37,207 nucleotides of DNA from an uncultured Lachnospiraceae bacterium. GTDB lineage: Bacteria; Bacillota; Clostridia; Lachnospirales; Lachnospiraceae. Position numbers and translations under genes: made by a program. The stretch is taken from NCBI GenBank assembly GCA_947628955.1, contig CANRBX010000024.1, forward strand, positions 1 through 37,207, in the 5' to 3' direction. Below, piece by piece: positions 1-37,207 of the stretch; the first letter of the stretch is position 1; each line of letters begins with the position of its first letter. The notes beneath the pieces were generated by a model. The model saw only the letters and a list, made by a program, of their open reading frames with translations, was not told the origin of the DNA and made no database searches.

Positions 1-1
1 G

Positions 2-130
2 CAGCTGGCCGTGGAGTACGGCGCGGCCCACGGCGCGCTGGCGATGACGACGCCGGGCGACACCACGATGGCGAGCAGGAAGGAAGTAGAGGCCATCATG
101 GGCGGCACAGGCGCGCGCGTGCAGAGGTAA
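2..130 (+). CDS. PfkB-family sugar kinase, C-terminal fragment (2-keto-3-deoxygluconate kinase-like)
   Basis: The window opens inside this gene; 42 codons remain before the TAA at 128-130. The visible tail contains GALAMTTPGDTTMAS and ends in GGTGARVQR, which is typical of the C-terminus of PfkB sugar kinases annotated as KdgK in Clostridia. Such enzymes phosphorylate 2-keto-3-deoxygluconate in pectin/uronate breakdown. The catalytic core lies outside the window, so the substrate is inferred from the tail alone. A hairpin terminator follows within 75 bases, so this is the last gene of its transcript. Confidence 0.7.
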   Translation, partial: QLAVEYGAAHGALAMTTPGDTTMASRKEVEAIMGGTGARVQR

Positions 131-204
131 ACGGCTGTCCGGCTGCGAATGCCGTTGTGAGCGAAAAGTGTGTGAATGAGGGAGAACTCCCGCAGAGTTA
201 ATGA

Positions 205-246
205 AGACAGAGCTGTTGTCAGACAGGGACGGCAGCTCTGTCTTTG
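205..246 (+). terminator. Intrinsic terminator after the sugar kinase
   Basis: A perfect 11-bp inverted repeat, AGACAGAGCTG (205-215) and CAGCTCTGTCT (233-243), encloses a 17-base loop and is followed by a short T-rich stretch. It closes the transcript entering from the left edge and marks the boundary with the AT-rich block to its right. Confidence 0.7.
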
Positions 247-320
247 CACACTAAGAAAAACTCTGAGTCTGGTACATTTTGAGAGAAGGCCCCTCATTTA
301 AAGCTGCTTTATTAATTGTT

Positions 321-548
321 TTATGCCGCCTGCTTATAATCGATCACCGCAATCTCCTGCATCATTTTTTTTGCCGTATTGACAATGATTTCCAGCCTTT
401 CAGCAACTTCATCGGTGTAATATTTCTCGCCGCACTGATCACATTCAAGGCACGGTACATTCTTGACTACGATGATACAGCCTTTATAATTCACAACATG
501 GGTTGTGGTACTCTGGACAGTAGTTGTATTTTTACAAAACATACACAT
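321..548 (-). CDS. YgiT/MqsA-type zinc-finger protein (antitoxin-like)
   Basis: A 75-residue protein starting at ATG 548, preceded on the minus strand by AAGGGAA; the reading frame runs open to 623, but this internal start has the better ribosome site. It has a CxxC pair near the N-terminus (C2, C5) and a second cysteine cluster CLECDQCGEKYYT (C33, C36, C39). This is the pattern of YgiT-type zinc fingers, the N-terminal half of MqsA antitoxins. No helix-turn-helix half follows, and no MqsR or DUF4258 toxin lies beside it. It sits downstream of the 420-residue gene in the same direction, so the two may be cotranscribed. An antitoxin role is inference. Confidence 0.65.
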   Translation of the reverse strand: MCMFCKNTTTVQSTTTHVVNYKGCIIVVKNVPCLECDQCGEKYYTDEVAERLEIIVNTAKKMMQEIAVIDYKQAA

Positions 549-607
549 ATTTATTTTCCCTTTCTTCTGGTTTTCAAACTTCTCCAGGGCCTTTTGCCGG
601 AGATTTT

Positions 608-1870
608 TTATTTTGACAGGCACAAATAAATATTCTCATTGTCAAAAAGAATTACTGTTGGCTGATTATAAAGTCGGTCAATTATCCTGATATTTTCGAT
701 AAACGGATGCGTGCAGCAATCTTTACTGCTTATCAAACGTTTTATTGTTTGCCCGGCTTTTTTAGAATTATGCTGTTCCAGAGTATTTCCGGCATCGACC
801 AGGAACTCATCAATTGGTGATTTGTTAATGACTGGTATTTTTGCAATAATATTTCCTGCATTTTCGCTGAAATTTGCCAGGCCATTTCGCAGATGTGACT
901 GTACAGAAGAATTTGCATTATTCTCCAGTTTGTTATAACACTCCGTATAGAGTTCTCGATATTCAAAAGAATATTGTTTCATTTTCCGGACAATGCTGCC
1001 AAGATATCCATTATCATAATTGCCAAGCAGCATCACTTCCAGAAAAGATGAAAAACCATGTAAATATACTGAAAGCTGGTATTCCCTGAAATCGGGGATT
1101 AATTTTCTTATCTTGTTTTTTATATCCTGATCTCTGAGGATAATATTAGAGTCCTGAACAATCTTTTGTATCCGAGCACGATAGAATTTTATATCCTCTT
1201 CGGACTTTTGTTTAATATCCTGTACTTTTAAGTGCATATTGGATTTATACATACTATTATTCCAATTATATTTATAATTGTTGAGAATATCTGCAAGGAA
1301 AGTTAAGTTTCCTCTTTGTTCAGCCTTCTTGCCTGATTGAAGAAAATCCAGTATTTCCTTCTGCGTTTCCTGAATATCTCCAAGTTGTTTTTCAATGCCC
1401 GTCAATGCTGCCGCTATAAATAGTGTTGCCGGATTAAAGGGCATCACGGTGCTTGCTGTAAGTGAATCTCCATTTACAGCCACCCATCTCGCCTGTGCGA
1501 GGTCACCATTATCTTTTAAAATAGTTCCTAATTTTCCAATTCCATCTTTGGAATCCAGTAATTTTCCAGAGACCCCATTCTTGAAAACAGCCCGATATAA
1601 TGTCTCTCCGCGGTTTGTCTCCATGGTCTGAGTGACTGTGCGAAAAGCAGGTGATAACGAAGACAATCCGGCACCTAATGCAGCAATTCCGTTAAAAGGA
1701 ATACGCATATATTCCGTCATATTTTCCCTGTCATCTGGATCAAGCGGATAGTATTCCACATTAATTAAAGATTTATCCTTATCATCTTTTGTCAATTGTG
1801 TACCATCCTGATCTGAATCGGCTTTTTCAGTTTCATATCTTTTTATAGCATTTTCTCTCATTTCCATCAC
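608..1870 (-). CDS. Unrecognised 420-residue protein
   Basis: I do not recognise the family. The start is a GTG (1870) immediately followed by ATG, with GGAGGG eight bases upstream. The N-terminal 50 residues are charged and acidic. A middle segment, MPFNPATLFIAAALTGIEKQ (about residues 142-161), is hydrophobic enough to insert in or contact a membrane. It is followed by a long predicted helical or coiled-coil region (about 160-330) rich in K, E, N and Q. The gene is markedly AT-rich against its GC-rich surroundings and uses A/T-ending codons, which suggests horizontal origin. It lies directly upstream of the YgiT-type gene. A toxin or defence role is possible from context only. Confidence 0.65.
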   Translation of the reverse strand: MMEMRENAIKRYETEKADSDQDGTQLTKDDKDKSLINVEYYPLDPDDRENMTEYMRIPFNGIAALGAGLSSLSPAFRTVTQTMETNRGETLYRAVFKNGVSGKLLDSKDGIGKLGTILKDNGDLAQARWVAVNGDSLTASTVMPFNPATLFIAAALTGIEKQLGDIQETQKEILDFLQSGKKAEQRGNLTFLADILNNYKYNWNNSMYKSNMHLKVQDIKQKSEEDIKFYRARIQKIVQDSNIILRDQDIKNKIRKLIPDFREYQLSVYLHGFSSFLEVMLLGNYDNGYLGSIVRKMKQYSFEYRELYTECYNKLENNANSSVQSHLRNGLANFSENAGNIIAKIPVINKSPIDEFLVDAGNTLEQHNSKKAGQTIKRLISSKDCCTHPFIENIRIIDRLYNQPTVILFDNENIYLCLSK

Positions 1871-2045
1871 TGCTGCTACCCTCCGGTATATTAACCACTA
1901 AATCCTGAAATACCTGTATATTTCCCGATAATTCTGCCATCGATATCAGTTTCCTGATACAATTGTAATTCCTGTCGGTATCTGCGTCAATTAGTATAAT
2001 TGCAGATTTGTAATTATTAACCGGGAACGCTCCTGATTTTCTCAC
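1833..2045 (-). CDS. Small ORF, possibly the 3' remnant of a truncated gene
   Basis: A 70-codon frame overlaps the start of the 420-residue gene by 38 bases and contains that gene's GGAGGG ribosome site, as in a translationally coupled pair. It has no recognisable ribosome site of its own, and an in-frame TAA lies two codons upstream of the ATG. Its 5' side runs straight into the leader of the substrate-binding protein gene. It contains a short hydrophobic stretch followed by DADTDRNYN. It may be what remains of a longer gene cut when this block arrived. No family recognised. Confidence 0.3.
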   Translation of the reverse strand: MRKSGAFPVNNYKSAIILIDADTDRNYNCIRKLISMAELSGNIQVFQDLVVNIPEGSSSDGNERKCYKKI

Positions 2046-2081
2046 ATATATTACAGCAGCTGAGAAAAAAGGAGAGACAAA

Positions 2082-2654
2082 ATGTTAAAGAAAATTCTTT
2101 CATTTACACTTGCGGCAGTTCTGGGTTTCGGCGCGTTTCCCTGCGCAGCTCTGGCAGAGGAGCGAACGGAGGTTACACTGAATGAAGTGGCGCACTCGAT
2201 TTTTTATGCGCCACAGTACGCGGCGATCGAGCTGGGTTATTTTGAAGAGGAAGGGATTGACCTGACGCTTGTCACGGGCTTTGGCGCGGATAAGACCATG
2301 ACTGCGCTGCTCTCGGGCGAGGCGGATATCGGATTCATGGGCTCGGAGGCTTCTATTTACACATACAGCGGCGGCGCCTCCGACGTGCCGGTCAATTTCG
2401 CGCAGCTTACACAGCGCGCGGGCAATTTCCTGGTGGCACGCGAAGAGATGCCGGACTTCACATGGACTGATCTGAAGGGGAAGGACGTTCTGGGCGGACG
2501 AAGGGGCGGCATGCCGGAGATGGTCTTTGAGTACATTCTGAAGGCGAACGGCATTGATCCGCAGACAGACCTGAATATTGACCAGTCGATAGACTTTGGC
2601 TCGACTGCGGCCGCATTCTCCGGCGGCCAGGGAGAGTTTACGGTAGAGTTATAA
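2082..2654 (+). pseudogene. NMT1/SsuA-type ABC transporter substrate-binding protein, 5' part (interrupted)
   Basis: This is the N-terminal 187 residues of a periplasmic-type binding protein of the NMT1/THI5/SsuA fold, the class that feeds ABC importers of pyrimidine, sulfonate and similar small molecules. A signal peptide ends at about ALA-EE (residue 25). The family hallmarks follow: FYAPQYAAIELGYFEEEGID, then the GEADIGFMGSEA region and the LKGKDVLGGRRGG region. GGAGAG precedes the ATG. Native coding stops at 2643; four element-derived codons (GTA GAG TTA TAA) then end the frame. The rest of the protein is at 5224-5679. As it stands, only lobe 1 and part of lobe 2 can be made, so it should not function. 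Neither its permease nor its ATPase is in the window. Confidence 0.88.
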
Positions 2655-2670
2655 TAGATACTACACCCAT
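2622..2670. other. attL of the serine-recombinase element
   Basis: Host half-site GAGTTTACG lies left of the GT core at 2643-2644; element half-site AGAGTTATA lies to its right. The native gene frame ends here and the recombinase stop codon is at 2670. Half-sites were assigned by comparing with attR. Confidence 0.75.
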
Positions 2671-4019
2671 CAGACAAAAGAAAAACCGCTGATCTTGTGC
2701 GTATCTTTATCGACATGGATTTCTTTCACAATTCTCTTCCAGAAAGCATTCTTGTGTTCTGTGTCCAGCATCTTATATAATTCACGCCAATTCCCGGAAA
2801 CCTCTTCCTGCAGCTTCTTATATTTTTCCAGATCATAGATCTGAGCATCCCCGGATTCTGCCTGCAGCGCTTTTTCCAGTTCAATATATTGGCTGTCATA
2901 GTATTCTGCTGTAATACGGCCTTTTTGGAAGAGAATGTTCAGACGATCCATTTCCGCGCGGATGGCGGGGACTTTACTGACTTTTGCACCAGATCTGTTC
3001 CGGATGTCAGCAGCCACATTCGTAATGGCGGGGCATATATGCTCCAGCATATACTCTTCGACAACTCCCTCAGTGATACAGGGAGACCGATGTGGGTCAA
3101 ATTTTCTGGCACATCTGTACCGCTTGTAAAATGTGACAGTTCCGTCCTTGCAGCTGTTCTTTTTTCGAAATCCGGTGAGTATTCCGCCGCAGACCGGACA
3201 GACGATCAGCCCGGAAAAGATATATGCTTCACTCGTATGCGGATAGCTCCTGGTATCGGAGGTATTTTTGATCATGTCAAACTGTTCCTTTGTGATATAG
3301 GCCGGATAGAAATCGGGCATATTGCGGTAGACCCCTGTGTACAGCTCTGCTGACAGCACTCGGTTTATCTGGTACACAGTAGGTTTCCTGCAATGAGTGC
3401 CGTATCTGTTCATGATGTGCGCAATGGTCTTACGTTTGGAGAAACAGGAGAAGTAGAAGTCGAATATCTCGTTCACGATACATTCCGTCTCAGGATCCTT
3501 CTGCAGTTTCTTATCAACAGAAATATATCCGTATGGAGCCGCACCGGTAATATGCTCACCGTTTCGGACTTTATGCTCAAGGACAACCTTGATCCGTTCG
3601 CCTGTCCGGTCACACTCATTCTGTGCGACGGCCAGCATGATATTGACCACCATCTGGCCGTTGGCTGTGGAAGTGTCATAATCCTCGAAGATGGTTTTCC
3701 AATAACAATGATGTTTTTCAAGGATCTCCTGCGTGGCCTGATATTCCTTGATGTTGCGGAACCAGCGGTCGAGTTTTGTCACGAGGATGATATCAATCCT
3801 GTCTTCCTCCACATCATGCAGCAGGCGCAGCAGGGCCGGACGTTTGCTGACCGGCTTTCGGGCAGAGACACCCTCATCTGCGTAGGTGCCGACGATTTCA
3901 TAGCCCATCCGGTCAGCGTACTCGGTCAGGTCCCTGATCTGTGCAGGCAGAGACAGGCCGTTTATAAATTGTTCCTCAGTGGATACGCGCGGATACAGCG
4001 CACAGCGTAGATGTTTCAT
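2670..4019 (-). CDS. Large serine recombinase (site-specific integrase)
   Basis: A 449-residue protein. ATG 4019 is chosen because GGAGGGG sits eight bases upstream; the frame is open to 4109 without another good site. Residues 4-150 form the resolvase catalytic domain with YPRVSTEEQ, serine 13 being the nucleophile that attacks DNA, and TKLDRWFRN supplying catalytic arginines. The recombinase domain follows (about 155-265). A zinc ribbon has CPVC at 274-277 and cysteines near 303 and 314. A helical, coiled-coil-like segment runs from about 340 to 440. This is the full architecture of TnpX/phage-type large serine integrases and no domain is missing, so it should be active. It presumably joins attP to an attB within the substrate-binding protein gene; excision would normally need a directionality factor. 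Confidence 0.95.
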   Translation of the reverse strand: MKHLRCALYPRVSTEEQFINGLSLPAQIRDLTEYADRMGYEIVGTYADEGVSARKPVSKRPALLRLLHDVEEDRIDIILVTKLDRWFRNIKEYQATQEILEKHHCYWKTIFEDYDTSTANGQMVVNIMLAVAQNECDRTGERIKVVLEHKVRNGEHITGAAPYGYISVDKKLQKDPETECIVNEIFDFYFSCFSKRKTIAHIMNRYGTHCRKPTVYQINRVLSAELYTGVYRNMPDFYPAYITKEQFDMIKNTSDTRSYPHTSEAYIFSGLIVCPVCGGILTGFRKKNSCKDGTVTFYKRYRCARKFDPHRSPCITEGVVEEYMLEHICPAITNVAADIRNRSGAKVSKVPAIRAEMDRLNILFQKGRITAEYYDSQYIELEKALQAESGDAQIYDLEKYKKLQEEVSGNWRELYKMLDTEHKNAFWKRIVKEIHVDKDTHKISGFSFV

Positions 4020-4075
4020 GTAATCCCCTCCGGGCTGTTCGAGTAAGCATATAATAACCTGGTTAAAGTAAAAGA

Positions 4076-4101
4076 CACCCATACAAATATATGTATGAGT
4101 G
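4076..4101 (-). terminator. Hairpin between the DUF4160 pair and the recombinase
   Basis: On the minus strand, CACTCATACA (4101-4092) pairs with TGTATGGGTG (4085-4076) around a six-base loop, with one mismatch, and is followed by TCTTTTAC. It could end transcription of the DUF4160 pair or act as an attenuator in the recombinase leader. The rest of 4110-4287 is AT-rich and I see no gene in it. Confidence 0.45.
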
Positions 4102-4287
4102 CCTTTCAACTATAATTAATATGGTTCTCTCGATGCAGGTATATTACTATATGGGAAAAAGTATTACAATATTTATAGCAGTTTTTTACATGTTTAACTG
4201 CAAATTATCAATATAAAAATAAAAAGCACTATTTTCGTCTGAACCATATAAATTATGCTATTTATCAAACTTACTATCCGTCTGATT

Positions 4288-4566
4288 TTAACAAAAGTAT
4301 TGAATCTCTCCAAAATAGTCGAGCCATTTCCGAATTATTTCTGTACTTCTGGCTTCCAGCATCCGCATTATATTCTTTAATGTTTTCTCTGGTATTTTTG
4401 AGTTGTTATGGCATAAATAGCACTTTCCGTTTTTGGTGATCCAGATTTTTGTGGAGTTCGCTGTGGGGCTCCCTTCTGACACATGAACATGTATAGGTTC
4501 CAGTGGTTTATTTTCATTAGTCCAGAAATATACCCAGTAAGAGCCGAGCCTAAAGATTTGAGGCAC
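4288..4566 (-). CDS. DUF4160 family protein
   Basis: A 92-residue protein with the DUF4160 signature: an N-terminal aromatic SYWVYFWTNE segment, then PIHVHVSEGSP, with paired histidines in HVHV. GTG 4566 is preferred to the TTG at 4572 because GGAGG is eight bases from the GTG and only about two from the TTG. It overlaps the preceding gene, so the two are translationally coupled. DUF4160 genes are common on small mobile elements beside a second short gene, and such pairs are often proposed as toxin-antitoxin-like modules. The biochemical function is not established. Confidence 0.75.
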   Translation of the reverse strand: MPQIFRLGSYWVYFWTNENKPLEPIHVHVSEGSPTANSTKIWITKNGKCYLCHNNSKIPEKTLKNIMRMLEARSTEIIRKWLDYFGEIQYFC

Positions 4567-4822
4567 TGTCAAATCCTCCTTCCTGCGAAAATTCCATGAT
4601 TAAGTGAGCGGAGGATTCAATAATCTCCTGAAACTTTGCGATATCCTCCGGTGAATATGCATAAATATCTTCCCATTTATACGAAGGGAGCCAACAAGTG
4701 GCATGCTTAAAGCAAACTTTTTCATCGGGTGTTTCAATATATACTTTCACCCTTCCATCTGGTTTCATCTCTGAGTGCACGATTTCTGTGTTATCATTAA
4801 GTGTCATATACGGATACATCAT
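4550..4822 (-). CDS. Small partner protein of DUF4160 (DUF2442-like position)
   Basis: A 90-residue protein starting at ATG 4822 (or ATG 4819) after GGAGG. It begins MMYPYMTLNDNTEIVHSEM and has an acidic C-terminal helix. Its 3' end overlaps the DUF4160 gene by 17 bases. A strong sigma-A-type promoter lies 71 bases upstream. The place beside DUF4160 is the one usually filled by a DUF2442-type partner, but I cannot confirm the family by eye. It is probably one half of a maintenance or toxin-antitoxin-like cargo pair of the element. Confidence 0.65.
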   Translation of the reverse strand: MMYPYMTLNDNTEIVHSEMKPDGRVKVYIETPDEKVCFKHATCWLPSYKWEDIYAYSPEDIAKFQEIIESSAHLIMEFSQEGGFDSASNL

Positions 4823-4892
4823 GATTCAATTCCTCCTTACCTCATATCACTCTGAAGAACAACAGCCTTTCCGGGCACATGTATTTCATTAA

Positions 4893-4921
4893 ATTTTATC
4901 AGACCGAGAAAAGATTTTCAA
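4893..4921 (-). promoter_or_regulatory. Promoter of the DUF4160 gene pair
   Basis: On the minus strand TTGAAA (4921-4916) and TAAAAT (4898-4893) are separated by exactly 17 bases, close to the vegetative consensus. It drives the two small genes that start at 4822 and shows that the cargo has its own expression signal. Confidence 0.65.
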
Positions 4922-5021
4922 CAAAGAATCCAGGAAAGAGGAAGGGCTTGATCAGGATGGCGGCAGGAAACCAGGCAAGGTGTACAACCAGACAGGAATA
5001 CCATGAAAGAGGGGTGGTGAT

Positions 5022-5159
5022 ATGGAATTAGAAAAAAAGATCATTGCAATTATCATAAACCTTCTGGAACATCAGGAGGATGTGAAGATCGAGTATAGGC
5101 TCGAAAAGAACAGGACCCCGGAAGCCTGGGCCCGCCGGCCAGATCCGCCGGTCGGATGA
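5022..5159 (+). CDS. Small 45-residue basic protein next to attR
   Basis: ATG 5022 follows the purine-rich GAAAGAGGGGTGGTG. The product starts MELEKKIIAIIINLLEHQED, continues with KIEYRLEKN and ends in a basic, proline-rich tail. It is the only plus-strand gene of the element and ends 64 bases from the crossover at attR. No family recognised. Its size, charge and position would suit a recombination directionality factor, but that is inference; it could also be a decayed fragment. Confidence 0.35.
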   Translation: MELEKKIIAIIINLLEHQEDVKIEYRLEKNRTPEAWARRPDPPVG

Positions 5160-5198
5160 ACCTTGAAAAGCAGATATTGTACAAAAATCCTTGCTTTA

Positions 5199-5250
5199 TA
5201 GATGCAGGAATGCATATAACACTGTTGAATTTGAGCCGGGGGCGACGACT
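5199..5250. other. attR of the serine-recombinase element
   Basis: Element half-site TATAACACT precedes the GT core at 5224-5225; host half-site TGAATTTGA follows. Joined to the element half of attL this gives TATAACACTGTAGAGTTATA, a dyad centred on GT with one mismatched pair. This is the expected form of a serine-integrase attP. Confidence 0.75.
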
Positions 5251-5679
5251 CTGGAGCAGGAGGGCGTGGGGTATGTTGTTGCCTCGCTCGGTACGGATTC
5301 CGGTTATGTGCCGTACACGGCCTACTGTGCAAAGACTGGATATATGGAGGAGCACCCGGAGGTGATCCAGGCGTTTACGAACGCGCTTCAGAAGGGGATG
5401 GACTACGTCAGTACACACACGCCGGAAGAGATCGCGGAGACGATCGCTCCGCAGTTTGCGGAGACAGACCTGGAGACGATCACGGCGATCGTGAAAAGAT
5501 ATTATGAGCAGGATACCTGGAAGGAGGATCTGATTTTCGGGCAGGAGAGCTTCGAACTGCTGCTGGATATCCTGGAGAGTGCAGGGGAACTCGAATCGCG
5601 TGTGCCGTATGAGGATCTGGTGACGACGACATTTGCCGCGGAGGCCGCACACAGTGCTTCAGAGGCCGCAGAACAATAA
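5224..5679 (+). pseudogene. NMT1/SsuA-type substrate-binding protein, 3' part (interrupted)
   Basis: This is the C-terminal 151 residues of the gene begun at 2082. It resumes as VEFEPGATTLEQEGVGYVVA, includes the second-lobe segment YTAYCAKTGYMEEHPEVIQAF typical of SsuA/NMT1 proteins, and ends with a polar Ala/Glu-rich tail. G5224 is in the same codon phase as G2643, so fusion at GT gives ...GEFTVEFEPG... without a shift. A start codon inside the element at 5191 could allow a truncated product, but without a signal peptide it would be useless for transport. No downstream permease gene follows; the next gene is a vitamin B6-type kinase. Confidence 0.88.
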
Positions 5680-5742
5680 ATTTACGGTTGCGGAACAGTA
5701 AATCTGCGGCTGCAGGACTAGATTTACGGCTGCAGGGAGCAG
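5678..5742 (+). repeat. Three degenerate about 21-bp direct repeats after the interrupted gene
   Basis: Copies beginning AAATTTACGG (5678), AAATCTGCGG (5700) and AGATTTACGG (about 5719), each continuing into a TGCGG/TGCAGG segment, lie directly after the stop codon. They look like local slippage duplications. No gene is credible in 5680-6078; that stretch holds these repeats, one promoter and the 56-bp repeats. Confidence 0.5.
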
Positions 5743-5786
5743 CGCCCGGAAGAAAGGTTTTTGGGAGGAAGACCCGAATATTTTTC

Positions 5787-5815
5787 TTGCCTGCTGTAAA
5801 AATTTGTGATAGGAT
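5787..5815 (+). promoter_or_regulatory. Probable promoter for the pdxK-like gene
   Basis: TTGCCT (5787-5792) and TAGGAT (5810-5815) are separated by 17 bases. It would give a leader of about 260 bases containing the 56-bp tandem repeats before the TTG start at 6079. Confidence 0.45.
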
Positions 5816-5900
5816 GAGGACGCGCACCGGGAGGATGGCCTGCCGGTGTGTATGTCTGCGGACCGGCCGTTCTGCGCGGTATTGTGAAATGCCGGGTGGG

Positions 5901-6047
5901 CTGCACAGCGCATGAGGTGCCGGGCAGGCTGCGCGGCAGCATAAAATGACAGGTACCTGCACAGCGCATGAGGTGCCAGACAGGCTGCACGGCAGCATAA
6001 AATGACAGGTGCCTGCACAGCGCAAGGGGTGCCGGGCGGGCCGCATG
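5901..6047 (+). repeat. 56-bp tandem repeat, 2.6 copies, in the leader of the pdxK-like gene
   Basis: Unit starting CTGCACAGCGCATGAGGTGC spans 5901-5956 and repeats at 5957-6012 with four differences; a third partial copy runs from 6013 to about 6047. Each full unit ends GCATAAAATGACAGGT. It lies in the non-coding leader of the kinase gene. The length fits replication slippage rather than spaced repeats. Confidence 0.75.
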
Positions 6048-6078
6048 ACAATCATACCGGGAGAGGATCGGATCATAT

Positions 6079-6918
6079 TTGGCGAAGGCAAATCATAACC
6101 ATCAGAAGAAAATAGCGGTTATCAATGATTTTTCGGGGTTCGGGCGGTGCTCGATCGCGGTGGCGCTTCCCATCATATCAGCGATGCGGATCCAGTGCTG
6201 TCCGCTGCCGACCTCCATTTTCTCAAACCATACCGGGTTTGAGAGTTATTTTTTTGAAGACTATACCTCGCGGATGCCGGCTTACATGGAAGAATGGAAG
6301 AAGCTGGGACTGGAGTTCTGTGGCATCAGCAGCGGATTTCTGGGCTCGAAAGAACAGATTCAGCTTGTGATCCGCTTTTTTCAGGAATTTGGAAAGAAAG
6401 ATACGATCATCGTCGTGGATCCGGTGATGGGTGATTACGGGAAGCCATATCCCACCTACACACAGGATATGTGCGCAGAGATGAAGCGGCTCGTGACGTA
6501 TGCGGATATTCTGACGCCGAATCTGACGGAGGCCTGCATTCTGACGGACATGCCGTACCATGCAGACCGCTGGAGAATGAAAGAGGTTGTTGAGCTGGCG
6601 GAGAAGCTGAGTGAGATGGGGCCGGATCGTGTCGTGATCACCGGCATTCCGCAGGGAGAGTTTATTGCGAATTACTGTTATGAGCGGGGAGTGCCGGGCA
6701 AGATCCGCAGGACGCACCGGGTGGGCACGCAGCGCTCCGGCACCGGAGACATCTTTGCGGCGATTATTGCGGCTGACGCGGTGAATGGCGTGCCGTTCCA
6801 GGATTCCGTGCGCAAGGCCTCGCTCTTTATCAAGCGCTGCATCGAGCGCTCCATCGAGATGGATCTGCCGCTGACGGACGGCGTCTGCTTCGAGGAGGTC
6901 CTGCACAGGCTGTCGTGA
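6079..6918 (+). CDS. pdxK: Pyridoxal/pyridoxamine kinase (PdxK/PdxY/ThiD-like ribokinase fold)
   Basis: A 279-residue cytoplasmic kinase transferring phosphate from ATP to the 5'-hydroxymethyl of vitamin B6 vitamers. The N-terminal VINDFSGFGRCS substrate loop, VDPVMGDYG and TPNLTEA segments, and the C-terminal GTGDIFAA anion hole with its catalytic aspartate (near residue 228) are all present, at the usual family length. The start is a TTG; no upstream ATG is in frame. Some Bacillota enzymes of this type also phosphorylate the thiamine precursor HMP, and the neighbouring interrupted NMT1-type binding protein makes a pyrimidine/vitamin role conceivable, but the two need not be linked. Confidence 0.88.
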   Translation: MAKANHNHQKKIAVINDFSGFGRCSIAVALPIISAMRIQCCPLPTSIFSNHTGFESYFFEDYTSRMPAYMEEWKKLGLEFCGISSGFLGSKEQIQLVIRFFQEFGKKDTIIVVDPVMGDYGKPYPTYTQDMCAEMKRLVTYADILTPNLTEACILTDMPYHADRWRMKEVVELAEKLSEMGPDRVVITGIPQGEFIANYCYERGVPGKIRRTHRVGTQRSGTGDIFAAIIAADAVNGVPFQDSVRKASLFIKRCIERSIEMDLPLTDGVCFEEVLHRLS

Positions 6919-7071
6919 GAGCGGGTGTTTCCCGGGGCAGAGCCGGATCGCCGCGCGCCGGGTCACGCATGGAAGTGCATCACCGTGCGCCGGGTCACTG
7001 GCCGGAGAGAAGCGCCGGGGATGCAAAGCGGCGGACCGGGCAGAAAGCAAATCAGAAAGGAAGAATGACCG

Positions 7072-7689
7072 ATGAAACACAGGGCAATGACTATTTTGTA
7101 CGAGGTGCACGATAATCTGTATGTCAATCTCACAAATCAGTGCCCGTGCGCCTGCACATTCTGTCTGCGGCAGACGCGTGAGAGCATGGAGGAATCCGGG
7201 CCGCTCTGGCTGGAGCACACGCCGTCCGTGGATGAGGTGCTGAAAGAGTTCGATAAGTTTGACATGGACAAGTACCGGGAGGTTGTGTTCTGCGGTTTCG
7301 GCGAGCCAACCGAGGCGCTGGATGCGCTTCTTGTGACGGCCCGCTTTGTCAAAGAGCGCTGGAACAAATCGATCCGCATCAATACGAACGGTCTGGGCAG
7401 CCTGATCAATGGAAAGAATATCGCCCCCCTGTTTGAGGGGCTGATCGACACCGTGTCTGTCAGCCTGAACACGCCGGATGCGCAGAAGTATCTCGAACTG
7501 GTGCGCCCGAAGTTCGGGGAGCAGTCTTATGATGCAATGCTTGAGTTTGCAAAAGAGTGCACCAGGTATGTGCCGGATGTGGTGATGACGACAGTCGCCA
7601 CGACGCTGAGTGCGAAGGAAGAAGATCAGTGCCGGGCGATCTGTGAGCGTCTGGGCGTGCGGTACAGGATCCGCCCCTGGGAGGACTGA
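7072..7689 (+). CDS. Radical SAM protein of the TatD-associated family
   Basis: A 205-residue radical SAM enzyme. The [4Fe-4S] ligands are the CX3CX2C set C24, C28 and C31 in TNQCPCACTFCLR. GFGEPT (about residue 76) is the SAM-binding GGE-like motif, and SIRINTNGLG follows. The short length and these sequences match the family found next to TatD nucleases in many anaerobes (TIGR04038-type). No tatD gene is in this window, so the usual linkage is broken or lies elsewhere. Reaction and substrate are unknown. It lies 153 bases after the B6 kinase, in the same direction. AAGGAAG precedes the ATG. Confidence 0.85.
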   Translation: MKHRAMTILYEVHDNLYVNLTNQCPCACTFCLRQTRESMEESGPLWLEHTPSVDEVLKEFDKFDMDKYREVVFCGFGEPTEALDALLVTARFVKERWNKSIRINTNGLGSLINGKNIAPLFEGLIDTVSVSLNTPDAQKYLELVRPKFGEQSYDAMLEFAKECTRYVPDVVMTTVATTLSAKEEDQCRAICERLGVRYRIRPWED

Positions 7690-7827
7690 GCGCGGCTGCG
7701 CAGGCCTGTCCGTACATTTGCAGGCGGAAAGTACTGTTCAGACCAGGCCGAAGCACTTGCTGCTGAGGCCGTAAGAAAGTGATTCAATGCCGTAGAAATT
7801 CCTGTAAAATTATTTTTCAGACAAGTG

Positions 7828-7856
7828 TTGCAGAATTCGGAAAAGTGTGGCATAAT
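7828..7856 (+). promoter_or_regulatory. Promoter of the BTAD regulator gene
   Basis: TTGCAG (7828-7833) and CATAAT (7851-7856) lie 17 bases apart, 41 bases before the ATG at 7897. Confidence 0.6.
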
Positions 7857-7896
7857 ATAGGCGCAAGGCCAGGTTTTATGCTATGAGGATTATGCT

Positions 7897-9186
7897 ATGA
7901 CTGGAAATAAATTAAAAGTGAAGATGCTGGGCGGTTTCTCTCTCTTTCTTGACGGACGCGAGATCGCCCTGGACAGAAACACGACGTCCAAGTCAATGCA
8001 GCTTCTGCAGCTGCTTTTTATTAATGTAGAGAGCGGAGGGATTGCGAAGACCAGTCTTGCGGACGCACTGTACGGCCGCGAGGAGGTAGAGAATAAAAAC
8101 GGAAGTCTGAACAACACGATCTTTCGTCTCAAAAAACAGCTAAAATCCGCGGGATTCCCGGACGCAGGCTATGTCGTCATCAAAAGAGGCATGTGCCGCT
8201 GGGAGGATGAAGCGATTCCGGTGGAGGTCGACGCCCTCGAGTTTGAGAGGCTGATCCAGGAGGGGCGTGAAAAGACGGACCGGGATGAAAAGATGGAGCT
8301 TTTTCTGAGGGCCTGCAGGCTTTACACCGGTGAGTTCCTTCCGAGCATGATCGGCGAGGACTGGGTGGCCGTGCGCAACGTCCGCTATCAGGACATGTAC
8401 GCGGAGAGCCTCCAGCAGCTGTGCGAATGGCTGCAGGAGAAGGGCCGTTTTGAGGATATTTTTCAGCTCAGCAGTACAGCGGCGAGTATTTATCCGTTTA
8501 ATGACTGGGCGCTCTGGCAGATTGACAGCCTGATCATGATGTCGCGTTACCGTGAGGCCATGGCGATCTATGAGAGAGTGACGAAGCTGTTCTTTGACGA
8601 ACTCGGACTGCCGCCATCGCCGGAGATGCTGAGCCGTGCGCGCCTGATGGCCGACCGGATCTCGCAGTCTTCCGGGGTCATCCAGGATATCAGGCAGAGG
8701 ATCCGCGAGAGGGAGAGGATGCCGGGGGCGTATTACTGTACGTACCCGAGCTTTGTCGATATCTATCATGTGATCAGCCGCATGATGGAGCGGAACGGGA
8801 TGTCTGTCTATCTGATGCTCTGCACGCTGAAGTATACGGGCGACGGTGCCGTGTCGGAGGAGCGCGAGCAGGAGATATCCGATTCGCTGAGAATATCGAT
8901 TATGGAAGTGCTCCGCAGAGGAGATTTCTATACGCGCTATAACCGTCAGCAGTTTCTGATCATGCTGCCGGAGATCACGCAGGAGAACTGTGCGAAGGTT
9001 TCCGCCAGGATCGACCGCTGGTTCAGCAAGAAAATGCGCAGAAACGATTACCAGGTAAATTATTATGTTGCCTCAGTAGCAGAGCTCGACGAGAACATAT
9101 CGGACGACAGCCGGGCGAATGACAAAATGTACAAGTTCCGGGATGAGAACAATCTTTGGGGGGCGGGCAGCAAACAAGAACAATAA
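7897..9186 (+). CDS. BTAD-domain transcriptional regulator with a degenerate GGDEF-like C-terminus
   Basis: A 429-residue cytoplasmic regulator. Residues 1-95 form an OmpR/SARP-like winged helix (KVKMLGGFSLFLDGREIAL, then a Lys/Arg-rich recognition region). Residues 100-245 form the bacterial transcriptional activator domain, a TPR-like helical bundle. From about 275 to 415 the protein resembles a diguanylate cyclase domain, but the active loop reads RYNRQQFLIMLPE where cyclases have R-x-GGDEF. It therefore cannot make c-di-GMP and may act as a sensor or dimerisation module. It is followed after 14 bases by a small gene and then by a GH2 glycosidase, which are possible targets. BTAD and DNA-binding assignment is strong; the GGDEF-like call is moderate. 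Confidence 0.8.
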   Translation: MTGNKLKVKMLGGFSLFLDGREIALDRNTTSKSMQLLQLLFINVESGGIAKTSLADALYGREEVENKNGSLNNTIFRLKKQLKSAGFPDAGYVVIKRGMCRWEDEAIPVEVDALEFERLIQEGREKTDRDEKMELFLRACRLYTGEFLPSMIGEDWVAVRNVRYQDMYAESLQQLCEWLQEKGRFEDIFQLSSTAASIYPFNDWALWQIDSLIMMSRYREAMAIYERVTKLFFDELGLPPSPEMLSRARLMADRISQSSGVIQDIRQRIRERERMPGAYYCTYPSFVDIYHVISRMMERNGMSVYLMLCTLKYTGDGAVSEEREQEISDSLRISIMEVLRRGDFYTRYNRQQFLIMLPEITQENCAKVSARIDRWFSKKMRRNDYQVNYYVASVAELDENISDDSRANDKMYKFRDENNLWGAGSKQEQ

Positions 9187-9200
9187 AAGGAGAGAAGCAT

Positions 9201-9638
9201 TTGAACGACCATAGTTTTTTTACCATTGGCATGACGGCCCCAAATCTTATGGTGGTATGTCTGGACGCCCCGGTAGGAGCCGGAGAACCGGGAAGGCTGT
9301 ACAGCTGTTACAGCACGGAGCCGCTGAAATTTGAGGACGAGAATCAGCTGCTCCTGCTGATGGAGCAGGTGATGGACAGCATTAATTTCCCGCAGTCATC
9401 GGCGTCTCTGCGGAATTACGGCGCAAAAGAGCAGCCGCAGAAGCATGAAAAGCCCCCGAAGGTGATGGAGCAGCGGGAGCTGCTCAATTTCCGCGGATCG
9501 GTGGGCACGTATGCGATCCGGGTGCAGTACCGCCAGAATGCGACATGGCAGGGTGAGATTTTATGGTTGGAACAGAACATGGTCAGAAGCTTCAGCAGTG
9601 AGCTGGAAATGCTGAAGCTGATGGATAATATGCGATAG
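9201..9638 (+). CDS. Small protein of unknown function downstream of the BTAD regulator
   Basis: A 145-residue protein starting at TTG 9201 with AAAGGAGAG at the proper distance; the in-frame ATG at 9156 lies inside the regulator gene and lacks a ribosome site. No signal peptide or membrane segment. The N-terminus reads NDHSFFTIGM, followed by a segment that could fold as a small beta-sheet domain, and the C-terminal third has WQGEILWLEQN followed by a short helix. I do not recognise the family. The tight spacing to the BTAD gene indicates one operon, so it may work with that regulator. Confidence 0.6.
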   Translation: MNDHSFFTIGMTAPNLMVVCLDAPVGAGEPGRLYSCYSTEPLKFEDENQLLLLMEQVMDSINFPQSSASLRNYGAKEQPQKHEKPPKVMEQRELLNFRGSVGTYAIRVQYRQNATWQGEILWLEQNMVRSFSSELEMLKLMDNMR

Positions 9639-9669
9639 GAAGGGCCGGCTGGAGCTGCGGAAGGTGCAG

Positions 9670-9835
9670 AACCGCCGGCTTCGTTTTTGTACGGCAGATA
9701 CCGGACCGCCGGCCTGCTTTTTGTACGGCAGGTGGAGAATGATCGGCTCCGCTGTTTATACGGCAGGTGCGCAGTCACTGATTTTGATGTTGGTGAGGCA
9801 GGAACCGGATCGCCGGTTCTGTTGTTTGTGCGGCG
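9670..9835 (+). repeat. Four degenerate repeats in the gap before the GH2 gene
   Basis: Copies at about 9670-9699, 9701-9733, 9741-9768 and 9801-9835 share a CCGCCGGCTT-like start, a T-rich middle and a GTACGGCAGGT-like end. The first two carry GCCGGC with a run of T, so one may act as a terminator for the small gene ending at 9638. The 303-base stretch 9639-9941 holds these repeats and no credible gene; the open frame running through it is a by-product of base composition. Confidence 0.5.
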
Positions 9836-9941
9836 AAAATCCTGCCGCGGCGCGCAAAGACCTATTTTGGTCTCGTGGAAGGCCTCGTGTGCGGGTCTTG
9901 CGCGTCATTTGGAAATTCATGGTAAGGGGGAAGGGTTAGTT

Positions 9942-11759
9942 ATGCGCGTTACGGATGCGGTAAAGGCGATACGTCCGGGCCGGAGGCGGGCGGCGGGACA
10001 TGCGGCGCTCTCCACGGTCTGGAGCGAACAGGAACCCGGCAGGACGCCGGACGAGTATCCGCGCCCGCAGCTTCGCAGGGACAACTGGAGCTGCCTGAAC
10101 GGGCTGTGGAAATATGCTTTTACGGATCATGCGGACCGGCCGGCGGTATTTGACGGGGAAATCCTGGTGCCGTTTTCGCCGGAATGCGCGCGCTCCGGCG
10201 TACTCCGGCGCCTGGAGCCGGGCCGGTATCTCTGGTACTTCCGCACGGTGTTTCTGCGCGGGATCCCGTCGGGAAAAAGGCTTCTGCTCCATTTCGGGGC
10301 GGTGGACGAGCGCTGTGCGGTCTGGTGGAACGGAAATCTGCTGGGCAGGCACCGGAACGGCTATCTCGCCTTTTCGTTTGATGTGACAGATTACATCCGC
10401 GAGGGATGCAACACGCTCTGGGTGCGCGTGCAGGACGGCACAGACAGCGAGGACTGCTGCAGGGGAAAGCAGACGCTGAACCCGGGCGGCATGTTTTACA
10501 CGGCGCACAGCGGCATCTGGCAGACGGTGTGGCTGGAATGGGTGCCGGAGAATTACATCCGCAGGATGAAGATCACGCCGCTGTTTGACTCGTGCGAGGT
10601 GCGCATCGAGCTGGAGCTCGCGCGGCCGGAGCCGGCGGAGATCCTGGTTCGCGGAGAGAGCACTGCGTATCTGCACCGGGTCGGACGGGACGATTTCCGG
10701 GAGGTGCGGGAGAAAAAAGGCTCCTGCCCCGGGAGCGTGAGCGTCTCGGCGCAGGTCGCGCTGCCTGAACTGTGCCCCTGGAGCCCGGAGCGTCCGTTTC
10801 TGTATGATCTGGAGATCCGGGCCGGGGAGGACAGCGTCAGGAGCTATTTTGCGATGCGCAAATTCTCCGTCGGAACCGACGGCCGTGGATTCCCGAGGCT
10901 GATGCTGAACAACCGGCCGTATTTTTTCAACGGGGTGCTCGACCAGGGCTACTGGCCGGAAAGTCTCTGCACGCCGCCGTCCGACGAGGCGATGATCTTT
11001 GACATTTCCGGAATGAAGGAGCTCGGCTTTAATATGCTGCGCAAGCATATCAAGATAGAACCGATGCGCTGGTACTACCACTGTGACCGTATCGGCATGG
11101 TGGTGTGGCAGGATATGGTAAACGGAGGGGAACCGCTGAATCTGCCCTTTGTCTGCTATCTCCCGACCATGTTTCCCTTTGTCACCACGCGCGTGAAGGA
11201 CGGCTTCTACCGGCTGTTCGGTCGGAAGGACAGGGCGGCGCGCCTGCGCTGGGAGGAAGACTGCATGGCGGCGGCCGCGCAGCTGGAGAACTGCCCGTGC
11301 ATCGGCATGTGGGTTCTGTTTAATGAGGGCTGGGGGCAGTTTGACGCGCTTCGGATCACGGAGCGCATCCGGAAGGCCGATCCCACCCGGCCTGTGGACC
11401 ATGCGAGCGGCTGGTTTGACTAGGGCGGCGGGGATGTCAGGAGCGTGCACAACTATTTCCGCGTGCTGAAAGTGCAGAAGGACGCCCGCCCGTTTGTCAT
11501 CTCGGAGTACGGCGGCCTTGCCTGCCCGGTGGCGGGCCACACTTATGCGGAGCGCACGTACGGATACCACAGCTGCAGGAGCCTTTCGGAGTTTGCCCGT
11601 TCTTTTGAAAAACTGCAGCAGCAGATCCGCGCTCTCGAGCAGAAAGGGCTTTCCGGCGCGGTCTACACGCAGGTCTCCGACATCGAGGAAGAGGTGAACG
11701 GCCTGTACACGTATGACCGCCGGATCTGCAAAGTGTCCGGTGGGCATAATTCGCAATAA
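9942..11759 (+). pseudogene. Glycoside hydrolase family 2 enzyme with an in-frame TAG stop
   Basis: Coding is continuous from ATG 9942 to TAA 11759 (605 residues) except for a TAG at 11421-11423, codon 494. The parts are a jelly-roll sugar-binding domain (about 25-215, with WYFRTVF and GRHRNGYLAFSFDVTDYI), an immunoglobulin-like domain, and a TIM barrel. The acid/base glutamate is E462 in WVLFNEGWGQFD, before the stop. The nucleophile is E522 in FVISEYGG, after it. Related enzymes have glutamine where the stop falls (FDQGGGDV), so one CAG-to-TAG change explains it. Without read-through the product lacks its nucleophile. There is no signal peptide, so it would act on oligosaccharides in the cytoplasm. 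The exact glycosidic activity cannot be told. Confidence 0.85.
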
Positions 11760-11764
11760 TTTGC

Positions 11765-11793
11765 TTGAGATTCATGCAGTAAAGTAGTAAAAT
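11765..11793 (+). promoter_or_regulatory. Promoter of the lipid kinase gene
   Basis: TTGAGA (11765-11770) and TAAAAT (11788-11793) are separated by 17 bases, giving a leader of about 130 bases before the ATG at 11931. Confidence 0.6.
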
Positions 11794-11930
11794 AGACAAT
11801 AATTGTTCAGAGCAGACGGAGGTTTCTCTGTGAAGGTGCTGAACAGACAGACAGTTGGCTGTACAGGAACGTTTTCAGGCATTAATTTCAGCTGCATCAG
11901 TAAAACTTATATTTTGGAGATTTTTTGTCT

Positions 11931-12851
11931 ATGAAGAAAATGTTATTTGTATACAATCCGCGGTCGGGGAAGGGACTGATCCGGAACAGCCTTTCGGCGG
12001 TCATAGAGATATTTTCGGGGGCCGGATATGAGGTTACGGTCCACCCGACAAAGGCGGAGAACGACGCGAAAAGAGTCGTCAGGGACTGCGCGGCGGCGTA
12101 TGAGCTGATCGCCTGCTGCGGCGGCGACGGGACGCTGGACGAGGTAGTCGCGGGGATGATGGACAGCGGGGTGCGGCGCACGATCGGATATATCCCGGCC
12201 GGCAGCACGAACGATTTCGGCAACAGCCTGGGGATCCCGAAGCAGATGGAGGAGGCCGCGGAGCTGATCGTGAGCGGCGGGATCTTCCACTGCGACATCG
12301 GCAGGATGAATGAGGACTACTTTGTGTATGTGGCTGCGTTCGGGGCATTTACGGACGTATCCTACCAGACCAATCAGGATATGAAGAACATGCTCGGCCA
12401 TGCGGCGTACCTGCTGGAGGGCATGAAGCGCATGGGCACATGGAAGAGCAAATGGCTCCGTGTGGAGAGCGAAGAATATACCGACGAGGGGGAATTTGTA
12501 TTCGGCATGATCACAAACTCCAACTCTGTCGGAGGGATCCGGGGACTGCCCGGGAACGACGTGGAGCTGAACGACGGCCTGTTCGAGGTGATGCTGGTGC
12601 GCAACCCGCAGAATCTGAGCGACTGGCAGGACATCATCACTGCTGTCCTGACGAGGGAGGAATCCGCCGGAAATGTGGTGCGCTTTAAGACGGACCGGCT
12701 GAAGCTCATCTCGAAGGAGCCGATCGCGTGGACGCGCGACGGAGAAAACGGGGGCGAGCACACGGAGGTGGAGCTGGTCAATCTGCAGCAGGTGCTGGAC
12801 ATTGTCGTGGCGGCGGGCATGGAGCCCGTGATGCATGAGCTGCATGCATGA
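11931..12851 (+). CDS. Diacylglycerol kinase/YegS-family lipid kinase
   Basis: A 306-residue soluble lipid kinase. ATG 11931 follows TTGGAGA at a ten-base distance; a TTG at 11925 is possible but too close. The nucleotide-binding loop is GGDGTLDEV (GGDGT at residues 64-68), followed by PAGSTNDFGNSLG, both diagnostic of the DagK catalytic domain. The C-terminal beta-sandwich contains NSNSVGGI and LNDGLFEVMLVR. Such enzymes phosphorylate diacylglycerol or related lipids at the membrane, recycling diacylglycerol released by glycerophosphate-polymer synthesis. It has its own promoter, and the xylulokinase gene begins 114 bases later. Confidence 0.88.
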   Translation: MKKMLFVYNPRSGKGLIRNSLSAVIEIFSGAGYEVTVHPTKAENDAKRVVRDCAAAYELIACCGGDGTLDEVVAGMMDSGVRRTIGYIPAGSTNDFGNSLGIPKQMEEAAELIVSGGIFHCDIGRMNEDYFVYVAAFGAFTDVSYQTNQDMKNMLGHAAYLLEGMKRMGTWKSKWLRVESEEYTDEGEFVFGMITNSNSVGGIRGLPGNDVELNDGLFEVMLVRNPQNLSDWQDIITAVLTREESAGNVVRFKTDRLKLISKEPIAWTRDGENGGEHTEVELVNLQQVLDIVVAAGMEPVMHELHA

Positions 12852-12965
12852 CCAGGACGGACAGGCGCGGCGGCAGAGGCATACAGATGCCAGCCGGGGC
12901 AGCACTGTAAACCCGGAAAACAGATTCTGACACACGGTGAAATATATATATGAAGGGAGAACGAT

Positions 12966-14435
12966 ATGTTATATGCAGGCATTGACCTGGGCACGTCGGC
13001 AGTGAAGCTGCTGCTGATGGATGAGACAGGAAAGATTCTGAAGATTGTGTCGAAGGAGTATCCGATCTTCTTCCCGCATCCGGGCTGGTCGGAGCAGAGG
13101 CCGGAGGACTGGTATGAGCAGACGATGGCGGGCCTTGCGGAGCTGTTCGCGGACTGTGACAGGAGCCGGGTGGCCGGGATCAGTTTCGGCGGGCAGATGC
13201 ACGGGCTCGTGATCCTCGACGAGAACGACCAGGTGATCCGCCCGGCGCTTCTGTGGAATGACGGCCGGACCTACGAAGAGTGCGACTACCTGAACAATGT
13301 GATCGGAAAGGAGAAGCTGTCCGAGTACACGGCGAACATCTCCTTTACCGGGTTTACCGCACCGAAGATCCTCTGGGTAAAAAATAAAGAGCCGGAGAAT
13401 TTCGCGAAGATCGCGAAGATCATGCTTCCGAAGGACTATATCGCATACCGCCTTTCCGGCGTGCACTGCACGGATGTGTCCGACGCGTCCGGCATGCTGC
13501 TGTTTGATGTGAAGAACCGCTGCTGGTCGAAGGAGATGCTGGAGATCTGCGGGATCCGCGAGGAACAGATGGCGAAGATCTTCGAGAGCTATGAGCCTGT
13601 CGGCACGATCCTGCCGGAGCTCGCGGCGCAGCTGGGCATCCCGGAGACCGTGAAGATCGCGGCCGGCGCGGGCGACAATGCCGCTGCGGCAGTCGGGACG
13701 GGCACCGTCGGGGACGGCATGTGCAACATTTCGCTCGGGACGAGCGGAACCATCTTTATTTCCTCGGAGAAATTCGGCGTGGACAAGTTCAACGCGCTTC
13801 ACGCGTTCGCGCACGCGGACGGGCATTACCACCTGATGGGCTGCATGCTCTCGGCCGCCTCCTGCAACAAATGGTGGATGGATGAGATCATCGGCACAAA
13901 GGACTACGCGGCGGAGCAGGCCGCGATCGGAAAGCTCGGCGAGAACCATGTGTTCTTCCTGCCGTACCTGATGGGAGAGCGCTCCCCGCACAATAACCCG
14001 AATGCCCGCGCGACGTTTATCGGCATGACGATGGACACGACGCGCGCGGACATGACGCAGGCCGTGCTCGAGGGCGTGGCGTTCGCGCTGAGAGATTCCC
14101 TGGAGGTGGCGAAGGCGCTCGGGCTTAAGATCGAGCGCACGAAGATCTGCGGCGGCGGCGCGAAGAGCCCGCTGTGGAAGAAGATCATCGCGAATGTGCT
14201 GAACCTCAGGGTGGATGTGATCGAGAGCGAGGAGGGGCCGGCGCTCGGGGGAGCGATGCTGGCGGCCGTGGCCTGCGGCGAGTTTGCCTCGGTGGAGGAT
14301 GCTGCGGCGAAGCTCGTGCATATCATCGATACGGTAGAGCCGGATCCGGAGCTCGTGGAGAAGTACGAGGCGCGCTACGCGCAGTTTAAGGAGATCTATC
14401 CGGCATGTAAGGGACTGTTCGAGATCATACATTAG
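12966..14435 (+). CDS. xylB: Xylulokinase (FGGY family)
   Basis: A 489-residue FGGY carbohydrate kinase, the usual length for XylB. YAGIDLGTSAVKLLLMDE is the first phosphate loop; FGGQMHGLVILD and LWNDGRT are the xylulose-binding segments typical of XylB. GAGDNAAAAVG carries the catalytic aspartate, and ICGGGAKSPLWKKIIANVL is the C-terminal ATP site. It phosphorylates D-xylulose to D-xylulose 5-phosphate for the pentose phosphate or phosphoketolase route. AAGGGAGAA precedes the ATG. It heads the sugar cluster with DUF4867, an isomerase and a mutarotase. No XylA-type xylose isomerase is in the window, so the ketose must come from the neighbouring isomerase or from elsewhere. Confidence 0.92.
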   Translation: MLYAGIDLGTSAVKLLLMDETGKILKIVSKEYPIFFPHPGWSEQRPEDWYEQTMAGLAELFADCDRSRVAGISFGGQMHGLVILDENDQVIRPALLWNDGRTYEECDYLNNVIGKEKLSEYTANISFTGFTAPKILWVKNKEPENFAKIAKIMLPKDYIAYRLSGVHCTDVSDASGMLLFDVKNRCWSKEMLEICGIREEQMAKIFESYEPVGTILPELAAQLGIPETVKIAAGAGDNAAAAVGTGTVGDGMCNISLGTSGTIFISSEKFGVDKFNALHAFAHADGHYHLMGCMLSAASCNKWWMDEIIGTKDYAAEQAAIGKLGENHVFFLPYLMGERSPHNNPNARATFIGMTMDTTRADMTQAVLEGVAFALRDSLEVAKALGLKIERTKICGGGAKSPLWKKIIANVLNLRVDVIESEEGPALGGAMLAAVACGEFASVEDAAAKLVHIIDTVEPDPELVEKYEARYAQFKEIYPACKGLFEIIH

Positions 14436-14437
14436 AA

Positions 14438-14502
14438 CAGGACCATACATCAGGATCATACATCAGAATCATGCATCAGGATCATACATCAGGATCATAT
14501 AT
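14438..14502 (+). repeat. Five tandem 13-bp repeats directly after xylB
   Basis: Units CAGGACCATACAT (14438), CAGGATCATACAT (14451), CAGAATCATGCAT (14464), CAGGATCATACAT (14477) and CAGGATCATATAT (14490). A related GAGATCATACAT forms the last codons of xylB, so the array probably grew from the gene end. It lies in the 187-base gap before DUF4867; the remainder of that gap shows no clear signal. Confidence 0.85.
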
Positions 14503-14622
14503 ATCCGGAATATCCGGATCATGCGTCGGCCGCATGGGGACGGCGGCGTCAGGCCTGACAGGAAGAATAAAATATAGGAAGAAAAGGAAACAAAACCATA
14601 TAAGATGCAGGGAGGGGTACCT

Positions 14623-15240
14623 ATGGAGATTAAAAAGGTGACAGATGCGGCGTTTGGCAAATATGGCCGTGTCGTCGGGAATATCGATTTCTCGGGGCTG
14701 GTTGAGAAGCTGGCCGAGACGCCGTGCCCGGCCGATACGGTGTACGAGCCGTCGGTGGAGCTTCTGGAGCAGCTTCCGGTGTTTGGCGAGCTGCAGACAA
14801 AGACGTACGGCGAGCTGCCGATCCAGATCGGATACTGCAACGGCAACAATTACAAGCTCAATGCGCTGGAGTATCACCGCTCATCCGAGATCAATGTGGC
14901 CGGCACGGACGCGATCCTTCTTGTCGGCTGGCAGCCGGACATCGCGGACGATGGGACGTATGACACGTCTCTGATCGAGGCGTTCCTGCTTCCGAAGGGA
15001 ACGGCTGTGGAGGTGTACGCGACGACGCTTCACTATGCGCCGTGCAATGCACAGGAGGGCGGCTTCCGCGTGGCGATCGTGCTTCCGCGCGGCACGAATC
15101 TTCCCCTTGAGAAGGAGCATGCCGGCGGCGAGGACGCGAGGCTGACGGCGAAGAACAAATGGCTGATCGGACATCCGGAGGGCGGGCTTCCGGAGGGTTC
15201 CCCGCTGGGACTGGTCGGCGAGAACATCTGCCTGAAATAG
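14623..15240 (+). CDS. DUF4867 family protein, cupin-like
   Basis: A 205-residue protein starting at ATG 14623 after AGGGAGGGG. It matches DUF4867 proteins found beside sugar isomerase and xylulokinase genes in gut Clostridia. YHRSSEIN (His-x3-Glu) and a later FLLPKGTAVEVYATTLHYAPC segment look like the two metal-binding motifs of a cupin barrel, as in D-lyxose isomerases and ureidoglycolate lyases. Its place between a kinase and an isomerase suggests a role in the same sugar pathway, perhaps as an isomerase, epimerase or ligand-binding protein. The biochemical activity of the family is, as far as I know, undefined. Confidence 0.75.
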   Translation: MEIKKVTDAAFGKYGRVVGNIDFSGLVEKLAETPCPADTVYEPSVELLEQLPVFGELQTKTYGELPIQIGYCNGNNYKLNALEYHRSSEINVAGTDAILLVGWQPDIADDGTYDTSLIEAFLLPKGTAVEVYATTLHYAPCNAQEGGFRVAIVLPRGTNLPLEKEHAGGEDARLTAKNKWLIGHPEGGLPEGSPLGLVGENICLK

Positions 15241-15331
15241 CAGGGCGAACGGGCCCGCGTCCCCGGCAATGTTACGTGGCAGCGAGAAGCTGTTTACAAA
15301 ATAAAATCTTTTGTATTAGGAGGATAAAGCA

Positions 15332-16816
15332 ATGAACAACATCCCAAAAGTAAAAATCGGTATCGTGGCCGTAAGCCGCGACTGCTTCCCGGAATCCCTT
15401 TCTGTGAACAGAAGGAAGGCGCTTGTGGCAGCCTACAAGGCAAAATATGACGAGGCTGACATCTACGAGTGCCCGGTCTGTATCGTTGAGAGCGAGATTC
15501 ACATGGTGCAGGCGCTCGAGGATGTCAAGGCCGCGGGCTGCAACGCTCTCGTGGTCTACCTTGGCAACTTCGGCCCGGAGATCTCCGAGACCCTTCTTGC
15601 AAAACACTTCGACGGCCCGTCGATGTTCATCGCGGCGGCGGAGGAGAGCCAGAACGACTTAAGCGACGGCCGCGGCGACGCATACTGCGGCATGCTCAAC
15701 GCAAGCTACAATCTGAAGCTGAGAAATATCCGCGCCTACATTCCGGAGTATCCGGTGGGCACGGCGGATGAGTGCGCGGACATGATCCACGAGTTCATTC
15801 CGATCGCGCGGGCGATCGTCGGCCTGAAGGATCTGAAGATCATCAGCTTCGGTCCGCGTCCTCTGAATTTCCTGGCCTGCAACGCGCCGATCAAGCAGCT
15901 CTACAACCTCGGCGTGGAGATCGAGGAGAACTCCGAGCTTGACCTGTTCGAGGCTTTCAACAACCATGCGGGCGATCCGCGCATCGCCGATGTCGTGAAG
16001 GATATGGAGACAGAGCTCGGCGCGGGCAACAAGAAGCCTGAGGTTCTCGCGAAGCTGGCCCAGTATGAACTGACGCTGCTCGACTGGGTGGAGGCTCACA
16101 AGGGCTACCGGAAGTATGTGACGATCGCGGGCAAGTGCTGGCCGGCATTCCAGACTCAGTTTGGCTTTGTTCCGTGCTATGTCAACAGCCGCCTGACCGG
16201 AAGAGGCATTCCGGTATCCTGCGAGGTGGATATCTACGGCGCGCTCTCCGAGTTTATCGGCACCTGCGTCAGCAACGATATCGTTACCCTGCTTGACATC
16301 AACAACTCCGTGCCGGCAGACATGTACGAGGAGTCCATCAAGGGCAAATTCAACTACACGCACAAGGATACGTTCATGGGCTTCCACTGCGGCAATACCT
16401 GCTCTTCCAAGCTGACGAGCTTCAGCATGAAGTATCAGAAGATCATGGCCAGAAGCCTTCCGGTAGAGGTGACGAACGGAACGCTCGAGGGCGATATCGT
16501 TCCGGGCGACATCACGTTCTTCCGTCTGCAGAGCACGGCGGACAATATCCTCCGCGCGTACGTGGCACAGGGCGGGGTGCTTCCGGTTGCGACGAAGTCC
16601 TTCGGCGGCATCGGCGTGTTCGCGATCCCGGAGATGGGCCGCTTCTACCGCCATGTGCTGATCGAGGGCAACTACCCGCATCACGGCGCGGTTGCGTTCG
16701 GCCATCACGGCAAGGCCCTGTTCGAGGTCTTCAAGTATATCGGCGTATGCCCGGATCAGATCGGCTACAACCATCCGGCGGGCGTACCGTACAGGACAGA
16801 AAATCCGTTCGCATAA
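15332..16816 (+). CDS. L-fucose/L-arabinose isomerase family protein
   Basis: A 494-residue protein of the FucI/AraA fold with AGGAGG before the ATG. The N-terminal Rossmann-like domain has IGIVAVSRDCFPESLS and LVVYLGNFGPE. The active-site segment FRLQSTADNILRAYVAQGGV and the C-terminal YPHHGAVAFGHHG histidine region suit metal-dependent aldose-ketose isomerases. It is not close enough to classic AraA or FucI to name the substrate; the neighbouring xylulokinase suggests a pentose whose ketose is D-xylulose or a relative. A strong terminator follows, making it the last gene of the xylB-DUF4867-isomerase run. Confidence 0.85.
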   Translation: MNNIPKVKIGIVAVSRDCFPESLSVNRRKALVAAYKAKYDEADIYECPVCIVESEIHMVQALEDVKAAGCNALVVYLGNFGPEISETLLAKHFDGPSMFIAAAEESQNDLSDGRGDAYCGMLNASYNLKLRNIRAYIPEYPVGTADECADMIHEFIPIARAIVGLKDLKIISFGPRPLNFLACNAPIKQLYNLGVEIEENSELDLFEAFNNHAGDPRIADVVKDMETELGAGNKKPEVLAKLAQYELTLLDWVEAHKGYRKYVTIAGKCWPAFQTQFGFVPCYVNSRLTGRGIPVSCEVDIYGALSEFIGTCVSNDIVTLLDINNSVPADMYEESIKGKFNYTHKDTFMGFHCGNTCSSKLTSFSMKYQKIMARSLPVEVTNGTLEGDIVPGDITFFRLQSTADNILRAYVAQGGVLPVATKSFGGIGVFAIPEMGRFYRHVLIEGNYPHHGAVAFGHHGKALFEVFKYIGVCPDQIGYNHPAGVPYRTENPFA

Positions 16817-16853
16817 GCGTGCGCACGGCTGTCTGACAGCCCGGAGATCAGTC

Positions 16854-16894
16854 GGGGATGTTCCAGAAGCATCAAGGGGAGCATCCCCCTTTTT
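16854..16894 (+). terminator. Intrinsic terminator after the isomerase gene
   Basis: GGGGATG (16854-16860) pairs with CATCCCC (16882-16888) and is followed by CTTTTT and another T-run. It separates the isomerase from the mutarotase gene 40 bases further on. Confidence 0.75.
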
Positions 16895-16933
16895 GACTTT
16901 TTACTGTAAAAGAGGCAGGTAAAGGAGCGTATT

Positions 16934-17986
16934 ATGGAAAAGAAACTATTTGGAACACTGAAGGACGGGACGGAGGCCTCCCTGTATTCCTTCACAAACC
17001 GCAGCGGGATGACAATGGAAGTGACGGAGCTCGGCGCGTCGCTGGTGAACCTTCTGGTGCCGGACGCGGACGGAAAGCTCAGGGACGTCGTGCTCGGCTA
17101 CGACACGCCGCAGGAATATCTCGACCACAACTGCTATTTCGGCACGGTCATCGGGCGCAGCGGCAACCGCATCGACAAGGCCAGATTTTCAATCGGGGGC
17201 AGGACGTACCAGCTGCCGGTCAACGACAATGAGAACAATCTTCACAGCGGCCCGGACGGCTATGAGAGGCGCATGTGGAGTGTGGAAGAGGTGAACGAGG
17301 CGGGAAACAGCATCCGCTTTGCGCTCGAGAGCCCGGACGGGGATCAGGGCTTCCCGGGGAACCTGAAGATTGCGGTTACCTACACGCTGACCGAGGATAA
17401 CGAGGTGATCCTCCACTATGAAGGCTCGGCTGACGCGGACACGGTCGTGAATATGACGAACCATTCCTATTTCAACTTGGCGGGCCATGACAGCGGAAAT
17501 ATCGAGGGACACATCCTGCAGATCAACGCGCAGGCGTACACGCCGGTGCGCGATTACCAGTCGATCCCGACCGGGGAGATCGCTCCGGTTGAGGGGACGG
17601 TGTTTGACTTCCGCACGCCGAAGCCGATCGGGCAGGACATCGGCGCGGATTGCGAACAGCTTCACTTTGTGGGCGGCTATGACCACAATTTCGTGCTTTC
17701 CGACCGGACCGGTGAGATCAAAAAGATGGCGGAGACGTACTGCGCGGAGAGCGGCATCGTGATGGAGGCCTTTACAGACTGCTGCGGCATGCAGTTCTAT
17801 GCAGGCAACGCGATCGGGGATCAGAAGGGCAAGAAGGGGGCATCCTACAAAAAGCGCGGCGGCTTCTGCCTGGAGGCGCACTATTACCCGAACGCGGTCA
17901 ATCAGGCGAATTTCCCGTCGCCGGTCCTGAAAGCAGGCGACCCGTACGATTCGGTGACGAGCTACAAGTTTTCGGTGCGCAGGTGA
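16934..17986 (+). CDS. galM: Aldose 1-epimerase (galactose mutarotase)
   Basis: A 350-residue GalM-type mutarotase interconverting alpha and beta aldopyranoses in the cytoplasm. Family landmarks: GRSGNRI, the NNLHSGPDGYERRMW histidine, the second histidine in MTNHSYFNLAGHDSGNI, and the catalytic glutamate in CLEAHYYPNAVNQANFPS. Length is normal. It lies just after the isomerase terminator and 198 bases before the sensor operon, in the same direction. It would supply the anomer needed by the isomerase or released by glycosidases. The gap 17987-18184 is GC-rich and repetitive, with no gene seen. Confidence 0.93.
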   Translation: MEKKLFGTLKDGTEASLYSFTNRSGMTMEVTELGASLVNLLVPDADGKLRDVVLGYDTPQEYLDHNCYFGTVIGRSGNRIDKARFSIGGRTYQLPVNDNENNLHSGPDGYERRMWSVEEVNEAGNSIRFALESPDGDQGFPGNLKIAVTYTLTEDNEVILHYEGSADADTVVNMTNHSYFNLAGHDSGNIEGHILQINAQAYTPVRDYQSIPTGEIAPVEGTVFDFRTPKPIGQDIGADCEQLHFVGGYDHNFVLSDRTGEIKKMAETYCAESGIVMEAFTDCCGMQFYAGNAIGDQKGKKGASYKKRGGFCLEAHYYPNAVNQANFPSPVLKAGDPYDSVTSYKFSVRR

Positions 17987-18184
17987 CAGCGAGGCATTCT
18001 GCGTGCAGGCAGGCCGTGAGTTTTCCGCGCGCAGATGAATGCAGGGGCTCCGGCGCGCGGATGCAGGAACATTCTGTCTGCTTTGCAGGACGCGCTGGCG
18101 CAGGGACAGCTTATTTTTGCAGAGATGTACGCTGCGAAGATGTGCGCTGCACAGATGCGCGGGATCGGAAAAGGAGAGGACGGC

Positions 18185-19231
18185 ATGAACCGGAAGAAGA
18201 AAAGCTCTGCTCAAAAGCATACGGTTTACTGGGCGCTTGCCGGCCTGGCCGCCGCAGCGGCCCTGACTCTGTCCGGATGGAGGCATTATGCATCGGTGCT
18301 CGAGAAGAGCCGCTGGGACGAGGCTGTGAATGCGAAGGAGTACCAGCGGCACTATGTGATCATTCCGGACGATTCCGCATCCCAGCTCTGGCAGGATATC
18401 TATCAGAGCGCGTCGGCGGTCGCGGAGGAATACGACGCCTATGTGGAGCTGCTCGGGGACTGGGAGGCCGGCGACTACACGCCGCTGTCCTATATGGATA
18501 TCGCCGTTGCGGCCCAGGTGGACGGGATCATCATCAAGCCGGACGGGACCGTGAACATGCGCAACGCGATCAATGCGGCGGACGAGGCGGGGATCCCGGT
18601 GGTCACGGTGATCAATGACGATACCGCGAGCAGCCGAAAGAGCTTTGTCGGCTTCAACAATTACCAGCTCGGGGCGGCATACGGCGAGGAGATCCTGCAC
18701 TGCGTGGATGAGTCCACGCGGAAGATCACGGTACTGTTCAAGCGCGGAAACAGCGGGAACGAGCTGGTGTTTCAGAATCTGAAGACGGTGATCGAGGCGG
18801 GGCTGTCCGAGCAGCAGAAAAAGGATCTGGAGATCCAGTCCCTGACGATGACCGCACAGAGCACGTTCGATGCGGAGGAGGTCATCCGCGACCTGCTCAG
18901 GGATGAGGAGACGCGGCCGGACATCCTCGTCTGTATGAATGAGACGGACAGCGAGAGCGCCTACAACGCGATGGTGGACTACAACCAGGTGGGCAATGTC
19001 GACATCATCGGATACTACCAGTCGGAGACGATCCTGGACGCGATCGAGAAGGGGATCATCCCGATGGCGCTCACGCTCGACACGGAGCAGATGGGCCGCC
19101 ACAGCATTGAGACCCTGGAAGAGTATTATACGATGGGCTATACAAGCAGCTACATGAGCGTTGACCTGAGCGTGATCACGAGAGAAAACGTAGAGGATTA
19201 CCGGGGAACCGATGAGCAGCAGGGGCGGTGA
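18185..19231 (+). CDS. Membrane-anchored periplasmic sugar-binding protein, sensor component
   Basis: A 348-residue type I periplasmic-binding-fold protein (ribose/xylose/galactose class). ATG 18185 is set by AAAGGAGAGG; the frame is open further upstream but lacks a site. Residues 14-30 form one hydrophobic segment without a lipobox or clear cleavage site, so it is probably an uncleaved anchor facing outwards. VDGIIIKPDGT, VVTVINDDT, the FVGFNNYQLG stretch and the C-terminal GYYQSETILDAIEKG are typical lobe and hinge segments. It overlaps the kinase gene start, with the regulator next, as in the clostridial XylFII-LytS-YesN xylose sensor. It probably hands sugar occupancy to the kinase rather than to a transporter. 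Confidence 0.85.
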   Translation: MNRKKKSSAQKHTVYWALAGLAAAAALTLSGWRHYASVLEKSRWDEAVNAKEYQRHYVIIPDDSASQLWQDIYQSASAVAEEYDAYVELLGDWEAGDYTPLSYMDIAVAAQVDGIIIKPDGTVNMRNAINAADEAGIPVVTVINDDTASSRKSFVGFNNYQLGAAYGEEILHCVDESTRKITVLFKRGNSGNELVFQNLKTVIEAGLSEQQKKDLEIQSLTMTAQSTFDAEEVIRDLLRDEETRPDILVCMNETDSESAYNAMVDYNQVGNVDIIGYYQSETILDAIEKGIIPMALTLDTEQMGRHSIETLEEYYTMGYTSSYMSVDLSVITRENVEDYRGTDEQQGR

Positions 19232-20772
19232 AGATGAGGAAAGAGCAGAACAATCCGGGCTTTGCAGACCGTTTTTCCATCCGGACAAAGCTGACCATGA
19301 CGTTTGTCCTCATGGCGGTGCTGATGTTTGTCGTGAACCTTCTGCTGTACACGCAGATCAACCGCTCGCTGAACGAGCTGGACGAGGTCTACGCGACGAA
19401 CGTGAGTCTCAATGAGCTGACGGAGTGCCTGGAGGAGACGCACGGGAACATCCTGGAATACCTGAATACGAAGAGCTCCGACTCGCTGGAGGATTATTAC
19501 CGGAACGTGCAGGCGTACCGGGACATGATGGAGCAGCTGAACGGCAGCATCGTGGACAATGAGAGGAAGATACTCGAGAAGAATATCCGGAATATGTCGG
19601 AGACGTACCTGGCGCTCGCGGAGGAGACGATCCAGGCGAAGCGCGGCCGCAACGTGGAGGCGTACAAGGCCGCGTTCGCGGAGGAATCCGAGAATTACCA
19701 GTACATTCAGACGGCGATCTACTGCCTGAACAGCCTGCAGTTCAAGAACAACTCGGACAACTACCAGGTTCTGAGGGAATCCCTGGGCTATATGGAGATC
19801 GTGAGCTCGGCGATCATGGCGGCCGTGGCGGTGATCAGCCTGCTGATCCTGTTTCTGCTGATCCGCACGATCACGGAGCCGCTGCGGATGCTGGCGCGCT
19901 CGGCCGACGAGGTGGCGCGGGGCAATTTTGACATCCGCCTCCCGGACACGCAGAGCCGCGACGAGGTGGGCGTCGTGACGGACGCCTTTGACAAGATGGT
20001 CCGCAGCATCCGGGAATACATCGTGCGCACCAGGGAGAGCATGGAGAAGGAGCAGAAGATGATGGAGCGCGAGCTCCTGATGGAGACGCACCTGAAGGAC
20101 GCTCAGCTGCGCTACCTGCAGGCGCAGATCAATCCGCACTTCCTGTTCAATTCCCTGAACGCGGGCGCTCAGCTCGCGATGATGGAGGATGCGGAGAAGA
20201 CCAGCATCTTCATCGAGAAGATGGCCGACTTTTTCCGGTACAATGTGCGCAAGAGCGAGGAGACGGCCACGCTCGCCGAAGAGATCGAGGCGGTCGACAA
20301 CTATGTCTACATTCTGAATGTCCGCTTTTCCGGGGAGATCCACTATGAGAAGCAGATCGCACCGGGCGTGGAGGAGGTAAGGCTTCCGAGCATGATCCTG
20401 CAGCCAATCGTCGAGAATGCGGTGAACCACGGACTGCGCGAGGCAGAGTGGGAGGGACACATCTGGCTTGTCGTGGAGCGCGGCGCGGACGCGCTGACCG
20501 TGAGCATTCGCGACAACGGGCAGGGGATGACGCAGGAGCGGATCCGCGAGGTGCTGGGCGGCTGGACAAGGCAGGATGAAAGCGCAAATTCCACGGGAAT
20601 CGGCATGAACAATGTCATCAGCCGCCTCGAGCTGTTTTTTGAGCGGAAGGGACTGGTGCAGATCTTAAGCGGCGGCCCGGGATGCGGAACCGAGGTGCGG
20701 ATGACGATCCCATTAAAACCCGCGGCGGCGGGACAGGAGGCAGCAGATGTACAGAATTCTGATCGCAGATGA
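19228..20772 (+). CDS. LytS/YesM-type sensor histidine kinase
   Basis: A 514-residue membrane kinase. The GTG at 19228 overlaps the preceding stop; ATG 19234 is an alternative two codons later. One transmembrane helix at about 21-42 and another at about 190-213 flank a helical extracytoplasmic domain. A HAMP domain follows (about 213-265), then the His_kinase domain with QINPHFLFNSLN (phospho-acceptor H304) and an HATPase domain with VENAVNHG and DNGQGM. Its outer domain is short and has no sugar-binding fold, which fits sensing through the anchored binding protein encoded upstream. It would phosphorylate the regulator whose gene overlaps its end by 26 bases. Confidence 0.92.
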   Translation: MKMRKEQNNPGFADRFSIRTKLTMTFVLMAVLMFVVNLLLYTQINRSLNELDEVYATNVSLNELTECLEETHGNILEYLNTKSSDSLEDYYRNVQAYRDMMEQLNGSIVDNERKILEKNIRNMSETYLALAEETIQAKRGRNVEAYKAAFAEESENYQYIQTAIYCLNSLQFKNNSDNYQVLRESLGYMEIVSSAIMAAVAVISLLILFLLIRTITEPLRMLARSADEVARGNFDIRLPDTQSRDEVGVVTDAFDKMVRSIREYIVRTRESMEKEQKMMERELLMETHLKDAQLRYLQAQINPHFLFNSLNAGAQLAMMEDAEKTSIFIEKMADFFRYNVRKSEETATLAEEIEAVDNYVYILNVRFSGEIHYEKQIAPGVEEVRLPSMILQPIVENAVNHGLREAEWEGHIWLVVERGADALTVSIRDNGQGMTQERIREVLGGWTRQDESANSTGIGMNNVISRLELFFERKGLVQILSGGPGCGTEVRMTIPLKPAAAGQEAADVQNSDRR

Positions 20773-22348
20773 CGAGGGCATCATGCGGGATGCGCTGAAA
20801 AATATCATAGAGAGCAATTTCGGCGACGAATGTGAGCTGGAGTTTGCGAGGACGGGGCGCGCGGTCGTGGAGCTGGCGGAGACCTTCCGCCCGGACGTTG
20901 TGTTTATGGACATCCAGATGCCCGGCATCAACGGGATCCAGGCCATCAAGGAGATCCGCAAATTCAGCAGCTCGGTAAAATTCATCATTATCACGGCGTA
21001 TGACAAATTCGATTACGCGAAGGAAGCGATCAACCTGGGCGTGCTGGACTACCTGACGAAGCCGGTGAAGCGCACGCTGGTGGTCAGCGTGCTCGAACGC
21101 GCGATGCGGGAGATTGACGCGGAGCGCAGAAAGCGCAGCGAAAATCTGAAGATCCAGGAAAAGCTTGAGACGGTGATCCCGATCGTGGAAAACGGCTTTA
21201 TCAACAGCCTGATCTTCCAGGAAGAGAGCTCCGGCGACCTCTCCTATTACCGGATGCTGCTGGACATCCAGCAGGAATACGCCTATGTGCTGCTGCTGCA
21301 GTTCGGGCGCCCGGACGCCGAGGGGGAGGGGATCCTGACGACGCCGGTCGATCTGAGCATGAAGGCGCAGGCTTTCTACCCGGAGCTCTGCGCGGTCTGC
21401 AAGGAGTTTTTCCGCTGCATCGCGGGCCCGATCATGACGAACCGCATTGTGCTCGCGGTGCCCTGCGACGAGAACACGCAGGAGTACGGCGCGCGCATTC
21501 AGATCATCGAGCGGGCGCGCCACATGGTGAGGAAGCTCGGCAGCCGCTTCGAGGCGAAATTCCGCGCGGGCATCGGGAAGACGTACCGCGTCGAAGAGCT
21601 GAAGCTCTCCTACGGCGAGGCGTACCGGGCGCTCAGCCAGAGCACGAGCAGCGTCGCGCATGTGGACGACATGGCGGTGCGCGGGGAGTACGTCGGGGAT
21701 TACCCGGACGAGACGGAGCGCAGGCTCTTTCAGCAGATCGCGAGGGCTGACTGGGACGGCGCGAAGCAGACCGCCAATCAGTTTTTCGACTGGATGATCC
21801 GCAACTATTACGACGACAAGGAGGACATCCAGCTGAAGGTGCTGGAGTTTGTGATCTGGGCGGAGCGTGACGCGTTCATGAACGGCAACATAGAAAAATA
21901 TGATTTCCATTCGCGGAAGGATTACCTGACGACGGTGCTCGCCTGCCCGGACTATACGTCTCTGCGGGAGTGGTTCCTGCAGAAGCTGGAGGATGTCTGC
22001 CGGCAGACCGCGGCCCGCCGGGGCGAGCAGTCGGAGAGCGTAATCTCGCGGGCGAAGACCTATATCGACGAGAATTATTCGCGGGAGCTCTCGCTCGACG
22101 ACGTCTCCCGCGTGGTCAATATCAGCCCCTACTATTTCAGCAAGCTGTTCAAGGAGGAATCCGGGGAGAACTTTATCGAGTACCTGACGCGCGTGAGGAT
22201 CTCGCACGCGAAGGAGCTGCTGAAAAATCCGGAGCTGAGCATCAAGGAAATCTGCGTCCTTTCGGGTTACAGCGATCCGAACTATTTCAGCCGGATCTTC
22301 AAAAAGCAGGAGGACGTCACCCCGAGCGAGTACCGCGAGAGGATGTAG
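20747..22348 (+). CDS. YesN-type response regulator with AraC DNA-binding domain
   Basis: A 533-residue regulator. The receiver domain (1-120) has the acidic pair D8-D9, the phospho-acceptor D55 in VVFMDIQMPG and K105 in YLTKPVK. A long helical linker (about 120-420) follows, and the C-terminal 100 residues form an AraC/XylS two-helix-turn-helix domain (LDDVSRVVNISPYYFSKLFKEESG and ELSIKEICVLSGYSDPNYFSRIFKK). It completes the three-gene sensor. Likely targets are sugar genes such as the XylF-type binding protein at 35928. Its last 32 bases overlap the end of the convergent TetR-type gene. Confidence 0.93.
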   Translation: MYRILIADDEGIMRDALKNIIESNFGDECELEFARTGRAVVELAETFRPDVVFMDIQMPGINGIQAIKEIRKFSSSVKFIIITAYDKFDYAKEAINLGVLDYLTKPVKRTLVVSVLERAMREIDAERRKRSENLKIQEKLETVIPIVENGFINSLIFQEESSGDLSYYRMLLDIQQEYAYVLLLQFGRPDAEGEGILTTPVDLSMKAQAFYPELCAVCKEFFRCIAGPIMTNRIVLAVPCDENTQEYGARIQIIERARHMVRKLGSRFEAKFRAGIGKTYRVEELKLSYGEAYRALSQSTSSVAHVDDMAVRGEYVGDYPDETERRLFQQIARADWDGAKQTANQFFDWMIRNYYDDKEDIQLKVLEFVIWAERDAFMNGNIEKYDFHSRKDYLTTVLACPDYTSLREWFLQKLEDVCRQTAARRGEQSESVISRAKTYIDENYSRELSLDDVSRVVNISPYYFSKLFKEESGENFIEYLTRVRISHAKELLKNPELSIKEICVLSGYSDPNYFSRIFKKQEDVTPSEYRERM

Positions 22349-22967
22349 GCGCGGCGGGTTTCGGGATGAGATTTTCGCGGAAGGTCCGAAACAGGCCTTC
22401 CGCCATATTTTGCGTCATGATGCACATGACGTCCTGGAGCGTCACGGACGCCTCGTTGGTGAACCACCAGCGGATCAGCGTCATGGCGTCGGCGGCGAAG
22501 AGATATGCATAGAGGCCGGCGTACAGGTCTCTGCCGCGCAGGGCCGGGTAGGTTTTAAGCAGCAGACCGGTGATCCTGTCCTTGATGATCAGGATCATTT
22601 CATCGTAAACGCGCCTCTCTATCGAGGCGTTCCACAGGATAAAATAGGTATCCCTGTTCTGATACAGATACTGCGCAAAACGCTCGAAGCTGTCCTTGTA
22701 CGCGGAGCCGCCCACATCGTCGGGGGATGCGAGGACAAAATCAACGACCGCCCGCTCCCGGAATTCGTCCAGGACCCTGTCCAGGTAATTGTTCAGCAGG
22801 TCGTATTTATCGTTGTAATATTTGTAAAATGTGGAGCGGTTAATCATGCTGGAAGCACATATCATGTCAACCGTGATTTTCTGAAAGGAGTGCCGGGAGA
22901 GATTCTCGATCAGGGCCCTGTCAATCTGTCGCTTTGTCTTGATGATTCTTGGATCAATTCTGTTCAT
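22317..22967 (-). CDS. TetR/AcrR-family transcriptional regulator
   Basis: A 216-residue regulator starting at ATG 22967 (MNRIDPRIIKTKRQIDRAL). The N-terminal helix-turn-helix is ITVDMICASSMINRSTFYKYYNDKYDLL. The C-terminal part resembles the TetR_C domain found in regulators of the DhaS/Dha-kinase type, with an aromatic-rich ligand pocket (YFILWNAS, RWWFTNEA). It is transcribed away from the flavodoxin/diaphorase/reductase operon starting at 23188 and shares a 220-base intergenic region with a palindrome. It is the likely repressor of that operon, responding to a substrate of the reductase. Its 3' end runs 32 bases into the end of the YesN-type gene on the other strand. Confidence 0.88.
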   Translation of the reverse strand: MNRIDPRIIKTKRQIDRALIENLSRHSFQKITVDMICASSMINRSTFYKYYNDKYDLLNNYLDRVLDEFRERAVVDFVLASPDDVGGSAYKDSFERFAQYLYQNRDTYFILWNASIERRVYDEMILIIKDRITGLLLKTYPALRGRDLYAGLYAYLFAADAMTLIRWWFTNEASVTLQDVMCIMTQNMAEGLFRTFRENLIPKPAAPTSSRGTRSG

Positions 22968-23011
22968 AATTCTTAAATTTTTATAAAAAAACAACAGCGG
23001 GATGAAAAAAG

Positions 23012-23023
23012 TTGCTTAAGCAA
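23012..23023. promoter_or_regulatory. Palindrome TTGCTTAAGCAA, candidate TetR operator
   Basis: A perfect 12-bp palindrome lies in the AT-rich gap between the TetR-type gene and the redox operon (22968-23187). An extended -10 like element, TGTTAAAAT (23065-23073), lies 42 bases towards the operon. The rest of the gap has A/T runs and no gene. Confidence 0.45.
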
Positions 23024-23187
23024 TAAAAATAAAAAAAGTGATGATAGTGCAGAGTGCATAAGATTGTTAAAATGTAAACACTGGGATGATCTGCTTTCTT
23101 TTATTTTCAGTATTGTAACATATCGCAGAAAATTAGGAAAGGGAAAATCACAACAAAATTAAACACGAAAGAAGGGAGCACAAGCGT

Positions 23188-24135
23188 ATGGGCTGCAAGG
23201 TAATGGGTATTACTGCCGGGAGAAAGAACAGCAACAGCGAGTATCTGCTGAAGGAGGCGCTGATCGCCTGCGAGGAGGCGGGCGCCGAGGTGACAATGAT
23301 CAATCTGAGGGATTATAACATCCTGGACTGCACGGGCTGTACTTCGTGCACAAAATCCATGTCCCAGGGCAAATACACGGGCTGTGTACTGGACAAGAAA
23401 GACGACAAAAAGAAGATCATGGACGTCATGCTGGCGCAGGATGCGGTGATCATCTCCGCACCTACGTATGATCTGATGCCATGTTCAACCTATCTGAAAT
23501 TTGCGCAGAGAAGCCTCAGCTATGAGACGGCGTTTCTGGAGACGATCGGGGCGATCGAGCACAAGGACCGCGTCGCCGGGCTGATTTCTGTCGGCGGCTC
23601 CACAAGGTCGTGGCAGTCGATGGCACTGGAGGGGCTTCAGGCGACGATGTTTACGATCGACATGAAGGTGGTGGACATGCTGCTCGCGACGAGGGTTCCG
23701 GGCAACGCCCAGTGCCTGCTGGACGACGAGCTGATCGCCAGGGCGCGGAAGATGGGAGAAAACATCATGAAGGCGGTGGCGACGCCTCCGGAGGAGCGCA
23801 AGTGGCTCGGCGAAGAAGACATGGGCTGGTGCCCGAACTGCCATTCAAACGCGCTGGTGCTGGGCGAGCCGCAGTGGGACGGCCTGTACTATCCGATAGA
23901 GTGCCAGGTGTGCGGCGCAGGCGGAAATCTGGAGCCGGACGGAAAGGGCAGATGGAAATTTGTGATCCAGGAGAACGGACTTCTGAAGGACCGGACGACC
24001 GTCGAGGGCCGCGCAAAGCATCTGGATGAGATCGGGCAGACGCAGGGCGGGTTCTTTGCAGATCCGGAGAACCTGAAGCTCGTCAATGAGCGGAAACAGA
24101 GATACATCCAGAAGACGTTCAGGGGAATCGACTGA
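23188..24135 (+). CDS. Flavodoxin-fold NAD(P)H:FMN oxidoreductase with C-terminal zinc/iron-sulfur cysteines
   Basis: A 315-residue protein. The N-terminal half is a WrbA/NADPH-dependent FMN reductase flavodoxin fold: GITAGRKNSNSEYLLKEAL binds the FMN phosphate, and DCTGCTSCTKS and SAPTYDLMPCS follow. The C-terminal 110 residues add CPNCHSN and CQVCGAGG, a two-CxxC knuckle likely to hold zinc or an iron-sulfur centre, which ordinary flavodoxin-type reductases lack. It is the first gene of the redox operon and is followed 99 bases later by the diaphorase gene. It may carry electrons between the diaphorase subunits and the final flavoprotein. GAAGGGAG precedes the ATG. Confidence 0.82.
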   Translation: MGCKVMGITAGRKNSNSEYLLKEALIACEEAGAEVTMINLRDYNILDCTGCTSCTKSMSQGKYTGCVLDKKDDKKKIMDVMLAQDAVIISAPTYDLMPCSTYLKFAQRSLSYETAFLETIGAIEHKDRVAGLISVGGSTRSWQSMALEGLQATMFTIDMKVVDMLLATRVPGNAQCLLDDELIARARKMGENIMKAVATPPEERKWLGEEDMGWCPNCHSNALVLGEPQWDGLYYPIECQVCGAGGNLEPDGKGRWKFVIQENGLLKDRTTVEGRAKHLDEIGQTQGGFFADPENLKLVNERKQRYIQKTFRGID

Positions 24136-24234
24136 TTTAGATGGCAAACGACAGCGCCGGCACGGAGACCGGCCGGAGGGGATCCGGCGCGGCGGGTTCT
24201 GTGTGCGGGCGCTGGTAATCCGGAGGTAAAATGA

Positions 24235-26355
24235 ATGAAGGTTACGATAACGATTGATGAGAAGGAGCTCCAGGTAGAGGAGGGCTCCAACGTGCTGGAG
24301 GCGGCGCTGACGAACGGGATCTACATCCCGCATCTGTGCCACCATCCGGATCTGCCGGATATCGGCTCCTGCCGTCTGTGCATCGTGGAGGTGGAGGGGC
24401 AGGAGGACGTCTGTCCGTCCTGTAAGCTTGCGGCGCAGGAGGGCATGAAGATCCGCACGTCGAGCGAGCGCATCCTGCATCTGAGAAGGCTTGCGATGGA
24501 GCTGATCCTGGCGGCGCACCCGGAGGACTGCTCGACCTGCCCGAAGTACGGACGCTGCGAGATGCAGACGCTGATCCAGTATATGGGCGTCTCCGCGGCC
24601 AGGATGCATGCGCGCATCAAGGGCTTTAAACAGAATGAACAGAATCCGCTGCTGATCCACGACATGAACCGCTGCGTGCTCTGCGGCCGCTGTGTGCGCG
24701 CCTGCAGCAATCTCCGCGGCGTGGGAGTGCTCCGCTACAATAAGGCGGAGCTTGAGACGTATGTGGGTACGCTGCACGACCGTCTTCTGAAGGACGCGGA
24801 CTGCAGATTCTGCGGCGCGTGCGCGGAGGTGTGCCCCACCGGGACCATCCGTGATGTGATGAACTATACGCCGATCGAGAAGAAGGACACCCTGATCCCC
24901 TGTCAGGCAAACTGTCCGGTACATACAGACGTGCCCCGCTATGTGCGCCTGGTGAAGGAAGGAAAATTTGCCGAGGCGACCGCGGTGGTGCACGAGCGGC
25001 TGCCCTTCCCGGAGTGCCTGGGCAGGGTCTGCACCCACGTCTGCGAGGCAAACTGCCGCCGCGGCGAGGTGAACGAGCCGGTATCGATCCGGAATATCAA
25101 GCGCTATGCCGCGGAGCATGCGGACAACAGCATCTGGCAGAAGAACAGCAAAAAGCTCCCGGCCACGGGCAGGAAGGTCTGCGTGGTCGGAGGCGGCCCG
25201 GCGGGCATGACCGCGGCGTTCTACCTGGCGAAGCAGGGGCACGATGTGACCCTGAAGGAGGCGTATCCGGCCCTCGGCGGACAGATGCATTACGGGATCC
25301 CGTCCTATCGCCTTCCGCGTGAGGTTGTGGAGAAGGAGGCCGGATATCTGACGGATGTGGGCGTCAAAGTGGAGACGGACTGCCGCGTCGAACAGCCCGT
25401 GACGCTCAAAGACGATTACGATGCGGTGCTCCTGGCGATCGGCACGCACCAGGGCGTACTGCTTCCGATGGAGGGAAACCACCTGAAAAATGTCCTGCTG
25501 AACTCGGATTTCCTGCGGGATGCCTCTATGGGAAAAGAGACCGGCATTGGAAAACGTGTCATCATCCTGGGCGGAGGAAACGTGGCCTTTGACTGCGCGC
25601 GCACCGCGGTGCGGCTCGGCGCGCAGGAGGTGCACCTGGCCTGCCTGGAGGCGCGCGAGAAGATGCTTGCGGACGACGAAGAGATTGAGCAGGCGATGGA
25701 GGAAGGCGTGCATGTCTATCCGGCGCGCGCATTTGAGAAGATCTGCGGGACGGACGCGGTTGAGGGCGTTCAGTTCAGCAGGATCAGGAGCTTTACCTTC
25801 GACGAAAACCGCCGTGCGGTCATCGAAAAGGAAGAGGGCTCTCTGCACACGATTGCCGGTGATACGGTGATCTTTGCGACGGGCCAGAGGACAAAGCTGG
25901 CGGAGGATTCCGGCATCGAGCGCGGGCGCGCCAACTCCATCGCGACGAAGGAGGGCTCCCTGGCGACCAATGTGGAGGGGATCTTTGCCTGCGGCGACTG
26001 CATCTACGGGACGCAGACTGTGATAAAGGCTGTGGCCTCCGGCCGCGACGCGGCCGTGGAGATCGACCGCTACCTGGGCGGCGACGGGGACATCTCAGAG
26101 GTTCTGACCGAGCCGGAGACGCCGGATCCGTACATCGGAAAGGTGCCGGGATTTGCCGGCCTGAAGCGGGCGGAGGAAGATTTCCTCCCGGTGGATGAGC
26201 GGGATCATGACATGAGGCCGATCAGCACGGGAATCTGCGACGCGGCGATCTGCGGCGAGGCGGCGCGTTGCCTGCAGTGCGACCTGCGCTTCGGGATCAC
26301 CGGCCACAGGCTGTGGAGCGATTATACGGAGGACAGAAAGGGGGCGTCCATATGA
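24235..26355 (+). CDS. Iron-sulfur diaphorase: NuoG/HydA-type N-terminus fused to a GltD-type NAD(P)H oxidoreductase
   Basis: A 706-residue fusion. Residues 1-75 form a [2Fe-2S] plant-type ferredoxin domain (C35, C46, C49, C63). Next comes the NuoG-type His-Cys3 site HPEDCSTCPKYGRC, then a 2x[4Fe-4S] domain (CVLCGRCVRAC and CRFCGACAEVCPTG). From about 225 there is the GltD-like region with CPVHTDVPRYV and CTHVCEANCRRG cysteines, a first nucleotide fold (VCVVGGGPAGMTAAF, FAD) and a second (VIILGGGNVAFD, NAD(P)H), ending in GIFACGDC. It should pass electrons between NAD(P)H and a chain of iron-sulfur clusters. The stop overlaps the next start (ATGA), so the two are translationally coupled subunits. 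Confidence 0.88.
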   Translation: MKVTITIDEKELQVEEGSNVLEAALTNGIYIPHLCHHPDLPDIGSCRLCIVEVEGQEDVCPSCKLAAQEGMKIRTSSERILHLRRLAMELILAAHPEDCSTCPKYGRCEMQTLIQYMGVSAARMHARIKGFKQNEQNPLLIHDMNRCVLCGRCVRACSNLRGVGVLRYNKAELETYVGTLHDRLLKDADCRFCGACAEVCPTGTIRDVMNYTPIEKKDTLIPCQANCPVHTDVPRYVRLVKEGKFAEATAVVHERLPFPECLGRVCTHVCEANCRRGEVNEPVSIRNIKRYAAEHADNSIWQKNSKKLPATGRKVCVVGGGPAGMTAAFYLAKQGHDVTLKEAYPALGGQMHYGIPSYRLPREVVEKEAGYLTDVGVKVETDCRVEQPVTLKDDYDAVLLAIGTHQGVLLPMEGNHLKNVLLNSDFLRDASMGKETGIGKRVIILGGGNVAFDCARTAVRLGAQEVHLACLEAREKMLADDEEIEQAMEEGVHVYPARAFEKICGTDAVEGVQFSRIRSFTFDENRRAVIEKEEGSLHTIAGDTVIFATGQRTKLAEDSGIERGRANSIATKEGSLATNVEGIFACGDCIYGTQTVIKAVASGRDAAVEIDRYLGGDGDISEVLTEPETPDPYIGKVPGFAGLKRAEEDFLPVDERDHDMRPISTGICDAAICGEAARCLQCDLRFGITGHRLWSDYTEDRKGASI

Positions 26356-27854
26356 GTATGCTGAAAAACCAGGCAGATGCTCTTGTGAAGGTCCAGAACA
26401 TGAGCGCAGGCGATCTGGAGGAGCTCTTCGGGGCGTTTGCGCCGGTGAAGGGAAAGGTGGCCGGGGCCCTGTACAATTCCGACACGGATGGAATGAAGAA
26501 TGTCCTTCTGCACTCCAACCCGGCGGGGGTCCTGACCGGACTGAAGATTGCGGCGGTGCTCTCGGGGGCGCAGGGGGCTGTTCTGATCGTGAACTGCCCG
26601 GTGAATGAGCAGGAGCTGCAGGCGAATGCGAACATGCTCGGCCTGCCGCTTACGATCGAGCAGGCGTCCACGGTCAGCATGCTCGACCACAGAGACGATG
26701 CGCTGTACTGTTTTGACGAGCTGGCCGCGATGGCGTCCAGGCTGCTGGGCGAGACGCCGGGCTGCCTGATCTCCGTGGACGACGGAGTCCCGCAGGAGGT
26801 CGGACCGGAGACGGAGATCGCTTCCATGCTTCCGGGCGGCGTAAAGGGCATCCTCGCGGATCACTCGTTTTATTCGGCGGAGAGCCTCAGGGGGCTCATG
26901 GCCGGAGAGATGAAGAGCCACAGCGGAGTGATCCACACGATCGGCAGCGCGCAGTGCGTGGTGGATCTGCTGAAGCGCGAGATCCGGACGCTCCGGGAGA
27001 AGAGCTGCGGGAAATGTGTGTACTGCAGAGAAGGGCTGTACCAGCTCTCGCAGACCGTTCAGGAGATCACGGAGGGCCGCGCAAAGGCTCAGGATGTGGA
27101 GCTTGCAAAAGAGATCGCGGAGGCGATGACAGTGTCCTGCAGCTGCTCGCTTGGCGACCTGGCCGGGAAGCCGCTTCTGAGTGTGGCGGAGAATTTCGGC
27201 CCGGAGCTGGAGGCGCATGTGAAGCGGAAGGAATGCGCCGCGGGCGTCTGCCTCGCGCTGATACAGATTTACGTGGATCTGGCGAAGTGCCAGGGCTGCG
27301 GAACCTGCGTTAGAGCGTGCCCGAAGGGCTGCATCGAGGGAAAGACCGGGTTTGTCTCCATGATCGACGGCTTCAGCTGCGACCGGTGCGGGGTATGCCT
27401 GGAGGTGTGCCCGAACGGGGCGGTCGTGAAGACCTCCGGGCGCGCGCCGAAGCTTCCGTCGAGGCTGACCCGGGTGAAGGGCGCCAGAAGGACGGAGGAG
27501 GCCGCGCAGGAGAAGCAGGAGAGCGCACAGAGCAGACGCAGAAGAAGCTTCGGGCGTGTGGCCGGCGCCGCGGCAGCTGGTTCAGGTTCTGCACCGTCCG
27601 GTATTCCGTCGTCATCTGCGGGGGCTGCGGCCGGGTCAGCTGCGCCGGGCGTATCCGCGGCAGCGGAAGCGCCAAAAGCAGCTCCGGCATCTGCCGCAGC
27701 GGCAGAAAAGCCGGCACAGGGTGTTCTGGCAGCCGCGCAGGCGGAGGCACCAGGGACTCAGGCGCAGGAAGCTGCCAGACCGGATCTGACGGTGAAAAAA
27801 GTCGGAAACCGCAGACGCGTCTTTGCAAGAGCGAAGGGCCCGGAAGACAGATAA
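26352..27854 (+). CDS. NuoF-like iron-sulfur subunit with ferredoxin domain and alanine-rich tail
   Basis: A 500-residue protein starting at ATG 26352, overlapping the preceding stop. Residues 1-200 resemble a shortened NuoF/HydB flavin region, but I do not see the usual glycine-rich FMN/NADH loops. Then comes the NuoF [4Fe-4S] motif SCGKCVYCREG with a later SCSCSLG, and a 2x[4Fe-4S] ferredoxin domain (CQGCGTCVRACPKGC and CDRCGVCLEVCPNG). The last 110 residues are an Ala/Ser/Pro/Glu-rich tail ending in the basic VKKVGNRRRVFARAKG. It probably forms a complex with the diaphorase encoded upstream. Without a clear FMN site it may only conduct electrons; the tail may tether partners, as in RnfC-type proteins. 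Confidence 0.82.
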   Translation: MSMLKNQADALVKVQNMSAGDLEELFGAFAPVKGKVAGALYNSDTDGMKNVLLHSNPAGVLTGLKIAAVLSGAQGAVLIVNCPVNEQELQANANMLGLPLTIEQASTVSMLDHRDDALYCFDELAAMASRLLGETPGCLISVDDGVPQEVGPETEIASMLPGGVKGILADHSFYSAESLRGLMAGEMKSHSGVIHTIGSAQCVVDLLKREIRTLREKSCGKCVYCREGLYQLSQTVQEITEGRAKAQDVELAKEIAEAMTVSCSCSLGDLAGKPLLSVAENFGPELEAHVKRKECAAGVCLALIQIYVDLAKCQGCGTCVRACPKGCIEGKTGFVSMIDGFSCDRCGVCLEVCPNGAVVKTSGRAPKLPSRLTRVKGARRTEEAAQEKQESAQSRRRRSFGRVAGAAAAGSGSAPSGIPSSSAGAAAGSAAPGVSAAAEAPKAAPASAAAAEKPAQGVLAAAQAEAPGTQAQEAARPDLTVKKVGNRRRVFARAKGPEDR

Positions 27855-27967
27855 GAACCATTCACGGCACCATCCGGTCCTGACATGACAGCGGCAAATG
27901 ACCGGGAACCACAGAGAACTGCGGCGCGGAGCCGTAAATATATAAAAATTTACAGAAAGGACAGCAG

Positions 27968-29440
27968 GTGAAAGGTATGAAGGTATTAGAGACAGAGATT
28001 GTCATCGTGGCAGGAGGCCCGGCAGGCCTGGCCGCGGCAGTCGCGGCGGGCGAGAACAATCGCAAAAGCATCATTATTGAGAAGTCGAGCACGACCGGCG
28101 GCGCGGCCAATATGGGCATGGGCCCGCTGGGGATCAACACCAGGATCCAGAGAGAGAACTTCAATGAGATCAGCGTGAAGGATGCCCTGGATCTGCACAT
28201 GAAGTACACGCATTACCGGGTCGATGCGGACCTGGTGCAGACGTATTTCAACAAGAGCGCAGACACCATCGAGTGGCTGGAGGACATGGGCGTCGAATTT
28301 GCCGGGGCGTTCCGCTACTTCAAGGAGTCGGAGGCCACCTGGCACATCGTCAAGCCGGAGAACGGCGTGATCGGCCCGAGAGCGGCAGGCCCGATGATTC
28401 GGGCCCTGACAGAGCGCGCGAAGGAGCTTGGCTGTGAGATCCTCCTGGAGACCGCCGGAAAATCCCTGATCGTGGAGGACGGCAGGGTCTGCGGCGTCAA
28501 CGCGGTGGACAAGGACGGAAATGAGCTTCAGGTCAGAGGGCAGGCGGTCATCGTTGCGACCGGCGGCTTCGGAAACAACAAGGAAATGATCAAGGAAGAG
28601 TTCGGCCTGAACCTGGCGGAGGACTTCTTCCCGTTCATGATCCCGGGGATCACCGGCGACGGCCTGCGCATGATGTGGGATGTCGGCGCTGCGAAATTCG
28701 GCGCGAACATCGAGGCGATCTACCAGCTCCCGGACAACCTGAACTGGTTCCTCCTGGATGCGGTGCTGCGCCAGCCGAACCTCCTGATCAACCAGAACGG
28801 CGACCGCTTCATGAACGAGGGCTACATGGGGAATACGACCTTCACCGGCAATGCGCTGTCGCTGCAGCCGGGCAACTACGGCTACTGCATCATGGATGAG
28901 GGCATTCTCAGAGAGTACAAGAAGAACGGCCCGGACATCATGGACATTGTACATCCGGCGGACGCGTTCCTGGCATTCGAGGGGCAGGCCGCGACGGCGG
29001 TCGAGCAGGGCTATCCGGCATATTTCGAGGCGGAGACGGTCGAGGAGCTGGCAGAGAAGCTCGGCATCGATCCGGAGAAGCTGCAGGAGACGATCGACGA
29101 GTACAATGAGTACTGCGAGCGCGGCGTGGACGAGAAATTCCACAAGGATCAGAAGTTCCTTCATCCGATCACGGGCAGAGGCAAATACCTGGTCGGCAAA
29201 TTCTATCTCGCGGCATACGGCACCGTCGGCGGCGTGCGCATCAACAAGTACTGCGAAGTGCTGAACGATGAGGGTTATCCGATCGAGGGCCTGTATAGCG
29301 CCGGCTCCGACGCAAACACCATCTACGGCGACAGCTACAACTTCACGCTGCCGGGCAACACGATGGGCTTTGCGGTGAACACCGGAAGAATGGCAGGAGA
29401 GAGCGCGGCGGAATACCTCGCGTATCTGGAAGAACAGTAA
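27968..29440 (+). CDS. Soluble FAD-dependent reductase, fumarate reductase/urocanate reductase type
   Basis: A 490-residue flavoprotein of the FAD_binding_2 family. GTG 27968 is favoured because AAAGGA lies six bases upstream; ATG 27977 is the alternative. EIVIVAGGPAGLAAAVAAGE is the FAD dinucleotide fold; ITGDGLRMM, the GTVGGVRIN stretch and GLYSAGSDANTIYGDSYNFTLPG are family landmarks of the capping and C-terminal FAD regions. It has no FMN-binding or haem domain and no signal peptide, so it is cytoplasmic and takes electrons from partner proteins. Relatives reduce activated C=C bonds (fumarate, urocanate, enoates, steroids). The acceptor here is unknown. It is the last gene of the operon. 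Confidence 0.87.
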   Translation: MKGMKVLETEIVIVAGGPAGLAAAVAAGENNRKSIIIEKSSTTGGAANMGMGPLGINTRIQRENFNEISVKDALDLHMKYTHYRVDADLVQTYFNKSADTIEWLEDMGVEFAGAFRYFKESEATWHIVKPENGVIGPRAAGPMIRALTERAKELGCEILLETAGKSLIVEDGRVCGVNAVDKDGNELQVRGQAVIVATGGFGNNKEMIKEEFGLNLAEDFFPFMIPGITGDGLRMMWDVGAAKFGANIEAIYQLPDNLNWFLLDAVLRQPNLLINQNGDRFMNEGYMGNTTFTGNALSLQPGNYGYCIMDEGILREYKKNGPDIMDIVHPADAFLAFEGQAATAVEQGYPAYFEAETVEELAEKLGIDPEKLQETIDEYNEYCERGVDEKFHKDQKFLHPITGRGKYLVGKFYLAAYGTVGGVRINKYCEVLNDEGYPIEGLYSAGSDANTIYGDSYNFTLPGNTMGFAVNTGRMAGESAAEYLAYLEEQ

Positions 29441-29445
29441 AAAAG

Positions 29446-29499
29446 GTCTGTGCGCAGACAGAGCCGCCCGCTCATGAAACGAGTGGGCGGCTCAATTTA
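29446..29499 (+). terminator. Terminator between the redox operon and the convergent EFR1 gene
   Basis: GAGCCGCCCGCTC (29461-29473) pairs with GAGTGGGCGGCTC (29481-29493), a 13-bp stem with one G-T pair, followed by AATTTAG. A smaller hairpin GTCTG/CAGAC lies just before it. With genes converging on both sides it can serve both strands. Confidence 0.7.
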
Positions 29500-29578
29500 G
29501 ATCCTGCCGCTGTGCATTTATCCGTTTTTTATAACCATCCTTTTTCCTGCAAAGTTTTCACACCGCGCACATCAGTTC

Positions 29579-30340
29579 TCAGGATAAGAACAGTTCATTT
29601 GCCTTTCTCCCGGAACACGCCTTTTTCATGGCAAGCGATGCTGCCGAGAGCATGATTCCGTTCAGCTTGCGGGCTTTCCGGGGACAGACTGCCACGCAGC
29701 GCATGCAGGAAATGCATGCCTTTGAATCCGTATCTTTGGGCGAATCGATATGGATGGCTCCCGCCGGACACTGCTCCGCGCAGAGTCCGCATTCCGTGCA
29801 GTCCGAGCCTGCCTTCGGCACCATTCCGAGATTTCCGCCTTTTTTGTACGGCCGGTTTCCGGGAATGGCCGGTTTCGAGAGATCCCCGGCCTTCAGCTTT
29901 TCCGCGATCCTGTCCGCATACTCTGCGAGCTCGAGGCGGTCCTCCCCGTCCGGCCTTCCGGGCGCAAACTGATGCATGATGGAGTGCTCTGCCACGGCCG
30001 CGACAGCGGCGATCACCCGGAAGCCGCACCGTTCGGCGGCGTCCTCCATCTGCACGAGGGTATCCTCATACGCGCGGTTTCCGTAAACGGCCGCAAGGAT
30101 GCAGCGCGCCGAATTGCCTTTGATTTTCTCCAGACGATCTAACGCTGTCTGCGGTGCGAGGCCTCCGAAGGAGGGCATGGCGATCAGCGCCACATCCTCC
30201 GGCGAAAAACGGTATTTCTCATAATCCCCCTTCGCCGCAGCCAGATTTACCCGCTCCGCTTTCTCCCAGCCCTTTGTCAGCGCGTCCGCCACCTTCTGCG
30301 TTCCTCCCGTCGGGCTGAAGACAATCTGTACATATTTCAT
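29579..30340 (-). CDS. EFR1-family flavodoxin-ferredoxin fusion
   Basis: A 253-residue cytoplasmic electron carrier. The N-terminal flavodoxin domain begins YVQIVFSPTGGTQKVADAL (FMN phosphate loop) and contains MPSFGGLAPQTALDRL. The C-terminal ferredoxin domain carries two clusters, CTECGLCAEQCPAG and CISCMRCVAVCPRKAR. This is the EFR1 arrangement common in Clostridia. It converges on the redox operon and is read from the opposite side, but could share electrons with it. AAGGGGG precedes the ATG at 30340. Confidence 0.9.
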   Translation of the reverse strand: MKYVQIVFSPTGGTQKVADALTKGWEKAERVNLAAAKGDYEKYRFSPEDVALIAMPSFGGLAPQTALDRLEKIKGNSARCILAAVYGNRAYEDTLVQMEDAAERCGFRVIAAVAAVAEHSIMHQFAPGRPDGEDRLELAEYADRIAEKLKAGDLSKPAIPGNRPYKKGGNLGMVPKAGSDCTECGLCAEQCPAGAIHIDSPKDTDSKACISCMRCVAVCPRKARKLNGIMLSAASLAMKKACSGRKANELFLS

Positions 30341-30421
30341 AGTGAATCCCCCTTTTTGATATATGTGAAATGATAAAATGTCCGCCTGCCCATGAATAGC
30401 CCCGGCCAGTTTTTTCTTTTT

Positions 30422-31549
30422 CTACTGCACGCGTCCCGTCTCATGGTTCACGTTCAGATATACCTCTTCCTCCGTATGGAATCCGCTCTCAATGATCGTC
30501 TCATCCATATTCTCCCGCGTGACCGCCACAGGATCTATGCTGTAATACGGCACGTCATATGTCCCGTCGTCCATCACGCCAAGCTCTGAAAGCTCCTTCT
30601 GGAATCCGGCGATCTCCCCCGGGATCTCGTCCTGCGCGATCCGTCTCTCCCCGAGCATTTTCTCATATCCTACCGCACAGGCAAACTCAGCCGCGCGTTT
30701 CGCGAGCGTCTCCACCGACTTGTAGACCGTCATATACTGCGTGCCCTCAACGATCCGCTGGCATGCCGACAGCTCCGCGTCCTGCCCGACCAGCACGACC
30801 TTGCCGGCAAGGCGGTTCTCCGCCAGGGCCCGGAACGCCTGGCTCGCCAGATCATCGTTGCCGCACATGACCCCGACCAGGTTGCGCGGAGTCGTCGAGA
30901 GGCCTTCCTCCACCGCGTCGAAGGCAAGCTCCGCCAGCCAGTTGTCGCAGTATGCAGAATAAACGATATTCAGGCCGCGGCCCTCGATTCCGTTCAAAAA
31001 GCCCTTCTGCACCAGCGAAACATTGTTGTCAGCCGGGGAACCATAGATCGCAAAAATGTTTCCTCCGTCCGGCAGCGCCTCGGTCATCGCCTCCGCCATC
31101 AGTGTCCCGACCATCTCATTGTCGAAGGAGATATAGAGATCTGTGTCCGCGTTCATCACAAGCCGGTCATAGCTGATCACCCGGATGCCCTCGTGCTTCG
31201 CATCCGCGATCACCTCCGAGAGCTTTTCCCCGTCGACCGCGATGACGACGATCACATCCACATCCTTTTTGATAAAATAGCGGATCTGCGAGATCTGTTC
31301 CTGCACGTCGCCGTTCGCCACCTGCACATTCACATCCGCGCCAAGCCCCTGCGCGGTCATGACAAAAAGATCCCGATCCCGCAGCCAGCGCTCAATGACA
31401 AATGAGTCGAAGCTCATGCCGATCTGCAGCTTCGCGGACTCTTCCTCGGTTCTCTGCACCTCCGGCTGCTGATCCGCCGCCGAGCAGCCGCCCAGAAGAA
31501 GCAGCCCGAGCGCCAGGATTACAATAAATATAATATGATGTTTTCTCAT
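30422..31549 (-). CDS. XylF-like sugar ABC transporter substrate-binding lipoprotein
   Basis: A 375-residue lipoprotein starting at ATG 31549 after AAGGGG. The signal peptide ends at the lipobox LLGGC, so the mature protein is lipid-anchored at the outer face of the membrane. The fold is the type I periplasmic-binding class of D-xylose/multiple sugar proteins (QIRYFIKKDVDVIVVIAVDG, RVISYDRLVMN, FDNEMVGTLMAE, GNDDLASQAFRALAENRLAG, VGQDAELSACQRIVEGTQYMTVYKS). It is a diverged relative of the protein at 35928. No permease or ATPase is next to it, so it may share the other transporter or serve as a sensor. Confidence 0.88.
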   Translation of the reverse strand: MRKHHIIFIVILALGLLLLGGCSAADQQPEVQRTEEESAKLQIGMSFDSFVIERWLRDRDLFVMTAQGLGADVNVQVANGDVQEQISQIRYFIKKDVDVIVVIAVDGEKLSEVIADAKHEGIRVISYDRLVMNADTDLYISFDNEMVGTLMAEAMTEALPDGGNIFAIYGSPADNNVSLVQKGFLNGIEGRGLNIVYSAYCDNWLAELAFDAVEEGLSTTPRNLVGVMCGNDDLASQAFRALAENRLAGKVVLVGQDAELSACQRIVEGTQYMTVYKSVETLAKRAAEFACAVGYEKMLGERRIAQDEIPGEIAGFQKELSELGVMDDGTYDVPYYSIDPVAVTRENMDETIIESGFHTEEEVYLNVNHETGRVQ

Positions 31550-31618
31550 ATGACTGCCCCTTCTTCTGCCCATCCCGAAATTACACAGAGCGGCCTTTTG
31601 TCCGCCCTCTTTCAGAGG

Positions 31619-31647
31619 ATTATAACATTCATTCTGCCAGAATACAA
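31619..31647 (-). promoter_or_regulatory. Promoter of the XylF-like lipoprotein gene with internal palindrome
   Basis: On the minus strand TTGTAT (31647-31642) and TATAAT (31624-31619) are 17 bases apart. The palindrome ATTCTGCCAGAAT (31631-31643) fills most of the spacer and touches the -35 box, a position that suits a repressor operator. Confidence 0.65.
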
Positions 31648-31714
31648 GAACGGCAATCCGGCGGTATCCGGGGTGGAATGTTTCATGTTTTTGATAGATA
31701 TTTATGAGCAGGTA

Positions 31715-31723
31715 TGGTATACT
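31715..31723 (+). promoter_or_regulatory. Extended -10 promoter for the MntA/HepT pair
   Basis: TGGTATACT is an extended -10 element about 120 bases before the TTG start at 31840; TTGATA at 31691-31696 is too far for a normal -35, which suits an extended -10 promoter. Confidence 0.4.
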
Positions 31724-31839
31724 GAAAACGTTACAGCATCGGATTTCTGCTGAGTATCAGGGCAGACGCTCGCAGTACGCGCACTTATACAGATTATGGA
31801 GCGGACTGCGGCAGTATACTGCAAACGGAGGAATAAAGA

Positions 31840-32145
31840 TTGTCTGGTTTGTCTGTAAAATACAATGTCCCGGAACGGGTCATGAGGGATATTGCCCTTT
31901 TTTCCCGGAAAAACAGGGTGCGCAGGGTCGTTCTGTTCGGCTCACGCGCAAGGGGAACCTGCATGGAAAGAAGTGATATTGACATTGCCGTGAGCGGCGG
32001 CAACTTCGATGCGTTTTACTGGGATATCCGTGAGAAAGCGCATTCTCTTCTGACCTTTGATGTGGTCAATCTTGATTCAGAAATTTCTGCTGAGCTAAAA
32101 AAGGAAATTGAGAGGGATGGGATCATTCTGTATGAAGAAGCTTGA
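31840..32145 (+). CDS. mntA: MntA-type nucleotidyltransferase antitoxin
   Basis: A 101-residue minimal nucleotidyltransferase. The start is TTG 31840 with GGAGGAATAAAGA upstream. The active-site signature GSx10DxD is complete: G34-S35 in LFGSRARG and D46/D48 in SDIDIA. MntA antitoxins neutralise HepT by transferring AMP to the toxin's tyrosine. The stop lies inside the start of the HepT gene, giving tight coupling. It has its own promoter and lies between oppositely oriented metabolic genes, as a mobile addiction module would. Confidence 0.9.
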   Translation: MSGLSVKYNVPERVMRDIALFSRKNRVRRVVLFGSRARGTCMERSDIDIAVSGGNFDAFYWDIREKAHSLLTFDVVNLDSEISAELKKEIERDGIILYEEA

Positions 32146-32554
32146 TAATTTTGCGAATTGCCTGAATGTACTGAAGAAGGCGGATTTTGAATTTGCGGAT
32201 AATGATGAAATATACAGAACCGGCGTGATCGGCCAGTTTAATCTGACCTTCGAGCTTGCCTGGAAGGCGCTACAGGAGGTGCTGAGAATATATGGAGCTG
32301 AGGAAGCGGGGACAGGCTCTCCCAGAGAAATCCTGCAGCTCGGATACCGGCTCGGGTTCTTAGAGGATTCTGTCGTATGGCTCACCATGCTGAAAAAACG
32401 CAATTCCTCGGCTCACATCTATGATGAGGACAGAATCGACGAACTGCTCCTGCTCATCCGGGACAGTTTCATTCCCGCATTTTTCGTGCTGGAAAAGACC
32501 CTCAGGGAAAAACTCGCACAGGCTGAGGCATCTGACCCCGATGCTCTGAAATGA
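32132..32554 (+). CDS. hepT: HepT-type HEPN toxin
   Basis: A 140-residue all-helical protein of the HI0074/HepT class, overlapping mntA by 14 bases. The ribonuclease and AMPylation motif Rx4HxY is intact: R90, H95 and Y97 in RNSSAHIY. HEPN toxins cut RNA (some target tRNA) until the partner MntA adds AMP to the tyrosine. ATG 32132 is used because it overlaps the mntA stop; the frame is open to 32108. With both active sites intact this looks like a working toxin-antitoxin pair. Confidence 0.88.
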   Translation: MKKLDNFANCLNVLKKADFEFADNDEIYRTGVIGQFNLTFELAWKALQEVLRIYGAEEAGTGSPREILQLGYRLGFLEDSVVWLTMLKKRNSSAHIYDEDRIDELLLLIRDSFIPAFFVLEKTLREKLAQAEASDPDALK

Positions 32555-32601
32555 TCCTGAAAACACTTTCTTTTTCCACAAAGGGCAGAGGGCAGTTACT
32601 A

Positions 32602-32624
32602 TATCATGTCCTCCGGACATGATA
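32602..32624. terminator. Hairpin between convergent hepT and the PucR-type gene
   Basis: TATCATGTCC (32602-32611) and GGACATGATA (32615-32624) form a perfect 10-bp stem with a three-base loop. No T-run follows on either strand, so it may be a weak bidirectional terminator or an RNA-stabilising hairpin. Confidence 0.5.
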
Positions 32625-32655
32625 CTCTCCGGGGAATGCCAGGACGGCTGCCCCA

Positions 32656-34104
32656 TCACCGGCCGTCCGACACTGCATAGGACAGGTACAGGTGCTCCCG
32701 GAGCCGGCTGTCGCCGAGGTCCAGCCCCGTCAGCGACTGGATCCTGTTCAGGCGGTACATCAGCGAGTTGCGGTGAAGGTTCAGAAGCTGCGCCGTGTGC
32801 GCGAGATTGCAGTTGTTCGTCAGGTAAACGTACAGTGTTCGGTACAGATTGCTGTGATTTGCCTCATCGTACCTCTGCAGGATGCCCAGGGCAGGGTGGA
32901 CGGCCGCCGGATCCGCGTGTACGTGCAATGTATTGCGCAGATAATCCAGCGCGTGATCTCTGCACAGGAAAATACCTCCCTTTTTGCCTGAGGCAAAGCG
33001 GAGCGTGAGGCTGCACTGTCCGGCCGGAACCGCAAGCTGCAGGACATCGTTAAAGGGATAGCTGACCCCGCAGTAAAAGACGCTGTTGCGCAGCAGCGCC
33101 AGAAGCTCCTGCTCCAGGGCCTCCCACGGGGTAAAAAAAAGATCTGCCAGAATGTAGATATCCTCCTGGTGCAGGAATACGGCGCAGTCACAGAAGACGC
33201 GCTCCAGCCTGGCCAGAAGCGGGTATGTAATCTCTCTGTATTCCTCCAGAATCCTTATCTGGAGCAGCAGCTTTTCATGACTTTTTTCCCACCCCATCAC
33301 GGTAAGCTTGTGATCCAGCTCTCTGGCTGACACCGGCTGTCTGTCCAGCAGCTTTCGGAAAATTTCGTACTCCGCCTGCAGAAGCTGCTGCTCCCTGGAG
33401 CGGTCCATCCACCTCTCCAGAAGCGTGCCGAGCGTGTCCAGAAGCTGTCTGGCGCCGATGCCCTCCCGGCGGTGAAATTCCAGCATGACGATCTGGCCCA
33501 TGACCGTCTGGTCGTGGAACAGCATTCTCTGCAGGCTGTAAAAGCTGAAAAACGGAAAATCCATCTCGCGCACCTGATGGAAGGATCTGGATCTGTGCAG
33601 GTATTCCCGCATCTTCTCCAGAATGTCCAGAGAATTGTTCCCGCTGCGCAGCATCACATCCCACTCCGCATCCACCGAGCCGGGGCCGTACCGGCTGGAA
33701 TGCGCGATCAGAAGATTGCCCGCGTCAAAGACTGCGAGAGGCTCTCCGAACACTGCATGGCTGGCATCGAGCAGGTGCTGCAGGCTGCAGCCGTCCTCAA
33801 TATCGCGCAGCAGTCCGTCCGCCCAGCTGTTATAAAAATCAAACGCGTCAAAAATATCATTCAGGGCGCTGTCCATGTCGGTAGTGTTCAGCAGCAGCAT
33901 GTCGTGCCCCTGCACACAGATCACCCGGTCCCGCTCCCCGGAGATGAAATCCCCGGCCGGGGCGAGATACACATTCTGCGGTTCAATGCGGGTATCCGAG
34001 GAAAGAATTCGTGCACTCCGCAAAACCTGTTCCCCGCCCTCAATTTTTACAACAGGCTCATATTTTTTCAGCCAGTCTGCCAGCATCCACATACTCAGCT
34101 TCAT
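32656..34104 (-). CDS. PucR/CdaR-family transcriptional regulator
   Basis: A 482-residue regulator. The N-terminal 250 residues include a PucR-like sensory part with a GAF-like segment (LLDASHAVFGEPLAVFDAGNLLIAHSS). The C-terminal 60 residues form the PucR helix-turn-helix (LYVYLTNNCNLAHTAQLLNLHRNSLMYRLNRIQ). Members activate or repress catabolic genes in response to small molecules. It is divergent from the UroD-family gene at 34266, its most likely target, and its own promoter contains a palindrome. AAGGGGG precedes the ATG. Confidence 0.85.
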   Translation of the reverse strand: MKLSMWMLADWLKKYEPVVKIEGGEQVLRSARILSSDTRIEPQNVYLAPAGDFISGERDRVICVQGHDMLLLNTTDMDSALNDIFDAFDFYNSWADGLLRDIEDGCSLQHLLDASHAVFGEPLAVFDAGNLLIAHSSRYGPGSVDAEWDVMLRSGNNSLDILEKMREYLHRSRSFHQVREMDFPFFSFYSLQRMLFHDQTVMGQIVMLEFHRREGIGARQLLDTLGTLLERWMDRSREQQLLQAEYEIFRKLLDRQPVSARELDHKLTVMGWEKSHEKLLLQIRILEEYREITYPLLARLERVFCDCAVFLHQEDIYILADLFFTPWEALEQELLALLRNSVFYCGVSYPFNDVLQLAVPAGQCSLTLRFASGKKGGIFLCRDHALDYLRNTLHVHADPAAVHPALGILQRYDEANHSNLYRTLYVYLTNNCNLAHTAQLLNLHRNSLMYRLNRIQSLTGLDLGDSRLREHLYLSYAVSDGR

Positions 34105-34129
34105 CCGGGCAGCCCCCTTTCTTCTATCT

Positions 34130-34159
34130 ATAATAGTGCACAGTGCACAATAACGTCAA
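34130..34159 (-). promoter_or_regulatory. Promoter of the PucR-type gene with palindromic spacer
   Basis: On the minus strand TTGACG (34159-34154) and TATTAT (34135-34130) are 18 bases apart. The spacer holds the palindrome GTGCACTGTGCAC (34148-34136), directly against the -10 box: a probable operator for autoregulation and for control of the divergent gene. Confidence 0.65.
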
Positions 34160-34215
34160 GCGCTGTTTTTCCTCCTTCATGCGCTTCGCCTGTTTTCGGC
34201 GCCTGCTTCTTCTAT

Positions 34216-34221
34216 TATAAT
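34216..34221 (+). promoter_or_regulatory. -10 element for the UroD-family gene
   Basis: A perfect TATAAT lies 44 bases before the ATG, but no good -35 is seen 16-18 bases upstream (TTTTCG). This is the pattern of an activator-dependent promoter, consistent with the PucR-type regulator encoded divergently. Confidence 0.45.
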
Positions 34222-34265
34222 AAAATTAACAGAACACATATACATTTTGCAAAGGAGGAATTATT

Positions 34266-35303
34266 ATGGCGCTGACACCAAGAGAAAATGCACTGATCGC
34301 GTACCGGCATCAGACCCCGGCATGGATCCCCTGTTTCTTCACAGACATCATCCTGACCCAGGCCTGCCCTGCCATGGAGCGCTACACCGGACACATGGTC
34401 GGAAAAGACTATTTCGGAGTAGAGTGGACCTACGAACCGCATATCCACGCCCCGATGCCGACGCCCGGGAAAATTCACTTTGACGATATCGCAGACTGGC
34501 GCGATCACGTAAAGCTCCCGGACCTGGAAGCCATCGACTGGGAAAAGCAGGCGGATATCGACGTACATACCGACTTTCAGGCGTTCGTCATGGGAGCGGG
34601 GATCGTCCCGTTCAAAGACGGATCCAGCGTTTATGATACGGATAAGCTGCGCGTATGCATGATCCTGAACGGACCCTTTGAGCGGCTGCACTCCTACATG
34701 GGATTTGAAAATGCGCTGATGGCGCTCGCGGAGGATCCGGACGAATGCTCCGCCTATTTCGAGACTCTGTTTAACTGGAAGATCGAATACATCAGAAAGA
34801 TCAGACAGTATTATGACATGGACGTCATCAACTTCCACGATGACTACGGCGCGGCGGACCGCATGTTTATGAACCCGGAGCTCTGGAGGCAGATCGTCAA
34901 GCCGCATCTGAAGAAGCTTGTGGACGCCTGCCACGAGATGGGGTTCATCTATCAGCACCATTCCTGCGGATACGTCGAGCCGATTCTGGAGGATATGGCG
35001 GAGATCGGCGTGGACGCCATTGACACGCTGCAGGCCTGCAACACCCATCTGGCGGAGATCAAAAAGAAGCTGGGCGATCGCCTCACCTTCTGCGGAGGCT
35101 TCGACAACCAGCATGTCCTGGATGTGCCGGGCGTCTCCCCGGAGGCCGTCAAAAAAGAGTACCGCAGGGTCATTGATTCCCTGGCCCCGGGCGGCAGCTA
35201 TGTCATCTACCCGATCGGCGGCGCCTTTGAATTCGTTCCGGCATTTCTGGAAGAACATTTCCAGTACGGAATGGGCTTCTACGCAAATCAGGCCAGGCAG
35301 TAG
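34266..35303 (+). CDS. Uroporphyrinogen decarboxylase-fold protein (corrinoid methyltransferase-like)
   Basis: A 345-residue TIM-barrel protein of the UroD/MtaA/CmuA superfamily. A strong AAAGGAGG precedes the ATG. It lacks the N-terminal substrate-arginine motif of true HemE. The HHSCGYVEPIL (His-x-Cys) and TFCGGFD segments resemble the zinc-binding set of methyltransferases that move methyl groups between methylated compounds, corrinoid proteins and coenzymes. No corrinoid protein or haem gene is nearby. It is divergent from the PucR-type regulator, so it is likely an inducible catabolic enzyme, perhaps in O- or N-demethylation. The substrate is unknown. Confidence 0.82.
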   Translation: MALTPRENALIAYRHQTPAWIPCFFTDIILTQACPAMERYTGHMVGKDYFGVEWTYEPHIHAPMPTPGKIHFDDIADWRDHVKLPDLEAIDWEKQADIDVHTDFQAFVMGAGIVPFKDGSSVYDTDKLRVCMILNGPFERLHSYMGFENALMALAEDPDECSAYFETLFNWKIEYIRKIRQYYDMDVINFHDDYGAADRMFMNPELWRQIVKPHLKKLVDACHEMGFIYQHHSCGYVEPILEDMAEIGVDAIDTLQACNTHLAEIKKKLGDRLTFCGGFDNQHVLDVPGVSPEAVKKEYRRVIDSLAPGGSYVIYPIGGAFEFVPAFLEEHFQYGMGFYANQARQ

Positions 35304-35320
35304 CCGTACAGCGGCAGCGC

Positions 35321-35384
35321 ACAGATAAAAAACAACAGGCAGCGGCTTTCAGAAATGAAGTGCGGCTGCCTGTGCTGTATCTGT
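35321..35384. terminator. Long inverted repeat after the UroD-family gene
   Basis: Two nested stems: ACAGATA (35321-35327) with TATCTGT (35378-35384), and ACAGGCAGC (35335-35343) with GCTGCCTGT (35365-35373). It lies between convergent genes and could stop transcription from both sides; no long T-run is present. Confidence 0.5.
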
Positions 35385-35405
35385 ATGGACTACTTCGTAT
35401 CTCAT

Positions 35406-35684
35406 TTAATCCTCCTGCAGCATATTTCTCAGATCCCGAAATGTATCACTGGAAGGCGTGATCCTGCCCTGCTTTACATCATCCTCTGCTTCGGCAAGGA
35501 TCTCCAGAAGCTCAATGCGTGCCTTTATTCTTTTATAATCTTCATATGCCAGTGAAACAGTATCACCCCTGCCATTCGCCGTGATGATCACTGCCTCACC
35601 GTTTTCTCTGCACTGCCGTGAGATCTCATTATAATGGTTTCTCAGATCCGCTGACGGTCGGATCGTTTCCTGTAATGTAAGCAT
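35406..35684 (-). CDS. Phd/YefM-family antitoxin without partner
   Basis: A 92-residue protein starting at ATG 35684, with GGGAGG about nine bases upstream; the longer frame to 35801 has no ribosome site. IRPSADLRNHYNEISRQCRENGEAVIITANGRGDTVSLAYEDYKRI is a full Phd/YefM fold, the DNA-binding and dimerising half of type II antitoxins, followed by the flexible toxin-binding tail. The space downstream (35304-35405) is too short for a RelE/ParE toxin and holds only an inverted repeat, so the antitoxin is orphaned. Confidence 0.85.
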   Translation of the reverse strand: MLTLQETIRPSADLRNHYNEISRQCRENGEAVIITANGRGDTVSLAYEDYKRIKARIELLEILAEAEDDVKQGRITPSSDTFRDLRNMLQED

Positions 35685-35880
35685 CCCGAAGCCTCCCTTC
35701 GTTTTGATAGACATATTATATCTCCGTGTGTCTATTGCGCCCAGATGAAATCTTTTAAAAATTCGCAGTAATGCACATGGGATAGCACAATTTTGTCGCA
35801 AAAATATCCTGCTTTTGTGGAAAAGAAATTTCCCTGGTTAAAAATTTACAGATTATTGCAAACATGTCCAGATATTCTTG

Positions 35881-35889
35881 TGCTAAAAT
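35881..35889 (+). promoter_or_regulatory. Extended -10 promoter of the sugar-binding protein gene
   Basis: TGCTAAAAT is an extended -10 element 39 bases before the ATG. Direct repeats CAGATATT (35869) and CAGATATC (35891), 22 bases apart, flank it. The space 35685-35868 is AT-rich with no gene. Confidence 0.5.
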
Positions 35890-35927
35890 ACAGATATCTT
35901 CAAAAAATGAAAAGGAGGAGATGTAAC

Positions 35928-36977
35928 ATGTACAAGAAACTTTTAGTAGCAGCTGCTGCAGCTACCATGATGATGGGCCTCACGGTTTGCGCTGAGGGCG
36001 AGACCATCGGCGTTGCGATGCCGACGCAGGATCTTCAGAGATGGAACCAGGACGGCGAGAACATGAAGGCTCAGCTCGAGGAGAAAGGCTATGTAGTAGA
36101 CCTTCAGTACGCGGGCAACGACGTTCAGACGCAGGTTTCCCAGATCGAGAACATGATCGCGAACGGCGATCAGCTCCTGGTACTTGCCTCCATCGAGGGC
36201 GATTCCCTCGGCACCGTTCTTGCAACGGCGAAAGAGGCCGGGATCCCGGTCATCGCTTACGACCGTCTGATCATGAACACGGACGCAGTTTCCTACTACG
36301 CAACATTTGATAACTACCTTGTCGGCAAGACGCAGGGCGAGTACATCGTAGACGCTCTGGATCTTGAGAACCAGGATGGCCCGTTCAACCTTGAGATGGT
36401 TACCGGCGACCCGGGCGACAACAACGTAAACTTCTTCTTCGGCGGTGCTATGGACGTTCTTCAGCCGTACATCGACGAGGGCAAGCTGGTAGTTCCGTCC
36501 GGACAGATGACGAAGGACGAGGTTGCTACGGCTGCTTGGGATACCGCTACTGCACAGTCCAGATTTGAGAACATCCTGTCCTCTTACTATGCAGACGGCA
36601 CGAACCTTGACGCTGTGCTCGCTTCCAACGACTCCACGGCTCTCGGCGTTGTGAACGCTCTGGCTGCGAACTACACGGGCGAGTATCCGGTGATCACCGG
36701 TCAGGACTGCGATATCGCGAACGTTCCGCACATCGTTGACGGCACGCAGGCGATGTCCGTATTCAAGGATACGCGTACTCTGGCTTCCAAGGTTGTCGAG
36801 ATGGTTGACGCGATCATGACAGGCGCTGAGGTACCGGTAAATGATGAGGAGACCTACGACAACGGCACGGGCGTTATCCCGTCCTTCCTCTGCGAGCCGG
36901 TAGCTGTTACGGTTGACAACTACAAAGAGATGCTGATCGACTCCGGTTACTACACCGAGGATCAGATCGAGGGCTGA
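35928..36977 (+). CDS. xylF: D-xylose/multiple-sugar ABC transporter substrate-binding protein (XylF/ChvE-like)
   Basis: A 349-residue extracellular binding protein. AAGGAGGAG precedes ATG 35928. The signal peptide has a hydrophobic AAAAATMMMGLTV core; the cysteine in VCAEGE does not fit a lipobox, so cleavage at VCA-EG is more likely. The XylF/ChvE fold is clear: QVSQIENMIANGDQLLVLASIEGD, VIAYDRLIMNTD, TFDNYLVGKTQGEYI, GDPGDNNVNFFFGGAMDVL, GQDCDIANVPHIVDGTQAMSVFKDTR. Codon use shifts to GTT, GCT and TCC compared with its neighbours, a mark of very high expression. The ATPase gene follows after two hairpins. It is the probable transporter target of the three-gene sensor at 18185-22348. Confidence 0.9.
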   Translation: MYKKLLVAAAAATMMMGLTVCAEGETIGVAMPTQDLQRWNQDGENMKAQLEEKGYVVDLQYAGNDVQTQVSQIENMIANGDQLLVLASIEGDSLGTVLATAKEAGIPVIAYDRLIMNTDAVSYYATFDNYLVGKTQGEYIVDALDLENQDGPFNLEMVTGDPGDNNVNFFFGGAMDVLQPYIDEGKLVVPSGQMTKDEVATAAWDTATAQSRFENILSSYYADGTNLDAVLASNDSTALGVVNALAANYTGEYPVITGQDCDIANVPHIVDGTQAMSVFKDTRTLASKVVEMVDAIMTGAEVPVNDEETYDNGTGVIPSFLCEPVAVTVDNYKEMLIDSGYYTEDQIEG

Positions 36978-37004
36978 TACCTGATCATTCAGAAACAAAC
37001 TATA

Positions 37005-37067
37005 CAGGCGGGCTGTTTCGCCCGCCTGTTCTACTGAAACGGAAGAGCTCCGGCGCACAGGCGCCGG
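37005..37067 (+). terminator. Two consecutive hairpins between the binding protein and ATPase genes
   Basis: CAGGCGGGC (37005-37013) pairs with GCCCGCCTG (37020-37028), followed by TTCT; then CCGGCGC (37050-37056) pairs with GCGCCGG (37061-37067). Neither has a full T-run. They probably cause partial termination or protect the upstream message, letting the binding protein exceed the ATPase. Confidence 0.65.
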
Positions 37068-37115
37068 TACCGTATTTTGTGCAATATATGCGAAGCAAGT
37101 TTGGAGGGAGCAATT

Positions 37116-37207
37116 TTGGCAAAGATACTGCTTGAAATGAAAAATATCACCAAAACATTCCCTGGCGTGAAAGCACTTGACAACGTGAATCTTCAGGTGG
37201 AGGAGGG
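37116..37207 (+). CDS. xylG: Sugar ABC transporter ATP-binding protein, N-terminal fragment (XylG/MglA-like)
   Basis: Thirty codons from TTG 37116 before the window ends; TTGGAGGGAG provides the ribosome site seven bases upstream. The sequence [20 protein letters not shown] matches the start of the first ATPase half in monosaccharide importers of the XylG/MglA/RbsA class, just before the Walker A loop. It follows the XylF-like gene in the same direction. Confidence 0.85.

Follow-up and report, generated by a model that had tools for sequence, protein, structure and literature searches.

The analysed window (37,207 nucleotides of DNA from an uncultured Lachnospiraceae bacterium, known from a draft genome with 6% contamination) harbors a gene for an NMT1/SsuA-like binding protein that is divided by an insert of 2,581 bp, a length read directly from the sequence. 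The 5' half (2082..2644, plus strand) starts at codon 1 and ends two bases into codon 188; the 3' half (5226..5679, plus strand) extends from the third base of this codon to the stop. At the split point, GT at 2643–2644 is repeated at 5224–5225, in either case filling the first two positions of codon 188. Scripted joining of the flanks yields 338 codons with no stop, reading GEFTVEFEPG over the junction, and PF09084 (NMT1) is matched by the N-half (2e-14) as well as by the C-half (6e-4, slightly under the curated cut-off). Hence, direct reading, the joining script and the PF09084 and PF00239 matches corroborate the first-pass annotation, which had described an NMT1-type gene split by a 2.58 kb serine-recombinase element with the same codon phase at both GT cores. 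The intact gene, which it had proposed to look for in other strains, is present in 24 genomes of the same genus, and orthologs among the matches listed read T-(V/I)-E-F-E-P across the join position, uninterrupted by an insert. The gene is constrained, its omega against the nearest relatives being mostly <0.1. Neighborhoods judged by eye reveal no common permease/ATPase pair adjoining it; in one genome, G065, a molybdate-type ABC set lies (also by eye) ~2.3 kb downstream.

Contents and attachment sites of the insert

Like a skin-type element, the insert lies inside a coding region, is flanked by a short shared core, leaves the open reading frame whole after its removal and encodes its own site-specific recombinase. 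The latter (2670..4019, minus strand) is intact, 449 aa long and endowed with an RVST serine motif. It matches PF00239 (7e-32), Zn_ribbon_recom, Recombinase and the PHROG integrase family phrog_95 (4e-96) and, by these Resolvase N-domain, Recombinase, zinc ribbon and PHROG matches, it is classified as a phage-type large serine integrase. Its omega against the C123 copy is 0.076. Its identity as XisF (NF041201) was rejected: this is the top NCBIfam match, yet it scores 128 bits against a cut-off of 375.

Upstream of the integrase gene lies a palindrome noted by eye, CATACAAATATATGTATG (4080..4097), which is partly kept in the locus L009 and represents a possible operator. The cargo includes a DUF4160 protein (4288..4572, minus strand; 1.7e-16), presumably toxin–antitoxin-like, and its 90-aa partner (4550..4822, minus strand), for which family searches gave no match. 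Both have homologs in G652, that of the former residing in a site-188 element and that of the latter showing 65% identity. The 45-aa ORF with a pI of 5.7 (5022..5159, plus strand) gave no match in Pfam and PHROG searches; its homologs occur in seven other loci of the same integrase group, making it a candidate recombination directionality factor. The box ACAAYC...CATA is conserved ahead of this ORF in eight loci, the copy in the window having CATG instead of CATA. Several further site-188 loci, including the mini-elements of G665 and G338, yielded no copy of this ORF.

The left junction (2643..2668, plus strand) comprises the GT core at 2643–2644, 16 nt and the arm CTACACCC at 2661–2668, which is shared by relatives. 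The right junction (5200..5225, plus strand) comprises the arm AGATGCAG at 5200–5207, 16 nt and the GT core at 5224–5225. The core gains support from a relative, G065, whose element ends read GGGTGTAG-N16-GT and GT-N16-CTACACCC; since each arm is 16 nt away from GT, this dinucleotide is the exact center of the inferred attP. An unjoined attP of identical layout occurs on C25, a phage-like contig of G061, where the host gene is whole. The left attP arm in the window is AGATGCAG in place of GGGTGTAG. The same arm is found in the elements of G060 and G028, so that it represents a lineage variant rather than decay. A scan of viral contigs for the attP pattern returned nine matches, the ninth being L330 and the other eight, which also fit the local pattern, being copies of one unrelated sequence.

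Conservative recombination at a 2-bp core necessarily leaves both cores in the same codon phase. The frame match is therefore automatic and, contrary to the earlier suggestion, the exact restoration of the frame does not point to regulation.

Insertions in the same gene across Lachnospiraceae

The gene is split in at least 33 of the 215 family genomes carrying it. The insertions occupy five codons, and some genes accommodate two or three elements; one such carrier, the commensal isolate Clostridium sp. Marseille-P3244, has two. The integrases involved fall into three groups (188/90/67, 144 and 247) with a mutual similarity of 16–22%, so three integrase groups have converged on one gene at five sites. 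In 32 of the 33 split genomes, the pieces contain neither internal stops nor frame breaks; in G605, both the gene and the integrase have frame breaks. Where stops occur in the aligned pieces, they coincide with the junctions (residues 144, 184 and 186) or with the regular terminus (331). An additional break was noted around residues 222–243 in G626. Excluded from the count were G644, whose apparent four pieces coincide with runs of unknown bases, and G410 and G509, which possess full-length copies of low identity. N-half fragments next to intact copies were observed in G007, G030 and G071.

The inserted elements are represented by phages, one ICE-like element with MobL and TraG/VirD4, and mini-elements of ~1.9–4.9 kb that retain a full-length integrase and hardly anything more; two of them encode Spo0A_C proteins. 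A CI-like repressor is encoded by the element of G016. With the window integrase as the sole query, the scan of viral contigs found no relative; with an 11-sequence alignment, it found 289 relatives, of which the best 80 were kept. Two IMG/VR contigs among these 80 (L251 and L246) end within the C-half of the gene, at codon 187.

The relative ages of the elements and the gene were compared by dS. In three genome pairs, the values for the integrase vs. the host gene were 0.31 vs. 1.08, 0.15 vs. 0.44 and 0.17 vs. 1.08; in the third pair, neighboring genes gave 0.23–0.41, i.e., much nearer to the integrase value. For the window vs. C123, dS was 0.64 for the integrase and 1.04 for the host gene. 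The comparison lends no support to a long residence of the split state under selection: in the three pairs, the divergence pointed the opposite way. The elements being younger than the host-gene divergence in the testable pairs, they represent recurrent mobile insertions rather than an old fixed switch. Between G060 and G028, element stretches are 84–98% identical and the C-half is 93.5% identical, which is compatible with a shared old insertion.

Promoter signature and the likely role of the split gene

Upstream of the gene lies a sigma-K-type promoter (2027..2053, plus strand) comprised by AC at 2027–2028, a 16-nt spacer and CATATATTA at 2045–2053; its general form is KCACM-N16-CATANNNTA. 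The sigma-K consensus of B. subtilis is tabulated as KCACM/GCATANNNTA (PMC3416734). A strict motif (AC-N16/17-CATANNNTA lying at most 110 nt from the selected start) was found in 55 of 101 orthologs and a relaxed one in 73, with shuffle expectations of 0.43 and 1.06, respectively; 28 orthologs lack even the relaxed form. Among 330 control ORFs, there were two strict and six relaxed matches, one of the strict ones belonging to the window gene itself (hence 1/329). Anchoring only the -10 placed AC at spacer 16 in 40 of 65 cases and at spacer 17 in 12; the -35 positions, which had been left free, emerged as K-C-A-C-M, as in the B. subtilis consensus. The SigE/SigK marker is present in 210 of the 215 gene carriers vs. 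49 of 182 non-carriers. Taken at the sequence level, the promoter signature and the SigE/SigK co-occurrence both strongly indicate a mother-cell sporulation gene, and the split gene is probably such a gene and not a vegetative importer. Literature searches listed no paper that, judged by its title or the opening of its abstract, concerns this gene. Upstream of the integrases (22 regions read), no shared mother-cell signature was found, only scattered single matches; the integrase of G060 is the only one preceded by a strict sigma-K-like match.

It appears reasonably likely that skin-like elements harbor in this sigma-K sporulation gene, being precisely excised in the mother cell and kept via the forespore. 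The host would be a late mother-cell gene of the sigma-K type coding for an exported NMT1/SsuA-like solute-binding protein, and the 2.58-kb insert would be a pared-down member of a phage-like integrase family targeting codon 188. Having integrated conservatively at the GT core, it could, in theory, be cut out without error by the serine integrase that it encodes. If the terminal mother cell is the sole cell requiring the gene, the protein would be regained through precise excision in that cell, whereas the forespore genome would retain the element and ensure its inheritance; this restricted requirement would be the reason why unrelated elements converged on the gene. Alongside the observed split, attachment-site anatomy, promoter signature, sporulation sigma-factor association and five-site convergence, we infer mother-cell expression of the gene, excision during sporulation and a directionality role for the 45-aa ORF. 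The resemblance to sigK-type elements proposed in the first-pass annotation thus gains from the family-conserved promoter and the SigE/SigK confinement, with developmental excision as its conjectural part.

The same annotation envisaged an off-switch for a nutrient importer. An element leaving and re-entering the gene in vegetative cells, and toggling the importer, would agree with the frame-exact split, the intact integrase and attachment sites and the relative bearing an unjoined attP form. Nevertheless, it is highly improbable given the sigma-K-type promoter, the near confinement of the gene to SigE/SigK genomes and the lack of common transporter partners by eye. Plain parasitism, in which the gene is but a non-essential conserved attB destroyed by insertion, and splits are short-lived or tolerated without developmental excision, is doubtful. 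It accords with the lower divergence of the integrases in the pairs tested, the decayed G605 and the N-half fragments, but it hardly accounts for the unbroken pieces in nearly all split genomes, the constraint on the gene, mini-elements holding on to a full-length integrase and little else, and the choice of one gene with a sigma-K-type promoter by three unrelated integrase groups. Rather unlikely is also that the window insert is an immobile prophage remnant, leaving this lineage with a gene that can no longer be restored. The small size of what is left, the deviating left arm and the contaminated draft would fit such a remnant; the intact integrase with its low omega, the recurrence of the arm in two other elements and the intactness of both gene halves argue against it.

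An extension of the preferred mother-cell excision reading can be offered tentatively: one sigma-K gene may serve as a family-wide harbor, with several elements excising themselves per mother cell and Spo0A-domain proteins reading the sporulation decision. If so, some genomes would shed two or three elements, each via its own recombinase, for the sake of one protein. To our knowledge, only a handful of genes are rebuilt during sporulation, all of them in bacilli and clostridia and every one interrupted by a single element. The targeting of a single gene at five codons by unrelated integrases across a large gut family turns the notion of mother-cell genes as hiding places for prophages into a pattern that is open to testing and backed by strong statistics. 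It also singles out a conserved binding-protein gene that probably belongs to the late spore genes, provides several integrases with mapped attachment sites along with small candidate directionality factors, and cautions that split genes of gut genomes are not necessarily pseudogenes.

Comparison with known systems

A close likeness is to skin in sigK of B. subtilis and C. difficile, where a serine-recombinase element also splits a mother-cell sporulation gene with a precise join. The difference is that the host here is a binding-protein gene of the sigma-K type instead of sigK, multiple sites and integrase groups are involved, and excision is deduced. The skin of C. difficile employs a directionality factor that is acidic and small, with 72 aa (PMC5025042). 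SPbeta in spsM, vfbin in spoVFB and vrin in spoVR are prophages, or remnants of such, that reside in mother-cell genes (PMC4191935); that account gives one element per gene, whereas here a gene may hold as many as three, and five sites are used family-wide. Of the XisF/fdxN element of Anabaena, the window insert recalls the recombinase, through the best NCBIfam match falling far under its cut-off. Finally, gin, in gerE of B. cereus, and yin, in yabG of C. botulinum, interrupt sigma-K-stage genes; gin lacks phage genes and yin has a putative directionality factor of 53 aa (PMC5595907, PMC10747680). These elements reside in other host genes and their excision is demonstrated experimentally, while that of the elements described here is predicted.

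Interrupted gene, empty sites and attachment cores

The window constitutes the entire contig C24 of the G000 draft genome (3.5 Mb, completeness 94%, contamination 6%). As read from the sequence, the NMT1-like host gene starts at 2082, is interrupted at codon 188 and continues from 5226; between its halves (2082–2644 and 5226–5679) lie a serine integrase gene (2670–4019, minus strand), a DUF4160 gene with a 90-aa partner gene, and a 45-aa ORF (plus strand). The split reported in the first-pass annotation is borne out, and joining the flanks restores 338 codons. The restored frame is real as well, but the equal codon phase adduced for it carries no independent weight, since a serine integrase rejoins DNA at the very two bases where it cuts, and any excision will therefore restore the frame. 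Upstream (608–2045) are a 420-aa gene without a family match and an MqsA-like gene, at a position occupied by azlD-like genes (judged by eye) in G060 and in C123, a second G000 contig; this stretch is possibly another insertion or rearrangement.

A search of 60 relatives for the host gene gave a match at 1e-3 in 53. Strains with an intact gene, proposed earlier as a check, do exist: it is whole in 24 same-genus genomes and, among those listed, is read straight through codon 188 without an insert. The core is GT in all nine site-188 loci read and in two viral contigs vs. GT or AT at this position of the listed intact genes, as expected if the two core bases must match. On C123, a diverged copy (89% protein identity) is split at the same place, where an integrase 91% identical to that of the window is found; this contig may represent contamination from a sister species. 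Its element contains, judged by eye, a possible small holin-like toxin module (L009:2880–3176). Codon-188 integrases of other genera are 44–59% identical to the window enzyme and occur in both orientations, and the DUF4160/90-aa pair recurs in the G652 site-188 element (L178:2334–2868; 63–65% identity). The element ends in G065 yielded the attP arms GGGTGTAG and CTACACCC, with 16 nt separating GT from either arm. An unjoined attP resides on a 12-kb contig of G061, a genome with a whole host gene, together with an integrase (69% identical) and, on the other side of attP, lysin- and holin-like genes (by eye).

Recurrent splitting across the family

Further cuts of the same gene were located near codons 67, 90, 144 and 247. 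At 1e-17, the gene is present in 215 of 397 family genomes, 35 of which were chosen for listing by weak score, with G338 added from another sample. The listed weak-score genomes comprised 32 split cases and three that were dropped (G410 and G509, full-length host gene; G644, assembly gaps); together with G000, at least 33 of the 215 carriers harbor a split gene, one junction side only being visible in four (G575, G408, G730, G749). Three elements interrupt the gene of G652 (sites 67, 144 and 188) and two those of G665 (90, 188), G650 (188, 247) and the out-of-sample isolate Clostridium sp. Marseille-P3244 (G062; 144, 188). The rarer sites 67, 90 and 247 are represented by two, one and two genomes, respectively. 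Within the genus, 43 of 47 genomes match, and at least nine carry a split gene as the sole copy detected (G000, G074, G016, G028, G011, G012, G031, G009, G070), as seen from one side only in G028, G009 and G070; G074 was taken as G060, and G379 as G065, from agreeing coordinates. Gene fragments (5′) ending at the codon-144 junction also occur in G007, G030, G020 and G071 (L110, L111, L109, L241); G007, G030 and G071 have an intact copy besides, and in G020 two of these fragments are separated by about 4 kb.

Among 24 integrases compared, those at sites 188, 90 and 67 are related (32–45% identity between sites), site-144 enzymes form a second group and site-247 enzymes a third, with 16–22% identity between groups. 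Elements thus arrived in the host gene on at least three independent occasions, and one group seems to have shifted its target between codons of this gene. At site 144, integrase ORFs extend past the right junction and continue in the host gene (L097, L186, L102 and L237 among others). Integration there would change the integrase C-terminus. In G656, the integrase is fused in frame to the C-half within an 811-aa open frame (L185:1605–4040); open frames of 829, 873 and 625 aa contain the C-halves of G563, G739 and G031.

The cargo is diverse. The 39.5-kb ICE-like element of G065 encodes a MobL relaxase, a T4SS coupling protein, ParA/ParB-type proteins and SSB (scan pooled over 23 of its ORFs), and the 18.8-kb site-144 element of G012 has VapE-like, zeta-toxin and transporter genes (pooled over 13 ORFs). 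Phage-type genes include a CI-like repressor (G016), a second integrase (G060), and a lysozyme with an r1t-type holin (scan pooled over 32 ORFs of 12 loci; by eye from G652). Mini-elements of about 1.9–4.9 kb were found in G665, G650, G623, G338, G601, G645, G656, G485, G582 and G652; two encode a stand-alone Spo0A C-terminal domain protein (G650, L175:1514–2026, 5e-28; G623, L179:5150–5563, 5e-7).

Sigma-K-type promoter and candidate excision partners

A promoter motif noticed in the window and C123 was afterwards tested on orthologs. AC-N16/17-CATANNNTA lies within 110 nt upstream of the start in 55 of 101 orthologs (0.43 expected from shuffles), and a relaxed form in 73 of 101 (1.06 expected); a simple scoring of ribosome sites was used to pick the starts, and errors in this choice may account for a few of the misses. 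As the orthologs are not independent, the set was thinned by dropping sequences with ≥75% similarity across 75 nt, leaving 57 with CATANNNTA: AC stands at spacer 16 in 37 and at 17 in 12. In the 37 spacer-16 cases, the unrequired −35 flanks (G/T 94%, C 73%, A/C 86%) give KCACM, the sigma-K consensus tabulated in PMC3416734. No sigma-E −35 ATA occurs at spacers 13–18. Among other ORFs of the same loci, the strict motif precedes 2 of 330 (the window gene itself and the G060 integrase). The SigE/SigK model TIGR02846 matches 210 of 215 carriers vs. 49 of 182 non-carriers at 1e-60, a threshold at which SigE and SigK are not told apart (Fisher p 3e-56, ignoring relatedness); only 57 of the 397 genomes reach the curated cut-off of this model, and G000 has two matches (best 9e-85). 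The control, B. subtilis, matches the sigma-K model yet scores below the cut-off, which is the outcome to be expected for a sigK interrupted by skin.

Excision by serine integrases requires a small partner protein. That of C. difficile has 72 aa and is made only in the mother cell (PMC5025042), and yin has a putative 53-aa partner (PMC10747680). For the 45-aa window ORF, tblastn detected homologs in L113, L125, L099, L182, L175, L179 and L184 (4e-12 to 0.003); a profile from the eight found no additional member in 43 loci, so that several site-188 elements lack this type of ORF. The pI is below 6 in seven of the eight. Each is preceded by ACAAYC, then CATA 7 or 12 nt on (CATG in the window), a box that resembles the SpoIIID consensus but is situated near the start codon. 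Five site-144 loci carry another small ORF directly upstream of the integrase (20–47% alike).

Age of the splits and comparison with skin

Host-gene pieces are free of internal stops and frame breaks in 32 of the 33 split family genomes, counted over the aligned residues (the first ~25 are unaligned in many pieces); stops in the 32 are confined to junctions or the natural end. The exception, G605, has frame breaks in both host gene and integrase. The site-188 and site-144 loci read outside the sample are also clean, bar one of the two G020 fragments. Omega relative to the nearest relatives is mostly <0.1, reaching 0.23 in the most distant comparisons. Intact pieces and low omega fit recent insertion and repair by excision alike. 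Integrase dS is below host-gene dS in G469/G725, G009/G070 and G063/G064, and for the window vs. C123 the values are 0.64 [0.51–0.80] and 1.04 [0.74–1.81], respectively; this pattern argues for a recent, mobile insertion.

Overall, the window element is one of many harbored in a probable sigma-K gene. It resembles skin in every feature testable here, and excision in the mother cell is the proposed route by which it would leave the gene.
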